The notes under the pieces were generated by a model. That model saw only the letters and a program-made list of their open reading frames with translations, was not told where the DNA came from and did not search any database. DNA of 64,000 nt from Bradyrhizobium sp. AT1 (GTDB taxonomy: Bacteria; Pseudomonadota; Alphaproteobacteria; Rhizobiales; Xanthobacteraceae): the NCBI RefSeq assembly GCF_001590795.1, contig NZ_JXDL01000001.1:716514-780513 (forward strand), given 5' to 3'. A program made the translations under genes and the position numbers. Of this stretch, positions 1 through 64,000 are shown one piece after another (the first letter of the stretch is position 1; each line of letters starts with the position of its first letter).

Positions 1-481
1 GGTCCATCAGCATGCGCAGCGCCTCGACCACGGAGCGCTGACGCACGGCGGAGCGGCCGATCGCGCCGAAACGGTGCTCGCGGTGGATGATGCGGCCATC
101 GCGCGCCGCGGCGGCAAAGTGCACGAGACCGACCGGCTTGCCGGGCGTGGCGCCGCCGGGACCGGCAATGCCGGTGATGGCAACCGCAAGATCGACATCG
201 GCACGCTCCAACGCGCCGACGGCCATGGCAGTCGCGGTTTCCTTGCTGACCGCGCCGAAATTGCTGAGCGTGCCGGCTTCGACGCCGAGCATGGCGCGCT
301 TGGCGTCGTTGGAATAGGTGACGAAGCCGCGGTCGATCACATCAGAGGAGCCGGGGATGTCGGTCAGCGCGCCGGCGACGAGCCCGCCGGTGCAGGATTC
401 AGCGGTCGCGATCGTCAGCTTGCGCATCCGGCACAGGTCGAGCAGCGAGCGGGAGAGGGCGCGTGCGTCGCTGCCGCCCAT
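1..481 (-). CDS. cinA: CinA C-terminal domain amidohydrolase (PncC-type), partial
   Basis: This gene starts at ATG 481 and runs off the left edge of the window, so only the first ~160 residues are visible. The protein carries the CinA/PncC signature: TAESCTGG near the N-terminus, then AITGIAGPGG and KPVGLVH. That family deamidates nicotinamide mononucleotide in pyridine-nucleotide salvage. The last visible residues (RSAVRQRSVVEALRMLMD) match the usual C-terminal helix, so little is missing. Most alphaproteobacterial versions are stand-alone C-terminal domains like this one. It lies 4 bp downstream of ispDF on the same strand and probably shares its transcript. The symbol is given from family similarity. 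Confidence 0.85.
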   Translation of the reverse strand, partial: MGGSDARALSRSLLDLCRMRKLTIATAESCTGGLVAGALTDIPGSSDVIDRGFVTYSNDAKRAMLGVEAGTLSNFGAVSKETATAMAVGALERADVDLAVAITGIAGPGGATPGKPVGLVHFAAAARDGRIIHREHRFGAIGRSAVRQRSVVEALRMLMD

Positions 482-485
482 GATC

Positions 486-1667
486 CTACACGCTCCAGGG
501 CAGGCGGATGGTGGCGCTCGCGGTGGCCGCGATGCCTTCCTCACGGCCGGTGAAGCCGAGCCGCTCGCTGGTGGTCGCCTTCACCGCGACGCGCGAGATG
601 TCGACGCCGGAGATTTCCGCGATGCTCGCGCGCATGGTGTCGCGCAGCGGGCCGATCTTCGGCCGCTCGCAGATCATGGTGACCTCGAGATTGGCGATGC
701 GGCCGCCGCGCGCAGTGACGCGCTCGATGGCGTATTTCAGGAACTGGTCGGAGGAGGCGCCCTTCCATTTCGCATCGCTCGGCGGAAAGTGCGAGCCGAT
801 GTCGCCGTCGGCGAGCGCGCCGAGGATGGCGTCGACCAGTGCATGCAGGCCGACATCGCCGTCGGAATGGGCGAGAAAACCCCTGGTGTGCGGCACACGC
901 ACGCCGCAGAGCATGACGTGGTCGCCGTCGCCGAAGGCGTGCACGTCGTAGCCGGTGCCGGTCCTGATGTCGCCGAGCTGGGCAGCCAGGCGCGCTTCCT
1001 CGCGCACGAAATCCTCGGGAGTGGTGAGCTTCATGTTGGCAACATCGCCTTCAAAGGTTGCAACCGTCAATCCCGCCCATTCGGCAATCGCGGCATCGTC
1101 GGTGAAATCGCTGCGGCCGTCCTTCGCCGCGCGACGATGCGCCTCGAGGATGACGTCGAAACGAAAGGATTGCGGCGTCTGCGCGATTCGCAAACGCGCG
1201 CGATCCGGCGTGCCCTCGACGTCGCCAGCATCGCCGGTCAGCTTGATGGTGTCGGTGACGGGGACGACGGGGATCGCAGCGCCCGTGCGGCTCGCCGCCT
1301 CGATCGCGCGCGAGATCACGCCGGCCGAGACGAAGGGCCGGGCGGCGTCGTGGATCAGCACGATATCAGGCTTGTGCTTGGCCAGCGCCTCGAGGCCGGC
1401 GAGCACGGACGCCTGACGGGTGGCACCGCCACTGGTCGGCGGCTCGTGCTTGAGCCCTGCGACCGCTGCCGTGAACATCGCGTTGTCGTCGGGGTTCACC
1501 ACCGGCTGCACCGCGAACAATTCGGCATGGCGGCTGAAGGCTTCCATGGCGCGGTAGATCACGGGCACGCCGCCGATCTCGCGATATTGCTTCGGCCCGC
1601 CGGCGCCTGCACGCAGTCCACGCCCGGCTGCGACGAGGACGACTGCGGTGCGCTGTGATTTCGCCAT
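486..1667 (-). CDS. ispDF: Bifunctional IspD/IspF enzyme (MEP isoprenoid pathway)
   Basis: This 393-residue fusion provides two non-consecutive steps of the methylerythritol phosphate pathway. The N-terminal IspD half (about 1-220) makes CDP-methylerythritol and has the nucleotide-binding start [12 protein letters not shown] and the PKQY motif. The C-terminal IspF half (about 230-393) makes the cyclodiphosphate and has the metal site [11 protein letters not shown] and [18 protein letters not shown]. The start is ATG 1667, where [11 protein letters not shown] begins; the frame stays open upstream to 1799, but that stretch has no IspD similarity. Fusion of ispD and ispF is common in alphaproteobacteria. 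The gene is divergent from dusB. Confidence 0.95.
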
Positions 1668-1840
1668 AGGACTCAAATACTCAATTGGTGATGGAAGAGT
1701 CGGGGAGTGGGGTGATTGCCGCATGCCTCTAGCACGGCAGGCCCGCAAAAAAAGGGGGTTTCCCCGGATTGTTGGAAACAGCATTTTGCTGCACTGCACT
1801 TGAAAGATTTGCAGAACTGTCTAAACTGTAGGCATGACGC

Positions 1841-1869
1841 TTGACTGCACAAGAATTGTGCGCAAGATA
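1841..1869 (+). promoter_or_regulatory. Predicted dusB-ntrBC promoter with overlapping NtrC-type operator
   Basis: A dyad TGCAC-N7-GTGCG (1846-1862; inner arms GCACAA and TTGTGC) lies 24 bp before the dusB start. It matches the classic NtrC/GlnG half-site pattern TGCAC-N7-GTGCA at nine of ten conserved positions. It sits between a TTGACT (-35-like, 1841-1846) and a weak AAGATA (-10-like, 1864-1869) with a 17-bp spacer. A site placed there would block RNA polymerase, which suggests autorepression of ntrBC by NtrC. The dyad is seen directly; the promoter and function are inferred. Confidence 0.55.
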
Positions 1870-1885
1870 GATCCTGGCAGGCGCG

Positions 1886-2950
1886 ATGAGGCCCTGCCCA
1901 GTCGACGAGACCCCCGTGACCGGTTCGGCAGTATTCGGCTCTAAGCCGTTGAAAATAGGCGATATTGATATCGCCACCCCGGTCATCCTGGCGCCGATGT
2001 CGGGAGTGACTGACTCGCCCGTCCGCAAGCTGGCCGCCGAGCTTGGGGCCGGACTTGTCGTATCCGAAATGACCGCCAGCGATGAGCTCGCCAATGGCCA
2101 CCGGATGTCCCGGTTGCGCTGCGAAGCCACCGGCATCGGCCCGCACGTGGTACAGCTCGCCGGCTGCGAGACGCATTGGATGGCGGAGGGCGCCCGGATC
2201 GCCGAGGCCGATGGCGCCGACATCATCGACATCAACATGGGCTGTCCGGCCCGTCACGTCACCGGCGGCCAGTCCGGCTCGGCCCTGATGCGCGACCTCG
2301 ACCATGCCGTCAGCCTGATCGATGCGACCATCGCAGCGGTGAAGGTGCCGGTGACGCTGAAGATGCGGCTCGGCTGGGACGACCAGACCCGCAACGCGCC
2401 CGAGCTGGCGCGGCGCGCGGAGGCCGCCGGCGTCCAGCTCGTCACAGTCCATGGCCGCACCCGCAGCCAGTTCTACAAGGGCGAGGCCGATTGGGATGCG
2501 ATCCGCGCCGTGCGCGATGCGATCTCGATTCCGCTCGTCGTCAACGGTGACATCACGACTTACGAGAAGGCGCTCGCGGCGCTGGAGGCCTCCGGCGCCG
2601 ATGCGGTGATGATCGGCCGCGGTGCGAACGGCCAGCCCTGGCTGCCTGGCCAGATCGGCCGCCGCCTGACAGGCGGGGCCGAGGAGGCGGCGCCTTCGCT
2701 CGCAACCCAGCTGCATTATGTCCGCACGCTGTATGAGGGCGTCTGCGCGCTCTATGGTCTGCGCATCGGCCTCAGGCATGCCCGCAAGCATCTCGGCTGG
2801 GCGCTCGATGTCGCGGCACAGGCGAGCGGCGCATCTGTCGAGAAGCTGAAGGGTTGGCGCCAGAAGATCCTCACATCGGAGGATCCGCGCCTCGTCCACC
2901 AGTCCCTGCAGGATGCCTTCGACGACTTCGCATGGAGCGCTGCTGCATGA
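1886..2950 (+). CDS. dusB: tRNA-dihydrouridine synthase B (NifR3 family)
   Basis: A flavoenzyme of 354 residues that reduces uridine to dihydrouridine in tRNA. The TIM-barrel hallmarks are present: [13 protein letters not shown], the catalytic-cysteine segment [39 protein letters not shown] and VNGDI. The start chosen is ATG 1886. The gene heads the nifR3-ntrB-ntrC operon typical of rhizobia, and its stop overlaps the ntrB start as ATGA. A predicted NtrC operator lies just upstream, so expression is likely tied to nitrogen status even though the product is a tRNA-modifying enzyme. Confidence 0.93.
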
Positions 2951-4116
2951 GCTCAGCCGCTGAACATCGCCGGCCGTCCGAGAGCGACGCGATGCTGGAT
3001 GCCTTGCCCAACCCCGTGCTCATGATCGGGCCGGACGGCAAGATCGTCGCAGCCAATATCGCGACCGAAGCCTTCTTCGAGATCTCGACCCAGTTCCTGA
3101 AGCGGCAGTCGCTGAAAGAGCTGGTGCCGTTCGGCAGCCCCTTGCTGGCGCTGATCGACCAGGTGCGCTCGTCGAACTCGCCGGTCAACGAATACAAGGT
3201 CGATCTCGGCACGCCGCGCATGGGCGGTGATCGCCAGGTCGACCTGCACGTCGCTCCGCTCACAGAGCGGCCCGGCCATATCGTGGTGATGCTGCAGGAG
3301 CGCACCATCGCCGACAAGATGGACCGCCAGCTCACCCATCGCAGCGCCGCGCGCTCGGTGATTGCGCTGGCCGCGATGCTGGCACACGAGATCAAGAACC
3401 CGCTCTCCGGCATCCGCGGTGCGGCGCAACTGCTGGAGCAGCAGGCCTCGTCCGAAGACCGCATGCTGACGCGCCTGATTTGCGACGAGGCCGACCGCAT
3501 CGTGACGCTGGTCGACCGCATGGAGGTGTTCGGCGACGAGCGTCCCGTGGTGCGCGGTCCCGTCAACATCCATTCCGTGCTCGACCACGTCAAGCGGCTG
3601 GCGCAGTCCGGCTTTGCCCGCAACATCCGCTTCATCGAGGATTACGATCCCTCGCTGCCGCCGGTGCTGGCGAACCAGGACCAGCTGATCCAGGTGTTCC
3701 TCAATCTGGTGAAGAACGCCGCCGAGGCGCTGATCGACGTTCCCGACGCCGAGATCCAGCTCACCACCGCGTTCCGCCCCGGCGTGCGCCTGTCAGTCCC
3801 CGGTCAAAAATCCCGGGTATCGTTGCCACTCGAATTCTGCGTGAAGGACAACGGACCAGGCGTGCCGGACGATCTTCTGCCCAACCTGTTCGATCCCTTC
3901 GTGACCACCAAGCAGACCGGCTCGGGCCTGGGTCTTGCATTGGTCGCCAAGATCATCGGCGATCACGGGGGCATCATCGAATGCGAATCTCAGCCGCGCA
4001 AAACCACCTTCCGCGTGCTGATGCCGATGTATTCCACATCGGTGAAACATGCCGATCAAAGCAGTCGCGCCGACTCTGCCGGGAAGTCGTCGCCTGTGTC
4101 ACAGGGGGCGAAATGA
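2947..4116 (+). CDS. ntrB: Nitrogen regulation sensor histidine kinase NtrB
   Basis: Cytosolic sensor kinase and phosphatase of 389 residues that sets the phosphorylation state of NtrC under control of the PII protein. It has an N-terminal PAS domain (about 15-120), a HisKA box [14 protein letters not shown] with phospho-acceptor His147, and a C-terminal ATPase domain with N box [11 protein letters not shown]1 box VKDNGPGVP and G2 box [13 protein letters not shown]. It has no membrane segment. The start is ATG 2947, which overlaps the dusB stop (ATGA); an in-frame start further upstream lies inside dusB and is rejected. ntrC follows after 9 bp. Confidence 0.95.
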
Positions 4117-4125
4117 GGATTAACG

Positions 4126-5568
<1,443 letters not shown>

Positions 5569-5623
5569 ACTGCGGGCGACCCGCGGCATCGCGTCTGAAC
5601 GCCAAATCGCGTTTGAACGGAGT

Positions 5624-5657
5624 GGCTCAGCTCCCCCTACCAAGGCAGAGCTGAGCC
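5624..5657. terminator. Hairpin downstream of ntrC
   Basis: Perfect inverted repeat GGCTCAGCTC (5624-5633) and GAGCTGAGCC (5648-5657) with a 14-base loop, starting 55 bp after the ntrC stop. It has no T-run, so it is not a textbook intrinsic terminator. It may mark a Rho-dependent 3' end or stabilise the mRNA. Confidence 0.4.
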
Positions 5658-5776
5658 TGTCCGGATCGCGCTGGCCATTGTGGCTGACGCGGTGAGCAGA
5701 AGTCCGATACGGACCCAATTGTTCCGTTGAAAGGGGACGATTCCGGCATTTGGCCGCAGGGCGCAGCGCCGCGCGC

Positions 5777-5917
5777 CTATCTGACCAGCCTGGCCGATGT
5801 CGGCAGCATGGCCAAGTCAGCTCGCTCCTGCAGAGCCGGGCCATTGACCAGCAGGTCGGAAGCCACAATCAGCAGCAGTACAGCCGAAGCCATGATCGCG
5901 AGAAAGATCCTGTCCAT
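5777..5917 (-). CDS. Possible small single-pass membrane protein (46 aa)
   Basis: An ATG-to-TAG frame on the minus strand encodes 46 residues. The N-terminus MDRIFLAIMASAVLLLIVAS is a good transmembrane or signal-anchor helix, followed by a short polar tail ending SARLVR. Such short membrane peptides are often missed. Against it, no strong Shine-Dalgarno sequence precedes ATG 5917, and the gene opposes ntrC and ntrY. No family was recognised, so it is a candidate only. Confidence 0.35.
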   Translation of the reverse strand: MDRIFLAIMASAVLLLIVASDLLVNGPALQERADLAMLPTSARLVR

Positions 5918-6095
5918 GCGGGGTCAAGCCGGAATCGTCCGATTCCGTTCCCGCTGATGCGGCACTGCCCTGTGGATGCGTTGCTCCGCCGCGCGGCTGA
6001 CGCCTCGCAATTGTCGCAATTCGGCAACAATGTGGTACGAATACATCAGTATCCGCGCGCCCGCGGACCCGTTTTCAGCACCCACCATTGCCGGA

Positions 6096-8489
6096 ATGAC
6101 CAGCGCAGATACCTCGGCCGCACACTTTGACACGGCCCCAGCGGAAGAGCCCCGGCGTTGGTCGGCGCGGCGCTGGCTGGCACCGTTTGCCGTCGTGCTG
6201 GCCTTGCTGTCGGCCTTCGTCACCTTCCTGGTTCTGACCGGCCTGACCACGATCGAGCCGACGCCGGCGGTGGTCCGCTCGATCTACCTCACCAACGCGG
6301 CCACGATCCTGCTGCTGGTCGGCATCATCATCCGCGAGCTCTGGCAGCTGATCCTGGCGCGGCGGCGGGGCAGGGCAGCGGCACGGCTGCATGTCCAGAT
6401 CGTGAGCCTGTTCTCGATCGTGGCGGTGTTGCCGGCGGTGCTGGTCGCCGTCGTTGCCAACGTGACCATCGAGCGCGGCCTCGACCGGCTGTTCTCCGGG
6501 CCGACCAAGGAGGTCATCCAGAACTCGCTGAACATCGCGCGCGCCTACATGCAGGACCATGCGCAGCTGATCCGCGGCGACATTCTCGGCATGGCCAACG
6601 ACATCGCCCATGCAAGGCCGCTCTACGACCAGGACCGGCGCTCGTTCCGCGAGATGCTCACCGCCAGTGCGAGCTCGCGCAACCTGCCGGGCGCGATGAT
6701 CATCGACAAGAACACCAACATCCTGGAATCCGCCGACACCGGCATGCGGCTGGCCTATTCGCCGCCGGCACCCGACTTCCTCAGCAACGTCAACGAGAAC
6801 GAGCCCGAGATCGCGGTTTTGCCGGATGCGAGCTTCGTCGCCGCGGTGATCCGCCTGCGTGCCTTCAGCGATACCTTCCTCTATGTCGCGCGCCCGCTTG
6901 ATCCGAACGTCGTCAATCAGCTCAAGCAGACCGAGGTCAGCGTCGCCGAATATGCCCAGATCGAGTCGCGGCGGCTCGGCATCCAGGTCGCCTTCGCGCT
7001 GATGTTCGCGGTGATCGCGCTGACCATCCTGATGGCCTCGGTGCTGATCGGGCTGAACTTCGCCAACTCGCTGGTGGCGCCGATCCGGCGGCTGATGAAC
7101 GCGGCCCATACGGTTTCGACCGGCGACCTCCACGTGAAGGTTCCGGTGCACCAGTCGGAAGGCGATCTCGCCCAGCTCGGTGAGACCTTCAACAAGATGA
7201 CGCAGGAATTGCGCAGCCAGCGCGACGAGCTCGTCAACGCCAGCGATCTCATCGACAGCCGCCGCCGCTTCATCGAGGCCGTGCTGTCCTCGGCGAGCGC
7301 CGGCATCATCGGCGTCGATGCCTCCGGCAGCGTCGGCATTTTGAACCGCTCCGCCGAGAAGCTGATCGGACACGCTGAATCCGAGACGCTCGGTCATCCG
7401 CTCTCGGACGTGCTGCCCGAGCTCGACGAGATGATGAAGACGGCGCGGGAAGGGACCCAGCGCCTGGTGCAGGGGCAGATCACGATCACCCGCGACGGGC
7501 AGGAGCGCAATCTGTCGGTCCGGGTCAGTGCCGAGAAGAACCAGCCGCACGACAGCTACATCATCACGCTCGACGACATCACCGAGCTGGTTTCGGCGCA
7601 GCGCACCTCGGCCTGGGGCGACGTGGCGCGCCGCATCGCCCACGAGATCAAGAACCCCCTGACGCCGATCCAGCTCTCCGCCGAACGGATCCGCCGCAAG
7701 TTCGGCAAGGACATCACCGAGGCCAAGGACAAGCAGATCTTCGAACAGTGCACCGACACCATCGTGCGTCAGGTCGACGACATCAGGCGCATGGTCGACG
7801 AGTTCTCGCGGTTCGCGCGGATGCCGAAGCCGGTGATGGAGGGCGAGGACGTCGCCGACACCGTGCGGCAAGCCGTGTTCCTGATGAAGGTCGCCCATCC
7901 CGAGATCGATATCGAGGCCGAGTTCAAGCAGGATCCGCTGCGCGCCCAGTTCGACCGGCGGCTGATCTCCCAGGCGGTCACCAACATCGTCAAGAACGCC
8001 ACCGAGGCGATCGAACAGGTCCCGGTGGAGGAACTCGGCAAAGGGCGCATCGACGTCGTGGTATCGCGCGAGGGCGAGGACGTGCTGATCGACGTGGTCG
8101 ACAACGGCATCGGCCTGCCCAAGGTCGCGCGCTCGCGGCTGCTCGAGCCGTATGTTACCACGCGCGCCAAGGGCACCGGGCTTGGCCTGGCGATCGTCGG
8201 CCGCGTGCTGGAAGACCATGGCGGACGCATCGAGCTGAAGGATGCGTCCGACTTCCGCGAGGGCCAGCGCGGCGCCTGGATGCGGATGCGCTTTGCGATC
8301 ACCGGTCAACCCGCCAAGCCCGAGGGAGCCGAGCAGGCTCCGGCCGCGGCCAAGGAAGTCACCGGCGGGCAGCCCGGCGCTGCTGTCAAGGATCCGGCGC
8401 AAGAAACAAAAGAGCCGGCGGCCGAAACCAAAGAGCCCGCTGAAAAGACCAATGATTCAACGAAAATCCAAGCCGCAACAGGCAGCTGA
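6096..8489 (+). CDS. ntrY: Nitrogen regulation membrane sensor kinase NtrY
   Basis: Membrane histidine kinase of 797 residues, partner of NtrX. Visible parts in order are two N-terminal helices (about 28-50 and 66-85), a third near 100-122, a periplasmic region, a further helix (VAFALMFAVIALTILMASVLIGL), a HAMP linker, a PAS domain, HisKA with His516 ([17 protein letters not shown]) and an ATPase domain (NATEAIEQ, DNGIGLP, GTGLGLAIVGRV). The start ATG 6096 gives a short cytosolic N-terminus; 5976 is an alternative in-frame start. The last ~60 residues are a low-complexity Ala/Pro/Glu/Lys tail with repeated ETKEPA-like units. ntrX follows after 17 bp. Confidence 0.93.
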   Translation: MTSADTSAAHFDTAPAEEPRRWSARRWLAPFAVVLALLSAFVTFLVLTGLTTIEPTPAVVRSIYLTNAATILLLVGIIIRELWQLILARRRGRAAARLHVQIVSLFSIVAVLPAVLVAVVANVTIERGLDRLFSGPTKEVIQNSLNIARAYMQDHAQLIRGDILGMANDIAHARPLYDQDRRSFREMLTASASSRNLPGAMIIDKNTNILESADTGMRLAYSPPAPDFLSNVNENEPEIAVLPDASFVAAVIRLRAFSDTFLYVARPLDPNVVNQLKQTEVSVAEYAQIESRRLGIQVAFALMFAVIALTILMASVLIGLNFANSLVAPIRRLMNAAHTVSTGDLHVKVPVHQSEGDLAQLGETFNKMTQELRSQRDELVNASDLIDSRRRFIEAVLSSASAGIIGVDASGSVGILNRSAEKLIGHAESETLGHPLSDVLPELDEMMKTAREGTQRLVQGQITITRDGQERNLSVRVSAEKNQPHDSYIITLDDITELVSAQRTSAWGDVARRIAHEIKNPLTPIQLSAERIRRKFGKDITEAKDKQIFEQCTDTIVRQVDDIRRMVDEFSRFARMPKPVMEGEDVADTVRQAVFLMKVAHPEIDIEAEFKQDPLRAQFDRRLISQAVTNIVKNATEAIEQVPVEELGKGRIDVVVSREGEDVLIDVVDNGIGLPKVARSRLLEPYVTTRAKGTGLGLAIVGRVLEDHGGRIELKDASDFREGQRGAWMRMRFAITGQPAKPEGAEQAPAAAKEVTGGQPGAAVKDPAQETKEPAAETKEPAEKTNDSTKIQAATGS

Positions 8490-8506
8490 CAAGACAGGCG
8501 CGACCC

Positions 8507-9877
8507 ATGGCTAGTGAAATTCTGATTGTCGATGACGAGGCCGATATTCGGGATCTCGTGGCGGGCATTCTCGAGGACGAAGGCTTCGTCACCCGGACCG
8601 CACGCGACAGCGACTCCGCGCTGGCTGAAATCGCCAACCGGCGGCCGCATCTGGTGTTCCTCGACATCTGGCTGCAGGGCTCCAAGCTCGACGGCTTGCA
8701 ACTGCTGGAGCAGGTCAAGAAGGACAATGCCGATCTGCCGGTCGTGATGATCTCGGGCCACGGCAACATCGAGACCGCGGTCGCGGCGATCAAGCGTGGC
8801 GCCTATGACTTCATCGAGAAGCCGTTCAAGGCCGATCGTTTGATCCTGGTCGCGACCCGCGCGCTGGAGAACTCGCGGCTGAAGCGCGAAGTCAAGGAGC
8901 TGAAGCAGCTGGCGCCAAGCGCCAGCCAGCTCGTCGGCCGCTCGCCCAGCATGAACCAGCTGCGCCAGACCATCGAGCGCGCCGCCAAGGCCAACAGCCG
9001 CATCCTGATCGTCGGCCCTGCCGGCGCGGGTAAGGAATTGACCGCACGCACACTGCACACGGCCTCCGGCCGTGCCGACGGTCCCTTCGTCGTCATCAAC
9101 GCCGCAGCGATCACGCCCGAGCGCATGGAGCACGAGCTGTTCGGCGTCGAGCAGACCAACGGCGAGCAGCCGCGCAAGGCCGGCGCGCTCGAGGAAGCCC
9201 ATGGCGGCACGCTGTTCATCGACGAGATCGCGGACATGCCGCGCGAGACCCAGAACAAGATCCTGCGCGTGCTGGTGGAGCAGTCGTTCCAGCGTGTCGG
9301 CGGCACCGCCAAGGTGCAGGTCGACGTGCGCATCATCTCGTCGACCGCGCGCAATCTCGAAGAGGAGATCGCGGCCGGCCATTTCCGCGAGGACCTCTAT
9401 CATCGGCTCTCGGTGGTGCCGATCCGCGTGCCCGCGCTGTCGGAGCGGCGCGAGGACATTCCGGAATTGATCGACTACTTCATGGAGCAGATCTCGGCCG
9501 GCAGCGGCTTGCCCAAGCGGCAGATCGGGCAGGACGCGATGGCGGTGCTGCAATCGCATGTCTGGCCGGGCAATGTGCGCCAGCTTCGCAACAATGTTGA
9601 GAGAGTCATGATTCTGGCAGCGGGTGGTCCCGAGGTCATCATCACCGCCGACATGCTGCCGCAGGACGTCGGCTCCATGGTGCCGGCGATGCCGACAAGC
9701 AACAACGGCGAGCACATCATGGGCCTGCCGCTGCGCGAAGCGCGCGAAGTGTTCGAACGCGACTATTTGATTGCACAGATCAGCCGTTTTTCAGGAAATA
9801 TTTCTCGTACGGCCGAGTTCGTTGGCATGGAACGGTCGGCGCTGCATCGGAAGCTGAAAGCGCTCGGTGTCGGCTAG
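8507..9877 (+). CDS. ntrX: Nitrogen regulation response regulator NtrX (GAFTGA-less)
   Basis: NtrC-family regulator of 456 residues. It has a receiver domain with Asp53 (FLDIWLQG), an AAA+ domain with Walker A GPAGAGKE (about 170-177) and Walker B GGTLFIDEIADM, and a C-terminal Fis-type HTH (GNISRTAEFVGMERSALHRKL). Where NtrC has GAFTGA, this protein reads GVEQTNGEQPRKAGALEE, so the sigma-54 contact loop is absent. NtrX proteins of this type are thought to act without sigma-54, in redox, nitrogen and envelope control. It is co-oriented with ntrY (17 bp gap) and followed by the hfq region. Confidence 0.94.
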   Translation: MASEILIVDDEADIRDLVAGILEDEGFVTRTARDSDSALAEIANRRPHLVFLDIWLQGSKLDGLQLLEQVKKDNADLPVVMISGHGNIETAVAAIKRGAYDFIEKPFKADRLILVATRALENSRLKREVKELKQLAPSASQLVGRSPSMNQLRQTIERAAKANSRILIVGPAGAGKELTARTLHTASGRADGPFVVINAAAITPERMEHELFGVEQTNGEQPRKAGALEEAHGGTLFIDEIADMPRETQNKILRVLVEQSFQRVGGTAKVQVDVRIISSTARNLEEEIAAGHFREDLYHRLSVVPIRVPALSERREDIPELIDYFMEQISAGSGLPKRQIGQDAMAVLQSHVWPGNVRQLRNNVERVMILAAGGPEVIITADMLPQDVGSMVPAMPTSNNGEHIMGLPLREAREVFERDYLIAQISRFSGNISRTAEFVGMERSALHRKLKALGVG

Positions 9878-10190
9878 AACGTTTTGGAGCACAGCGGTTG
9901 GCGGTTCGCATAAAGAAAACGGGTCAAAACAAGAATCTAGCGCTGCGGGACTGCGGTTAACCCTGAGGGATTGGTCAGGAAAACCATCGCTTTCCGTAGT
10001 TTTTCGGGGCATTACGGCGTGCCATGCCGCGTGAAGCAGCTTGCCTAAAAGGCCCACCTGTCCTCTAATCGCAACAGCTGTTCCTTCCGAGGGGGATCTC
10101 ATGAGGAACGGCAACCGGGAGAGGCCCCGAACATCACAAAGAGGGCCGCAACCGGCGCAATAAAAAGAAACTCAAAGCGAGAAAAAAACA
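9878..10190. other. ntrX-hfq intergenic region (hfq leader)
   Basis: A gap of 313 bases. The right part is purine-rich (GAGAAAAAAACA directly before the hfq ATG) and contains a 20-codon leader-like frame at 10101-10163, listed separately. No clear hairpin with a T-run was found after ntrX. hfq promoters are probably here, but no confident -35/-10 pair was identified. Confidence 0.5.
10101..10163 (+). CDS. Possible 20-aa leader peptide upstream of hfq
   Basis: ATG 10101 is preceded by a strong Shine-Dalgarno-like run (GAGGGGG, 6 bases before) and is followed by 20 codons rich in Arg, Gln and Pro, ending with TAA 28 bases before the hfq start. No homologue is known to me. It could be a translated leader that affects hfq expression, or chance. 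The evidence is only the ribosome site and the short gap. Confidence 0.22.
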   Translation: MRNGNRERPRTSQRGPQPAQ

Positions 10191-10439
10191 ATGGCGGCAG
10201 ACCGCGCACAAAACCTACAGGACACCTTCCTTAATCACGTTCGCAAAACCAAGACGCCACTGACGATCTTTCTGGTCAACGGAGTGAAGCTCCAGGGCAT
10301 CGTGACCTGGTTCGACAATTTCTGTTTGCTGCTTCGGCGCGACGGTCACTCGCAGCTTGTCTACAAGCACGCGATCTCGACCATCATGCCGGGCGCACCG
10401 ATTCAGTTGTTCGAAGGCGGCGAGGACCAGCCGGCTTGA
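10191..10439 (+). CDS. hfq: RNA chaperone Hfq
   Basis: An 82-residue protein of the Sm/LSm fold that pairs small RNAs with mRNAs and in rhizobia influences nitrogen-fixation regulation. Sm1 motif: [29 protein letters not shown] is spread over residues 7-35, including the distal-face Gln and Asn. The Sm2 signature YKHAISTI is at about 60-67. Length is typical for alphaproteobacteria, which have a short C-terminal tail. hflX follows 11 bp later, the usual hfq-hflX order. Confidence 0.97.
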
Positions 10440-10450
10440 GAGTGATCTGA

Positions 10451-11833
10451 TTGGAACCCCGGAATTTCGACGGGGAGGCCGACCGTCCGCGGTCGGCCGG
10501 GGCTCAGCAGACGGGGCGGGTGCTTGTCATCGGCCCCTATTTGCGGGTGCGCGCCGGCGGAGCCGACGCGCAATCTGAAACTCATGTCCTGCGTGATTCC
10601 GAGGCCCGGCTCGATGAAGCCGCCGGCCTCGCGCGCGCGATCGATCTCGTCATTGCTGATGCCATCATCGCACCGATCAGCCAGATCAGGCCCGCGACGT
10701 ATATCGGCAAGGGCAAGGTCGAGGAGATCGCCGCGCTGATCAAGACCCTCGACGTGGAGCTCGTGGTGATGGATTGCGCGCTGGCGCCGATCCAGCAGCG
10801 CAATCTCGAAAAGGAATTGCACGCCAAGGTGCTCGACCGCACCGGACTGATCCTGGAAATCTTCGGCCGCCGCGCCAAGACGCGGGAAGGCTCGCTCCAG
10901 GTCGAGCTCGCGCATCTCAACTACCAGCGCTCGCGCCTCGTGCGCTCATGGACCCATCTGGAGCGCCAGCGCGGCGGCTTCGGATTCATGGGCGGTCCCG
11001 GCGAGACCCAGATCGAGGCCGACCGCCGCCTGATCCAGGAGCGCATCTCCAAGCTCGAGGGCGAGCTCAAGAAGGTGCAGGCGACGCGGCGGCTGCATCG
11101 TGCCGGACGCCAGCGCGTGCCCTATCGCGTGGTCGCGCTGGTCGGCTACACCAATGCCGGCAAGTCGACGCTGTTCAACCGTCTGACGCGCGCCGACGTG
11201 CAGGCCGCGGATATGCTTTTCGCGACACTGGATCCGACTTTGCGCGCCCTGAACCTGCCGCATGGCGGCAAGGCAATGCTGTCGGATACCGTCGGCTTCA
11301 TCTCCAACCTGCCGACCCAGCTCGTCGCCGCCTTCCGCGCCACGCTGGAGGAAGTGCTGGAGGCCGATGTCATCCTGCATGTGCGCGACATCTCGCATGA
11401 AGATGCCGAAGCTCAGCAGAGCGATGTCGACGCGGTGCTGCGCCAGCTCGGCATCAACCCCGACGACTCAGGTCGCATCATCGAGGTTTGGAACAAGATC
11501 GACCGTTACGATTCCGAGCAACGCGAAGAGCTCTTGAACATCGCCGCGCGCCGGCCGGAGGATCATCCGGCCATGCTGGTCTCCGCCGTGACAGGCGAGG
11601 GCGTCGATGCACTGCTCGCCGCGATCGAGGAACGGTTAGCGGCCAAGCGCACCACGCTCGATCTCTCCATCGACGCCGCCGACGGCGCCGGCATCTCCTG
11701 GCTGCATCGCAACGCCGAGGTGCTGGCCAAAGAGCTGCACGACGGCCGCTTCGACATGACCGTGCGGGTGGACGAAACCAAGCGCGATATCGTAGTGAAC
11801 AGGTTTGACGCTGTGCCGCGTCTGTCGGCGTAA
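10451..11833 (+). CDS. hflX: Ribosome-associated GTPase HflX
   Basis: GTPase of 460 residues that binds the 50S subunit and helps split stalled ribosomes. It has an N-terminal HflX-specific domain (ATYIGKGKVEEIA, LVVMDCALAPIQQRNLEKEL, DRTGLILEIFGRRAKT), a glycine-rich linker with GGFGFMGGPGETQ, and a G domain with G1 GYTNAGKSTLFN, G3 DTVGFISNLP and G4 NKID. The likely start is TTG 10451, 11 bp after hfq; no ATG gives a full-length N-terminus, so the rare start is accepted. The unit with hfq ends before the hairpin repeat at 11845. Confidence 0.93.
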   Translation: MEPRNFDGEADRPRSAGAQQTGRVLVIGPYLRVRAGGADAQSETHVLRDSEARLDEAAGLARAIDLVIADAIIAPISQIRPATYIGKGKVEEIAALIKTLDVELVVMDCALAPIQQRNLEKELHAKVLDRTGLILEIFGRRAKTREGSLQVELAHLNYQRSRLVRSWTHLERQRGGFGFMGGPGETQIEADRRLIQERISKLEGELKKVQATRRLHRAGRQRVPYRVVALVGYTNAGKSTLFNRLTRADVQAADMLFATLDPTLRALNLPHGGKAMLSDTVGFISNLPTQLVAAFRATLEEVLEADVILHVRDISHEDAEAQQSDVDAVLRQLGINPDDSGRIIEVWNKIDRYDSEQREELLNIAARRPEDHPAMLVSAVTGEGVDALLAAIEERLAAKRTTLDLSIDAADGAGISWLHRNAEVLAKELHDGRFDMTVRVDETKRDIVVNRFDAVPRLSA

Positions 11834-11844
11834 ATCCCCAGCTT

Positions 11845-11929
11845 CGTAGCCCGGATGAAGCGAAGCGTAATCCGGGATTCGGATCTCGACGACCGGTCGC
11901 GGATTGCGCTTCGCTCCATCCGGGCTACG
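11845..11929. repeat. Long imperfect palindrome, Bradyrhizobium-type intergenic repeat
   Basis: Two ~29-base arms, beginning CGTAGCCCGGATG and ending CATCCGGGCTACG with inner parts AAGCGAAGCG and CGCTTCGCT, fold into a long hairpin. It lies between the convergent genes hflX and the GNAT gene and can end both transcripts. Elements starting GTAGCCCGGATG are abundant in Bradyrhizobium and Rhodopseudomonas intergenic DNA; that is from memory and was not searched. There is only one copy in this window. Confidence 0.7.
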
Positions 11930-11937
11930 GCCGCAGA

Positions 11938-12411
11938 CTAGTCGGCGAGGTCGAGGCTCATGAACTGATTATGCGGGCTCGCCTGATAATCCGCGAAGGG
12001 TTCGCAGTTCGTGAAGCCGACACTGCGATAGAGTGAAACGGCCGGCGCATGAAGCGGTGCCGTGCCGGTCTCCAGGCTAAGACGCGCATAGCCTCGTTTG
12101 CGGGCCTCAGCGATGATATGATGCAGGATGGCACGGCCAACCCCGGTCCCGCGGGCAGCCGGCGCGGCCCGCATCGACTTCACTTCTGCATGCGCGTCAT
12201 CCAATTGCTTGAGGGCGCCAAATCCAACCAGCTGATCGTCCTGCCATACGGTCCAGAAGGTAACCGCCGAGTCCGAAAGGCCGCTCGCATCCAGCGCCTG
12301 CGCGTGCTTGCCCATCACACTCTGCAGTTCCGCAAGGTGATGCGCCAAGAGGTCGGCTACATAGGGCGCCGTCGGATCATCCTGCCTGATGTCCATGTAG
12401 CGCCCTTGCAT
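11938..12411 (-). CDS. GNAT-family N-acetyltransferase
   Basis: Acetyltransferase of about 157 residues with the GNAT acetyl-CoA site: RAAPAARGTGVGRAILHHIIAEARKRGY (R/Q-x-x-G-x-G/A motif), followed by LSLETGTAPLHAPAVSLYRSVGFTNC. It belongs to the group related to putative acetyltransferases of small molecules; the substrate is unknown. ATG 12411 overlaps the mazG stop by one base (TGATG); an internal ATG at 12396 (MDIRQDD) is an equally good start. It is co-transcribed with mazG. Confidence 0.8.
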   Translation of the reverse strand: MQGRYMDIRQDDPTAPYVADLLAHHLAELQSVMGKHAQALDASGLSDSAVTFWTVWQDDQLVGFGALKQLDDAHAEVKSMRAAPAARGTGVGRAILHHIIAEARKRGYARLSLETGTAPLHAPAVSLYRSVGFTNCEPFADYQASPHNQFMSLDLAD

Positions 12412-13229
12412 CACGTGGCCGTCTTCGCCTCATTCCACAGCGCATCCATCTCCGCCAGCGACGCCTGCTCGAGCGTGCGGCCCTGCGTCTCCAACGCGCG
12501 CTCAATGAACGCAAAGCGCCGCTCGAACTTCGCGTTGGTCACGCGCAGCGCGGCCTCCGGATCGGCATCGACGTGGCGGGCGAGGTTGACCAGTGCGAAC
12601 ATGAGGTCGCCGGTCTCCTCGGCGATTTCCTGCTTGTCGCCACGATCGAGCGCGGCCTCGATCTCGTCGGCTTCCTCGCGGATCTTTGCCAGCACTGCGC
12701 GCGGGTCGTTCCAGTCGAAGCCGACGGTGGATGCCTTGCGCTGCAGCTCCATGGCACGCGTCAGCGCGGGCTGTCCGGCCTTGACGCCCGACAGCAGCGA
12801 TCTGTGCGCCGGTACGTCTTCCGGCGGCCGGCGTGCGGCGCGCTCGGCCTTCTCCTCGGCCTTGATGCGGTCCCAGACTTCCTTGACGTGAGAGGAGGCG
12901 AGGTTGCCGTCCTTGTCGGCGAAGACGTGGGGATGACGCCGGATCATCTTTCGCGTGATGGCCTCGACGACGTCGCCGAAGGCAAAGGCGTTCTGCTCCG
13001 ATGCCATCTGGGCGTGGAACACGACCTGGAGCAGGAGGTCGCCAAGCTCCTCGCGGAGATCGTCGAGATCGCCGCGGTCGATGGCGTCGACCACCTCATA
13101 GGCTTCCTCGATCGTGTAGGGCGCAATCGTCGAAAAGTCCTGCTCAAGGTCCCAGGGGCAGCCGGTCACCGGCGTGCGCAGCGCCGCCATGATCTCGATC
13201 AGGCGGGAAATGTCGCGGGAAGGGGTCAT
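12411..13229 (-). CDS. mazG: Nucleoside triphosphate pyrophosphohydrolase MazG
   Basis: House-cleaning enzyme of 272 residues that hydrolyses non-canonical NTPs to NMP and pyrophosphate. Two MazG repeats are visible: the N-terminal one with CPWDLEQDF, EEAYEVVDAI and EELGDLLLQVVFHAQ, and the C-terminal one with EEADEIEAAL and EETGDLMFALVNLARH. Both keep the acidic metal-binding ExxE-12-28-ExxD arrangement. The start is ATG 13229 (MTPSRDISRLIEIM); the open frame extends upstream without similarity. It is followed by the GNAT gene with a 1-base overlap. Confidence 0.94.
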   Translation of the reverse strand: MTPSRDISRLIEIMAALRTPVTGCPWDLEQDFSTIAPYTIEEAYEVVDAIDRGDLDDLREELGDLLLQVVFHAQMASEQNAFAFGDVVEAITRKMIRRHPHVFADKDGNLASSHVKEVWDRIKAEEKAERAARRPPEDVPAHRSLLSGVKAGQPALTRAMELQRKASTVGFDWNDPRAVLAKIREEADEIEAALDRGDKQEIAEETGDLMFALVNLARHVDADPEAALRVTNAKFERRFAFIERALETQGRTLEQASLAEMDALWNEAKTAT

Positions 13230-13334
13230 TGGGCACCGGAGTTGCGCGTTTCCGGCTTTATGCCAAATGCACGGCATTGATCCCAGCGGAACAAGGCGAA
13301 ATCAGACGGATTTCCACCGACGGGCTGATCTGGA

Positions 13335-13850
13335 TCAGGTTGCCTTCCGCCGGAGCATAAGCAGCCAGATGTTCATCGCCGCGCAAAGTCCAAAAAACAA
13401 GGTCACCGCCAGTCCGATCATTCTGCTGCCGGTCTCGCCGACGGACATCAGGAGGCCGCCGGCGACGAACACCAGAGATCCGATGGTCAGCGGCCAGAGC
13501 ACGACCGGGCCATGCGCGCGTGCCTGAGACGTCATACTCTCCTTCAAAGATAGCCCTTCATCAGCGGCCTCGAGGCGGGGAAGCAGAACCCACATCCAAG
13601 CCAAATAGAATGCCAGGGAGATAGCGGCCGACGCAAAGCTGATGGTGTAACCGTGAAAGATGATTGGTGCGAGGATGACAGGCAGGAGTGAAACCACCAT
13701 GTAGGCTTTCACCTGCTTTCGAAGACGTCCATAGCGCTCCTCCGAGCCGATGGCGTAACCGCGCCCGAGCGCTCCCCATGGAAAGAACAGCCGGCGGCCG
13801 TCCTCGGTGGTCTTGAAACTGCTACTGGCCAACCCTTCGAAATAACCCAT
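13335..13850 (-). CDS. Small multi-pass membrane protein of unknown function
   Basis: A 171-residue protein. After a polar N-terminus (GRRLFFPWGALGRGYAIGSEE) come four predicted membrane helices: about 50-66, 70-90, 117-137 and 142-165. The short RLFFPWG...GYAI motif before the first helix resembles a small family of uncharacterised proteobacterial membrane proteins. No catalytic residues are evident. It stands alone, 105 bp upstream of mazG on the same strand, so it may share that transcript. Function unknown. Confidence 0.7.
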   Translation of the reverse strand: MGYFEGLASSSFKTTEDGRRLFFPWGALGRGYAIGSEERYGRLRKQVKAYMVVSLLPVILAPIIFHGYTISFASAAISLAFYLAWMWVLLPRLEAADEGLSLKESMTSQARAHGPVVLWPLTIGSLVFVAGGLLMSVGETGSRMIGLAVTLFFGLCAAMNIWLLMLRRKAT

Positions 13851-13996
13851 ATCGACGTCCGTCCATTGGATCGTGCGGCAACGCCGTTATGCTACCAGGG
13901 CGAGTATGCGACGGCAAATGAGTGACGCCCGCCGGCGCGGACGCCGTTGCGTGATCTTGCATTGATGGCGTCGACGAAGTGGACTACCTGAGGCCC

Positions 13997-14719
13997 ATGA
14001 GTGACGCATTTTCATCACAAACCGCGCTGGTCCTGTTCTCAGGCGGTCAGGATTCCACCACCTGCCTGGCCTGGGCGCTGAGCCGCTTTGCGCGGGTGGA
14101 GACGCTGGGGTTCGAGTACGGCCAACGCCACGCGGTGGAGCTCGACTGCCGCGATCGGCTGTTCGCTGGCATCAAGGGTCTTCGCGCTGATTGGGCGGAA
14201 AAGCTCGGCGAGAGCCATACGCTGTCGATCCCGACGCTGGCGGCGGTGTCCGAGACCGCGTTGACGCGCGACGTCGCGATTGCGATGGGCGCCGACGGCC
14301 TGCCGAACACGTTTGTGCCCGGCCGCAATCTGGTGTTCCTCACCTTTGCCGCGGCACTGGCGTATCGCCGGGGCATCACCCACATCGTCGGCGGTATGTG
14401 CGAGACCGACTATTCCGGCTATCCCGATTGCCGCGACGACACCATCCGCGCGATGCAGACCGCGCTGTCACTCGGCATGGCCCGGAAGTTCGAGCTGCAC
14501 ACGCCCTTGATGTGGATCGACAAGGCCGCGACCTGGAAGCTGGCGCAGGATCTCGGCGGCGACGGGCTGGTCGATCTGATCCGCGAGCACTCCCACACCT
14601 GCTATCTCGGGACGCGCGGCGCTCAGCACGATTGGGGCTACGGTTGCGGGGAATGCCCGGCATGCAGCCTGCGGGCGAAGGGGTGGCGGGAGTTCGTGGC
14701 GCGAGCGGAGCTTACCTAA
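13997..14719 (+). CDS. queC: 7-cyano-7-deazaguanine synthase QueC
   Basis: Makes preQ0 from 7-carboxy-7-deazaguanine with ATP and ammonia, for queuosine in tRNA. Length is 240 residues from ATG 13997; a GTG at 13979 is a weaker alternative. It has the PP-loop [16 protein letters not shown] at the N-terminus and a C-terminal zinc site with Cys residues in SHTCYLGT and [11 protein letters not shown]. The rest ([33 protein letters not shown]) is textbook QueC. queD and queE are not adjacent. It converges with the nitrile hydratase set, and the two genes overlap by a few bases at 14712-14719. Confidence 0.95.
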
Positions 14720-15089
14720 AATCCTCCGCCTTAAGCTCGATCGGCTTGCCGTGCGGCGTGCGATCGGCGGCGTGGTCCCAGGCGTCGCGGTAGCGCTGCA
14801 GCGTGTCCATCGAGGCGACGCCCTTGCTGGCGACGAGGCCCTCCAGCGTGGCGAGCCAGTGCAAATAGTAGGTCTCGCCGGTGTCGGGATCGCCGGCCGC
14901 CTGGGCGCGCTTGATCTCGGAGGCGAGGGCGGCGGCCCATTCCGGCCAGGTGAACACGCCGCGCTCGTGAAGGCTCAACGCCATCGCGAACGCATGCGCT
15001 TCCCACGGCGCGCGGAACACCGGGCCGTCGTCGTCGCGGGGAATGCTCGGGATCGCCGCCGTCGCGGCGGCGGCAGCTGCGCTGCTCAT
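14712..15089 (-). CDS. Nitrile hydratase activator / accessory protein
   Basis: A 125-residue protein of the nitrile hydratase accessory family (P14K/NhlE-like), which delivers cobalt to the alpha subunit by subunit exchange. It resembles the N-terminal part of the beta subunit: [38 protein letters not shown] is spread over residues 22-59, and the C-terminal part has [17 protein letters not shown]. The start ATG 15089 overlaps the beta-subunit stop (TGATG). Its position after alpha and beta is the standard arrangement and indicates an active, self-maturing enzyme. Confidence 0.88.
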
Positions 15090-15748
15090 CACGCCGGATC
15101 CAGATAGGGCTCGAAGGCGTCGATCGAGACCTTCAGCGTGGGATCGCCATCCTCGCCCCAGAGATCGCGGCCCTCGAACACGACGGTGTAGAGCCATTGC
15201 GGATGTTCGCCGTGCTCCATCGCCGCGGTGTCCGGAAACACGTGGCAGCCGTGGTTGAGCTCGACGATGCCGACATGGCCGCGCACATAACGCGGCAGCC
15301 GCGTATGCGTCTTGGGGTGGATGTTCTTGGCGCGCACACGGTCGCCGATGTTGAATTTTGCGGCCGCTGGTGCCGGGCGGGCGAACTTGCCGCGCACCAT
15401 GATGCGCTCCACCTGGCCGAGATCGAACTTGCCGTGCTTGAGCGTCTTCCCCGGCTGCATCGCGTGACCGGCGGCGACTTCCTCGCGGGTGAGATAGCCC
15501 TTCTCGATCAGCATCTCCTCGAGCCCGAGAAACCATTTCTTGTAATAAGAGCTCGAAAGGTACACGTGGGGCGGAATGGTCTCGCGATAGAAGCGCGAGG
15601 TGTCGATGTTGAAGGCGCCGGCTGCGCCCATCGCACGCACCATCGCCAGCACGCGGGATTCCCATTCCTCGTGAAACACCGGCTCGTTCGGCTCGGGCTC
15701 GACCTTGCCGAACCCGTCCATGCCGCCCATGTCGTGCACGCCGTTCAC
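15089..15748 (-). CDS. nthB: Nitrile hydratase beta subunit
   Basis: Beta chain of 219 residues; with the alpha chain it hydrates nitriles to amides. It begins [14 protein letters not shown] from a GTG start at 15748, which overlaps the alpha stop (GTGA). Family marks are HDMGGM at the N-terminus, then [26 protein letters not shown] and a C-terminal SH3-like barrel ([50 protein letters not shown]). Length is typical of the cobalt type. It is the second of three translationally overlapping genes. Confidence 0.93.
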
Positions 15749-16380
15749 GACGGCGCTCCCGGCGTCTTGGGGAATCCGGTGCCGATCATGGAATCGCGCG
15801 TGACGAGCTCGGCGAGCTGTTCCTCGCTCCACCCCTCGGTGCCCGCGGGGCGCATCGGCAGCACCAGGAAGCGGGTTTCTGCCGTCGAGTCCCAGACCCG
15901 GATCTCCATGTCCTTGGGCAGGGTGACGTCGAAATCGGCGAGCACGCCGCGCGGATCTTTCACGGCACGCGAGCGGTAGGGCGCGGCCTTGTACCAGACC
16001 GGCGGCAGTCCCAGCATTTCCCAGGGATAGCAGGAGCACAGCGTGCACACGACCATGTTGTGCCGCGCGGGCGTGTTCTCGACCACGACGAGATGATCGC
16101 CGACGCGGCTGACATGGCCGAGCGTGCCGATGGCCTTGCTGCCATCCTCCAGCAGCGCTTTCTTGAAGGCCGGATCGCTCCAGGCTTTGGCGACAACGCG
16201 CGCGCCGTTGTGCGGGCCGATCTTGGTCTCATAGGCCTGGATGATGGCGTCGAGCGCGGCGGGCTCGACATAGCCTTTTTCAGTCAGGATCGTCTCGAGC
16301 GCGCGCACGCGCAGCTCGGTCTCCGACAGTTCGGAATGATCGTGATCGTGATCGTGGTGATGGTCGTGATCGTGGCTCAT
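15745..16380 (-). CDS. nthA: Nitrile hydratase alpha subunit, cobalt type
   Basis: Catalytic subunit of 211 residues. The metal-binding loop reads VCTLCSC; Thr after the first Cys marks the cobalt class (iron enzymes have Ser). The second and third Cys of the CxLCSC loop are normally oxidised to sulfinic and sulfenic acids. The start is ATG 16380. The first 16 residues are nearly all His and Asp ([16 protein letters not shown]), encoded by a simple ATCGTG-type repeat; this could bind metal ions. It is first in the alpha-beta-activator operon. Confidence 0.94.
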
Positions 16381-16502
16381 AATGGGAAAGATAGGGGCAA
16401 TGGGCCCTGCCTGTCGAGTATGCGTTGCGGCGTAACCGGGTCCCATATTCGTGAGGCCGGATGTAGGCTAGCATCGCCGCAGGGCAGATTGGGGAGACGT
16501 TA

Positions 16503-17309
16503 GTGACGGACTACGTGAAGATCGAAAAGGGCCTTGGGCCCGAGGGACGAATCGCGGTGGTGCGTTTCGACCGCGGCGACGGCATCAATGCGCTGTCGCC
16601 GGAGGCGCTGCGCCAGCTCACCGCGGCGGCGCGAAGCTTCGAGGATGATGCTGCGACCTCCGTGGTGGTGCTGACCGGCAGCGCGAGCGCATTCAGCGCC
16701 GGCTTCGACCTGAAGGATGCCGAGGGACGCGCGCGCAAGGACATGGATCTCGGCACGCTCAGGCGGCACCTCAAGCTCGGGCCGCGTCTCACCCGGGCCT
16801 GGCAGGAGATGGAGCAGATCACGATCGCGGCGATCGAGGGCTTCTGCGTCGGCGGCGGCGTGGCGCTGGCCGTCGCGCTCGACTTCCGTGTCATGGGCAG
16901 CGATGCCCATCTGCGCGTGCCCGAGATCGGGCTCGGCATGAACATGAGCTGGCAGAGCATCCCGCGCATGCTGCATCTGATCGGGCCCGCCCGCACCAAG
17001 CAGGCCGTCATCTTGGCCGATCAGCGCATCTCCGCGGAGGAAGCCTATGAATGGGGACTGGTGGAGCACGTCGTCGATCCCGGCCATGCGTTCGATGCCG
17101 CCATGGATCTCGCCCGCAAGGTCGCCGCGCAGCCGCCGCTCTCGGTGGCGATGACGAAACTCACCGTCAACCGGCTGGCGCATGCTCTGGACGATCTCGC
17201 CAGTCACATGGACGTCGACCAGTTCGCGCTCGCAGGTTTCAGCGAGGATCACAAGGAGGGCGTCGAGGCGTTCCTGGCCCGCCGCAAGCCGCGCTTCAAG
17301 GGGCGGTAG
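16503..17309 (+). CDS. Enoyl-CoA hydratase/isomerase family protein
   Basis: Crotonase-fold protein of 268 residues from GTG 16503 (GGAGACG ribosome site 7 bp before). It has both oxyanion-hole segments, ASAFSAGFDLKD and GFCVGGGVALAVALDFRVM, and the glutamate-containing VPEIGLGMNMSW. It acts on acyl-CoA thioesters in fatty or aromatic acid breakdown; the exact substrate cannot be told. It is divergent from the nitrile hydratase genes and 112 bp before the DASS transporter gene, with which it may be co-expressed. Confidence 0.85.
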   Translation: MTDYVKIEKGLGPEGRIAVVRFDRGDGINALSPEALRQLTAAARSFEDDAATSVVVLTGSASAFSAGFDLKDAEGRARKDMDLGTLRRHLKLGPRLTRAWQEMEQITIAAIEGFCVGGGVALAVALDFRVMGSDAHLRVPEIGLGMNMSWQSIPRMLHLIGPARTKQAVILADQRISAEEAYEWGLVEHVVDPGHAFDAAMDLARKVAAQPPLSVAMTKLTVNRLAHALDDLASHMDVDQFALAGFSEDHKEGVEAFLARRKPRFKGR

Positions 17310-17421
17310 ATTTGTCTCGGGCCATTGATCGCACTCCCGGCAGTCCGTATACGCCGCACCGGCAGAAGAGCAGGCTCGGCCAACGAGCCGCTAGAGGCGA
17401 CGACATCACAGGGGAGGGCCC

Positions 17422-18894
17422 ATGACCGCCAGTTCGCAGGCGCCTGAGGCAAAGGGATTTCGCTGGAAACTGATTGCACCGCTCGTTGTCTGGCTGGTGA
17501 TCTATCTGTGGCCGGTGCCTGCCGGGCTCAACGTCAATCAGTGGCACTATTTCGCGGTGTTCGCGGCCGTCATCACCGGGCTTATCCTGGAGTCGATGCC
17601 GGTCGGCGCGGTCGGATTCATCGGCCTGACGGTCGCCGGGGTTGCGGGCTATATCGATCCCGATCCCGGCAAGTCGCTGCGCTGGATGCTGGCGGGCTTT
17701 GCCGAAAGCACGGTCTGGTTGATCGTGGGCGCCTTCGTGTTCTCGATCGGTTATCGCAAGAGCCAGCTCGGCCGGCGCATCGCGCTGGTGCTGGTGCAGC
17801 GCCTCGGCCGCAACACGCTCGGCCTCGGCTATGCCGTGGCGATGTCGGACTTCCTGCTCGCGCCCGCAACGCCCTCCAACACCGCGCGTAGCGGCGGCAT
17901 CGTCTATCCCATCATCTCCAACATCCCACGCATCTACGGCTCGGAGCCGGGACCGACCGCCGGCAGGATCGGCACCTATGTGATGTGGACGGCGTTCGCG
18001 GCCACGGCCGTGACCAGCTCGCTGTTCTTCACTGCGCTTGCGCCGAATGCGGCGGCACTGGCGATCGCCAAGAAGACCGTCGGGGTCGAGGTCAGCTGGG
18101 GCCAATGGTTTCTCGGCTTCGCGCCGCTTGGCCTGCTGCTGATGGCGGTCGTGCCGCTGCTCAGCTATCTGGTGTGCCGGCCCGAGGTGAAACGCAGCCC
18201 GGAGATTTCCGAATGGGCGGCCAACGAGCTCGCCGAGATGGGCCCGATGTCGCGCAACGAGTGGATCATGCTGGCGCTGATCGTGCTCGCGATGTTCCTG
18301 TGGATCGCGGGCTCGAGCCCGGACATCCGCGTGCCCGTGCTCGGCTCGAACTTCGTCAACGCCACCACCGTCGTGTTCATCGTGATCTCCCTGATGCTGG
18401 TGACTGGCGTGATCGAGTTCGCCGACATCGTCAGCGAGAAGAGCGCCTGGGAGGTGTTCTTCTATTTCACCTCGCTGCTGACGTTGGCCTCCGGCCTCAA
18501 CGAGATCGGCTTCATCAAATGGTTCGCGACCGAGTACGCCAAGCCGCTTGCCGGGCTGTCGCCGTCGACCGCGATGCTGCTGCTGGTCGCGCTGTTCTTC
18601 TGGATCCACTATTTCTTCTCGAGCATCACCTCGCATGCCGCCGCCGTGCTGCCGGTCGTGCTCGCGGTCGGATCGGGCATCCCCGGCCTGCCGGTCACGA
18701 CCCTCGCCATGCTGTGCATGTACTCGCTCGGCCTGATGGGTGTGATCTCGCCTTACGCGACGGGACCTGCGCCGATGTATTTCGGCAGCGGCTATATCGG
18801 GAAGGGCCAGTTCTGGGGCTTTGGCCTGATCTTCGGGCTGCTCTATTTCGCTGGGCTGCTGCTGATCGTGCTGCCCTGGTTGCAGATGGGGTGA
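17422..18894 (+). CDS. DASS-family (SLC13) di/tricarboxylate transporter
   Basis: Inner-membrane transporter of 490 residues with 11-12 predicted helices. It carries the two DASS substrate/sodium motifs as PSNTARSGG (first SNT) and SSITSHAAAV (second, SxT variant). It resembles bacterial CitT/YbhI-type 2-oxoglutarate, malate or citrate translocators, which exchange or symport dicarboxylates. A GGGGAGGG ribosome site lies just before ATG 17422. It follows the enoyl-CoA hydratase gene; substrate undetermined. Confidence 0.88.
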   Translation: MTASSQAPEAKGFRWKLIAPLVVWLVIYLWPVPAGLNVNQWHYFAVFAAVITGLILESMPVGAVGFIGLTVAGVAGYIDPDPGKSLRWMLAGFAESTVWLIVGAFVFSIGYRKSQLGRRIALVLVQRLGRNTLGLGYAVAMSDFLLAPATPSNTARSGGIVYPIISNIPRIYGSEPGPTAGRIGTYVMWTAFAATAVTSSLFFTALAPNAAALAIAKKTVGVEVSWGQWFLGFAPLGLLLMAVVPLLSYLVCRPEVKRSPEISEWAANELAEMGPMSRNEWIMLALIVLAMFLWIAGSSPDIRVPVLGSNFVNATTVVFIVISLMLVTGVIEFADIVSEKSAWEVFFYFTSLLTLASGLNEIGFIKWFATEYAKPLAGLSPSTAMLLLVALFFWIHYFFSSITSHAAAVLPVVLAVGSGIPGLPVTTLAMLCMYSLGLMGVISPYATGPAPMYFGSGYIGKGQFWGFGLIFGLLYFAGLLLIVLPWLQMG

Positions 18895-19131
18895 GCCCGG
18901 CGGGAGGCCGATAGCCCGGGGAAGGAATATTCTTTTCGGGGGAAGGATTGGGGAATCTTCGTCCATCTCCTCGCAAATATCTGACATTGCAAGAAAGACT
19001 GGAAAAGGCGATGGTGCGTGTTGCGGTGCAGCGCGCGCCCCTTGTGAGCCGTTTGCTGCTGTTCCACCCCCAGTCGCTGATGCGACCCGGCTCTCGTTTG
19101 CCTTTTCGGGCGGGCGAAAGAACTATGATTC

Positions 19132-20271
19132 ATGAAGGCCGTCACCATGAACGCTCATCAATCGCTTGCCGTCGGACAGCCGATAGCGCCGCCTGAAGCG
19201 ATTGCTTCCACCGCCGCTGAGCCGGACGCGATGGTCCGTTTCGCCGGGATCTCGAAGACCTATCCGGCCTATCGCGGCAAGCCCGGCGTCAACGCGCTGC
19301 AAGACATCGACTTCGCGATTCCCCGCGGTTCCATCACCGGGGTGATCGGCCGCTCCGGCGCCGGCAAGTCGAGCCTGGTCCGGCTCATCAACGGGCTGGA
19401 GAAGCCGACCAAGGGATGCGTGATCGTGGACGGCCGCGATATCTCGGCCCTGGCGGGCCGTGAGCTCAGGCTGGCGCAGCGCTCGATCGGCATGATCTTT
19501 CAGCACTTCAACCTGCTGTCCTCGCGCACCGCGGCCGACAACATCGCGCTGCCGCTCGAGATCGCCGGCTGGGCCAAGGCCGACATCAAGACCCGCGTTG
19601 CAGAACTCCTCGCGCTGGTCGGCATCGCCGACAAGCACGATCGTTATCCCTCCGAGCTCTCCGGCGGCCAGAAGCAGCGCGTCGGCATTGCCCGCGCGCT
19701 GGCAACACGGCCGAGCGTGCTGCTGTCGGACGAGGCGACCTCGGCGCTCGATCCGCAGACCACGCGCGCGATCCTCGACCTGCTCGCGAACATCAATCGC
19801 GAGCTGGGCGTGACCATCGTGCTGATCACCCATGAAATGTCGGTGGTGCGCCAGCTCGCCAAGGAAGTGGTGGTGCTCGATGCCGGCCGGGTCGTCGAGC
19901 GCGGCCATGTCGCCGACATCTTCACGCATCCCAGGCATCCGATCACGCAGCCGTTCCTCGCCGAAGTGACCGGCGACAGCCTGCCGGTGTCGCTGGCGAG
20001 CCGGATCGTCTCCGAGCCGCCTGCCGGCGGGCAGGCCGTGATCCGCGTCGAGGTGCGTGGGGCAGGGGCCGGCGACACAATGGTGGCGCGGCTCGCCCGC
20101 GAGCTCGGGATCGACGTGTCGCTGCTCTCGGCCCGTATCGACGAGATCGGCGGCCAGCATGTCGGCTCGCTCGTTCTGGGCATACCCGGCCGCGACGACG
20201 CGCAGGCGCGGGTTCTCGCCTGGCTGTCTCAATATCAATTCTCGGCGGAGCATCTCGGCTATGTCGCCTGA
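19132..20271 (+). CDS. metN: Methionine ABC transporter ATP-binding protein MetN
   Basis: ATPase of the D/L-methionine importer, 379 residues. It has Walker A GRSGAGKSS, Q-loop FQHFNLLSSRT, ABC signature LSGGQKQRVGIARAL and Walker B VLLSDEATSALDP. The C-terminal NIL regulatory domain (about 280-379, starting PAGGQAVIRVEV) binds methionine and feeds back on transport. Two starts fit, ATG 19132 and the in-frame ATG 19147 (MNAHQSLA). metI overlaps its last 11 bases. No metQ follows in this window. Confidence 0.92.
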   Translation: MKAVTMNAHQSLAVGQPIAPPEAIASTAAEPDAMVRFAGISKTYPAYRGKPGVNALQDIDFAIPRGSITGVIGRSGAGKSSLVRLINGLEKPTKGCVIVDGRDISALAGRELRLAQRSIGMIFQHFNLLSSRTAADNIALPLEIAGWAKADIKTRVAELLALVGIADKHDRYPSELSGGQKQRVGIARALATRPSVLLSDEATSALDPQTTRAILDLLANINRELGVTIVLITHEMSVVRQLAKEVVVLDAGRVVERGHVADIFTHPRHPITQPFLAEVTGDSLPVSLASRIVSEPPAGGQAVIRVEVRGAGAGDTMVARLARELGIDVSLLSARIDEIGGQHVGSLVLGIPGRDDAQARVLAWLSQYQFSAEHLGYVA

Positions 20272-20926
20272 ACTCATCAACCTGATCATCCAGGCGACCT
20301 TCGAGAGCCTGTACATGGTCGGCATCGCGGCAGCTCTCGGTACCGCTTTCGGCCTGCCGCTCGGCGTCTTCCTCGCAACCAGCCGGAAAGGCGAGCTGTT
20401 CGCAGCCCCGCTGGTCAACCGCGTGCTCGGCATCGTCGTCAATGCGACGCGGTCGACGCCGTTCATCATCCTCGTCGTCGCCATCATCCCGTTCACGCGG
20501 CTCGTTGCCGGCACCTCGATCGGATCGACCGCGGCGATCGTGCCGCTGACGATTGCCTCCGCGCCGTTCATTGCGCGTCTGGTCGAAGGTGCGATCCGCG
20601 AGGTCGATGGCGGGCTGATCGAGACCGCGTCCTCGTTCGGCGCATCGCCCATGCAGATCGTGTTCAAGGTGCTGATCCCGGAGGCGCTGCCCGGCCTGCT
20701 GCTGGCCCTGACGCTCGCGGTAGTCAGCCTGCTCGGCTATTCCGCGATGGTCGGTGCGGTCGGCGGCGGCGGCCTTGGCGATCTCGGCATCCGCTACGGC
20801 TATCAGCGCTTCATGCCGGAGATGATGCTCGCCGTCGTGGTCGTGCTGATTGCACTGGTCCAGCTCGTTCAGAGCGCGGGCGACTATCTGGCACGCCGGG
20901 TCAACCGCCGGCTGCGGCATCACTGA
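20261..20926 (+). CDS. metI: Methionine ABC transporter permease MetI
   Basis: Inner-membrane permease of 221 residues with five predicted helices. Family marks are LGTAFGLPLGVFLATSRKG, NATRSTPFIILVVAIIP, the EAA-like coupling loop ETASSFGASPMQIVFKVLIPEALPG (spread over about 126-150), and GAVGGGGLGDLGIRYGYQRF. The start ATG 20261 overlaps metN by 11 bases, indicating translational coupling. The substrate-binding lipoprotein MetQ, usually the third gene, is missing downstream, where a convergent AraC gene begins. Confidence 0.92.
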   Translation: MSPELINLIIQATFESLYMVGIAAALGTAFGLPLGVFLATSRKGELFAAPLVNRVLGIVVNATRSTPFIILVVAIIPFTRLVAGTSIGSTAAIVPLTIASAPFIARLVEGAIREVDGGLIETASSFGASPMQIVFKVLIPEALPGLLLALTLAVVSLLGYSAMVGAVGGGGLGDLGIRYGYQRFMPEMMLAVVVVLIALVQLVQSAGDYLARRVNRRLRHH

Positions 20927-20932
20927 GCCGGA

Positions 20933-21922
20933 TCACGCGGCACGCCTCGCCCGCCGCAGCGTCTCCGAGGGCAATTCGGAGAAGTGGCGCTTGTAGTCGA
21001 GCGAGAACTGGCTGAAGTGCCAGAAGCCGTGCTGCACGGCTATGTCGTAGACCGAGGTTGCGATGTCGCCGGCGCGCTTGAGGTCGCGGCGCACGCGGTT
21101 GAGCCGCATCGCGCGCCAATAATGCATCGGGCTCGTGCCCAAGACGTCCTGGAAGCAATAGCCGAGCTTGCGCGGGCTGGCGCCGACCGCCTTGCAGACC
21201 TCCAGCAGCGAGAGCGAGCGATCGCCGCTGCCATGCATCAGCTCGCGGGCGCGATCGACCGTGCGCCTGCGCGCCACCGCGCTGCGGCCGGGATGGCCCG
21301 GCCGTGCGGTCGGCAGCATGTCCATGATCTCGACGAGGAGGGCGTCTTCGAGGGCCTGCCGCGCCGCTGGGTCGTCGAATATTTCCGGGGCGGTCGTGAT
21401 GGTCGCCTGAATGGCGGCGAGATGCGCCCGCAGCCGCGCGACCGGCGCCTCCGCCATTTCGATCACCTGCAAATGATGCCAGACGGTGCGCGGCAGCTCG
21501 ATATCGAGCCGGGCCGCCAGCTCTGCGATCAACACCGTGCTGGCAACGACGCCGCGCAGCTCGAATGCCTTCGGCGTGCACATGTCGATCTCGGCGTCGA
21601 TGCTGGCGAGCACGTGGGCGCCGCTGGCAGTGGTCCCGTTGCAGTTGAGCTCGCCATCGCCGTCCCAGGGCAGGCCGATGCCAAAACTGTCGGCGCCGAG
21701 CTGGCCGTATTGGCGGACCTGCTGGCTGGTGATCTCGCGGAACACGTCGAGCCGGGGCAGGGAGAGCTGGGTGAAACTGCCCTTGAACGCGCCGGCGCTG
21801 ATTTGGTCGTAGCTCAGGCGCCAGCGGCCGAGCGCTGCGCAATGCTCGTCAACGTCCGTGCTGCTGGCCTGGAACAGGCTGGCAGCCGAGTCCTGAATCG
21901 CAGGAGTTGCACTTAAGACCAT
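20933..21922 (-). CDS. AraC-family transcriptional regulator (EutR-like architecture)
   Basis: Regulator of 329 residues. The N-terminal ~210 residues form a ligand-sensing domain. The C-terminal ~100 hold two helix-turn-helices (LSLLEVCKAVGASPRKLGYCFQDVLGTSP and IATSVYDIAVQHGFWHFSQFSLDYKRHFSELPSE, split by the RAMRLNRVRRDL linker). It resembles ethanolamine-type EutR regulators. The start ATG 21922 is preferred over an upstream in-frame codon at 21970. It is divergent from the NylB-like hydrolase and amine oxidase genes, its likely targets, across a 180-bp spacer. Confidence 0.85.
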   Translation of the reverse strand: MVLSATPAIQDSAASLFQASSTDVDEHCAALGRWRLSYDQISAGAFKGSFTQLSLPRLDVFREITSQQVRQYGQLGADSFGIGLPWDGDGELNCNGTTASGAHVLASIDAEIDMCTPKAFELRGVVASTVLIAELAARLDIELPRTVWHHLQVIEMAEAPVARLRAHLAAIQATITTAPEIFDDPAARQALEDALLVEIMDMLPTARPGHPGRSAVARRRTVDRARELMHGSGDRSLSLLEVCKAVGASPRKLGYCFQDVLGTSPMHYWRAMRLNRVRRDLKRAGDIATSVYDIAVQHGFWHFSQFSLDYKRHFSELPSETLRRARRAA

Positions 21923-22102
21923 GACGGCACGTCGGATTTGCCAGGCGAAAGTTAGCGAGAACCTCGCCAAGACTGGTCATGGCCATCCTCCGTGTCCAGC
22001 AAAATATTGCCGGATCTCGATAACGCCTAATGGTGCCCGGGTGCAGACTTGCTCGCTCGCCGCCCAGCATTGCCGCTGGCGGCGCTTCGCGGAGGGATCG
22101 AG

Positions 22103-23293
22103 ATGCGGCCGACCGAGATCATGCGTGGCAGCCCGCCGGCGGTTGAGGCCCTGGTGACGCGCGCCAATTGGCGCAGCTTTCCCGCGATCCGCTGGGGCTT
22201 CACCCACACCCGCGAAGTGCTGCCGACAGCGGAGATCCGCCGCTCGGCCCAACCGACGCCGATGCAAAGCGCGCCGCGCGAGCTGGCCAAGCTCGGCTTC
22301 ACCGCGCCTGACGGCAAAGCGACCACGATCGAAGCCACGCTCCGCGAAACCTTCACCGACACACTGCTTGTGATGCACCGGGGCACGCTGATCCACGAAT
22401 GGTACGACGACGGCATGAGCGCGACCACACCGCACCTGATCTGCTCCATCAGCAAGGCGATCGCCGGCACGCTCGGCGGCATCTTGGCCGCGCGAGGCCT
22501 GCTAGATCCCGAGGCGAGGGTGCTCCGCTACGTGCCGGAGCTGGAGGCCTCGGTCTACGCCGGCTGCACCGTCCGCAATCTCCTCGACATGGCCGTCGCC
22601 ATCAAGTTCGAGGAGGACTATGAGGACCCTGCCGGAGATGTTGCGCGTTATCGCTTCTCCTCTGGCTGGGACGTGGCGCCTGATGGCATCGAGGCCGGTC
22701 ACCAGCGCGCCTATCTCACGACCTTGCGCGGCACCGGCAAACCGCACGGCAAGGTCTTTCATTACGTCTCGCCCAATACCGAGGTGCTCGGCTGGGTCTA
22801 TGAGCGTGCCTGCGGCATGCCCTACCATCGCATCCTCTCCGACTATCTCTGGCAGCCCCTGGGCGCGGAGGAGGACGGCTCGCTGACGCTCGACAGCCAC
22901 GGCATGGGTCGCATCGCCGGCGGCATCTCGGTTACGGCCCGCGATCTCCTCCGCTTCGGCGAGATGATCCGCTGCCGCGGCGTGGTCGAGGGACGGCAGG
23001 TGGTGCCGGGCTGGTGGATCGACGACATCCGCGAGAACGGCGATCCCAAGGCCTGGGCCGACGGCGACCTCGCCGAGTTTTTCCCGGGCGCGCGCTACCG
23101 CAGCAAATGGTTCACGATCGATCCGTCGCGCAACGCGCTCACGGCCATCGGCATCCACGGCCAGCACCTCTATGTCGACCTCGACTCCGACACCGTCATC
23201 GTCAAGCTCGCAACGCAGCCGAAGGCGATGGACGTTCCGATAGATCAGCGCTGGTTTGCCGCCTTCAGCGCCATCACCGCGCATCTCGCCTGA
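22103..23293 (+). CDS. NylB-like serine hydrolase (class C beta-lactamase fold)
   Basis: Hydrolase of 396 residues. The active-site SxxK is S115-I-S-K118, and the tyrosine motif is HYVSPNTEV, the counterpart of YCSANTD in 6-aminohexanoate-dimer hydrolase (NylB). Further stretches match NylB well as I recall its sequence: RYVPELEASVY, EDYEDPAGDV, LTTLRGTGK, AGGISVTARDL and IGIHGQHLYVDL with DTVIVKL. So an amidase or esterase on linear amides or small esters is more likely than a beta-lactamase or DD-peptidase. No signal peptide is seen. GGAGGGA precedes ATG 22103. The amine oxidase gene starts 15 bp after its stop. Confidence 0.85.
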   Translation: MRPTEIMRGSPPAVEALVTRANWRSFPAIRWGFTHTREVLPTAEIRRSAQPTPMQSAPRELAKLGFTAPDGKATTIEATLRETFTDTLLVMHRGTLIHEWYDDGMSATTPHLICSISKAIAGTLGGILAARGLLDPEARVLRYVPELEASVYAGCTVRNLLDMAVAIKFEEDYEDPAGDVARYRFSSGWDVAPDGIEAGHQRAYLTTLRGTGKPHGKVFHYVSPNTEVLGWVYERACGMPYHRILSDYLWQPLGAEEDGSLTLDSHGMGRIAGGISVTARDLLRFGEMIRCRGVVEGRQVVPGWWIDDIRENGDPKAWADGDLAEFFPGARYRSKWFTIDPSRNALTAIGIHGQHLYVDLDSDTVIVKLATQPKAMDVPIDQRWFAAFSAITAHLA

Positions 23294-23308
23294 TCCCGGG
23301 ACATCGCC

Positions 23309-25306
23309 ATGCTCGACGCCGTCAAAGCCCCATCGCCGACGCAGACCGCGACGCCGCATCCGCTCGACCCGTTGACGGCTGAGGAGATCACGGCCGCCTG
23401 CACCCTGGCGCGCGCCGCTGCGGCCGCGCCCGAGAACTGCCGCTTCCCGACGGTACGGCTGGAGGAGCCGACCAAGCAGGAACTGGCCGCCGGCGGAGCA
23501 GGACGCCGCGCCTTCGCCCTGACGCTGGACATTGTGACGGGCGAGGCGATCGAGCACATTGTCGATCTCGGCCGCAATGAGATCATTGCACGAAGAGTCA
23601 TTCCGAACCGGGAGGCGCCCTATGGGCAGCCGCCGGTGATGCTGGAAGAGTTCTTCAAATGCGAGGCCGTGGTGAAGGCCGATCCCGGCTGGCGCGCGGC
23701 GATGATCCGGCGCGGGCTGACCGACAAGGAGATCCAGCTGGTCCAGGTCGATCCGTTCTCATCGGGGTTCTTCGACAAGGAATTCGAGCGCGGCGCGCGC
23801 ATTGTCCGAGCGGTCAGTTATTTCCGTGAGCATCTTCAGGATAACGGCTACGCGCATCCGATCGAGGGGGTGGTAGCCGTCGTCGACCTCATTGGCGGCA
23901 AGGTCATCGACCTCACCGATGAAGATCCGATCGTGCCGATCCCGCGAAAGAAGCGGAACTACGGCGCGCATGACGTGACCAATCCGCGCACCGACATCAA
24001 GCCGCTGCATGTTGAGCAGCCCCAAGGGGCCAGCTTCAAGGTCGACGGCTGGAAGGTCGAGTGGCAGAAATGGAGCTTTCGCGTCGGCTTCACGCCGCGC
24101 GAGGGGCTCGTGCTGCATCAGCTTGCCTATCAGGACGGCGCGCGCAGGCGCGCGTTGATCCATCGCGCCAGCGTCACCGAGATGGTGGTGCCTTACGCCG
24201 ATCCAACCGCCAATCATTTCTGGAAGTCGGCCTTCGATGCCGGCGAATACGGTCTCGGCATGCTCGCCAACGCGCTGGAGCTCGGTTGCGACTGCCTCGG
24301 CAACATTCACTACTTCGACGTGCCCGCCGCCGACAACAAGGGCGAGCCCTTCGTCATGCAGAACGCCATCTGCATGCATGAAGAAGACTACGGAATTGCC
24401 TGGAAGCACTACGAATTCCGCAACGGCCTGTTCGAGGTGCGCAGGTCCCGGCGACTCGTGATCTCGTTCTTCGCGACCGTCGGGAATTACGATTACGGCT
24501 TCTACTGGTATCTCTACCAGGACGGCACGATCCAGCTGGAAACAAAGCTCACCGGCATCATCCAGACCGCCGCCGTGCAGCCGGGCGAGACGTACAAATG
24601 GGGCGGCATGGTCGACGACAGTCTGGGCGGGCCGACGCATCAGCACTTCTTCAACGTCCGCCTGCACATGGACCTCGACGGCGGCGGCAACACGGTCACC
24701 GAGCACGACTTCGTGCCGCGGCCCTGGGGCGCGGACAATCCGCATGGCAACGTGTTCGACACCACCACGCGCGTGCTGTCGCGCGAGCGTGACGCGGCGG
24801 CGATCGCCAATGGCGAGACCGGGCGGTTCTGGAAGATCTGCAATCCCAACGAGACCAATTCCGTCGGCAATGCGCCTGCGTACAAGATTGTGGTCAATCC
24901 GAGCCCGCTGATGCTGGCGCAGGAGGGCAGCTTTGTACGCAAGCGCGGCGGCTTTGCCACCAAACACGTCTGGGTGACAGCGTTCGACAGGAACGAAAAA
25001 TACGCGAGCGGTGACTATCCCAACGTCCATGCCGGCGGCGACGGCTTGCCTCGCTACGCCGCGCAGAACCGCAACATCGAAAATGCCGATATCGTGGTGT
25101 GGCACTCGTTCGGACATACCCATGTCTGCAAGCCCGAGGACTTTCCGATCATGCCGGTCGAATATGCCGGTTTCATGCTGAAGCCGACCGGCTTCTTTGC
25201 GGCCAATGCGGCCGGCGATATTCCGCCGGACCGCAACAGCCGCAGCGTGCTGGCGGGAGCAAGCAATGCTCCCAACGAACCATGCTGTCACGCCGGAAAG
25301 GCATAG
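23309..25306 (+). CDS. Copper-containing primary amine oxidase
   Basis: Quinoprotein amine oxidase of 665 residues that turns primary amines into aldehydes, ammonia and H2O2. The cofactor site is N393-Y394-D395-Y396, in which Tyr394 self-converts to topaquinone. Copper ligands are the HxH in THQHFFNVRL and the third His in SFGHTHVCKPEDFP; the catalytic base is the Asp of YFREHL...DNGYAHPIEG or nearby YFDVPAAD. No signal peptide is visible, so it is probably cytosolic. The C-terminus CCHAGKA is unusual. It lies 15 bp after the NylB-like gene and probably forms one operon with it. Confidence 0.93.
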   Translation: MLDAVKAPSPTQTATPHPLDPLTAEEITAACTLARAAAAAPENCRFPTVRLEEPTKQELAAGGAGRRAFALTLDIVTGEAIEHIVDLGRNEIIARRVIPNREAPYGQPPVMLEEFFKCEAVVKADPGWRAAMIRRGLTDKEIQLVQVDPFSSGFFDKEFERGARIVRAVSYFREHLQDNGYAHPIEGVVAVVDLIGGKVIDLTDEDPIVPIPRKKRNYGAHDVTNPRTDIKPLHVEQPQGASFKVDGWKVEWQKWSFRVGFTPREGLVLHQLAYQDGARRRALIHRASVTEMVVPYADPTANHFWKSAFDAGEYGLGMLANALELGCDCLGNIHYFDVPAADNKGEPFVMQNAICMHEEDYGIAWKHYEFRNGLFEVRRSRRLVISFFATVGNYDYGFYWYLYQDGTIQLETKLTGIIQTAAVQPGETYKWGGMVDDSLGGPTHQHFFNVRLHMDLDGGGNTVTEHDFVPRPWGADNPHGNVFDTTTRVLSRERDAAAIANGETGRFWKICNPNETNSVGNAPAYKIVVNPSPLMLAQEGSFVRKRGGFATKHVWVTAFDRNEKYASGDYPNVHAGGDGLPRYAAQNRNIENADIVVWHSFGHTHVCKPEDFPIMPVEYAGFMLKPTGFFAANAAGDIPPDRNSRSVLAGASNAPNEPCCHAGKA

Positions 25307-25367
25307 ACCCGCGCGGCAACAAGCCGATCGTGTGCGGCCATTGCATAAGAGTAAGGGAATGTTTCCA

Positions 25368-25384
25368 TCTGGAATCATTCCAAA
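25368..25384 (+). promoter_or_regulatory. ICE-like palindrome upstream of the TonB receptor
   Basis: TCTGGAATCATTCCAAA contains a perfect dyad TGGAAT-C-ATTCCA and matches the rhizobial iron control element (TTTAGAA-N3-TTCTAAA, bound by Irr) at 11 of 14 defined positions. It is ~200 bp before the receptor start and just after the amine oxidase stop. Irr control of a siderophore receptor would make sense in this group. The palindrome is seen; the binding protein is inferred. Confidence 0.4.
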
Positions 25385-25582
25385 TGCGGAAGCATCGAGC
25401 TGGCCGTGATCGGTGCCCTCGCATGCGACTGCTGCGCGGCGCTATAGCGGCTCGTTCGCCATGAGCGCATTGGTCGCACGTGCTGCGCACATGTCTGGAG
25501 AAATTCTAACGCTGTTCCTATCGCGCTCCAAAACCGCCTGAGTTAGGGCGAGGCATCAAAAACGATACCGGCAAAGCCGGCA

Positions 25583-27895
25583 GTGCGTGGGGCCTCGCAA
25601 GACGTGACCGACTTCCAATTTTCTTTGCGTGAGAACACGCGTCGTCGACAGATCCGGATTCTCTTCCTCGGCGCGGCCGGCACAATCTGTCTCGTCGTTC
25701 CCTTGGGTTCCGTGGAGGCCCAGACGCAGATTCCCACTGTCACCGTCGATGCGCCGGCCGAGCGCGCCCGTCCGGCGACGATCGCCTCAACGCGAAGGGC
25801 GACGACGCGCGCCCCCCGCGCCAATCGCCGTTCACCCGCACAGCAGGTCGCGCCAACCCGGTCGGCATCATCGAACGGCACGAGCGGCGAACGCGCCAAT
25901 GGTCCGGTTCGCGGATTCGTTGCCACAAGGAGCGGCACGGCAACCAAGACGGATACGCCGCTGATCGAAACCCCGCAGTCGGTCTCGGTCGTCACCACCG
26001 ATCAGGTCAGGAACCAGGGCGCAGTCTCGATCGGCGAGGCGCTGCGCTACACAGCCGGCGTCAGCGGCGACGTCAATGGCGGCTCCGACACCCGGTTCGG
26101 CGCCCTGCAGATCCGCGGCTTCGACACCACCATGTCGGGCCTTTACGTCGATGGGTTGCGGATTCCGTCGAGCAACTACGTGCACTTCAACGGCCTCGAT
26201 CCCTACGGCGCGGAGCGGCTTGAGGTTCTCAAGGGCCCGTCATCGGCGATGTATGGCGGCAGCGGCACCGGCGGCATCCTCAACTATGTGACAAAGCTGC
26301 CGACCGCGCAGCAGTTCGGCGAGGTCTCGATCTCCGGCGGGAGCTTCAACCGGTATCAAGGCCAGTTCGACATGGGTGGCCCCGCCAACAAGGAAGGCAC
26401 GGTCTTGTGGCGCCTCACCGGCGTCGTGCGCGACGGCCAAACCCAGGTCGACTTCACCAAGGACAACCGCGTCTTCATCGCGCCCGCCGTCACCTTCAAG
26501 CCGAACGAGGACACCACCATCACGCTGCTCGCCAACTACCAGCGCGACCGGGCAGGGTGGGGTCTGCAGTTCCTGCCGGCCTCGGGTACGGTGTGGCCGA
26601 ATAACGGCCGCACCATCCCGGTCTCGTTCTTCGCGGGCGTGCCAAGCTTCAACGCGTTCAACACCGAGATCGCGACCGCCGGCTATCAGCTCTCGCACAA
26701 TTTCACCGACAACATCACGTTCCGGCAGAACCTGCGCTACGCCTATCAGCACAACGAAGAGAAGGTGTTTTACGGGGGAGGCTATACCGACGAGGCGGCG
26801 GGGCAGCTCGCACGTTACGGCAGCTACAGCAATTCGTACATCAACTCCTTCGCGGTCGACAATCAGCTCCAGGGCAAGTTCACCACGGGCCTCCTCAGCC
26901 ACACCACGCTCGTCGGCGTCGACTACCGCAACACTTCCTTCCGCGACACGGCCTTCGGCGTCACGACGTCGGCGCCCGAGATCAACGTGTTCAACCCGGT
27001 CTACAGCTACGACTGGACCCTGGGCGGGATGAGCGACAACACCGGCGTCAAGCAGTCCCAGGTCGGGCTCTACGCGCAGGACCAGATCAAGCTCGGCCGG
27101 CTGTCGTTCCAGCTCGGCGGCCGCCAGGATTTCGTGACGACGCAGGTCGACAGCGGCATCGCCAACACCACGGTCGCGAAGGACGCTTCGGCCTTCACCG
27201 GCCGTGCCGCCGTGATGTACAATTTCGACAACGGCATCGCGCCTTATTTCAGCTACTCGGAATCGTTCCTGCCGGTGCTCGCGACCGGTCCGTCCGGACA
27301 GATGCTCAATCCCGAGACCGGCGTGCAGTACGAAGTGGGCGTCAAATACCAGCCCATCGGTTGGAATGCGCTGTTCACCTTCGCGGCCTTCGACCTGACG
27401 CGCGATAACGTCGTCACCTACGCGCCGCCGCTCAACATCGCCGAGCAGACCGGTCAGGTGAAATCGCGGGGTATCGAGCTCGAGGGCTCGATGTCGCTCG
27501 CCGACGGCTGGAACCTGCGTGCGGCCTATGCCTATGTCGATGCCATGGTCACGCAGGATCCGGTGAATGTCGGCAAGGCGCCTGCGACCGTGCCGCTCAA
27601 CCGCGCCTCGCTGTGGAACGACTACACGCTCCAGAACGGACCGCTGGCCGGCTTGCAGTTCGGCGGCGGCATCCGTTACGTCGGCGCGACCTGGGGCGAT
27701 GACTCCAATACGTTCAAGGTGGGATCGGCGACCGTGCTGGACGCGCTGCTGGCCTACAGCAGGGACAATTGGCGCCTGTCGCTGAACGTCACCAATCTCG
27801 CCGACACCCGCTATGTCGCCGCCTGTTACACCCTGTCGGGCTGTTTCTACGCGGAGGGACGCAAGGCGATCGGCAAGCTGACTTACCGCTGGTGA
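25583..27895 (+). CDS. TonB-dependent siderophore receptor
   Basis: Outer-membrane receptor of 770 residues. It has a signal-like hydrophobic stretch (IRILFLGAAGTICLVVPLG), an Ala/Arg/Ser/Thr-rich linker, a plug domain (ETPQSVSVVTTDQVRNQGA, LQIRGFDTTMSGLYVDGLR, LEVLKGPSSAMYGGSGTGGILNYV) and a beta-barrel ending in the aromatic C-terminus KLTYRW. It belongs to the FhuA/FoxA-like ferrisiderophore group. GTG 25583 opens the frame; GTG 25604 (MTDFQFSLREN) is an equally likely start. The PepSY gene follows 10 bp later, a pairing typical of siderophore uptake with reductive iron release. Confidence 0.9.
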   Translation: MRGASQDVTDFQFSLRENTRRRQIRILFLGAAGTICLVVPLGSVEAQTQIPTVTVDAPAERARPATIASTRRATTRAPRANRRSPAQQVAPTRSASSNGTSGERANGPVRGFVATRSGTATKTDTPLIETPQSVSVVTTDQVRNQGAVSIGEALRYTAGVSGDVNGGSDTRFGALQIRGFDTTMSGLYVDGLRIPSSNYVHFNGLDPYGAERLEVLKGPSSAMYGGSGTGGILNYVTKLPTAQQFGEVSISGGSFNRYQGQFDMGGPANKEGTVLWRLTGVVRDGQTQVDFTKDNRVFIAPAVTFKPNEDTTITLLANYQRDRAGWGLQFLPASGTVWPNNGRTIPVSFFAGVPSFNAFNTEIATAGYQLSHNFTDNITFRQNLRYAYQHNEEKVFYGGGYTDEAAGQLARYGSYSNSYINSFAVDNQLQGKFTTGLLSHTTLVGVDYRNTSFRDTAFGVTTSAPEINVFNPVYSYDWTLGGMSDNTGVKQSQVGLYAQDQIKLGRLSFQLGGRQDFVTTQVDSGIANTTVAKDASAFTGRAAVMYNFDNGIAPYFSYSESFLPVLATGPSGQMLNPETGVQYEVGVKYQPIGWNALFTFAAFDLTRDNVVTYAPPLNIAEQTGQVKSRGIELEGSMSLADGWNLRAAYAYVDAMVTQDPVNVGKAPATVPLNRASLWNDYTLQNGPLAGLQFGGGIRYVGATWGDDSNTFKVGSATVLDALLAYSRDNWRLSLNVTNLADTRYVAACYTLSGCFYAEGRKAIGKLTYRW

Positions 27896-27905
27896 GTGCA
27901 AGACC

Positions 27906-29198
27906 ATGAGAGCGATATTCGGCAAGCTGCATCGCTGGGCGGGACTGCTCACGGCCGGATTCCTGTTTTTCTCCGGCATCACGGGGGCGATCATCTCCTG
28001 GGATCACGAGATCGATGACATCCTGAACAGCCATCTGTTCGACGTCACCAGCAAAGGCCCGGCTATCCCCTCGATCGAGCTCGCCAAAATGATCGAGCAG
28101 CGCGATCCCCGTGCGCGCGTGGTCTACCTCTTCATGACGCCGGAGCAGGGCCACTCGCTGTGGTTCTTCGTGATGCCGCGGATCGATCCTTCGACCGGCA
28201 AGCGATACGCGCTCGACTACAATCAGGTCTTCCTCGATCCCAACACCGGCGCGGAGCTCGGCCGGCGCTATTGGGGCGCGGTGTGGCCGGTGACGCGGGA
28301 GAACTTCGTCTCGTTTCTCTACAAGCTGCATTACACGATGCACATCCCGGAGTTCTGGGGCAGCGACCGCTGGGGCATGCGCGTGCTCGGCGTGATCGCC
28401 ATCATCTGGACCATCGATTGCTTCGTCGGCTTCTATCTGACGCTGCCATCGCGCCGGCGCGCCAAGGCGGCGCGGGCGCCTGCCGTGACGCGCCAGCTCG
28501 AGCGCGGCTTCTGGGCGCGCTGGGCGCCGGCCTGGACCATCAAGACCTCCGGCAGCGCCTACCGGATCAACTTCGACATCCATCGCGCCTTCAGCCTGTG
28601 GACCTGGGGTGTCCTGTTCATCATCGCCTTCACTGCGTTCTCGCTGAACCTCTATTTCGAGGTGTTCTCGCCGCTGATGAAGATGGTGTCGAACTATACG
28701 CCCACGCCCTATGAGCAGCGGCCTTATCGCGGTCTCGACGATCCCATCGAGCCGAAGGTCACCTTCGCCGAGATCGCGGCGCGCGCGGCAGCCGACGGCA
28801 AGGCGCGCGGCTGGACCATTCCGGTCGGCTCGATCAATTACGGCCCCGCCCATGGCGTCTATGCCGCCGCCTTCTTCCACCCCGGTGACGATCACGGCGC
28901 CGGCGGCGTTGGCCCGGCGCAGCTCTATTACGACAGCGAGGACGGCCGCCCGATCGGCGAGCGGCTGCCTTGGGTCGGCACCGCCGCCGATATCTTCGTG
29001 CAGGCGCAGTTTCCGCTGCATTCGGGCCGTATCGTCGGACTGTTCGGCCGTATCCTGATCTCGATCATGGGGCTGGTGGTCGCCGCGCTCTCGGTCACCG
29101 GTGTCGTGATCTGGTGGCGCAAGCGCCGCGCCCGGGTCCGGGTTCGCGAGACCGCGGCGATGCGCCTGAATGCCCGGCAACTGACGCCGGCGGAGTAG
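27906..29198 (+). CDS. PepSY-associated membrane protein (siderophore-iron reductase type)
   Basis: Inner-membrane protein of 430 residues with four predicted helices: about 12-33, 160-185, 235-258 and 375-398. It starts with the LHRWAGLLTAGFLFFSGITGAIISW motif (split around residue 20) and has conserved membrane-facing His residues (KLHRW, KLHYTMH, DIHRAF). Proteins of this family, such as FoxB, reduce or process iron from siderophores at the inner membrane. It lies directly downstream of the TonB receptor, which supports that role. Ligands for heme are only suggested by the His pattern. Confidence 0.83.
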   Translation: MRAIFGKLHRWAGLLTAGFLFFSGITGAIISWDHEIDDILNSHLFDVTSKGPAIPSIELAKMIEQRDPRARVVYLFMTPEQGHSLWFFVMPRIDPSTGKRYALDYNQVFLDPNTGAELGRRYWGAVWPVTRENFVSFLYKLHYTMHIPEFWGSDRWGMRVLGVIAIIWTIDCFVGFYLTLPSRRRAKAARAPAVTRQLERGFWARWAPAWTIKTSGSAYRINFDIHRAFSLWTWGVLFIIAFTAFSLNLYFEVFSPLMKMVSNYTPTPYEQRPYRGLDDPIEPKVTFAEIAARAAADGKARGWTIPVGSINYGPAHGVYAAAFFHPGDDHGAGGVGPAQLYYDSEDGRPIGERLPWVGTAADIFVQAQFPLHSGRIVGLFGRILISIMGLVVAALSVTGVVIWWRKRRARVRVRETAAMRLNARQLTPAE

Positions 29199-29200
29199 GG

Positions 29201-30091
29201 TTAGCCGAAGCGATGTTCTGGAAGGCCCTGCGCGACGCCGTGAATGGCGAGAACATGACCGGCCTGCGGCTCGATGCTCAGCTGGCGCTGATCCAGGAAC
29301 TTTCTCGCCGTCGTGACATACAGCGTTTTGAGATCGCTGCCTCCGAAGCACAGGCAGGTCGGATTGGTCACGGGCATCGGGATGATGGTATCGATCTGCC
29401 CGTCCGGCCGGTATCGCACGACCCGGCCGCCGGAAAAGAAAGCCGTCCATAGCCCGCCGGCAGCATCGACGCACGCGCCGTCGGGTCTTTCTTTGGAATC
29501 GCTATAGTCTGCAAACAAGCGCCTGTTTCGGATCACGCCGTCATCGACATCAAAGTCGAACATCCAGGTGCAGTATCGCCGCGTGTCCGTGAAATAGAAC
29601 GTGCGATTGTCGGGTGAGAACGCAATTCCGTTCGTGACGATGACGTCGCCGAAAATGCGGGCCACCTGACCGTCGCCGGTCACGCGATACAACGAGCCGT
29701 TCGGACGATGCAGCTGATTGTCCATGGTGCCGATCCACAGGCGGCCGCGGGCATCCACGCGGCCGTCGTTGAGGCGGTTGTCCAGGCCGTGCTCGACCTC
29801 GCAGAGTTGACCGGGGGAGACATCTTCGCAAGAACCACGAGTGAGACGCAGATCGCGCGCCAGCAGATGCGAGCCGTCCGCCGTCAAGGCCTGGCTGCCC
29901 AGGAATTGGCAGTCGCGGGAGGCAACGTGATGGGCGCCCGTCGCCGGATCGAAGGATTGATGAAGCCTGCCGTCGACGTCGATCCACCACAGCTTGCGGG
30001 ACCGATCGCACCACAATGGCGTCTCGCCGAGAATATCCGCGCTCGCGACCGCGATCTCAACCCGATGCGCGGGGATCGTAGCCGGGCTCAT
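29201..30091 (-). CDS. SMP-30/gluconolactonase/LRE family protein
   Basis: Six-bladed beta-propeller hydrolase of 296 residues that opens sugar-acid or related lactones using one divalent metal. Metal ligands expected in the family are visible: Glu in ILGETPLWCD, Asn in VTNGIAFSPD and Asp in KERPDGACVD; the substrate-side RLNDGRVDARGRLWIGTM is also present. It is the gene next to the GntR regulator on the same strand (21-bp gap). It is divergent from the TRAP/AroQ genes, suggesting that the imported substrate passes through a lactone. The exact lactone is unknown. Confidence 0.88.
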   Translation of the reverse strand: MSPATIPAHRVEIAVASADILGETPLWCDRSRKLWWIDVDGRLHQSFDPATGAHHVASRDCQFLGSQALTADGSHLLARDLRLTRGSCEDVSPGQLCEVEHGLDNRLNDGRVDARGRLWIGTMDNQLHRPNGSLYRVTGDGQVARIFGDVIVTNGIAFSPDNRTFYFTDTRRYCTWMFDFDVDDGVIRNRRLFADYSDSKERPDGACVDAAGGLWTAFFSGGRVVRYRPDGQIDTIIPMPVTNPTCLCFGGSDLKTLYVTTARKFLDQRQLSIEPQAGHVLAIHGVAQGLPEHRFG

Positions 30092-30112
30092 CCGGGATTC
30101 CCGCTCCAGCCG

Positions 30113-30772
30113 TCAGTTGCTCTTCCAGGAGGACAGCGCATGCGCGACGCAGCCATTGATATGGTCGGCGAGGACCGCCCTGGCCGTCTTGATGTCCCGT
30201 TTCAGGGCGCATTCCAGCAAGGCCTTGTGCTGGTTGATCGTCTCGGCGCCGCGATAGCGCAGCGCGTAGCGGAAGTATTTGTCGAACACGACCGAGTGGG
30301 TCTGCATCAACTCGCGCGAGCCGCAAGCAGAGATCAGCGCCTGGTGAAATTCGCCGTCATAACGCTTGCGCAACTCGGGATCATCGCCCTCCGCGAGGAC
30401 GGTGCGTTCGGTGGCCGCCAGCTTGTGGTGCGCTGAAACCACGCGGCCCTCCCACTCGACGTCGCCGGCGCGGAACGATTCAGCCATCGCGTGATGCTCC
30501 AGGAGGATGCGCAGATCGGCGAGCTCCCGCAAATTCTGGATTGATACAGGCGCCACCTCGAATCCGCGTTGGCCTTCGGCAACGACGAAGCCCTCGGAGG
30601 TCAGGCGATTGAGGATCTCGCGCAATGTGCTGATGCTGACGCCGTAATCTTCCTTCATGGCGTCGAGCCTGAGACGCCCGGATGGCGTCAGCACCCCGAA
30701 AATGATGTCGGAGCGAATGCGCTGGTAGCCGCTGTCGCCCGCCGAGAGGGGCCGTTCATCAACTGCCGTCAT
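30113..30772 (-). CDS. GntR-family regulator, FadR/FCD subgroup
   Basis: Regulator of 219 residues. It has an N-terminal winged helix (GYQRIRSDIIFGVLTPSGRLRL, then YGVSISTLREILNRLTSEGFVVAE) and a C-terminal all-helical FCD domain with likely metal or acid ligands in RYDGEFHQALI and DHINGCVAHAL. FCD regulators sense small carboxylic acids and usually repress neighbouring uptake and catabolic genes. It lies between the SMP-30 gene and the divergent TRAP genes. Two dyads with 6-base spacers at 30879-30921 are good operator candidates. Confidence 0.9.
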   Translation of the reverse strand: MTAVDERPLSAGDSGYQRIRSDIIFGVLTPSGRLRLDAMKEDYGVSISTLREILNRLTSEGFVVAEGQRGFEVAPVSIQNLRELADLRILLEHHAMAESFRAGDVEWEGRVVSAHHKLAATERTVLAEGDDPELRKRYDGEFHQALISACGSRELMQTHSVVFDKYFRYALRYRGAETINQHKALLECALKRDIKTARAVLADHINGCVAHALSSWKSN

Positions 30773-30878
30773 GCTTTCCAGACCCCGTTTGTCCCGATCG
30801 CGCCGCTCCGTCCGGACGGACGAACATCAATGCTGACAGCAATATAACAGAGTCCGGACGCCTGACGTCTAGAAGAAT

Positions 30879-30896
30879 ATCATATGAAACTATGAT
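30879..30896 (+). promoter_or_regulatory. Candidate GntR operator, dyad ATCATA-N6-TATGAT
   Basis: Perfect 6-bp inverted repeat with a 6-base spacer in the divergent region between the GntR gene and dctP. It lies just upstream of the predicted dctP -35 box at 30903. FCD-type GntR proteins bind short palindromes of this size. The dyad is seen; binding is inferred. Confidence 0.45.
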
Positions 30897-30902
30897 CCTC
30901 AT

Positions 30903-30931
30903 TTGACATGTCGATTCATGTATGTTCTCTA
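30903..30931 (+). promoter_or_regulatory. Predicted dctP promoter with internal second dyad
   Basis: TTGACA (30903-30908) matches the -35 consensus perfectly. A weak -10 (TCTCTA, 30926-30931) follows after 17 bp. The spacer holds a second dyad, ACATG-TCGATT-CATGT (30906-30921), with the same 6-base spacing as the upstream dyad. A repressor bound there would block transcription of the TRAP genes. Confidence 0.45.
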
Positions 30932-31001
30932 AATAAACGGAGGGCACGAAAGATAATGGCTTAAGCCGCAGTTCGTGCTCGCTCGCATAGGGGAGGAAGC
31001 G

Positions 31002-32018
31002 ATGAGCTTGTTGGTACGGGCGCTGTCTGCGACGGCGATCTGCGTGGCGCTGACGGTCGGCGCATCTGCCGAAGATATTCAGGAGCGCACAATCAGGTGG
31101 GGCCACCTGAACAATACCGATCACCCCGTGAGCATGGGCGTGCAGAAGTTTGCCGAGATCCTGCTCGCCAAGAGCGGAGGCAAGATGAAGGTCCGGGAAT
31201 TCGCGGCCTCACAGCTCGGCAACGAATTGCAGCAGCAATCCGCGCTGCGCGGCGGCACCCAGGAGATGCTGTCGGCCTCCACGACCTCACTCGCGACCGT
31301 CATTCCCGAGTTCGGCCTCATCGATTTCCCGTTCCTGTTCAACTCGACGGAGCAGGCCGATGCTCTCGGCAGCGGCAAGTTCGGCAAGGCGATGCTCGAC
31401 ACGCTGCCGGCGAAGGGGCTGACCGGCCTGGGTTATTGGGGCCTCGGCTTCCGCAACGTCACCAACAGCACCCGCCCGATTACCAAGCTCGAAGACTTCA
31501 GCGGGCTCAAGCTTCGCGTCATTCCGAACCCGGTCTATCTGGAAAGCTTCAGCGCCTTTAAGGCCAACCCGGTCCCGATGGCCTTCGGCGAGCTGTATTC
31601 GGCGCTGGAGACCCGCACTGTCGACGGCCAGGAGAATCCGTACACGGTCATCCTCTCGAACAAATTCTACGAAGTGCAGAAATACGTCTCTGCCACAAAT
31701 CACACCTTCACCCTGAACATCATCCTGGTGAGCAAGGCATTCTGGGACAAGCTGTCGCCGACCGAGCAGCGCCTGATGCGCGAAGCTTACGAGGAAAGCC
31801 GTGGCTATCAGAAGGAGCAGACCCGCCTTCAGACCGAAAAGGCTCTGGCGGAGCTGCAGGCCAAGGGCATGCAGTACAATGCGATCGCTCCCGAAGAGAC
31901 CGAGCGCATGCGGAAGGCGGTTCAACCCGTCGTCGAAAAGATCTCGGCCAATTTGCGTGCCGAGACGGTGAAGCTGTTCAACGAAGAGGTCGAGCGCATC
32001 CGCAAGGACGTGAAGTAG
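31002..32018 (+). CDS. dctP: TRAP transporter substrate-binding protein (DctP family)
   Basis: Periplasmic solute-binding protein of 338 residues with an N-terminal Sec signal (MSLLVRALSATAICVALTVGASA). Family marks are RWGHLNNTDHPVSMGVQKFAE, GNELQQQSALRGGTQEM and the substrate-arginine region LKLRVIPNPVYLESFSAFKANPVPMAFGELYSALETRTVDGQENP (residues about 168-212). GGGGAGGAAG precedes ATG 31002. It is followed by a hairpin, then dctQ and dctM. The GntR, SMP-30 and AroQ-like neighbours suggest a hydroxylated carboxylic acid as ligand. Confidence 0.9.
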   Translation: MSLLVRALSATAICVALTVGASAEDIQERTIRWGHLNNTDHPVSMGVQKFAEILLAKSGGKMKVREFAASQLGNELQQQSALRGGTQEMLSASTTSLATVIPEFGLIDFPFLFNSTEQADALGSGKFGKAMLDTLPAKGLTGLGYWGLGFRNVTNSTRPITKLEDFSGLKLRVIPNPVYLESFSAFKANPVPMAFGELYSALETRTVDGQENPYTVILSNKFYEVQKYVSATNHTFTLNIILVSKAFWDKLSPTEQRLMREAYEESRGYQKEQTRLQTEKALAELQAKGMQYNAIAPEETERMRKAVQPVVEKISANLRAETVKLFNEEVERIRKDVK

Positions 32019-32041
32019 CCGCTTCTTCGCCACGCAGGTGC

Positions 32042-32064
32042 CGAGCCGGCACTTTGCCGGCTCG
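32042..32064 (+). terminator. Intercistronic hairpin between dctP and dctQ
   Basis: Perfect 10-bp stem, CGAGCCGGCA and TGCCGGCTCG, with a 3-base loop. It has no T-run. Such hairpins between a binding-protein gene and its permease genes usually stabilise or partly terminate the upstream mRNA, giving more binding protein than permease. Confidence 0.6.
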
Positions 32065-32091
32065 AGCCCTCGATTTGCCCGGACGTCACGC

Positions 32092-32601
32092 ATGGCGCGA
32101 GCTCTCGACCTCTATTGCACGTTCCTGAAGGCCGTCATTGCCGCGTGTCTCGCCGTCATGGTGGTGCTGGTGTTCGGCAACGTCGTGCTGCGCTACGGCT
32201 TCAACTCCGGCATTGCCATTTCCGAGGAACTGTCGCGGTGGCTGCTGGTCTGGTTGACCTTCCTCGGCGCCATCGTCGCGATGCGCGAACACGCGCATCT
32301 CGGCGTCGATAGTCTGATCCGGATGCTGCCGGCTTACGGCAAGCGCATCTGCTTCGTCATCAATTATTGCCTGATGCTGTTTGCCGACTGGCTTTTGCTC
32401 TCGGGCAGCTGGCGCCAGACCATCATCAACATCGACGATCGGGCGCCGGCCACCGGCCTGTCGCTCGGGATCTTCTACGGCGTCGGTGTGGTCTTCGGCG
32501 TGTCCGCCGGCGTGATCCTGCTCTACGACCTCTTTCGTGTGCTCAGCGGTCAGGCCAGCGAATCCGACATGGTGGCCGTCAAGGAATCGGAAGAGCACTG
32601 A
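32092..32601 (+). CDS. dctQ: TRAP transporter small permease DctQ
   Basis: Inner-membrane subunit of 169 residues with four predicted helices (about 12-34, 46-66, 84-106, 126-148). It has the family motif EELSRWLLVWLTFLGAIVAMREHAHLGVD (spread over 44-72). ATG 32092 is the first codon of the conserved region; the frame continues upstream without similarity. It lies between dctP and dctM. Confidence 0.88.
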   Translation: MARALDLYCTFLKAVIAACLAVMVVLVFGNVVLRYGFNSGIAISEELSRWLLVWLTFLGAIVAMREHAHLGVDSLIRMLPAYGKRICFVINYCLMLFADWLLLSGSWRQTIINIDDRAPATGLSLGIFYGVGVVFGVSAGVILLYDLFRVLSGQASESDMVAVKESEEH

Positions 32602-32662
32602 TGTTGTCGCATGGAGCCTTGCCGGCCGACGCTCACATCCTGCAAACCGGCAGGACCCTGCC

Positions 32663-33943
32663 ATGACGATCGCTGTTTTCACCCTTTCGCTGCTCGGGGC
32701 CATGGCGCTCGGCATGCCGATCGCCTTTGCGCTGATCGTCTGCGGCGTTGCGCTGATGAGCACGATCGACATGTTCGACGCCCAGATCGTGGCGCAGAAT
32801 GTCATCAATGGCGCCGACAGTTTTCCCCTGATGGCGATTCCGTTCTTCATGCTCGCCGGCGAGATCATGAACAAGGGGGGGCTGGCCAAGCGCATCGTCA
32901 ACGTCGCGCTGATCGCGGTCGGGCATTTTCGCGGCGGCCTTGGTTACGTCACCATCCTGGCCTCGTGCATTCTTGCTTCGCTGTCGGGCTCGGCGGCGGC
33001 CGACGCCGCGGCGCTGGCGGCGTTGCTGGTACCGATGATGGTGGCGGCGGGGCACAACAAATCCCATGCAGCGGGTCTGGTGGCGGCCGGCGGCATCATC
33101 GCCCCCGTGATTCCGCCCAGCATCGGCTTCGTCATCTTCGGCGTCGCCGCCGGGGTCTCGATTTCCAAGCTGTTTCTGGCCGGCATCGTGCCCGGGCTGC
33201 TGCTCGGAGCCGGGCTGTGCCTCGCCTGGGCGTGGGTGGTGCGGCAGGAGAACCTGACGCCGCCGCCACGGGCCTCGTTGTCCGAGATCGTGAAGGCCGT
33301 CGTCGACGGCTTCTGGGCGCTGATGCTGCCCGTCATCATCGTCGTCGGCCTGCGTTTCGGCATCTTCACGCCGACGGAAGCTGCGGTGGTGGTCGCCGTC
33401 TATTCGCTCTTCGTGGCAACCTGCATCTATCGCGAGCTGAAGCTGACCCAGCTCTACGACGTGTTCGTCTCCTCCGCGGTGACGACGAGCATCGTGATGT
33501 TTCTGATCGCCGCAGCTCTCGTGTCGTCCTGGCTCATCACGGTATCGGAGATCTCGACCCAGATCGTCCATCTCCTGAAGCCGTTCATGGGCAACAACAC
33601 GCTTCTGATGCTGGCGATCATGGTCGTAGTGGTGATCGTGGGAACGGCCCTCGATATGACGCCTACGATCCTCATCCTCACGCCAATATTGATGCCGATC
33701 GTCAAGGCGGCCGGCATCGACCCCGTCTATTTCGGCGTCCTCTTCATCATCAACAACGCCATTGGCCTCATCACCCCGCCGGTCGGAGTGGTGCTGAACG
33801 TCGTCTGCGGCGTCTCAAGGATCAGCATGGAGGAGATCGTCAAGGGCGTATGGCCCTTCATGATCGCTCAGCTGGTCGTGCTGTTCGCGATGGTGCTATT
33901 CCCGGGGCTGGTGACGATCCCGGCCAAGTGGTTTGGCGGCTAG
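32663..33943 (+). CDS. dctM: TRAP transporter large permease DctM
   Basis: Sodium-coupled transport subunit of 426 residues with about 12 helices. Family marks are FPLMAIPFFMLAGEIMNKGGLAKRI (spread over 52-76), SGSAAADAAALAALLVPMM, GGIIAPVIPPSIGFVIFG, and near the end ALDMTPTILILTPILMPIV and NNAIGLITPPVGVVLNVVCGV. The start is ATG 32663. It completes the dctPQM set and is followed 51 bp later by the AroQ-like gene. Confidence 0.92.
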   Translation: MTIAVFTLSLLGAMALGMPIAFALIVCGVALMSTIDMFDAQIVAQNVINGADSFPLMAIPFFMLAGEIMNKGGLAKRIVNVALIAVGHFRGGLGYVTILASCILASLSGSAAADAAALAALLVPMMVAAGHNKSHAAGLVAAGGIIAPVIPPSIGFVIFGVAAGVSISKLFLAGIVPGLLLGAGLCLAWAWVVRQENLTPPPRASLSEIVKAVVDGFWALMLPVIIVVGLRFGIFTPTEAAVVVAVYSLFVATCIYRELKLTQLYDVFVSSAVTTSIVMFLIAAALVSSWLITVSEISTQIVHLLKPFMGNNTLLMLAIMVVVVIVGTALDMTPTILILTPILMPIVKAAGIDPVYFGVLFIINNAIGLITPPVGVVLNVVCGVSRISMEEIVKGVWPFMIAQLVVLFAMVLFPGLVTIPAKWFGG

Positions 33944-33994
33944 AGATTTCATCGCGCTTTGGTTGCGCAGATTTGGCAAGAGAAGAGGGACAAA

Positions 33995-34489
33995 ATGACC
34001 GCACGGATCATAATCCTCAACGGACCCAATCTCAACTTCCTCGGCATCCGGGAGCCCCACATCTACGGCTCGACGACGCTGAAGGAAATCGAAGCCAGCT
34101 GCCGGGCCTTGGCCGATCAGCTCGAGGTCTCGATCTCGTTCCACCAGTCCAACATGGAGGGCGAGCTCGTCGAGCTCATCCAATCCGCCCATGGGAAAGC
34201 GGATGCGATCATCATGAACCCAGCGGCCTATTCCTTCACCTCGATCGCGCTGATCGATGCGCTGAAGATCTTCGAGGGACCGAAGATCGAGGTGCATATC
34301 TCGAACATCCATATGCGCGACGAGCTTCACCGCCACTCGGTCACCTCGAGCGCCTGCACGGCGGTCATTTGCGGTCTGGGCCCCTACGGCTATCTCGCCG
34401 CGATGCTGGCGGTTGTCCAGCGCATCGGACGATTGCCTGGGACGATCCCGGCCGCTCTTCACGGGCTCGCTGCTGCCGGCAAAGCTTAG
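33995..34489 (+). CDS. Type II 3-dehydroquinate dehydratase paralogue with altered active site
   Basis: A 164-residue AroQ-fold protein. The catalytic loop is intact (NGPNLNFLG, R19, Y24 in REPHIYG), as are N75, D88, E99, H101 (EVHISN) and R108. Numbering coincides with the M. tuberculosis enzyme as I recall it. Two residues that contact the C4 and C5 hydroxyls of dehydroquinate are changed: position 81 is Phe instead of His (NPAAYSFTS) and 112 is His instead of Arg (RDELHRHS). With its place in a TRAP/GntR island this suggests a catabolic dehydratase for a related compound. The general aroQ symbol is therefore not assigned. Confidence 0.85.
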   Translation: MTARIIILNGPNLNFLGIREPHIYGSTTLKEIEASCRALADQLEVSISFHQSNMEGELVELIQSAHGKADAIIMNPAAYSFTSIALIDALKIFEGPKIEVHISNIHMRDELHRHSVTSSACTAVICGLGPYGYLAAMLAVVQRIGRLPGTIPAALHGLAAAGKA

Positions 34490-34500
34490 GGGAGGGCGGA

Positions 34501-35157
34501 ATGCGCGGAGCGGGATTTCTCGCCATCTGGAGCGACGTTGAGGCGTACGATCTGACGGATTACCGGCACTGGTTGACGCGTGAGCACACCACCGAGCGCG
34601 TGACGACCAAGGGATTCCTGGCTGCGCGTGTGTTTCGCGCTGCAAGAGCCGACATCAACCGCTTCTTCATCCTGTATGAGCTGGAAGCGCCCGAGGTTCT
34701 CGATGGCGAAGCCTATCTGGCGCGCCTCAACGCGCCGACGCCGTGGTCGCAGCGCATCATGCCGAAACTCGGCAATTTCATGCGGGGCGGGGGCGTCATG
34801 CTCACGCGGGCGGGGAGGGGCGAGGGGGCAACGATCATGGCGCTGCGGATCGAGAAGCTGCCTGAAGATCCGCAAGGAATGGCCCAGGCACTCGTCGCCT
34901 GCGACGGAGTTGCCGCCGTGCAGATCGGCGCGACCGATCAGGCCCGGACCTCGGTGCCGACGACGGAGAAGGGCATGCGAAAGGCAGAAGGCTTTTTCGC
35001 GGGCCTCTTGTTGATCGAGGCGCTGGACGTGACGGCTTTGCAGGCCGCCCTTCACAAGGCCCGTGAGATTGCACCTGACGTCATGGACCGCGCGAGCGAG
35101 CCGGAGATTTATCAGAACATGTTTGCACTCGACGCTCGCATCGCGTATTTCGGCTGA
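34501..35157 (+). CDS. EthD-like / dimeric alpha-beta barrel family protein
   Basis: A 218-residue protein of unknown function with two similar halves. The first starts GFLAIWSDVEAYDLTDYRHWLTREHTTER (residues 5-33) and the second GATIMALRIEKLPEDPQGM, consistent with two ferredoxin-like units as in EthD or DUF4286-like proteins. Conserved His and Glu in the YRHWLTREHTTER segment resemble such folds. GGGGAGGG precedes ATG 34501, 11 bp after the AroQ-like stop, so it is co-transcribed. It may act on an intermediate of the same pathway. Confidence 0.65.
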   Translation: MRGAGFLAIWSDVEAYDLTDYRHWLTREHTTERVTTKGFLAARVFRAARADINRFFILYELEAPEVLDGEAYLARLNAPTPWSQRIMPKLGNFMRGGGVMLTRAGRGEGATIMALRIEKLPEDPQGMAQALVACDGVAAVQIGATDQARTSVPTTEKGMRKAEGFFAGLLLIEALDVTALQAALHKAREIAPDVMDRASEPEIYQNMFALDARIAYFG

Positions 35158-35169
35158 TCAGCACCGGAA

Positions 35170-35192
35170 GCCGTGCTACCGCCTGGCACGGC
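35170..35192 (+). terminator. Possible terminator hairpin after the TRAP/AroQ island
   Basis: Inverted repeat GCCGTGC (35170-35176) and GCACGGC (35186-35192) with a 9-base loop, 12 bp after the stop at 35157. It has no T-run. It may end the island transcript. Confidence 0.35.
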
Positions 35193-35263
35193 CCTCGCGG
35201 ATGAACCTTGCCGCAAGGTGAGGGCACAAAGAGAGAGATCACTCCCAAGTCCGCGGACGTTGA

Positions 35264-36079
35264 ATGAAATCGCTTGTCCTGCTCAGCCTGCTCGTCCTGG
35301 CGACGCCCGTCCATGCCGCCACGACCGAGCAGCACTACCTTGATCTGCGCGATCGCTACATCGCAAAATTCTCGAAGGCCAAGGAGAGCGACGAGACCTC
35401 CAGGCAGCATGATGCCGCTCTGAAGGAGCTGACAGGAGTACTGCGCGGCCTGGTCGGACCGGTCGCGATCAGGGGGCTGCCCGCAGAGGGCAAGTCGAAC
35501 GTCGACACGCTGTTCAGCGGTGACTCCGGCTTCGGTCATCTCGACGGTCTCGGCTTCGCTTCCGAAGGCGACAAGATGCAGGCCGTGGTGACCACCTCCG
35601 GGCTGCTCAAGCACTGGCTGCGCGAACGCCGCGGGGACGGCATGCCGCAGGAGATCGGAAGCGCGCTGACGTCAGACCGCTTCTACTATTACGCGATCCA
35701 GGACGCCGCTTTCGCCAAATATGCGGAATTGCCGGTCACCAAGCCAGCATCGGCGAGCGCCGCGGTCGCCGTGCTGGGCGTGCGCGGCAATGGCGACCTG
35801 AAGGGACCGCCGAGCGAGATTGGCGTCGTCGCGATCCAGGGCGACAAGGTCTTCTTCCTTGCCGTCAGCGGTGCCGTGAAGACGGCCGAGATCCCCGCCT
35901 GCGAGAAAGTCTGGAAGCAGATGATGGCCCGGAAGACGCCGCAGGACACCATGGCCAAAGAAGACCAGGCGATGGACGCCTACACCAAATGCTTCGCCAA
36001 GGAAGCACCAAGCCAGAGCTGGTTCGCGGCGGCCGTCAAGAAGGCGCAGAGCCAGCTGGATCTGCTGCCGCTGCGCTAA
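35264..36079 (+). CDS. Secreted protein of unknown function
   Basis: A 271-residue protein with a clear Sec signal peptide (MKSLVLLSLLVLATPVHA, cleavage after AxA) followed by a Lys/Glu-rich mature part. Two Cys (PACEKVW and YTKCFAKE) near the C-terminus could form a disulfide. No family is recognised. It is convergent with the nos cluster, ending 7 bp from the nosX stop, and does not clearly belong to either neighbouring system. Its function is not assigned. Confidence 0.75.
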   Translation: MKSLVLLSLLVLATPVHAATTEQHYLDLRDRYIAKFSKAKESDETSRQHDAALKELTGVLRGLVGPVAIRGLPAEGKSNVDTLFSGDSGFGHLDGLGFASEGDKMQAVVTTSGLLKHWLRERRGDGMPQEIGSALTSDRFYYYAIQDAAFAKYAELPVTKPASASAAVAVLGVRGNGDLKGPPSEIGVVAIQGDKVFFLAVSGAVKTAEIPACEKVWKQMMARKTPQDTMAKEDQAMDAYTKCFAKEAPSQSWFAAAVKKAQSQLDLLPLR

Positions 36080-36086
36080 CTTGCGA

Positions 36087-37082
36087 TTACGCCGACAATT
36101 CGACCGACTTGCCGGCCCCATCGATCAGGTGCACGCGGTCGATGCCGACGCGCGGCAAGAGCGATCGAATCTCGTCTTCCGGCATCAGGCTGAACGCCGT
36201 CGAAAATGCGTCCGCGGCGGTCGCGCTGCGGGCCACGGTGGTCACGCTGCGATAGCGCAGGGCGCAGCCGCCTGATCGCGGATCGAACAGATGGTTGAAT
36301 TGCCCCATGGCGCCGAACTGGCAGCCGTAGCCGCCCGATGTGGACACGGCGCGGTCGACGATCGGCAGCACAGTTTTCGTCTGGCCCACAACGTCGGGAT
36401 CGGCGATGCCGATCTCCCAGGGGCGCCCGTCCGGACGCGAGCCGATCGCCCGGGCTTCGCCCATGTCGACCAGGCTGCGAGAGATGCCGTGCGCCCGCAG
36501 CAGCTCGACCACCTTGTCCGTGACGTAACCTTGCGCGATCCCGTTCAGGGTGACGGCCATGCCTCTGGGCATCACGATCCGCTCGCGGCTGATCGACAGC
36601 CGGCCGCTACCGACGCGCGCCAGCGCCGTCTTGATCTCGGTTGCCGCAGGACCGGCCGGATCGGCGTCATCTCGCGCGAAATGGCTGGCATAGAGCTCCC
36701 ACAGCGGCTGCACCGTGACGTCGAACAGACCACCCGAGAGCGTCGAATAGTGCTGCGAGGTCGAGAGCAGATCGACCATCTCGGCGGCAGGATCGATCAG
36801 GATGCCGGTCCGGTTCAGCCCCACCAGGGCGGAGTCGTCGAGGTAGAGACTGAACAGCCGCTCGAGCCGCCGCGCCTCAGCGCACGCCAGCACGATCAGC
36901 CGTTCCGCCCGGCTGCGGTCGTCGTCATGGATCTCCATCGTCGCCACCGCGCCCAGCATCGTGCCGCGCCAGGTCACCGGCGCGAGCTCGGCCCGAGCAG
37001 GATGAGCAGAAGACAGCGCGCCGAGGCCCGCGGCCGCCGCGCTGATATGGATGAAGCGTCGGCGCGTCAGGATTCGCGTCAT
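36087..37082 (-). CDS. nosX: NosX, ApbE-family flavin transferase
   Basis: A 331-residue periplasmic protein with a twin-arginine signal (TRRRFIHISAAAAG). ApbE-type proteins attach FMN covalently to a Thr of partner proteins; NosX supplies the FMN of NosR. Visible signatures are GTMLGAVATMEIHDDD, YLDDSALVGLNRTG, LNGIAQGYVTDKV, SLVDMGEARAIG and the final TAADAFSTAFSLMPEDE. The start ATG 37082 overlaps the nosL stop by 4 bases. It is the last gene of nosRZDFYLX. Confidence 0.93.
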   Translation of the reverse strand: MTRILTRRRFIHISAAAAGLGALSSAHPARAELAPVTWRGTMLGAVATMEIHDDDRSRAERLIVLACAEARRLERLFSLYLDDSALVGLNRTGILIDPAAEMVDLLSTSQHYSTLSGGLFDVTVQPLWELYASHFARDDADPAGPAATEIKTALARVGSGRLSISRERIVMPRGMAVTLNGIAQGYVTDKVVELLRAHGISRSLVDMGEARAIGSRPDGRPWEIGIADPDVVGQTKTVLPIVDRAVSTSGGYGCQFGAMGQFNHLFDPRSGGCALRYRSVTTVARSATAADAFSTAFSLMPEDEIRSLLPRVGIDRVHLIDGAGKSVELSA

Positions 37083-37651
37083 GGCGTTCTCCTCGGTCTT
37101 TCGCCCGGCGGGCCTTCCGCCGTCTCGTCGGCCGCGACGGCGCCGCCGGCGTTCGCCGAGGTCAAGACATAGTCCCGGGGCACCTCGTCGAAGCCGACGA
37201 TCCTGCCTCCGTTTGCACCGGCGAATGTCTCCGCCGCCGCCCGGTCCGAGAACGGAACGGCCTCGTCGCCGCCCATGCCGCTTTTGACCCGGCTCTCGAT
37301 CACGAACAGCGCCTTGCGCGCCTCGATCCAGTTGTCGGCGCCGGGCTTGTCCCAGTCGGGCGCCTTGCCCATGTCGGACACGTAGATCGCCTGGATGTCC
37401 TTGGGCTCGTCCGGCAGCATGGTGAAGGCGATGGTGTCCCGCACGGACGAGAACCACACCGGCTCCATCAGGCTGGCGGCGAAGATATGGCCCTTCGGTC
37501 CGGGATGCTCGAGCACGTTCATGCCGCAGTAATGGCCGATGTCCTCCGCCGTCATCCGATGCGGCGACGGGATCTTCGCGGCCTGCTTGTCGTTGCAGCC
37601 GGCGAGCGCGAGCGGCACGAGCAAGGCAAGAAGGATGGTTCGGCGCCTCAT
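37079..37651 (-). CDS. nosL: NosL, copper chaperone lipoprotein
   Basis: A 190-residue lipoprotein (lipobox LALAGC near residue 18) that delivers Cu(I) to apo-NosZ. It keeps the conserved HYCGMNVLEHPGPKGHIF segment with the Cys and Met thought to bind copper. The C-terminal ~25 residues are a Gly/Pro/Glu-rich tail. The start ATG 37651 overlaps nosY by 4 bases. Confidence 0.92.
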   Translation of the reverse strand: MRRRTILLALLVPLALAGCNDKQAAKIPSPHRMTAEDIGHYCGMNVLEHPGPKGHIFAASLMEPVWFSSVRDTIAFTMLPDEPKDIQAIYVSDMGKAPDWDKPGADNWIEARKALFVIESRVKSGMGGDEAVPFSDRAAAETFAGANGGRIVGFDEVPRDYVLTSANAGGAVAADETAEGPPGERPRRTP

Positions 37652-38475
37652 AGCTCCCTCCGCGAGAAGGCGAGCGCAGCCAGACCCAGCGGCAGCAGCG
37701 TCCAGCCGAGCAGGGCGGTCAGCAGGACAGGTATGGTCAGGGATGTGGTTTGGGCAAGGCCCGCCATGCCGGCAAAGGTGCTGACATTGGCAAAGCCGGT
37801 CAAATTGATCAGCCGGTAGGCGTCGGTCGGGTTCGCCAGCAGCATGGCGTTGAGCACGGAAGCCGAGATGCTGCGTCCCTGATCGAGCGCGAGCACACCG
37901 AGCAGCGCCATGTCGTAGATCAGCACCAGCAGCAGCCACAATCCGATGCAGATGCCGGCGGCCGTGCCGCGGTCGCGCACGAGCGCGCTGACCAGATATC
38001 CGATCGCGACGAAAGCTGCGCCGAGCAGCACCGAGGAGCCCACCATCGCTCCGAAGGCCAGGAGACTATCGTTGTCGATCTGGCTGCCGGTCGCCGCCAG
38101 CGCGCCGACCGCCGCGCCGTAGCCGAGGCAGGTCGCAAAGGCGAGCACGGCGAGGTGGCCCAGGAACTTGCCGAGCAGCACCTGCCATCGTGCGACCGGA
38201 TAGCTCAGCAGCAACAGCATCGTCCCGCGTTCCATCTCGCCGACGATGGCGTCGTGGGAGATCAGGAGCGCGATGAGCGGCACGAGAAAGATCGTCAGGC
38301 TCGACAGGCTGACGACGACCACGTCCAGCGTGCGAACGCCGACATTGCCGGTCGGCGCGCTGCCGAGAAAGGTGAGGGACAGCGCCAGCCCGGCGAGCAG
38401 GAGCGTTGCGGCCAGCACCCAGCGATTGCGGATGGCCTGGTGGATCTCCTTGGCGGCGATGATCAGAACGTTCAT
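37648..38475 (-). CDS. nosY: NosY, ABC transporter permease
   Basis: A 275-residue inner-membrane permease with six predicted helices that pairs with the NosF ATPase. Typical stretches are IAAKEIHQAIRNRWVLAATLLLAGLA (N-terminal), LISHDAIVGEMERGTMLLLLSYPV and the final PLGLAALAFSRRE. NosDFY is needed for sulfide-dependent assembly of the CuZ site of N2O reductase. It overlaps nosF and nosL by 4 bases each. Confidence 0.93.
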   Translation of the reverse strand: MNVLIIAAKEIHQAIRNRWVLAATLLLAGLALSLTFLGSAPTGNVGVRTLDVVVVSLSSLTIFLVPLIALLISHDAIVGEMERGTMLLLLSYPVARWQVLLGKFLGHLAVLAFATCLGYGAAVGALAATGSQIDNDSLLAFGAMVGSSVLLGAAFVAIGYLVSALVRDRGTAAGICIGLWLLLVLIYDMALLGVLALDQGRSISASVLNAMLLANPTDAYRLINLTGFANVSTFAGMAGLAQTTSLTIPVLLTALLGWTLLPLGLAALAFSRREL

Positions 38476-39392
38476 GGCGCCTGCTCCGATTGCCGGAGGA
38501 AATGAGCATAGAGCTCGTCGAGGGTCGGCGGAACGACGTCGACGTCCTCGACGGCATTGCCGGCGGCCGTCGCGCGATGCAGCAGCTCGATCTTCCGCTC
38601 CGGTGCGGCGTCGATCTCGACGATGTGTCCGTTCAGGCGGCGGCAGGTCGCGTCCTGGGGAGCCCAGCCCGGCATCTCCTGAGGTGCGAGGCCAGCCACC
38701 TTGAGACGGATCCGGGTGGGCAGCCGGGCGAGCCGACGCAGTTCGTCGATCGATCCGTCCGCGACCTTGATGCCGCGGTTCATGATGATGACCCGGCCAG
38801 CGCGCTCCTCGAGCTCGGTCAATGCATGCGACGACAGCAGCACGGTCGCACCGCCCGCCGCGAGGCGCGCGATGATATCGTAGAATGTCTGGCGCAGCTC
38901 CGGATCGAGACCGGTGGTCGGCTCGTCCAGCAGCAGCACCCGCGGGGTGCCAAGCAGCGCCTGCGCGAGTCCCAGGCGCTGACGCATGCCCTTCGAATAA
39001 GTGTTCACCCGGCGGCGGCTGGCAGCACCGAGCCCGACGGCGTCGAGAAGATCGAGGGCCTTGGCCACCGGCTCCCGTTTCAGCCTGGCGTAGAAGGCCT
39101 GCGTCTCGCGGCCGGTCAGGGCAGGGTCGAAGGAGACGTTTTCCGGCAAGTAGCCGAGCTGTCGGCGGCCTGCGAATTCGCCGGCGGCGGGATTGTCTCC
39201 GAGAACCTCGATCGCGCCGCTGGTCGGCCGGATCAAGCCGAGCATGAGCTTCATCAGCGTGGTCTTGCCGGCGCCGTTGTGGCCAATCAAGGCGACCAGC
39301 TCGCCTTGGTCGAGCGTAAACGACGCATCGCGCACGGCCTTGACCTGGCCGTACGATTTGGTGACGTCGCTGATGCGGACCGTGCTGGTCAT
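38472..39392 (-). CDS. nosF: NosF, ABC transporter ATPase
   Basis: A 306-residue cytoplasmic ATPase: Walker A GHNGAGKTT, Q-loop LGYLPENVSFDP, signature TYSKGMRQRLGLAQAL, Walker B VLLLDEPTTGLDP and H-loop LLSSHAL. The C-terminal ~90 residues (from RLARLPTRIRLKVAG) are the usual NosF extension. It works with NosY and NosD in CuZ maturation. Confidence 0.94.
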   Translation of the reverse strand: MTSTVRISDVTKSYGQVKAVRDASFTLDQGELVALIGHNGAGKTTLMKLMLGLIRPTSGAIEVLGDNPAAGEFAGRRQLGYLPENVSFDPALTGRETQAFYARLKREPVAKALDLLDAVGLGAASRRRVNTYSKGMRQRLGLAQALLGTPRVLLLDEPTTGLDPELRQTFYDIIARLAAGGATVLLSSHALTELEERAGRVIIMNRGIKVADGSIDELRRLARLPTRIRLKVAGLAPQEMPGWAPQDATCRRLNGHIVEIDAAPERKIELLHRATAAGNAVEDVDVVPPTLDELYAHFLRQSEQAP

Positions 39393-40747
39393 CGCGCTTC
39401 CTTCGGTGCAACTCTTTGCGGCGGCGACACCAGCGGATGGCTGTCGACAACGCCGCCCGGCAGCAGCGCGGGAAACTGTGCCTGCGCCCAGCGGATCACC
39501 TGGACGGCAGGGCTGTTGATCAGGACCTTCGCAGCGGGCGCGGTCCACAGCACGCGATCGATCAGGTCGTTCGGCCGGTACGCGGTATCGGCGATGCCGT
39601 CGCCGTTGAGGTCGAATGCCGGATTGTCGCTCCAGTAGTTGCCGCGTCCGCCGGTCGACCAGTCGAGGTGCCTTGTGCCGACATATTTCACCTGGTTGGC
39701 GTTGCTGACGAAGGCGTTGCCAGTGATTTCGTTGCCTTCGGAGCCGGCTGTGAAGTGCACGCCGATGGCGCAGCGTTCGAACCAGTTGCTGCGGAACTTG
39801 TTGTGATTGGTGTTGTAGATGAACACGCATTTCTCGGGGCCGCTCTTGAGCGCGCTCTCTCGTTTGGCTTGCGGAAGCATGCCTCGCTCGTCGTCGGGAC
39901 CCTCTTCCGTCTTCTCTGTCGTCGCGCCGAGCGGGCCGCCGGTCACCCGGTTGCCCTCGATCTGGGCGTAATTCGCGTAGTTGAAGAGAAATCCATAATC
40001 GCGATCATGATCGGAGGAGTTGCCGCGGACCAAAAGGCGGTTCGAATACATGATGGCGTAACCGACATGGTTGCCGATCGAGACGTTGCCGCTGATCTCG
40101 CTGTCGTTGGTGTACATGTAGTGGACCGCAAAGCGAACCTGCTCGAAGCGGTTGTCGACGAAACGGTCCTTGCTGCTGGAGATCGAGAAGATGCCGTCGC
40201 GGCCGTAGCGGAAAATGTTGTTGGCGATGGTGACGTCGGGCGCATTCCAGAGCGAGACGCCGTTGCCGGCCTCGCTGAGACGCACCCCGCGCAATCCCTC
40301 GATCTCGTTACGGACGACCCGCGAGCCCCTGGCGCCGTGCACGTAGACGCCGAACAGGTTCCCGACCAGCCGGTTGTCCTCGATCGTGGCGCGTTCGGCC
40401 GTCTTTTGCAGGAAGATCCCGGAGTTCATCGCCTGCAAATCGCGGCCGGAGGCCCGGATGGTCAGACCGCGGACGGTGACGTCGGGGGCGCTGACGGTGA
40501 TGACGTTGCCGGAGCCGTCGCCATCGAGCACCGCCTTGCGGCTCCCGACCAGTTGGAGGGGACGCTCGATCCGGATCGAGCCATGATACTCACCGGGCGC
40601 GAGCGTGACGACGTCGCCGGCGCGCGCGCCATCCAGCACCGCCTGCAGCGGCTGTCCGGGCACAGCCGTCAACGTCTCCGCACTGGCGAAGCCGGACAAT
40701 CCGGCGGCGACGAGCGCCGCCGGAAACATGCGTAAGAATGGACCCAC
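39389..40747 (-). CDS. nosD: NosD, periplasmic copper-site maturation protein
   Basis: A 452-residue periplasmic protein with a Sec signal (MFPAALVAAGLSGFASA) and a right-handed beta-helix of repeated N-x-F/I units (IEDNRLVGNLFGVYV, SGNVSIGNHVGYAI, EITGNAFVSNANQVKYVG), the CASH-type NosD fold. The start is GTG 40747 or the in-frame ATG 40729; the ATG gives a cleaner signal peptide. It overlaps nosF by 4 bases. Confidence 0.92.
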   Translation of the reverse strand: MGPFLRMFPAALVAAGLSGFASAETLTAVPGQPLQAVLDGARAGDVVTLAPGEYHGSIRIERPLQLVGSRKAVLDGDGSGNVITVSAPDVTVRGLTIRASGRDLQAMNSGIFLQKTAERATIEDNRLVGNLFGVYVHGARGSRVVRNEIEGLRGVRLSEAGNGVSLWNAPDVTIANNIFRYGRDGIFSISSSKDRFVDNRFEQVRFAVHYMYTNDSEISGNVSIGNHVGYAIMYSNRLLVRGNSSDHDRDYGFLFNYANYAQIEGNRVTGGPLGATTEKTEEGPDDERGMLPQAKRESALKSGPEKCVFIYNTNHNKFRSNWFERCAIGVHFTAGSEGNEITGNAFVSNANQVKYVGTRHLDWSTGGRGNYWSDNPAFDLNGDGIADTAYRPNDLIDRVLWTAPAAKVLINSPAVQVIRWAQAQFPALLPGGVVDSHPLVSPPQRVAPKEAR

Positions 40748-40760
40748 GAGGTCGCTCCGA

Positions 40761-42707
40761 TCAGACCGATTTCGGTTCGACGAACATCCGGCCCTTCATC
40801 TCCATGTGCATGGCATGGCAGAACCAGGAGCAGTAGTACCAGTAGACGCCCGCCCTGTCGGCCGTGAAGGTCACGGACGCCGTCGCCATCGGCCCGATCT
40901 CCATCTGGACGCCGTAGTTCACGACGCAGAAGCCGTGGGTCAAATCTTCCACGGCGTCGATATTGGTGACGAAGACGGTGACCTCGTCACCCTGCTTGAC
41001 CTGGAATTGTTCGAGGCCAAAGGCGGGGGCGGTGGACGTCATGTAGACGCGCACCTTGTTGCCGTCGCGAATGATCTTCGAATCCGCCTCGAGATTGATG
41101 CCGTCGGCCTTGGCCTGCTTGACCGCATCGGCAAACATCGGATCCGCCCGGTCATAGATCGAGATTGGGTTGATCTTGGAGCGGTGGACGATGGTTGCGT
41201 CATGCGGCTCGGCAAAGCTCGGACCGTCATGCACCAGCTTCATCTGATCGCCGGAAATGTCGATCAGCTGATCGTTCTCGGGCTTGAGCGGCCCGACGTT
41301 CAGGAAGCGGTCCTTCGAGAACTTGTTCAGCGAGATGAGCCACTTTCCATCGGCCTCCTTGGTCTGTCCCATCGAGGTATGGTTGTGACCCGGCTGATAG
41401 TGCACGTCGAGCTTCTGGAGAATGGGATTGACCTTCTCACCCTTGAAGGCCCGCTTGGCGAGGTCGATGTTCCATTTACAGACCTGGCTGTCGAGGAAGA
41501 GGGTGGTGTAGGCGTTGCCCTTGCCGTCATAGGCGGTGTGCAACGGGCCAAGGCCCAGTTCGGGCTCGGCGACGACGACGTCGCGCGGCTTGATCTTGTC
41601 GTCGAACAGATCGTCGAACTTGCGGACGTCCATCACGGTCACGGTCGGCGAGAGTTTTCCGGCCGCCACGATGTGAATGCCGTCCGGCGCGGTGTTCATG
41701 CCATGCGGATTGTTCGAGACCGGCACGTAGCGGGTGTAGGCCGAACCCTTGCGGCCGTCGATGACGGGCACGCCGTTCATTTCCTTGAAGTCGCCCTTCT
41801 TCACGGCTTCTTCGATCCGCTTGATGTTGAAGATGACGACCCAGTCCTGTTCGCTGGCGGTCATCTCCGCGAGAGTGACACCTTCCTCTCCGTTGTAGCA
41901 GGTCGCGAAGCAGTACTTGCCCTGGTAGTCGGCGTCGACGTTGTCGAGGTTGCCGCTGACGATCACCTGCCAGGCCACCTTCATCGTATCGCCGTCGATC
42001 GCGCTGAAGATGGAGTGATACTGCTTGGGATCGTCGAGGACCTTGCCGTCGTTGGGCAGCGGCACGCCATCCTCGCCGTTCGCGAACACATAGCCGGTGC
42101 GCGGATATTTCTGCACACGCAGGCCGTGGACCGTGTGCTGGTTCGGCAGTTCGACGATCTTGTCGCATTTCATGATGTCGAGCCGCACGCGCGCGACGCG
42201 GCTGTTGGCCTTGTCGTTCATGAAGGCATAGCGACCGTCGTAAGTGCCGTCCGTAAAGGAGATATGCGGGTGGTGGAGATCGCCGTTCAGGAACGTGCCG
42301 CCGCGATTCTTCAGGAATTCGCGGGTCGCGGGCTGCAGCCCCTCGGTCAGGATCTTGATGCTCTCGTTGGTCTGGCCCCAGCCGGTCGCGCTGCAACGGT
42401 TGAACACCGGGACGCGCATCAGCTCGCGCATCGAGGGAAGGCCGATGATGCGCATCTCGCCGGACTGGCCGCTCGAGAAGAACACGTAATATTCGTCGAG
42501 CTCGCCGGGCGCGACCTCGGTCTTCTGCACGGCCGGCCTCGCCGCCGGCGCTTTCGGCGCGGCATTCTTGGTCTGCGCGTCCGCGGAGGAGACGAAGCCG
42601 CCGTCCTTCAGTGCGACTCCGCCGGCAAGGCCCACGCCCGCCGCAGCCGCCGTCGTTCCCAGCACTGTTCGTCGGCTGACGCCCTTTGCCTGTTCGTTCT
42701 CGCTCAT
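40761..42707 (-). CDS. nosZ: Nitrous-oxide reductase NosZ, clade I (Tat-exported)
   Basis: The terminal denitrification enzyme, 648 residues, reducing N2O to N2 in the periplasm. It has a Tat signal ([15 protein letters not shown]), marking clade I. The N-terminal propeller carries the CuZ His ligands, with [28 protein letters not shown]-type [14 protein letters not shown] and [11 protein letters not shown] visible. The C-terminal cupredoxin binds CuA: DLTHGFC, then [16 protein letters not shown] with two Cys, His and Met. GAGGAGG precedes ATG 42707. It lies 22 bp after nosR. Confidence 0.97.
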
Positions 42708-42729
42708 GATTGCCTCCTCGGCTTTCGGT

Positions 42730-45024
42730 TCAGTTCGGTGGTGGAGAGATGGCGGGTGACGCGCCGACAGTCTTGCCGCCGGCGGTGATGACGGTCGCAG
42801 GACCCTTGCCGCCCGATCGCATCGTGGGCGAAGACATGGCCGCGAACTTCTCGCGCTTGAGCCGCACCTGGATCATGTGCGGGCAGCGGTGGTCGTCGTA
42901 ATAGAGTTCCTGACAGTGCATGCAGTAGATACACTCATTGACGTTGATGTGACCCTCGGGATGGATCGATTGCACCGGGCATTCCTTGGCGCAGCGCTGA
43001 CAGGGCGAGCCGCATTCTTCCCAGCGACGCAGCCATTCGAATGTCCTCATGCGGCCGGGAATTGCGAGCGCGGCACCGAGCGGACAGAGGTAGCGGCAGA
43101 AGAAGCGTTCGATGAAGAGGCCGATGACGAGCAGGGCGACGGCATAGGCCACGAACGGCCAGCTGCGCGAAAACTTCAGGATGATCGCGGTCTTGAACGG
43201 TTCGATCTCGGCGAAGCGCTCGGCCATGTCGACCGAATAGAGCGACAGGCCGAACAGTCCGAGGAAGATGATGTACTTGATCGGCCACAGCCGCTCGTGG
43301 AGTCCCCACGGCACGGTGATTTGCGGCACCTTCAGCCATTTCGCGGCCGTGTTGGTGAGCTCCTGGAGCGCGCCGAAGGGACACAGCCAGCCGCAGAACG
43401 GGCCGCGGCCCCAGAACAGAAGCCCGCCGGCCGTCGCGGCCCACAGGATGAAGATCAGGGGAGCGGCGAGGAAGAATTCCCAGCGGAAGCCGGTCACCAG
43501 CGCATTGCTGAAGGTGACGACGTTGACGACGGACAGCTGCGCGTTGGCGTACCAGCCTAGCCAGACCAGGACGAAAGCGAGATAGCCTCGTCGTACCCAG
43601 GTGTAGAACACCGGGCGGCGCACCAGCAGGTTCTGGAAGAAGAAGATGCCGGTGAGGGCGATCAGCATGAACGCGGTGATTCCGATTGAAACCGTGCTCG
43701 ACCGCCAGATCCGCACCCAAAGCGGCTCGTCAGCCTCGGCCGGGGGAGCAGTCGCAGCCTTTGCCTGAGAGGCCGGAGACGCGGCGTTCTCCGGTACCGT
43801 CACCGCACGCTGCTCGCGCCTTATGTAGCCGTCGGGCAGGGCGTAGCCGAGATCGAAGGTCAGGAATGCCTTGTCGCGGCCGCCGAGGCTTCTCTGCACC
43901 AGCAGCTGAATCTGCCACGGCTGCGTCGGGTCCAGGGTGAACTCAGGCGGGGTAACGAACAGTCCAATTTCTTTGAACTCGGGCGCGCCGGCCGCCTCCA
44001 GTGCACCAAGGCGGGTATGGTTGCGATCGCGGAAGCGGGTGCTGTTGCCTTCCTGCAGGATCTCGATGCGATCGAAGATGCCGCCGCGGACATAAGCCGA
44101 ACCTTTGAAGGAGTAGGGACCGTTGCCGGCGACGATGATCGCCTGCTGCCCGGGCTTCAAGCTGTCCTTCAGCCGTCGATAGCCGTCGTCGCCGAGCAGG
44201 CTGCGGCCGATCGTGGGCACGCTCACGAGCGCCACGTAGAGGTCGATGAAGGTGTCGCTGGCTTCACCTGGTTCGGGGTACTGCGCCGCCGCCGCACTGC
44301 CGGACTTTGCAAAGGCTTCGTTGATGTCGCCGATGCCGAGATGAAGACGGCGTATCGAACCGTCGCCGGCGAGGCTCTCCCAGTCGCGCATTTCGCTGTT
44401 TTGGAGATCGAGCGTCTTGATCACAGGGGGCAGGGCTGCCGAAGCCGCAGCGCCGTCTCCGCCGCCGACGCGGCCGCTTCGGATCAGCTTGGACGCCGCG
44501 CGGACGATGCTGTCGCCCATCACCAGCACGGTGACCGTCGCGCCGCTCACGATGTCGACCTGCGGCGGCTTCTCCGCGCCAGATGCGACAGGCTTCATGT
44601 CCTTGCCGATCAGGCCGTTCACGGCCGCGACGATGCGCGCTTCCGGAATGCCGACCAGCACGATCGGCTCCTTGTGATCGACCAGCTTGATGCCGGTGAT
44701 CACGCCTTTCGGGTCGATCCCAGCGAGCAGGTGGATCGGCTTGCCCGAGTAGCCGACGGAATTCGCGAGATCGGAGTTGAGGAAGACAAATCCCTGCAGC
44801 TGGTCGCCGCGGTACACTGGTACAATCGGCGGATCGCCCTGCGGCGCCCCGAAACGGTCGGCTCCCGGGAAAAACTCCGCAGGCGGGATTTTCGGCAAGT
44901 ATGTCTGCAGATCACCGGCGGCGGAGGCAGGTGAAATATATGTCAGACACATCAGCAGCAAGCCCGCGAGCGCTAGCGCTGCACGCCTTGCGAAGGCGAT
45001 ATAATCATTCGGCCGCTTCGACAT
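42730..45024 (-). CDS. nosR: NosR, membrane FMN/iron-sulfur protein for N2O respiration
   Basis: A 764-residue protein needed for nosZ expression and electron supply. It has a signal peptide ([21 protein letters not shown]), a periplasmic FMN-binding domain with the acceptor Thr in [12 protein letters not shown], several membrane helices (about 430-640) with Cys-rich loops [13 protein letters not shown] and [15 protein letters not shown], and two C-terminal 4Fe-4S clusters ([34 protein letters not shown]). It is the first gene of the cluster. It is divergent from a ferritin-like gene across 175 bp, where no FNR/FixK box was found. Confidence 0.95.
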
Positions 45025-45199
45025 GTCGATTCAAATGCCATCTGCGCGACCAACCGGGCCACGCTTGCCTTGATAATCTTCGTCGATGATTTGTCGCCGC
45101 TGACGTGCAAAGCTCATCTTGTACGACTGACTCTGTCAAGCCCGCTCATGAGATGTTCGCGCGGAACGGGATCAGAAATCTGCATGTGGAGTCCTCGGT

Positions 45200-46084
45200 A
45201 TGCCATTCCTACGCACGTCATTGCTCAGTGCTGAGCCCGCCGGAGTATTGGAGTCGCTCGACGAGCTCTTTGCGCTAGCGCATGCAATGGAGCAGGAAGC
45301 GGCCAGCAAGTACGATTCTCTCGCCGAAGAGATGCGCGGGCAGGGCAAGGATGATCTGGCGGAGGTGTTCACCCGGCTCGCCGCCGCCGAGCGCGAGCAT
45401 GTGGACAGTGTGACGCAGTGGTCGCAATCGCGCCGAGGCAAGCGCCCGGATCCCGCCATGGTGCGCTGGGAGGCTCCGGACGCGCTCGCCCCGGACGCTG
45501 CCGCCGAGATCAAGACCTCACGGTTGATGACGCCGTACCGCGCACTCGCCATGGCGGTCCGCAACGAGGAGCGGGCCTTCGCCTTCTGGTCATATCTGGC
45601 AGCCTACTCGCATGATCCGGAGGTCAAGAAGGCGTCCGAGGCGATGGCCAAGGAGGAGCTCGGCCACGTGGCCACGCTACGGAGGGAGAGGCGGCGCGCT
45701 TACCATCACGAGCACGACCGGATCAGTGCCGTAGCGGCATCAGCGCCTGGGTCGTCGCATGTCGATGCACAGCGGCTTGAGCTGCGCCTCGTTGCCCAGC
45801 TCGACGACATGGAACCGCGTCTGAACGAGCCAGCCGCGGTCCGGATCAGGGATTTGCGTCAACAGTCGATCGAGATGGCCGCCGCCGCCGCCGCCGCCGG
45901 CTTCGGCAGCTTTCCCGCGTCCATGGAACGCAAGGGCCCATTGGAGATCGCCGAAGCGCTCGTCGACGGCTACCTCGACGGCGCCGAGCGGTCGAGCGAC
46001 GCAGCCCATCTGGAAGGCCTGCAGCACCTGGCCGAGCGCGCGATCTCAAGACTGGCCTGGCTGCGATCGCTTGCGGCCGAGTGA
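45200..46084 (+). CDS. Ferritin-like (rubrerythrin/erythrin-type) diiron protein
   Basis: A 294-residue protein. The N-terminal four-helix part (about 15-165) carries the diiron motif: Glu31/33 and Tyr38 in MEQEAASKYD, E64-x-x-H67 (EREHV), EE at 123-124 (RNEERAFAFW) and E153-x-x-H156 (KEELGHV). Such proteins bind iron and consume peroxide or store metal. The C-terminal ~120 residues form an extra helical region with an Ala-rich stretch and no known domain. A GGAG site precedes ATG 45200. The VIT transporter gene follows 53 bp later, suggesting joint iron/manganese handling. Confidence 0.82.
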   Translation: MPFLRTSLLSAEPAGVLESLDELFALAHAMEQEAASKYDSLAEEMRGQGKDDLAEVFTRLAAAEREHVDSVTQWSQSRRGKRPDPAMVRWEAPDALAPDAAAEIKTSRLMTPYRALAMAVRNEERAFAFWSYLAAYSHDPEVKKASEAMAKEELGHVATLRRERRRAYHHEHDRISAVAASAPGSSHVDAQRLELRLVAQLDDMEPRLNEPAAVRIRDLRQQSIEMAAAAAAAGFGSFPASMERKGPLEIAEALVDGYLDGAERSSDAAHLEGLQHLAERAISRLAWLRSLAAE

Positions 46085-46137
46085 CGCGCTTGCGGTAACC
46101 GTCCAGCTTGCAATCTTATCCATTGGGAAAGCCGGCC

Positions 46138-46833
46138 ATGCATCCGACTCATCGTGAAACGCATCTCATCGAGCGTATCGGCTGGCTGCGTGCTGCCGTG
46201 CTGGGTGCGAATGACGGCATCATTTCGACTGCTAGTCTGGTTGTAGGCGTCGCTGCGGCCGCTAATTCCTCCGGCGAAGTACTGGTGGCAGGGGTCGCAG
46301 GGCTTGTCGCCGGAGCGATGTCGATGGCCGCCGGCGAATATGTCTCGGTCAGCTCTCAGGCCGATACCGAACAGGCGGATCTGGCCCGAGAGCGCAAGGA
46401 ACTCGCTGATACACCCGAATCCGAGCTAGACGAACTGACCAAAATCTATGTTGATCGCGGTGTCGAGGTCGCCCTGGCCCGCCAAGTTGCTGAACAATTG
46501 ACAGCGAAGGATGCATTCGCTGCGCATGCAAGAGATGAGTTGGGGCTGTCGGCCCATGTAGTCGCCCAACCGGTGCAGGCTGCATTGACCTCTGCTCTGA
46601 CTTTTTCGGTCGGCGCAGCTTTGCCGATCGGCATCGTGCTGCTCGCGCCCTCAGGTTCAACATCCCTGATCGTGTCTGCTGGATCTCTATTTTGCCTGGC
46701 GCTGCTCGGTGCTCTCAGCGCTCGCATTGGGGGCGCAGGCATGATGAAGCCAACGTTACGAGTCACGTTTTGGGGGGCCATCGCGATGGCCGCCAGCGCT
46801 GGTATCGGCGCGCTCGTAGGGCACGCAGTCTAG
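46138..46833 (+). CDS. VIT1/CCC1-family iron or manganese transporter
   Basis: A 231-residue membrane protein with five predicted helices. Signatures are GWLRAAVLGANDGIISTASLVVGVAAA (about 16-42), SMAAGEYVSVSSQADTEQADLARERKEL (first cytosolic Glu-rich metal-binding domain) and DELGLSAHVVAQPVQAALTSALTFSVGAALP. The family exports Fe2+ or Mn2+ from the cytosol. ATG 46138 is preferred over an in-frame codon at 46108. With the ferritin-like gene it forms a two-gene version of the fused erythrin-VIT (MbfA) design. Confidence 0.9.
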   Translation: MHPTHRETHLIERIGWLRAAVLGANDGIISTASLVVGVAAAANSSGEVLVAGVAGLVAGAMSMAAGEYVSVSSQADTEQADLARERKELADTPESELDELTKIYVDRGVEVALARQVAEQLTAKDAFAAHARDELGLSAHVVAQPVQAALTSALTFSVGAALPIGIVLLAPSGSTSLIVSAGSLFCLALLGALSARIGGAGMMKPTLRVTFWGAIAMAASAGIGALVGHAV

Positions 46834-47116
46834 TCGCTCCTAATTCTGTACTTGCGGCGCTGCAGTTCGCCGACGATGGCATTCGCTGTCTCTTGCCCGA
46901 ATCCGACTTCATCACGGATATGCTGGCCTAGCCCTCTACCCGAAAGCACCGCGGTATAGGTGTCGGGAGCAGGGCGGCAATTCTTCCCTTGAGGGCGGGC
47001 AGGCGACGTGTCTTGAGCGACGCAAAGGGGCTGCCAAATATTTCGCGCTTTGCCGGAAACTGCCTATCGCAGGGAAGCGTCCCGGCAGTCAGCGCGCCTC
47101 AGCGTGTCAGTCCGTC

Positions 47117-47160
47117 TTCCTCATCGCGCGCAGTAATCGCGTAGTCTCCGCGATGAGGAA
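47117..47160. repeat. Perfect 12-bp inverted repeat with 20-base loop
   Basis: TTCCTCATCGCG (47117-47128) and CGCGATGAGGAA (47149-47160). It stands alone in the long gap, with no T-run. It may be a transcript end for the VIT gene, an RNA structure or a relic of a mobile element end. Confidence 0.5.
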
Positions 47161-47384
47161 CAGCTCATCGTCCGGGTGACCGCACGGACATGCATCGTAC
47201 AAATCCGCACCGGGAAGCAAGGCGTTCGATCCGATCACAAGCCAGGCGCGTCTCTTCACCTACGCTGCGCGAATACCGATAGGGGTCCGCCGGCGGCCTT
47301 CGCCAACGTGGCGACCGACCAGTCCCGGGACGGATCCTGGTGCAAGGGGCTTCTAGGCATGCAGCAATACGTGATTCGCATAAG

Positions 47385-47410
47385 GTATATTATGGAATAT
47401 ATTTATATAC
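47385..47410 (+). promoter_or_regulatory. AT-rich dyad upstream of the second TRAP operon
   Basis: GTATAT (47385-47390) and ATATAC (47405-47410) flank an AT-rich 14-base centre. It lies 282 bp before dctP (47692) in the only strongly AT-rich block nearby. It could be a regulator site or promoter; no sigma factor match is certain. Confidence 0.3.
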
Positions 47411-47691
47411 AATCAGATCAGTTATTTAGGCGAAATTCCTGCCATCGCACCTTCGCCCCAGTCCGATTTTCGATCTGCGCTACGCCTGTCACCTCAGCTC
47501 TTGACGGCTACTGTGCATGGGGTTGTTTTCAGATTTCGAATCCGGCCGATGTCTCCGAAAGCCGATATTGCCGTGACGTTGTCCGGCTGCAATAAGCGAG
47601 GCTTCCGCGAGATCGCAGATGACCTTCTGACCTTCCGTCCGTATAGGTTTGCGTCTCAGAACAACAACAAACCTTCCGAGGAAGCAGACCC

Positions 47692-48723
47692 ATGGTCTTT
47701 TCGACGCGCTTTTCCCGACGCACGCTTCTCAAGGCCTCCGCCGCGACCGCGGTCCTGGGCGGCCTCAGTGCGCCCCATGTGGCCCGCGCCCAGAGCGCCG
47801 AGTTCACCTACAAATACGCCAATAACCTGCCGGACACCCATCCGCTGAACGTCCGCGCCAAGGAGATGGCCGCGGCGATCAAGACCGAGACGAACGGCAA
47901 GTTCGACCTCCAGATCTTCCCGAACAACCAGCTCGGGTCCGATACCGACATGCTGAGCCAGATTCGCTCCGGCGGCGTCGAGTTCTTCACGCTGTCGGGC
48001 CTGATCCTGTCGACCCTGGTGCCGGCGGCCTCCATCAACGGCATCGGCTTCGCGTTCCCGGACTACGACACGGTCTGGAAGGCCATGGACGGCGATCTCG
48101 GCGCCCATGTCCGCGGCGAGATCAAGAAGGCCGGCCTCGAGGTCATGGACAAGATCTGGGACAACGGCTTCCGCCAGACCACGTCGTCGAGCAAGCCGAT
48201 CACCGGTCCCGACGACCTCAAGGGCTTCAAGATCCGCGTGCCGGTGTCGCCGCTGTGGACCTCGATGTTCAAGGCGTTCGACGCGGCACCCGCCTCGATC
48301 AATTTCAGCGAGGTCTATTCGGCGCTGCAGACCAAGATCGTCGAAGGCCAGGAGAACCCGCTGGCGATCATCTCGACCGCAAAGCTCTACGAGGTGCAGA
48401 AGTACTGCTCGCTGACCAACCACATGTGGGACGGCTTCTGGTTCCTGGCCAACCGCCGTGCCTGGGAAAAGCTGCCGCAGGACGTCCGCACGGTCGTTGC
48501 CAAGCACATCAACGCCGCCGCGATCAACGAGCGCGCCGATACCGCCAAGCTCAATGCCAATTTGCAGCAGGAGCTCGCGACCAAGGGCCTGACCTTCAAT
48601 CAGCCGGCGGTGGCGCCGTTCCGCGACAAGCTGCGCACCGCCGGCTTCTATGCGGAGTGGAAGGGCAAGTATGGCGACCAGGCGTGGGACCTCCTGGAAA
48701 AGGCCGTCGGCAAGCTGTCGTAA
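47692..48723 (+). CDS. dctP: TRAP transporter substrate-binding protein (Tat signal)
   Basis: Periplasmic binding protein of 343 residues with a twin-arginine signal (SRRTLLKASAATAVLGGLSAP, cleaved near ARAQS). Family marks are YKYANNLPDTHPLNVRAKEM, LGSDTDMLSQIRSG, LKGFKIRVPVSPLWTSMFKAF and the EVYSALQTKIVEGQENP segment with the carboxylate-binding region. Tat export suggests folding in the cytosol before export. The fused DctQM gene starts 15 bp downstream. Substrate unknown; the downstream acyl-CoA synthetase hints at a carboxylic acid. Confidence 0.91.
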   Translation: MVFSTRFSRRTLLKASAATAVLGGLSAPHVARAQSAEFTYKYANNLPDTHPLNVRAKEMAAAIKTETNGKFDLQIFPNNQLGSDTDMLSQIRSGGVEFFTLSGLILSTLVPAASINGIGFAFPDYDTVWKAMDGDLGAHVRGEIKKAGLEVMDKIWDNGFRQTTSSSKPITGPDDLKGFKIRVPVSPLWTSMFKAFDAAPASINFSEVYSALQTKIVEGQENPLAIISTAKLYEVQKYCSLTNHMWDGFWFLANRRAWEKLPQDVRTVVAKHINAAAINERADTAKLNANLQQELATKGLTFNQPAVAPFRDKLRTAGFYAEWKGKYGDQAWDLLEKAVGKLS

Positions 48724-48738
48724 CGCGTCGGGGCCATC

Positions 48739-50628
48739 ATGGCTCATGTCGAGATCGATGTGATCGAAGTGGCGGGCGAGGTGGCTGTTCAGTCCCCTCG
48801 CCGATCTTCGTTGCTGACTTCGCTCGAGCGCGTGCTCGGTCTCGTCGTCGAGATCCCGGCGGCGATCCTGGTCGTCGCCGAGATCGTGATCCTGTTTGCC
48901 GGCGTGGTCGCGCGCTACGGCCTGCACCGGCCGCTGATCTGGTCGGACGAGCTTGCCTCGATCCTGTTCCTGTGGCTGGCCATGCTGGGCGCGGCGGTTG
49001 CGTTCCGCCGCTCCGAGCACATGCGCATGACCGCGGTGGTCGCCAGCGCCGGTCCGGCGATGCGGGCCTATCTCGATCTGGTCGCGACCTCCGCGGCGCT
49101 GGCGTTCCTGGCGCTGATCGTCTGGCCGTCCTGCGACTACGCCTATGAGGAAAGCTACATCACGACGCCGGCGCTGCAGATCTCCAACATGTGGCGCGCC
49201 GCCGCGCTGCCGGCCGGCATCGGCTTGATGGCCGCCTTTGCCTTGCTGCGGCTGCTGCGCGCGCCGGATTACCGGATGGTCGCGGCCGCGGTGCTGTCGG
49301 TTGCCGTCCTGGTCGGCCTGTTCTGGCTGGCAGAGCCGTTGCTGCGGCCGCTCGGCAATCTCAACCTCGTCATCTTCTTCGTCGGCGTCGCCGGCTTCTG
49401 CGTCTTCGCCGGCGTTCCCATTGCGTTCGGCTTTGGCCTTGCGATCTTCGGCTATCTTGCACTGACCACGCGCACGCCCGTGATGGTGCTGGTCGGACGG
49501 ATGGACGAGGGCATGAGCCACCTCATCCTGCTTTCGGTGCCGCTGTTCGTGTTCCTGGGCCTCTTGATTGAAATGACCGGCATGGCGCGGGCCATGGTGG
49601 CGTTCCTGGCGAGCCTGCTCGGCCATGTCCGCGGCGGACTGCACTACGTGCTGGTCGGCGCGATGTACTTGGTCTCCGGCATATCAGGCGCCAAGGCAGC
49701 CGACATGGCCGCCGTGGCGCCGGTGCTGTTTCCAGAGATGAAGCAGCGCGGCGCCAAGCCCGGCGATCTCGTCGCGCTGCTGGCGGCGACCGGCGCTCAG
49801 ACCGAGACCATTCCGCCGAGCCTGGTGCTGATCACGATCGGCTCGGTCACCGGCGTGTCGATCGCCGCCCTGTTCACCGGCGGCCTTTTGCCCGGCGTCG
49901 TGCTCGCGATCACGCTCTGCATGCTGGTGTGGTGGCGCTACCGCCACGAGGACATGAGCCACGTCCGTCGCGCCAGGGGCGGTGAGATCGGCAAGACCTT
50001 CATCGTCGCCCTGCCCGCGCTCGCACTGCCCTTCGTGATCCGCTACGCCGTGGTCGAGGGCATCGCCACCGCGACCGAGGTCTCCACCATCGGCATCGTT
50101 TATGGCGCCCTGGTCGGCCTCCTCGTCTATCGCCGCTTCGACTGGCGGCGGCTGTTTCCGATGCTGGTCGAGACCGCGGCGCTGTCGGGCGCGATCCTCC
50201 TGATCATCGGCACGGCGACCGGCATGGCCTGGGGCTTGACCCAATCCGGCTTCTCGCGCTCGCTGGCGGCGGCCATGACCGGATTGCCCGGGGGAGCTGC
50301 GACCTTCATCGCAGTGTCGATCCTGGCCTTCACGATCCTTGGCAGCGTGCTGGAAGGCATCCCGGCGATCGTGCTGTTCGGGCCGCTGCTGTTTCCGATC
50401 GCCCGGGCCGTCGGCGTGCACGAGGTGCACTACGCCATGGTGATCATTCTCGCCATGGGTATCGGATTATTCGCCCCGCCATTCGGCGTCGGCTATTATG
50501 CCGCCTGCGCCATCGGACGCGTCGATCCCGCAGAGGGCATCCGGCCGATCTGGGGCTATCTGCTGGCGCTGCTGGTGGGATTGATCATCGTCGCGGTCTT
50601 CCCGTGGATCTCGATCGGATTTCTTTGA
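48739..50628 (+). CDS. Fused TRAP transporter permease DctQM
   Basis: A 629-residue membrane protein that joins the small and large TRAP subunits in one chain. The N-terminal ~190 residues are DctQ-like (VVARYGLHRPLIWSDELASILFLWLAMLGAAVAFRRSEHMRM, about 55-96). The rest is DctM (GRMDEGMSHLILLSVPLFVFLGLLIEMTG, SGISGAKAADMAAVAPVLFPEM, PPSLVLITIGSVTGVS, GSVLEGIPAIVLFGPLLFPIA, FAPPFGVGYYAACAIG). About 16 helices are predicted. Fusion of Q and M is known in a subset of TRAP systems. The CoA ligase gene follows after 18 bp. Confidence 0.92.
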   Translation: MAHVEIDVIEVAGEVAVQSPRRSSLLTSLERVLGLVVEIPAAILVVAEIVILFAGVVARYGLHRPLIWSDELASILFLWLAMLGAAVAFRRSEHMRMTAVVASAGPAMRAYLDLVATSAALAFLALIVWPSCDYAYEESYITTPALQISNMWRAAALPAGIGLMAAFALLRLLRAPDYRMVAAAVLSVAVLVGLFWLAEPLLRPLGNLNLVIFFVGVAGFCVFAGVPIAFGFGLAIFGYLALTTRTPVMVLVGRMDEGMSHLILLSVPLFVFLGLLIEMTGMARAMVAFLASLLGHVRGGLHYVLVGAMYLVSGISGAKAADMAAVAPVLFPEMKQRGAKPGDLVALLAATGAQTETIPPSLVLITIGSVTGVSIAALFTGGLLPGVVLAITLCMLVWWRYRHEDMSHVRRARGGEIGKTFIVALPALALPFVIRYAVVEGIATATEVSTIGIVYGALVGLLVYRRFDWRRLFPMLVETAALSGAILLIIGTATGMAWGLTQSGFSRSLAAAMTGLPGGAATFIAVSILAFTILGSVLEGIPAIVLFGPLLFPIARAVGVHEVHYAMVIILAMGIGLFAPPFGVGYYAACAIGRVDPAEGIRPIWGYLLALLVGLIIVAVFPWISIGFL

Positions 50629-50646
50629 GGTTTGAGGAGTGTGTCG

Positions 50647-52296
50647 ATGAGTGAGCGACAGAACCAGTACAATATTGGCCTCGACAAGAATCCGGCCAAC
50701 TACGTGCCACTGAGCCCCTTAAGCTTCCTCGCGCGCAGCGCCGCCGTCTATCCCGATCATGTCAGCACGGTCTATGAGGGACGCAGCTTCACGTGGGCTG
50801 AGACCCATGAGCGCTGCAAGCGTCTTGCGTCCTGGCTCGCACGCAAGGGCATCGGCGTCGGCGACACCGTCGCTGCAATGCTGCCGAACATCCCGGCGAT
50901 GAACGAGGCGCATTTCGCCGTGCCCATGACCGGCGCCGTGCTCAACGCGCTGAACATCCGTCTCGATGCGCCCTCGATCGCGTTTCAGCTCGACCATGGC
51001 GGCGCCAAGATCATCCTGGTCGACCCCGAGTTTTCGAGCGTGATCACCGATGCGCTGGCGCAGATGAAGGGCGCGAAGCCTTTGGTGGTCGATGTTGACG
51101 ATGCATCGTTCAAGGGTGGCAGCCGCATCGGCGAGATCGAATATGAGGCAGCGGTCGCGCAAGGCGATCCGGATTTCGCGGCGATCACGCCGAGCGATGA
51201 ATGGGACGCGATCGCGCTGAGCTACACCTCGGGCACGACAGGCAATCCCAAGGGCGTCGTCACTCATCATCGCGGCGCGTATCTCAACGCGGTCAGCAAC
51301 ATCCTCGCCGGCAATCTCGGCCAGCATCCGGTCTATCTCTGGACGCTGCCGATGTTCCACTGCAACGGCTGGTGCTTCCCATGGACCATCGCTGCTGCCG
51401 CAGGCGTCAATGTCTGCCTGCGCAAGGTCGAGCCGACGAAGATCTTCGAGCTGATCAAGCACCACCGCGTCACCCACATGTGCGGCGCGCCGATCGTCTA
51501 CAACACGCTGATCAACGCGCCCGATGCGCCCAAAGGCAACGCCGCGCGCCGCGTCGTCGGCCTGATTGCCGGCGCCGCGCCGCCGGTCGCGGTGCTGGAA
51601 GGCGCCGAAAGCATCGGCATCAAGCTGACCCACGTGTACGGCCTGACCGAGGTCTACGGCCCCGCCTCGGTCTGCGCCGAGCAGCCCGGCTGGGACGAGC
51701 TGCCGCCGGCTGAGCGCGCGCGCATGAAGCGCCGGCAGGGCGTGCCCTACCCGCTCGAGGAAGGCGTCACCGTCATCAACCCGCAGACCATGCGGCAGGT
51801 GCCGCGCGACGGCGAGACCATCGGTGAGGTCATGTTCCGCGGCAACATCGTGATGAAGGGCTATCTCAAGAACGAGAAGGCCACCAGGGAAGCTTTCGAA
51901 GGCGGCTGGTTTCACACCGGCGATCTCGGCGTGCTCGACGAGCACGGCTACGTCATCATCAAGGACCGCTCCAAGGACATCATCATCTCCGGCGGCGAGA
52001 ACATCTCGTCCCTCGAGGTCGAGGACATCCTCTACAAGCACCCGGCCGTGCTGTTCGCCGCCGTGGTGGCCAAGCCCGATCCGAAATGGGGTGAAGTGCC
52101 CTGCGCCTTCGTCGAGCTGAAGGACGGCGCCAGCGCCAGCGAAGCCGACATCATCGCGTTCTGCCGCAGCCACATGTCCGGCTTCAAGACGCCGAAGGCC
52201 GTCGTGTTCGGGCCCATCCCAAAAACGTCCACGGGCAAGATTCAAAAATTCCTGCTGCGCAACGAGGTCGGATCAGCGAAAGCGATCACGGCCTGA
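50647..52296 (+). CDS. Acyl-CoA synthetase (AMP-dependent ligase)
   Basis: A 549-residue ANL-superfamily enzyme that activates a carboxylic acid to its CoA thioester through an acyl-AMP. Motifs are the P-loop SYTSGTTGNPKGVVTHHRGA, VYGLTEVYGP, GWFHTGDLGVLDEHGY, IKDRSKDIIISGGENIS and the catalytic Lys of PKTSTGKIQKF. The LPMFHCNGWCFPWTIAA stretch is typical of the medium-chain / methylmercaptopropionate-CoA ligase (DmdB-like) group. ATG 50647 is chosen over a TTG at 50632. It is co-directional with the TRAP genes (18 bp gap), so it probably activates the imported acid. Confidence 0.9.
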   Translation: MSERQNQYNIGLDKNPANYVPLSPLSFLARSAAVYPDHVSTVYEGRSFTWAETHERCKRLASWLARKGIGVGDTVAAMLPNIPAMNEAHFAVPMTGAVLNALNIRLDAPSIAFQLDHGGAKIILVDPEFSSVITDALAQMKGAKPLVVDVDDASFKGGSRIGEIEYEAAVAQGDPDFAAITPSDEWDAIALSYTSGTTGNPKGVVTHHRGAYLNAVSNILAGNLGQHPVYLWTLPMFHCNGWCFPWTIAAAAGVNVCLRKVEPTKIFELIKHHRVTHMCGAPIVYNTLINAPDAPKGNAARRVVGLIAGAAPPVAVLEGAESIGIKLTHVYGLTEVYGPASVCAEQPGWDELPPAERARMKRRQGVPYPLEEGVTVINPQTMRQVPRDGETIGEVMFRGNIVMKGYLKNEKATREAFEGGWFHTGDLGVLDEHGYVIIKDRSKDIIISGGENISSLEVEDILYKHPAVLFAAVVAKPDPKWGEVPCAFVELKDGASASEADIIAFCRSHMSGFKTPKAVVFGPIPKTSTGKIQKFLLRNEVGSAKAITA

Positions 52297-52309
52297 GCAA
52301 CGTCCAGGA

Positions 52310-52340
52310 GTCTTCCGCCCGCACGTGGCGGGCGGAAGAC
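52310..52340. terminator. Bidirectional terminator hairpin
   Basis: Perfect 13-bp stem GTCTTCCGCCCGC (52310-52322) and GCGGGCGGAAGAC (52328-52340) with a 5-base loop. It lies exactly between the convergent acyl-CoA synthetase (ends 52296) and dctP (ends 52349). It is the strongest hairpin in the window; it lacks a long T-run but is well placed to end both transcripts. Confidence 0.75.
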
Positions 52341-52348
52341 ATTCATCC

Positions 52349-53326
52349 TCACATCTTCTTGTAGGCGTCGACCACGGCCTGGCCGTCGGCCCCTGCCTTC
52401 TTGAGCCAGTCGGTCGTGAGCTGTTCGCCGATCTTCTGGAAGCCGGCCTTGAGCGCCGGGCTCGGCGGCTCCACGGTCATGCCTTTGGCCTTGAGCTGAT
52501 CGATGTACCAAGTGCTCTTGTCCTGCCAGGCCTTCCAGCCGCGGGTCTCCGCCGTCGCCGCCGCCTTGAGGATGGCCTCCTGGGTCGGCTTGTCGAGCGC
52601 CTCGAACGCGGCCTTGTTGACGAAGGTGTAGTCCTTCGGAATCCAGGCCTGCACGTCGTAGAAGTACTTGAGCGACTCCCAGGCCTTTGCGTCATAGCCC
52701 GTGCCGCCCGACGACATGAAGGAGTTCACGACGCCCGTCGCGAGCGCCTGCGGCAACTCGGCCGCCTGGATCGTGACCGATTGCGCGCCGACCAGCTCGC
52801 CGATGCGTGCGGTCCCGACGTTATAGGCCCGCCATTTCAGACCCTTCATGTCTTCGATGGAGGCGAGCGGCTTGTTGACATAGACGCCCTGCGGCGCCCA
52901 CGGCACGACGAACAGCAGCTTGAGACCCTGCGCGTCGAGTTTCTTGGCGATCGCGGGCTTGGAGGCCTGATACAGCTTCATGGCGTCCGGGAAGCTGGTC
53001 GCCAGGAACGGCACGACGTCGATGCCGAAAAGCGGATCCTCGTTCTCGTGGATCGAGAGCAGCACCTCACCCATCTGCGCCTGCCCGGTCATCACGGCGC
53101 GCTTGATGTCCGGTGCCTTGAACAGCGAGGCGCCGGGATGAACCGTGATCTGGAGCTTGCCGGACGTCGCTGCATCGACGTCCTTGGCGAAGGCGACGAG
53201 ATTTTCGGAGTGAGGATTGTCCGCGGGATACGCCGCCGGCAGATTCCATTTAGTTTGGGCCAAGGCGGGGGTCGCAATCGCCATCGCGCCCGTGATCAAG
53301 GACGCGCAGAATAAACGAGACATCAT
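52349..53326 (-). CDS. dctP: TRAP transporter substrate-binding protein
   Basis: Binding protein of 325 residues with a Sec signal (LFCASLITGAMAIATPALA). Visible features are WNLPAAYPADNPHSENLVAFAKDVD, HPGASLFKAPDIKRAV, LKWRAYNVGTARIGELVGAQSVTIQAAELPQALATGVVNSFMSSGGTG (about 190-237) and DVQAWIPKDYTFVNK. It starts with two adjacent Met codons; ATG 53326 or 53323. dctM and dctQ lie upstream on the same strand, giving the order QMP, less usual than PQM. Confidence 0.9.
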   Translation of the reverse strand: MMSRLFCASLITGAMAIATPALAQTKWNLPAAYPADNPHSENLVAFAKDVDAATSGKLQITVHPGASLFKAPDIKRAVMTGQAQMGEVLLSIHENEDPLFGIDVVPFLATSFPDAMKLYQASKPAIAKKLDAQGLKLLFVVPWAPQGVYVNKPLASIEDMKGLKWRAYNVGTARIGELVGAQSVTIQAAELPQALATGVVNSFMSSGGTGYDAKAWESLKYFYDVQAWIPKDYTFVNKAAFEALDKPTQEAILKAAATAETRGWKAWQDKSTWYIDQLKAKGMTVEPPSPALKAGFQKIGEQLTTDWLKKAGADGQAVVDAYKKM

Positions 53327-53358
53327 CGGACTTCTCCTCACATTCGATTTGAATACGC

Positions 53359-54672
53359 TCAGTCTGGGAAAGCGAGCTTCGGCAGGAACATCACGATCTG
53401 CGGATACTCCGTGATGATGAACACGGAGGCGAGCAGCAGGACGAAGAAGGGAAACGCTGCCCGGGCAACTGTGAACGTATCCCGTCCGCTCATGTTCTGC
53501 AGCACGAACAGATTGAATCCGACCGGTGGGGTGATCTGCGCCATCTCGACATGGATGATGAGATAGACGCCGAACCAGACCAGATCGAGCCCGGCCTGCT
53601 TGACCATCGGTAGCACGATGACGGCGGTCAGGACGATCATCGAGATGCCGTCGATCAGGCAGCCCAGAATGATGTACATGATGCTCAGATACAGCGCGAG
53701 CATGCCGGGCGTGAGCTGCTGGCCCTGGACCCAGGTGGCGAGCGCCGCCGGAATGCCGGTATAGGCCATCGCAGCCGTGGTGTAAGCCGCGCCCGCCAGG
53801 ATCAGCATGATCATGCAGGTCAGGCGCGTCGCGCTCATGATGCTCTCGAGGAAGTTCTTGCGCGTCAGCGTGCCGCTCCACCACGCCAGCAGCAATGCGC
53901 CCGAGACGCCCCAAGCGGCGCATTCCGTGGCGGTCGCAAAACCCAGCACGAGCGAGAGGAAGACCGCAAGGATCAACAGCAGACAGGGCGCGAGCTTCGC
54001 CGACTCCTGCAGCTTCTGTCGGAACGGCATCGGCGGGTCGCGCGGCGGCACCTTCTTCGGATTGAGCAGCGACCAAATGATGATGTAGCCCGAATAGAGC
54101 ACCATCACGAGCACGCCCGGCAGGAATCCGCCGAGGAAAACCTGCAGCACGGAGACATTCGCGGTGACCGCATAGACCACCATCGGGATCGAGGGCGGAA
54201 TCAGGAGGCCAAGCGTGCCCGCGCCCGCGAGTGAGCCGAGGCTCAGGCCCTTGTCGTAGCCACGCTTGTCGAGCTCCGGCAGTGCGATCTTGCCGATCGT
54301 CGCGCAGGTCGCGGCCGACGAGCCCGAGACCGCCGCGAAGATGCCGCAGCCGATCACGTTGACATGGGTCAGGCGCCCGGGAAGCCACTGAACCCAGGGT
54401 GACAACCCCCGAAACATTTCCTCCGACAATTTGGTGCGGAAGAGGATCTCGCCCATCCAGATGAACAGCGGCAACGCGGCCAGCGTCCACGACGAGCTGG
54501 CGCTCCAGGTGGTGGTGGCGAGCACGGCGCCGAGCGGCAGGCTGGTGGTCAGAGCCATCGCCACGAAGCCGACGAGCCCGAGCGAGACCGCGATCCAGAC
54601 GCCGCTTCCCAGCAGCAGGATCATGACGCCGAGCAGGATGAACGACAGCTCGATCATGCCGAGATTGGCCAT
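53359..54672 (-). CDS. dctM: TRAP transporter large permease DctM
   Basis: A 437-residue permease with about 12 helices. Marks are SSWTLAALPLFIWMGEILFRTKLSEEMFRGL (about 58-88), AAVSGSSAATCATIGKIALPEL, GLLIPPSIPMVVYAVTANVS, IDGISMIVLTAVIVLPMVKQAG and AQITPPVGFNLFVLQNMSG. The start is ATG 54672, 2 bp after the dctQ stop. dctP follows 32 bp downstream. Confidence 0.92.
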   Translation of the reverse strand: MANLGMIELSFILLGVMILLLGSGVWIAVSLGLVGFVAMALTTSLPLGAVLATTTWSASSSWTLAALPLFIWMGEILFRTKLSEEMFRGLSPWVQWLPGRLTHVNVIGCGIFAAVSGSSAATCATIGKIALPELDKRGYDKGLSLGSLAGAGTLGLLIPPSIPMVVYAVTANVSVLQVFLGGFLPGVLVMVLYSGYIIIWSLLNPKKVPPRDPPMPFRQKLQESAKLAPCLLLILAVFLSLVLGFATATECAAWGVSGALLLAWWSGTLTRKNFLESIMSATRLTCMIMLILAGAAYTTAAMAYTGIPAALATWVQGQQLTPGMLALYLSIMYIILGCLIDGISMIVLTAVIVLPMVKQAGLDLVWFGVYLIIHVEMAQITPPVGFNLFVLQNMSGRDTFTVARAAFPFFVLLLASVFIITEYPQIVMFLPKLAFPD

Positions 54673-54674
54673 GG

Positions 54675-55256
54675 TCAACCTCCGCCGCCCTGAGAGATGC
54701 GCTCGATGAACTCGTCCGGCGTCTCATCCGGCGAGCCCTTCTCGTAGCTCGGGCGGTTGCCGCTGACGACGCTGATCATTTCGTCCACGAGCGCGATCGA
54801 CAGGATCGCAAGGCCCCCGGCAAACCCGAGCTGCGGAATCCAGAGCGGCAGCGCGACGACGCCCTGCGCCACATCATTGAAGCGCCAGGAATCGTAGGTC
54901 ATCTGCACGGCATAGCGCGTGAAATAGAGGACGAAAGCAGTGGCAATACCGAGCGCCACGATCTCCGCGATCTGCTTGGTCCGCCCGTGCAGCTGTTCCA
55001 GCAGCAGGCCGACACGGATCATCTCGCCGCGCTTGAAGGTGTGCGCGAGGCCGAGGAAAGCCATCGCGGCCATGCACCAGGACGCGAAATCATCGCCGGC
55101 GGGAATGTTGATCGCAAATTGGCGCCCGACCGACATGGTCATCATGATTGCAAAGATCGCAACCAGGAAGACGCCAGCGGCGTAGCCCGCCCCGAGATAG
55201 AGGAGATCCAGAGCGCGGCGCACCAATCCCCCAGTCGTTACGTCGTCCCCTGTCAC
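54675..55256 (-). CDS. dctQ: TRAP transporter small permease DctQ
   Basis: A 193-residue membrane protein with four helices and the family segment DDFASWCMAAMAFLGLAHTFKRGEMIRVGLL (about 55-85). The C-terminus has a Glu/Asp-rich cytosolic tail (KGSPDETPDEFIERISQGGGG). It is the first gene of the QMP operon. No regulator gene is adjacent; the upstream 170 bp show no obvious operator. Confidence 0.88.
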   Translation of the reverse strand: MTGDDVTTGGLVRRALDLLYLGAGYAAGVFLVAIFAIMMTMSVGRQFAINIPAGDDFASWCMAAMAFLGLAHTFKRGEMIRVGLLLEQLHGRTKQIAEIVALGIATAFVLYFTRYAVQMTYDSWRFNDVAQGVVALPLWIPQLGFAGGLAILSIALVDEMISVVSGNRPSYEKGSPDETPDEFIERISQGGGG

Positions 55257-55427
55257 GCGATCCCCATCCTCAACGCGAGGCGATCGGGCGATCCAATAAC
55301 GCTCGCCACCGATCCTGCCTCAATATCGCCCTTGCCCAACGCCCTGTCTTTCAGACGTTAGATCAACATGATGCAGCCGATGCAAGCAAGGACTATGCCT
55401 GCCTGCGGCGGAATTTCTACCGCAGGT

Positions 55428-56225
55428 TCAGTGCGTCTCCAGCCGCAGCCCGTCAAAAGCGGGCACGACGCCGGCGGGGAGCGATTGCCGGATCACCTCA
55501 TAGTCGACGTCGGCGGTCATGTTGGTGATGACGGCGCGCTTCGGCTTGAAGCGCTCGATCCAGGACAGCGCGTCGTTGATGCTGAAATGGCTGACATGGC
55601 TGGTGTAGCGCAGGCCGTCGACGATCCAGAGGTCGAGGTTTTCCAGCGCGCCCCAGCTCTCGCGCGGAATGTCGTTGAGGTCAGGCGTATAGGCGGCGTC
55701 CCCGATACGGTAGCCGAGCGCAGGAATGGCGCCGTGCTGCACCAGGAAAGCAGTCAACGTCACCGCACCGCCCTTCCCCAGGATGGTCTGGCTCTCGCCC
55801 GCTTCGATCGAATGCCGCGTCAGGATCGGCGGATAGTCGCTGCCCTCCGGCGAGATGAAGCAGTAGGAGAACCGCGACAGGATGTCCTTGGCGGTCGACT
55901 GGTTCAAATAGGTCGGGATACGGCGGCGCATCTTCATCACGACCGAACGCAGATCGTCCATGCCGTGCGTCTGATCGGCGTGCTCGTGCGTCAGGAACAC
56001 AGCGTCGATGTGATCGACGTTGGTCGAGAGCAATTGCTCGCGCAGATCCGGCGAGGTGTCGATCAAGATACGCGTGGTGCCGTGCTCTGAGATCCGCTCG
56101 ACCAGCAGAGAGCAGCGGCGACGACGGTTCTTGGGATTGCTGGGATCGCAGGCGCCCCAGCCGAGTGCCGGACGCGGCACGCCGGCGGAGGAGCCGCAGC
56201 CCAGGATCGTCAGCGTCAGCGTCAT
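55428..56225 (-). CDS. MBL-fold metallo-hydrolase (PhnP-like), with altered metal site 2
   Basis: A 265-residue metallo-beta-lactamase-fold protein related to PhnP-type phosphodiesterases. The metal motif reads T-H80-E-H82-A-D84-Q85: the second-site His of HxHxDH is Gln. Site-1 His163 (VQHGAIPAL) and bridging Asp181 (YTPDLND) are present, but the C-terminal His is replaced (ITNMTADVDYE). So only one metal may bind. It starts with LTILGCGSSAGVPRP. It is last in the tmk-holB-metG-tatD run, where this gene is normally found in alphaproteobacteria; function unproven. Confidence 0.85.
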   Translation of the reverse strand: MTLTLTILGCGSSAGVPRPALGWGACDPSNPKNRRRRCSLLVERISEHGTTRILIDTSPDLREQLLSTNVDHIDAVFLTHEHADQTHGMDDLRSVVMKMRRRIPTYLNQSTAKDILSRFSYCFISPEGSDYPPILTRHSIEAGESQTILGKGGAVTLTAFLVQHGAIPALGYRIGDAAYTPDLNDIPRESWGALENLDLWIVDGLRYTSHVSHFSINDALSWIERFKPKRAVITNMTADVDYEVIRQSLPAGVVPAFDGLRLETH

Positions 56226-56238
56226 GCGGCGTCCAGTT

Positions 56239-57015
56239 TCAAGCCTTCACCTTCGAGAACAGGCGGAAGAAGTTTTCGCTGGTCTGGCGCGAGATCTCGT
56301 CGAACGATACGCCGCGCGTTTCGGCCAGCACCTTTGCGACCTCGACCACATAGGCCGGTTCGTTGCGTTTGCCCCGGAACTTGCCCGGCGCAAGATAGGG
56401 CGAATCCGTTTCGACCAGGATCCGATCGGACGGCAGCTCGGCCGCGAGCGCGCGCAAGGCCTCCGACTTCTTGAACGTCAGGATGCCCGTGAAGCCGATA
56501 TAGAGCCCGAGCGACACCGCCTTCAGCGCCAGCTCGCGTCCGCCGGTATAGCAATGCAGCACGGCACGAAACGATCCCTTGGCCGCCTCCTCTTCCAGGA
56601 TGCGGGCGCAGTCCTCGTCGGCTTCGCGGGTGTGGATCACCAGCGGCAGGCCCGTCGCGCGGGCGGCGGCGATGTGGGCACGAAAGCCCCTCGCCTGCGC
56701 CTCCGGCGAGCCGTTGTCGTAGAAATAGTCAAGCCCGGCCTCGCCGAGCGCGACCACTTTGGGATGTTGCGTGAGTGCGACCAACTCGTCCGGCGGGATG
56801 CCGTCCTCCTCATCCGCGTGGTGCGGATGAGTGCCGACCGAGCAGTAGACGTCGTCATAGCGTTCGGCGATCGCGAGCAAGCCCTGTAGTCGCCGCACCC
56901 GCGTCGAGATCGTCACCATGCGGCCGATGCCCGCGGCTCGCGCGCGCGACACGATCCCGTCGAGATCTTCCGCAAAGTCCGGAAAATCCAGATGGCAATG
57001 GCTATCGACCAGCAT
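56239..57015 (-). CDS. tatD: TatD-family metal-dependent hydrolase
   Basis: A 258-residue TIM-barrel DNase. Motifs are the metal-binding DSHCHLD at the N-terminus, YCSVGTHPHHA, VALGEAGLDYFYD, LVIHTREADED, AVLHCYTGG and VETDSPYLAPGKFRGKRNEP. TatD proteins act as 3'-exonucleases in DNA repair. It lies 12 bp downstream of metG, in the same order as in most alphaproteobacteria. Confidence 0.93.
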   Translation of the reverse strand: MLVDSHCHLDFPDFAEDLDGIVSRARAAGIGRMVTISTRVRRLQGLLAIAERYDDVYCSVGTHPHHADEEDGIPPDELVALTQHPKVVALGEAGLDYFYDNGSPEAQARGFRAHIAAARATGLPLVIHTREADEDCARILEEEAAKGSFRAVLHCYTGGRELALKAVSLGLYIGFTGILTFKKSEALRALAAELPSDRILVETDSPYLAPGKFRGKRNEPAYVVEVAKVLAETRGVSFDEISRQTSENFFRLFSKVKA

Positions 57016-57027
57016 CGCGCGAACGTC

Positions 57028-59016
57028 CTAGGCTGCCGGCTCGATGTAGCGCGGGAATGCCGGCGTCGGCGCCGGCAAGGTCGAGCCCGGCGCGATCCGC
57101 CTCGCGCCGCCGAGCGTGGCGAAGCTACGCTCGGTCGCGGGAATGCCGAGGCTGTCGAGCAGCAAGCCCGAGGCGGTCGGCATCGCGGGCTGCGCCAGGA
57201 TCGCGATCTGGCGCACGACTTCGGCGGTGACGTAGAGCACCGTCTTCTGCCTGGCCGGATCGGTCTTGGCGAGCGCCCACGGCGCCTCACCCGCGAAATA
57301 GCGGTTGGCCTCAGCAACGACGGCCCAGACGGCGTTGAGCCAGTGATGGATCTGCTGCGTCGCCATGGCCGCGCGTGACGCGGCGACCATGCCGTCGGCC
57401 ATCGCCAAAATCGCATTATCGTTGTCGCTGAACTCGCCGGGCTCGGGCAGCACGCCGCCGAGCTGTTTTGCGATCATCGACAGCGAACGCTGCGCAAGGT
57501 TACCGAGATCGTTGGCGAGGTCAGCATTGATGCGCGCCACGATGGCCTCGTGGTTGTAATTGCCGTCCTGTCCGAACGGCACCTCGCGCAAGAAGAAATA
57601 GCGCACCTGGTCGACGCCGTACTGGTCGGCGAGGTTGAAGGGATCGACGACGTTGCCGACCGACTTAGACATCTTCTCGCCCCGGCTGAACAGGAAGCCG
57701 TGGGCATAGATCCGCTTCGGCAGCGGAATCCCGGCCGACAGCAGGAACGCCGGCCAATACACCGCGTGGAAACGGATGATGTCCTTGCCGATGATGTGCA
57801 CATCGGCCGGCCAGTAGCGCCAGTTCTTGTCGCCCTCATCGGGGAAGCCGACGCCGGTGATGTAGTTGGTCAGCGCGTCGACCCAGACATACATCACGTG
57901 CTCTTCGTCGCCGGGCACCTTCACGCCCCAGTCGAACGTGGTGCGCGAGATCGAGAGATCGCGCAGGCCGCCTTTGACGAAGCTCACCACCTCGTTCTTG
58001 CGGGAGTCCGGCCCGATGAAATCAGGGTGATCCGCGTAGAGCTTCAGCAGCTTGTCCTGGTACTGCGAGAGGCGGAAGAAATAGCTCTTCTCCTCGACCC
58101 AATCGACCGGCGTGCCCTGCGGTCCGAGCCGGACGCCGTCGTCGTTCAGGCGCGTCTCGTCCTCGGCGTAATAGGCTTCATCGCGCACCGAGTACCAGCC
58201 GGCATAGGTGTCGGCATAGATGTCGCCGTTCGCCTCCATGCGCCGCCAGATCTCCTGGCTGGAACGGTGATGCTGCTCCTCGGTGGTTCGGATGAAGCGG
58301 TCGAACGACACGTTCAGGCGCTCGTCCATCTCCTTGAAACGGCCGGCATTGCGGGTCGCCAGCGCTGCTGCGGTCATGCCCTCACCGGCCGCCGTCTGCA
58401 CCATTTTTTGACCGTGCTCGTCGGTGCCGGTCAGGAAGAACACATCCTTGCCGTCGAGCCGCGCAAAACGCGCCAGCACGTCGGTCGCGATCGCCTCATA
58501 GGCGTGGCCGATATGCGGGCTGCCGTTGGGATAGGCGATCGCGGTCGTGATGTAGAAGACGTTGTCGCGCGCGGGGGCGGCAACCGGCGTCGCGGCTTGC
58601 GGAGCTGCGGCGGGCTTTGGAGCAGGCGGGGCCTTCGGTTGAGAGACCTTGGGTTTAGAGACCTTGGGCTTTGCAGCCTGCGGCGGAGCGACGACGGGAG
58701 CCGGCGCGGCGACGACGGCCGGCGCTGCGGCCTTCTTGGCTGCTTTCTTCGCAGGGGCCTTGGCGGGCTTTTTGGCGGCCGCTTTCTTCGAAGCCTTCTT
58801 GGCGATGACTTGCTTCTTCGCAGCCTTCTTTGCCGGCTTCGCTGCGCCCTTTTTCCCACTCCTCGTGGTGGTGGCCTTCTTGGTCGTCTTGACCTTCTTG
58901 GCAGCTTTGCGCGTCAGCGCCTTCACAGCCTTCTTCGTGGCTTTCTTGGCAGTCTTCTTGGCCGCCTTCTTCGCAGCCTTCTTGCCCTTGGCGGTTTTCT
59001 TAGCTCGCGTTGCCAC
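57028..59016 (-). CDS. metG: Methionyl-tRNA synthetase with histone-H1-like N-terminal extension
   Basis: Charges tRNA-Met. The catalytic part (about 151-662) is a compact type: HIGH motif [15 protein letters not shown] in [15 protein letters not shown] and [12 protein letters not shown]; no C-terminal dimer domain. Before it lies a ~150-residue extension: residues 1-97 are nearly all Lys and Ala in (K)AAKK/TAKK-like repeats, and 98-150 are Pro/Ala/Lys-rich. The start is GTG 59016 with an AAGGA site 8-12 bases before. There is no other in-frame ATG/GTG near the catalytic domain (a GTG at codon 31 still lies in the tail). Frame and codon use continue without a break, so the fusion looks real. 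Confidence 0.93.
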
Positions 59017-59063
59017 GACGAATTCCTTTACGGCTTCTCGAATTTTTTGAATCGAATCTGCGC

Positions 59064-60110
59064 CTAGCGCGTTGCGTCCGCCAGCCAGCCGAACACCGAG
59101 AAAACCAAGGGCTTGCGCTCCAGATTGTAGGTTTCGGTGTCGCGCGCGGCGCGGACGATCTTTTCCCATACCTCAGCTAGACGCGCAAGGCGCGGCAGGT
59201 TCTGGTTGGCATTGGCCTCGTCCGCATGCAGGCGTTCGGCGATCCAGCGATCGATGCCGTCGATGAAGGCGGCGAGCGCGACGCGGTCGCTGGTGCCGAG
59301 CGAATCGCCGAGCGTGTGCAATTCGCGCGGATCGACCTGCGGCAGGCGCGCGAGCAGCGCCGCCGTACGCTGCTGGAGTTTCAGCGCATCGCCACCCAGC
59401 AGCGTCAGGGCCCGTGCGACGCTGCCCTCGGAGGCCTCCGCCGCCTCGCGCAGCGCGGGATCGTTCGGATCGAGCTCGGCCGCCGAAGCCGCCGCGCCAA
59501 TCACGTCATCGGTGACGAGCGGTCGCAGCCGCAGCTTGCGGCAGCGCGACTGGATGGTGGCGAGCACGCGCGCGGGCGCGTGGCTGACCAGCAGGAACAG
59601 CGACCGCTGCGGCGGCTCCTCGAGAATCTTCAGAAGCGCATTGGCCGCGTTTGGATTGAGCTCGTCGACGGTGTCGACGATGCAGACACGCCAGCCTTCG
59701 GCCGCCGCGGTCGAGCCAAAGAAGCCGATCGTCTCGCGCGTTTCGTCCACGGTGATCACGGTGCGCATCACGCCGCGGTCATTGGCGGTGCGCTCCAGCG
59801 TCAGCAGGCCACCATGCGAGCCGGCCGCCACCTGCCGCGCCACGGCGTCATCAGGATCGATCGCAAGGTCTTCGGCGCGCTGCACGGCTTCCGCCAGCGG
59901 CTGGCCGTGGGCGAGCACGAAGCGCGCCATCCGGTAGGCCAAGGTTGCCTTGCCGATCCCTTGCGGTCCGCCGATCAACCAGGCGTGCGGGATTCGCCCG
60001 CTGCGATAGGCCGCCAGCAGCGCCGCCTCGGCGTCGCGATGGCCGAACAGCCTCGATGTCTCGCGCGGGTGCGGAATGGCGCTGTCGCGCTCGGTCTGAC
60101 GCGGGCTCAT
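59064..60110 (-). CDS. holB: DNA polymerase III delta-prime subunit
   Basis: A 348-residue clamp-loader subunit. It has the AAA+ fold with a near-intact Walker A ([18 protein letters not shown]), sensor-like [22 protein letters not shown] and a Cys/Arg-rich helix after it ([14 protein letters not shown]). Most delta-prime proteins lack a working ATPase; this one keeps the Lys of Walker A. It overlaps tmk by 4 bases and precedes metG by 47 bp. Confidence 0.93.
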
Positions 60111-60793
60111 GCGGAAACCACCGAGGCCGGCGTCGGAAGCAGATGCTCGCGCAACGCCGTCCAGACGCGGGCCGCAACCGTGTCCGGATCGGAGTTCGCG
60201 TCGATCAGCACGCAGCGCGCGGGATCGTCCGCAGCGATCTTGCGATAGGCCTCGCGCAGGCCCTGGTGGAAGCTCAGCTGCTCGCTCTCGAACCGGTCAG
60301 GCGTGCCGCTGCCGCGGCGCGCGGCGGCGCGCTGCAGGCCGATCTCGACTGGCAGATCGAGAATGATGGTGAGATCAGGCTTGAGATCACCGATCGTGAC
60401 CCGCTGCATCGCGTTGATCAGCCCGGCCGGCACGCGGCCGAGGCTGCCCTGATAGGCGCGCGTGGAATCGGCGAAACGGTCACACAGCACCCACGTGCCC
60501 TGGTTCAGTGCAGGCAGGATCACGGTACGGACATGGTCATCGCGCGCGGCGGCAAACAGCAGCGTCTCCGCCTCGGGACCGAGCAGCCTGCCCATGCCCG
60601 ACAGCACCAGATGACGCATGATCTCGGCGCCCGGCGAGCCGCCCGGCTCACGCGTGACCCGGATGCGCAACTTTGCTGCCTTGAGGCGGTCGGCCAGCCT
60701 CTTGATCTGGGTCGACTTGCCGGTGCCCTCGCCGCCTTCAAAGGTGATGAAGCGTCCGCGCCCGGACGGTCGCTGTGCCACGCTCTCACTCAT
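60107..60793 (-). CDS. tmk: Thymidylate kinase
   Basis: A 228-residue enzyme that makes dTDP from dTMP. Motifs are the P-loop FEGGEGTGKSTQIKRLAD, TREPGGSPGAE, the DR(Y/F) motif LCDRFADSTRAYQG and LILDLPVEIGLQRAAARRG. It lies between dac (2-bp gap) and holB (4-bp overlap) in the usual cluster. Confidence 0.95.
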   Translation of the reverse strand: MSESVAQRPSGRGRFITFEGGEGTGKSTQIKRLADRLKAAKLRIRVTREPGGSPGAEIMRHLVLSGMGRLLGPEAETLLFAAARDDHVRTVILPALNQGTWVLCDRFADSTRAYQGSLGRVPAGLINAMQRVTIGDLKPDLTIILDLPVEIGLQRAAARRGSGTPDRFESEQLSFHQGLREAYRKIAADDPARCVLIDANSDPDTVAARVWTALREHLLPTPASVVSA

Positions 60794-60795
60794 GG

Positions 60796-62058
60796 TCAGA
60801 GCTTCTCGGCGCCCGCGCGGAACATGCCGATCACGAGCTCGCTGGCGCCGTCGATCGCGCGTCGCACGGTCGAGCCGGTGCCGACCGCTTCGGCCGCATA
60901 GACCGGCGTCTCCACCGCGATGTTGCCGCTGCGCCAGACCCTGACCACGCCGACCCGCTGGCCGGCCTCGACCGGCGCCCGCACCGGGCCGCTATAGACA
61001 ACGCGCGCAATCAGCTTGTCGCTGCCGTTCTTGTGCACCATCACCTTCACCGGCGTCTTGGCGACGAGCTTGACCGAGCGGCTCTCGCCGCCGAACACCT
61101 TGGCGTAGCCGACGGGCTGCTCGGCCGCGATCAGCGTGCGGGTCTCGAAATTACGGAACCCCCATTCCAGCATCTTCTTGGCTTCGGTGGCGCGATCCTC
61201 GGGGTCTTCCAGGCCGTTGACGACGACGATCAGCCGCGTGCCGTTCTGCACCGCCGAGCCGACCATGCCGTAGCCGCCTTCCTTGGTGTAGCCGGTCTTG
61301 AGGCCGTCGGCGCCTTCCATCGAATTGAGCAACGGATTGCGGTTGGGCTGGCGGATCTTGTTCCAGGTGTACTCCTTCTCGCCGAACAGTTTGTAGAACT
61401 CGGGAAAGTCCAGGATGATGTGGCGCGCGAGCACGCCGAGCTCGCGCACCGTCATCTTGTTGGCGGGGTCGGGCAGCCCGTTGGAATTGCCGAAGGTCGA
61501 TTTGGTCATGCCGAGCTCGCGGGCGCGCTTGGTCATGAAGTCGGCCGCGAAGATCTTCTCGTTGCCGGCCATGGCCTCGGCGAGCGCGATACAGGCGTCG
61601 TTGCCGCTCTGGATGATCGCGCCGTGCAGGAGATCGTCGACCGAGACCTTGCTGTTGATGGCGGCGAACATGGTCGAGCCGCCCGAGGGCGCGCCGCCCC
61701 GGCGCCAGGCGTTCTCGCTGATCCGGTACTCGTCGGTCAGCTTGATGTCGCCTTTCTTGATGGCGTTGAAGACGACCTCTGCCGTCATCAGCTTCATCAT
61801 GCTGGAGGGCGCGCGCAGCTCATCGGCGTTCTTCTCGAACAGCACGCTGCCTGAGGACGCCTCGATCAGGATCGCGGTCGGGGCATCGCCGTCGAAGCCG
61901 GAATCCTCGGTTTTCTTCGCGCCCTGGACGCTCTGGTTGGCGGCCAGAAGCGCCCCGCTCCAGCCGACGCTTCCCACCAAAATCATCGCCATCAGGCCGC
62001 GCGCCAGCGCTCCGGCGGTGAAGCGGATGCGTCGAAGCGAAGAAGGACGAAATGCCAT
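60796..62058 (-). CDS. dacC: D-alanyl-D-alanine carboxypeptidase (PBP5-type)
   Basis: A 420-residue penicillin-binding protein that trims peptidoglycan pentapeptides. Active-site motifs are SxxK at S86-M-M-K89, SGN in IIQSGNDACIAL and KTG in DGLKTGYTKEGG. It has an N-terminal signal anchor (GLMAMILVGSVGWSGALLAA), and a C-terminal domain with an amphipathic end (ELVIGMFRAGAEKL). The start ATG 62058 is chosen because the upstream frame has no family similarity. Whether dacA, C or F is the best symbol cannot be told from the sequence. Confidence 0.9.
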   Translation of the reverse strand: MAFRPSSLRRIRFTAGALARGLMAMILVGSVGWSGALLAANQSVQGAKKTEDSGFDGDAPTAILIEASSGSVLFEKNADELRAPSSMMKLMTAEVVFNAIKKGDIKLTDEYRISENAWRRGGAPSGGSTMFAAINSKVSVDDLLHGAIIQSGNDACIALAEAMAGNEKIFAADFMTKRARELGMTKSTFGNSNGLPDPANKMTVRELGVLARHIILDFPEFYKLFGEKEYTWNKIRQPNRNPLLNSMEGADGLKTGYTKEGGYGMVGSAVQNGTRLIVVVNGLEDPEDRATEAKKMLEWGFRNFETRTLIAAEQPVGYAKVFGGESRSVKLVAKTPVKVMVHKNGSDKLIARVVYSGPVRAPVEAGQRVGVVRVWRSGNIAVETPVYAAEAVGTGSTVRRAIDGASELVIGMFRAGAEKL

Positions 62059-62210
62059 GGCCAAGCCCTGAGAGCGGCGTTCTAACAGCTGGAACCGGGG
62101 CGAACAACACGAGGTTGGACGCCTGCCGCGAGATTGCACGATTCTCGCCGCGCCCCTATCGTGGCGCCTCATGTTTCGCGACCAAACCCCTGAAACAAGG
62201 CGGAAAAGCG

Positions 62211-63164
62211 ATGTCCTCAACCCGCGTGATCAAGACCAACGGCATCGATCTCTTCATCCGCGAAGCCGGCCAGGGTCCGCTGGTGGTGCTGTGCCATGGC
62301 TGGCCGGAACTGTCCTACTCCTGGCGCCACCAGATCCCTGCGCTGGCCGAGGCCGGGTTTCACGTCGTCGCCCCCGACATGCGCGGCTACGGCCAAAGCG
62401 CGGCGCCGCCTGACGTGGCCGCCTACTCGATCTTCGACACGGTCGGCGATGTGGTCGGTCTCGTGCAGGCCCTCGGCGAGACCAAGGCGATGGTGGTCGG
62501 CCACGATTGGGGGGCGCCGGTGGCCTGGCACGCGGCGCTGTTCCGGCCCGACATCTTCACGGCGGTCGCGGGCCTGAGCGTTCCGCCGCCGTTCCGCGGC
62601 CGCGGCAAGCCGCTCGACCTGCTCCGCCAGGGCGGCGTCACCAATTTCTACTGGCAGTATTTCCAGGCGCCCGGCGTCGCCGAGGCCGAGCTGGAGCGCG
62701 ACGTCGCCCACACCATGCGCATCGTGCTCGGAGGACGGGGCCTGGCCGATCCCACCGCCGCCATGTTCGTGCAGGAGGGCCAGGGCTTTCTCAGCCACGC
62801 GACCGCCGAGGAGCCGCTGCCCGGCTGGCTCAGCGAGGCGGATCTGGCCTATTTCACCGAGAGCTTCCGCAAGTCCGGCTTTCGCGGCGGACTGAACTGG
62901 TACCGCAACATCGACCGCAATTGGGAGCTGACGGCGCCCTGGCAGGATGCGCAGATCCGTCAGCCTTCGCTGTTCATTGCCGGCTCCAAGGACGCCGTCA
63001 TCACCGGCCTGATCGGCGCCAAGCGCGTCAACGAGCTCGAGCGCGTGCTGCCCAATCTCAAGCGAAAGCTGATCATCGAGGGCGCCGGCCATTGGGTGCA
63101 GCAGGAATGCGCCGAGGAGGTCAACGCAGCGCTCGTGAAGTTCCTGAGGGAGAGCGCGGCCTAA
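62211..63164 (+). CDS. Alpha/beta hydrolase, epoxide-hydrolase-like
   Basis: A 317-residue cytosolic hydrolase. The oxyanion motif is LCHGWPELSYSWRHQ, the nucleophile elbow GHDWG with Asp99, and the cap contains Tyr residues in NFYWQYFQAP and LNWYRNID that match epoxide-hydrolase lid tyrosines. Acid AGSKDAVI and base GAGHWVQQE complete the triad. An Asp nucleophile fits epoxide hydrolase or haloalkane dehalogenase rather than an esterase. It stands on the plus strand inside a minus-strand core operon and overlaps the rlpA stop by 3 bases. ATG 62211 is preferred over the longer frame start 62052. Confidence 0.88.
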   Translation: MSSTRVIKTNGIDLFIREAGQGPLVVLCHGWPELSYSWRHQIPALAEAGFHVVAPDMRGYGQSAAPPDVAAYSIFDTVGDVVGLVQALGETKAMVVGHDWGAPVAWHAALFRPDIFTAVAGLSVPPPFRGRGKPLDLLRQGGVTNFYWQYFQAPGVAEAELERDVAHTMRIVLGGRGLADPTAAMFVQEGQGFLSHATAEEPLPGWLSEADLAYFTESFRKSGFRGGLNWYRNIDRNWELTAPWQDAQIRQPSLFIAGSKDAVITGLIGAKRVNELERVLPNLKRKLIIEGAGHWVQQECAEEVNAALVKFLRESAA

Positions 63165-64000
63165 TAGAGCCCGCGGCCGCTCAGAATGCTGCGGGCCTCG
63201 GCTGCGCCGTCGGCCGATGAGGGCGCGCTCTCGGCGGCGTAGCGGCCGTCTTCCTCATAGGACACCGCGCGGGCGTTCTGGACCGCCCGGCCGCGGCTGC
63301 GGCTCGAGGCCGACATTTCCGAGGTCGCATTGAGCGAGGCCATGTCGGCGGAGGTGTTGCCGAGATTATAGGGCCGCCCCTCCGGCATCGGCACGTCGCC
63401 GCGAATGGCGCTGCGGCTCGATCCCGGCAATTCCGGCACGAAGGGCTTTGCCGAGGCGACCCGGACCATCGAGGGCGACGGCGCCGGCACGCCGGTGCGC
63501 AGGGTTGCCAGAAGCTGACGGTCGTCGGAGCCTTCCAGCGGCGCCCGGCCGACATATTCGACACGGACCTTGGCGACACCATTTCCTTTGAATTCAAGGA
63601 GTTCGGCGGCCTTGTTCGAGACGTCGATGAGGCGGTTGCCGTGATAGGGTCCGCGGTCATTGACGCGGACGATCAGCGACTTGCCGTTTGAGACGTTGGT
63701 CACCCGCGCGTAGGACGGCATCGGCAGGGTCGGATGCGCCGCGGTCAGCGAGGTCATGTCGAACACTTCGCCGTTGGCGGTCAGGCGACCGTGGAAATCG
63801 TCGCCGTACCAGGACGCCATGCCCTCGGCGCGGTAGTTGACGTCCTCCTCCGGCACGTAGGTCCGGCCAGCCACGACATAGGGCTTGCCGACGCGGTAGG
63901 TGCCGCCGCCCTTCGGGACCGGCTCGCCGAAAGCCACAACCCGGGGGCTCGAGGACACGCCGTATTTCGGATCGACGCGGCTGGCGAATTTGTTGGAGGA
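63161..64000 (-). CDS. rlpA: RlpA-like septal ring lytic transglycosylase, N-terminus outside the window
   Basis: The visible 279 codons begin upstream of the right edge; the frame is open there (KFASRVDPKYGVSSSPRVV), so the start is missing. The double-psi barrel is complete: GMASWYGDDFHGRLTANGEVFDM (spread over about 61-83) and RVNDRGPYHGNRLIDVSNKAA with the catalytic Asp. The C-terminal ~130 residues are Ser/Ala/Arg-rich and end SILSGRGLY, without a SPOR domain. RlpA cleaves naked glycan strands at the septum. It was probably co-ordered with dac before insertion of the hydrolase gene. Confidence 0.9.
   Translation of the reverse strand, partial: SSNKFASRVDPKYGVSSSPRVVAFGEPVPKGGGTYRVGKPYVVAGRTYVPEEDVNYRAEGMASWYGDDFHGRLTANGEVFDMTSLTAAHPTLPMPSYARVTNVSNGKSLIVRVNDRGPYHGNRLIDVSNKAAELLEFKGNGVAKVRVEYVGRAPLEGSDDRQLLATLRTGVPAPSPSMVRVASAKPFVPELPGSSRSAIRGDVPMPEGRPYNLGNTSADMASLNATSEMSASSRSRGRAVQNARAVSYEEDGRYAAESAPSSADGAAEARSILSGRGLY

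Follow-up and report, generated by a model that had tools for sequence, protein, structure and literature searches.

A histone-H1-like, lysine-rich N-terminal tail on the methionyl-tRNA synthetase of Bradyrhizobium and some of its relatives

Basic, disordered, RNA-binding extensions of aminoacyl-tRNA synthetases are usually presented as a eukaryotic trait, as in the passages of PMC6213541 that deal with lysyl-tRNA synthetase (LysRS). The same passages describe the N-terminal domain of human LysRS, basic and disordered, as binding nucleic acids and turning helical upon RNA binding. For methionyl-tRNA synthetase (MetRS), sections of PMC11286949 report that activity is enhanced when an OB-fold is fused to the core, and sections of PMC4394549 report that the yeast enzyme is stimulated by Arc1p. 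Among the titles and abstracts listed in our literature searches, we found no description of a bacterial MetRS, or of another bacterial synthetase, with a lysine-rich tail. The principle is known, both as the basic synthetase extension and as the bacterial H1-like domain; the combination is new to us. A conserved tail on an essential bacterial enzyme, together with tail-less relatives and natural domain swaps that can serve as controls, makes the function of such a tail testable in a bacterial cell.

The window, a 64,000-nucleotide stretch of the genome of Bradyrhizobium sp. AT1, carries a MetRS gene with such a tail. An earlier note on this DNA had described a histone-H1-like N-terminal tail in frame with an intact MetRS and had placed the gene as in Table 1, correctly on both counts. 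The minus-strand frame is open from 57028 to 59169, the GTG start lies 47 bases past the end of the upstream frame, and 153 residues precede the FYIT motif of the core. By operon order the upstream neighbour is presumably holB (DNA polymerase III delta-prime), and the downstream neighbour is presumably a TatD-type hydrolase.

Table 1. Coordinates of the MetRS gene, its parts and its neighbours in the window.
Feature	Coordinates	Strand	Basis or remark
MetRS gene with N-terminal H1-like tail	57028..59016	minus	662 aa, GTG start
GTG start codon	59014..59016	minus	
AAGGA, Shine-Dalgarno-like	59024..59028	minus	7 bases ahead of GTG
Lys/Ala-rich part of tail, residues 1-97, AAKK/TAKK units	58726..59016	minus	composition
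Pro/Ala/Lys linker, residues 98-153	58558..58725	minus	composition
MetRS core, class I catalytic domain PF09334 and anticodon-binding domain PF19303	57028..58557	minus	Pfam
Upstream neighbour frame	59064..60110	minus	open frame
Downstream neighbour frame	56239..57015	minus	open frame

The core scored 374 bits against PF09334 and 48 bits against PF19303, and it matched solved MetRS structures, best 4dlp. Two groups of core letters were invariant in 28 tailed sequences, and we take these to be the HIGH- and KMSKS-type motifs of class I enzymes. Both domains and both motifs place the protein among the class I methionyl-tRNA synthetases. Named relatives, among the best 80 of 583, had cores up to 96% identical to that of the window. 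A genome search for a second MetRS copy found none: this gene gave the only full match, and the remaining PF09334 matches lay in other frames and were far weaker. A domain search did not find PF01588, the Trbp/EMAPII-type OB-fold, on this MetRS; the two PF01588 matches of the genome lie elsewhere, on frames of 1058 and 241 residues.

The tail of the window's MetRS has a net charge of +47. Residues 1-97 include 38 K, 3 R and 31 A with no D or E, and residues 98-153 include 15 P, 18 A and 6 K. Among 162 tails collected as open to the core, 145 were unique; a further tailed locus, L355 (G107), was left out of both counts and of the tree, and was counted in the family sample. The unique tails were 70-244 residues long (median 144), with median contents of 28% K (5-95% range 24.8-32.4), 28.5% A, 9.5% P, 1.4% D+E and 0% aromatic residues, and with net charges from +30 to +66 (median +47). 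Composition and charge were thus stable while sequence and length drifted. Basic residues were found mainly in the first 60% of the tail and proline in the last 40%. Dominated by Lys, Ala and Pro, strongly basic and almost devoid of acidic or aromatic residues, the tail has the make-up of an H1-like (KPAA/KAAKK) domain. Some tails departed from this pattern: the tails of L032, L035 and L197 contain 16-20 D/E, with an extra acidic stretch that separates the basic part from the core, and in L023 a Lys/Glu/Arg/Ala-rich stretch stands in place of part of the KAAKK repeat.

Pairs of K/R were enriched at lags 4, 8 and 12 (1.42, 1.24 and 1.19 times shuffles) and depleted at lag 2 (0.41 times) and also at lag 6, ratios drawn from sequences related by descent, which are thus not independent tests. 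This period of four corresponds to KKxx units and differs from the period of 3.6 that a one-faced helix would show. At neither lag 7 nor lag 11 was there enrichment, and the spacing of a fixed-face amphipathic helix was not found. In AspRS-type extensions the lysines line a single face of an amphipathic helix. An AlphaFold model of the tailed MetRS, built from 28 sequences, gave low pLDDT in the tail, within a model that was poor as a whole (mean 45.5, core included).

To assess whether the tail is translated and selected as protein, we compared 98 genomes of the same genus. Four lacked a readable MetRS N-terminus, G041, G096 and G097 having no MetRS match and G073 a fragment, and an assembly gap is the likely cause. 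In the former three, MetRS was found by neither the protein nor the PF09334 search, and two of the three assemblies are at least 95% complete. The tail was intact in 92 of the remaining 94 genomes, with one frameshifted and one tail-less. All 92 intact tails, 118-201 residues long, begin with GTG followed by an Ala codon. The earlier note had named homologues that start within the linker as a finding that would speak against it; the starts are at this upstream GTG instead. By a start-choosing rule that favours such motifs, a Shine-Dalgarno-like motif of at least four bases preceded the chosen start in 92/92, and one of five bases in 86; at other in-frame start codons within the same tails it was present at 45 of 350. 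The claim that there is no alternative start near the core held for the window's gene, where the single internal in-frame start is a GTG 123 codons ahead of FYIT that lacks a Shine-Dalgarno-like motif, but not for the homologues: an in-frame start lies within 40 codons of the core in 62/92, accompanied by such a motif in 4/92. Starts this close to the core would thus rarely be usable, which speaks for translation of the tail.

Selection was measured on 42 disjoint close pairs, with core DNA 90-98.5% identical, drawn from 145 tailed loci with unique cores. Alignment was done at the DNA level, which kept the reading frame from steering it. In the tail, pN/pS was 0.36 in the coding frame, whereas the two remaining sense frames gave 1.32 and 1.14. 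The antisense frames gave 1.28, 1.36 and 0.41, and the last value is read as a mirror of the sense frame, with which it shares its free positions. Differences at codon positions 1, 2 and 3 amounted to 9.8, 10.3 and 21.1%. A protein-guided alignment of the same pairs gave dN/dS of 0.31 in the tail against 0.07 in the core, and core pN/pS was 0.08; constraint on the tail is much weaker than on the core. Alignment gaps were multiples of three in 193 of 263 cases; the 70 others count against translation, although they come from pairwise alignments of repeats. Since the 162 tails were collected as open to the core, the fair measure of intactness is 92/94. The commonest gap lengths in the tail, 3, 12, 6 and 9 bases, suggest that it may grow and shrink by short units. 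Judged by substitution patterns, the tail is shown to be under purifying selection as protein, in one open frame with the core. It stands beyond chance because 92/94 genomes of the genus keep it and because the substitutions are frame-specific, and the same two results agree with the view of the earlier note that an assembly join was unlikely, and speak against a frameshift as the origin of the tail.

The frameshifted tail belongs to G077 (L180), a one-contig genome, and the shift lies within the tail, close to eight consecutive A. Since the shifted frame has no in-frame start ahead of the core, a homopolymer sequencing error is the simplest reading, and slippage is less likely.

The tail was then traced among relatives. 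Among 80 named loci, the best 80 of 583 relatives and not a random sample, 47 were tailed and 33 tail-less. Within this set the tail was present in all 40 loci titled Bradyrhizobium, in three of five titled Afipia (L042, L054 and L064, not L044 and L049), and in none of three titled Rhodopseudomonas. In the family sample, 28 of 136 genomes were tailed, across nine genus codes (g1, 7; g20, 6; g25, 5; g32, 3; g17 and g38, 2 each; g9, g11 and g16, 1 each). This sample began with 149 genomes, of which 11 gave no match and 2 of the 138 left had no N-terminus; 66 of the 136 were read as sequence, and 70 were judged tail-less from an open frame that leaves room for no more than about 60 codons ahead of the core. 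No tail was found in the 136 genomes assessed from the order's other families (150 sampled; 6 dropped for no match, 3 for no N-terminus and 5 as members of the window's own family), nor in the 106 genomes from the remaining orders of the class (142 sampled; 34 dropped for no match at the E-value used and 2 as members of the window's own order). In both samples long open frames (580 aa or more, some shorter) were read and the rest judged by length, a survey that misses tails below about 60-70 residues and frames cut by a contig end. An N-terminal basic extension is thus absent from most MetRS homologues. The earlier note had called such a tail on a tRNA synthetase unusual, which is true outside the family but not inside it, where Bradyrhizobium and some other genera carry it as a rule.

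On a core tree (FastTree, 214 unique cores, 146 tailed including the frameshifted one) tail presence changed at least 13 times, a count that depends on a quickly built tree, some of whose branches are weak, and therefore tails come and go. Some loci outside the main group (L250, L251, L253, L259, L262-L264) have shorter basic tails, which may be independent. The one tail-less genome of the genus, G032 (L198), has a MetRS that starts MANATN like those of tail-less relatives, and it retains a tail on its adenylate kinase (Adk). Identity profiles of G032 showed no clear patch that would mark tail loss by recombination with a tail-less donor. Tail-less relatives, G032 included, have a core of the same size, and the tail would therefore not be required for tRNA charging.

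At six loci (L071, L081, L233-L236) a tail was found on a divergent MetRS core, just 72-74% identical to that of the window. These represent five distinct cores, L071 and L234 being identical. They form one clade (support 100) beside the tail-less Rhodopseudomonas rhenobacensis L082 (support 83), and were 84.6-86.8% identical to L082 versus 75-77% to three nearer references. For the Tmk, HolB and TatD proteins of the same loci the relation was reversed: best matches among four tailed Bradyrhizobium-type references were 88-97% identical, versus 71-73, 74-76 and 80-83%, respectively, to L082.

Taken per 60 bases, DNA identity between L236 and L221 was for the most part 81-97% in HolB and along the tail, with one segment at 75%. 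Close to the junction it dropped to 60-85%, stayed there for about 950 bases, and then returned to 82-93% over most of the remainder (last segment 77%). The two tails were 84% identical. L234 compared with L034 showed the same rise at about +900 to +950; the left edge was less sharp, and the tails were less alike (75-78% in the last 180 bases). Our reading is that the catalytic part was probably replaced by one of Rhodopseudomonas-rhenobacensis-like type within a Bradyrhizobium-like neighbourhood, and that the tail stayed. The nearest sampled donors of the swapped core (L065, L080, L082 and L083) are tail-less; an unsampled tailed donor is conceivable. Retention of the tail could reflect selection, or simply absent homology in the tail. 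On comparison of these loci, tail and core are shown to be separable modules, with the tail gained and lost independently of the catalytic domain.

H1-like sequence is not confined to MetRS in this genome. A protein search of the genome with the MetRS tail as query returned only the tail itself. The DNA pattern for KK[AT][AT]KK gave 27 matches, of which six fell within the MetRS tail, and its reversed control none; as this was the sole motif sought, the resulting list of H1-like proteins is incomplete. Small free-standing KAAKK/H1-like frames (L128, L129, L140 and L141) and a basic frame (L137) were seen. The genome's adenylate kinase (L314, C1:1496446-1497033 on the minus strand, and downstream) has a C-terminal H1-like tail of 107 residues with 40 K. 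Adk was present in 38 of 38 chosen genomes, and 28 of the 30 loci read (L314-L343) carried a Lys-rich tail, of 85 residues or more in every case; many end in KKVTKKRAKR or RLTKRR. The tail was absent in G178 and G196, both g20, and present in a third g20 genome, G229. Of the eight loci left unread, three g20 frames were short (224-246 aa) and five others long (327-420 aa).

The distribution across these 38 genomes did not support a single genome-wide trait behind the two tails. The MetRS tail is present in all six g20 genomes, five of which have short Adk frames (208-246 aa), and the 15 genomes with tail-less MetRS, including G032 and G217, all have long Adk frames (307-420 aa). The MetRS and Adk tails are therefore gained and lost separately. 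The parallel between them suggests a wider habit in the family of placing H1-like tags on housekeeping enzymes.

For the function of the MetRS tail, we tentatively favour, with somewhat less than even confidence, a translated and probably disordered polycationic tether on an ordinary MetRS, which would bind polyanions non-specifically and mainly RNA. A flexible arm of about +47 should, by its charge, bind RNA under cell conditions. The first partner would be tRNA, with rRNA or mRNA as possible others, and binding might raise the local tRNA concentration or keep MetRS in RNA-rich cytoplasm. The tail would then act in cis, like the basic extensions of eukaryotic LysRS or the OB-fold domains of other MetRS, and the Pro/Ala segment would be a spacer giving the basic arm mobility relative to the active site. 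We place this reading first because of the charge of the arm, the absence of an OB-fold tRNA-binding domain from this MetRS, and the published LysRS, OB-fold and Arc1p precedents. Frame-specific selection, conservation in the genus, steady composition, KKxx spacing and modularity also speak for it. Counting against it, as far as sequence comparison can tell, are the tail-less relatives, the Adk tail, the weak constraint relative to the core, and a K/R spacing that is not that of a fixed-face helix. To our knowledge adenylate kinase is not a tRNA-binding enzyme, and tRNA is no obvious ligand for it; that Adk is also tailed weighs against a story of tRNA only and for a general polyanion tag. The ligands that the earlier note had listed, tRNA, DNA, the nucleoid and the ribosome, are all plausible, and polyphosphate is a further candidate absent from that list.

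A broader version of the polyanion tag, which we offer as speculation and consider rather unlikely, would make H1-like tails interchangeable addresses carried by central enzymes of this family, at the N-terminus of MetRS and the C-terminus of Adk. Such tags would outlast replacement of the attached enzyme domain and bring the charging of methionine together with the balance of adenine nucleotides in one polyanion phase, be it RNA, nucleoid or polyphosphate, as a prokaryotic counterpart of the eukaryotic synthetase extensions.

Tethering of MetRS, or of a moonlighting function of it, to the nucleoid through DNA, as is thought of the AlgP/PhaF KPAA domains, is an unlikely alternative to the RNA tether. 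For bacterial MetRS neither a partner nor a function related to DNA is known to us, RNA is bound just as readily by polycations, and the AlgP/PhaF domains are C-terminal KPAA repeats while the MetRS tail is N-terminal with Pro mostly in the linker. The composition is nevertheless like that of H1-like domains, the same genome encodes the small free-standing KAAKK-type proteins, and sections of PMC9239181 report binding of DNA by an AlgP fragment and by KPAA peptides.

About equally unlikely is that the tail is a tolerated, slippage-driven basic extension of little function, in which selection purges only stops, frameshifts and acidic or sticky residues since the start codon precedes the tail. 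Length change mostly by short units, repeated gain and loss on the core tree and weak constraint are consistent with this, as is the viability of tail-less relatives, which makes the tail dispensable in evolution. The narrow range of charge and composition across the unique tails argues against it, as does near-universal retention in the genus although recombination with a tail-less donor could delete the tail. Tails also stayed where the catalytic patch was replaced, which may equally reflect missing homology in the tail.

It is about as unlikely that the tail binds or co-condenses with polyphosphate, so that MetRS and tailed Adk partition to polyphosphate-rich bodies or respond to polyphosphate in starvation. 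In sections of PMC9239181, AlgP, with a similar domain, associates with polyphosphate granules, and condensates form from polyphosphate and polycationic peptides; passages of PMC6213541 say that basic synthetase extensions go helical on polyphosphate binding. The H1-like Adk tail in many genomes of the family would fit this, but the MetRS and Adk tails did not go hand in hand across the 38 chosen genomes. Last, a wrong start or assembly join, with the protein beginning near the core and the tail untranslated, was rejected as scarcely credible: it could appeal to the in-frame ATG, GTG or TTG codons near the core in two-thirds of the genus homologues and to the frameshift in G077, but is opposed by frame-specific selection, by conservation across the genus, by the rule-favoured Shine-Dalgarno-like motif at the upstream GTG, rare near the core and at other tail starts, and by a G077 frame that would leave the core without a start.

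Compared with known systems, the tail resembles the N-terminal extension of eukaryotic LysRS (hRID) and similar basic extensions in being N-terminal, lysine-rich and absent from most homologues of the enzyme. The likeness is one of sequence features, hRID itself being disordered with non-specific RNA binding, and we claim no homology: the MetRS tail is on a synthetase of the other class, in a bacterial host, and is longer, with repetitive AAKK units and a Pro/Ala linker. An extra tRNA-binding module is a known solution for MetRS, in the sections of PMC11286949 and PMC4394549 that treat OB-fold (Trbp111/EMAPII type) fusions and Arc1p in trans. Those systems use a folded domain, C-terminal or in trans, and that domain (PF01588) is missing here. 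The tailed Adk of the same family is likewise a housekeeping enzyme with a KAAKK-type tail, at the C-terminus rather than the N-terminus and with a distribution not tied to that of the MetRS tail. Alike in composition are the bacterial H1-like domains, namely the AlgP/PhaF KPAA tails, chlamydial Hc2 and the KAAKK proteins of the same genome, which share the Lys/Ala/Pro make-up and high positive charge. Length change by short in-frame units is a further likeness; in Hc2 the units are lysine-rich pentamers, and for the MetRS tail the gap lengths suggest it. Unlike these domains, the MetRS tail has a Lys/Ala part nearly without Pro and is attached N-terminally to an essential enzyme of translation.
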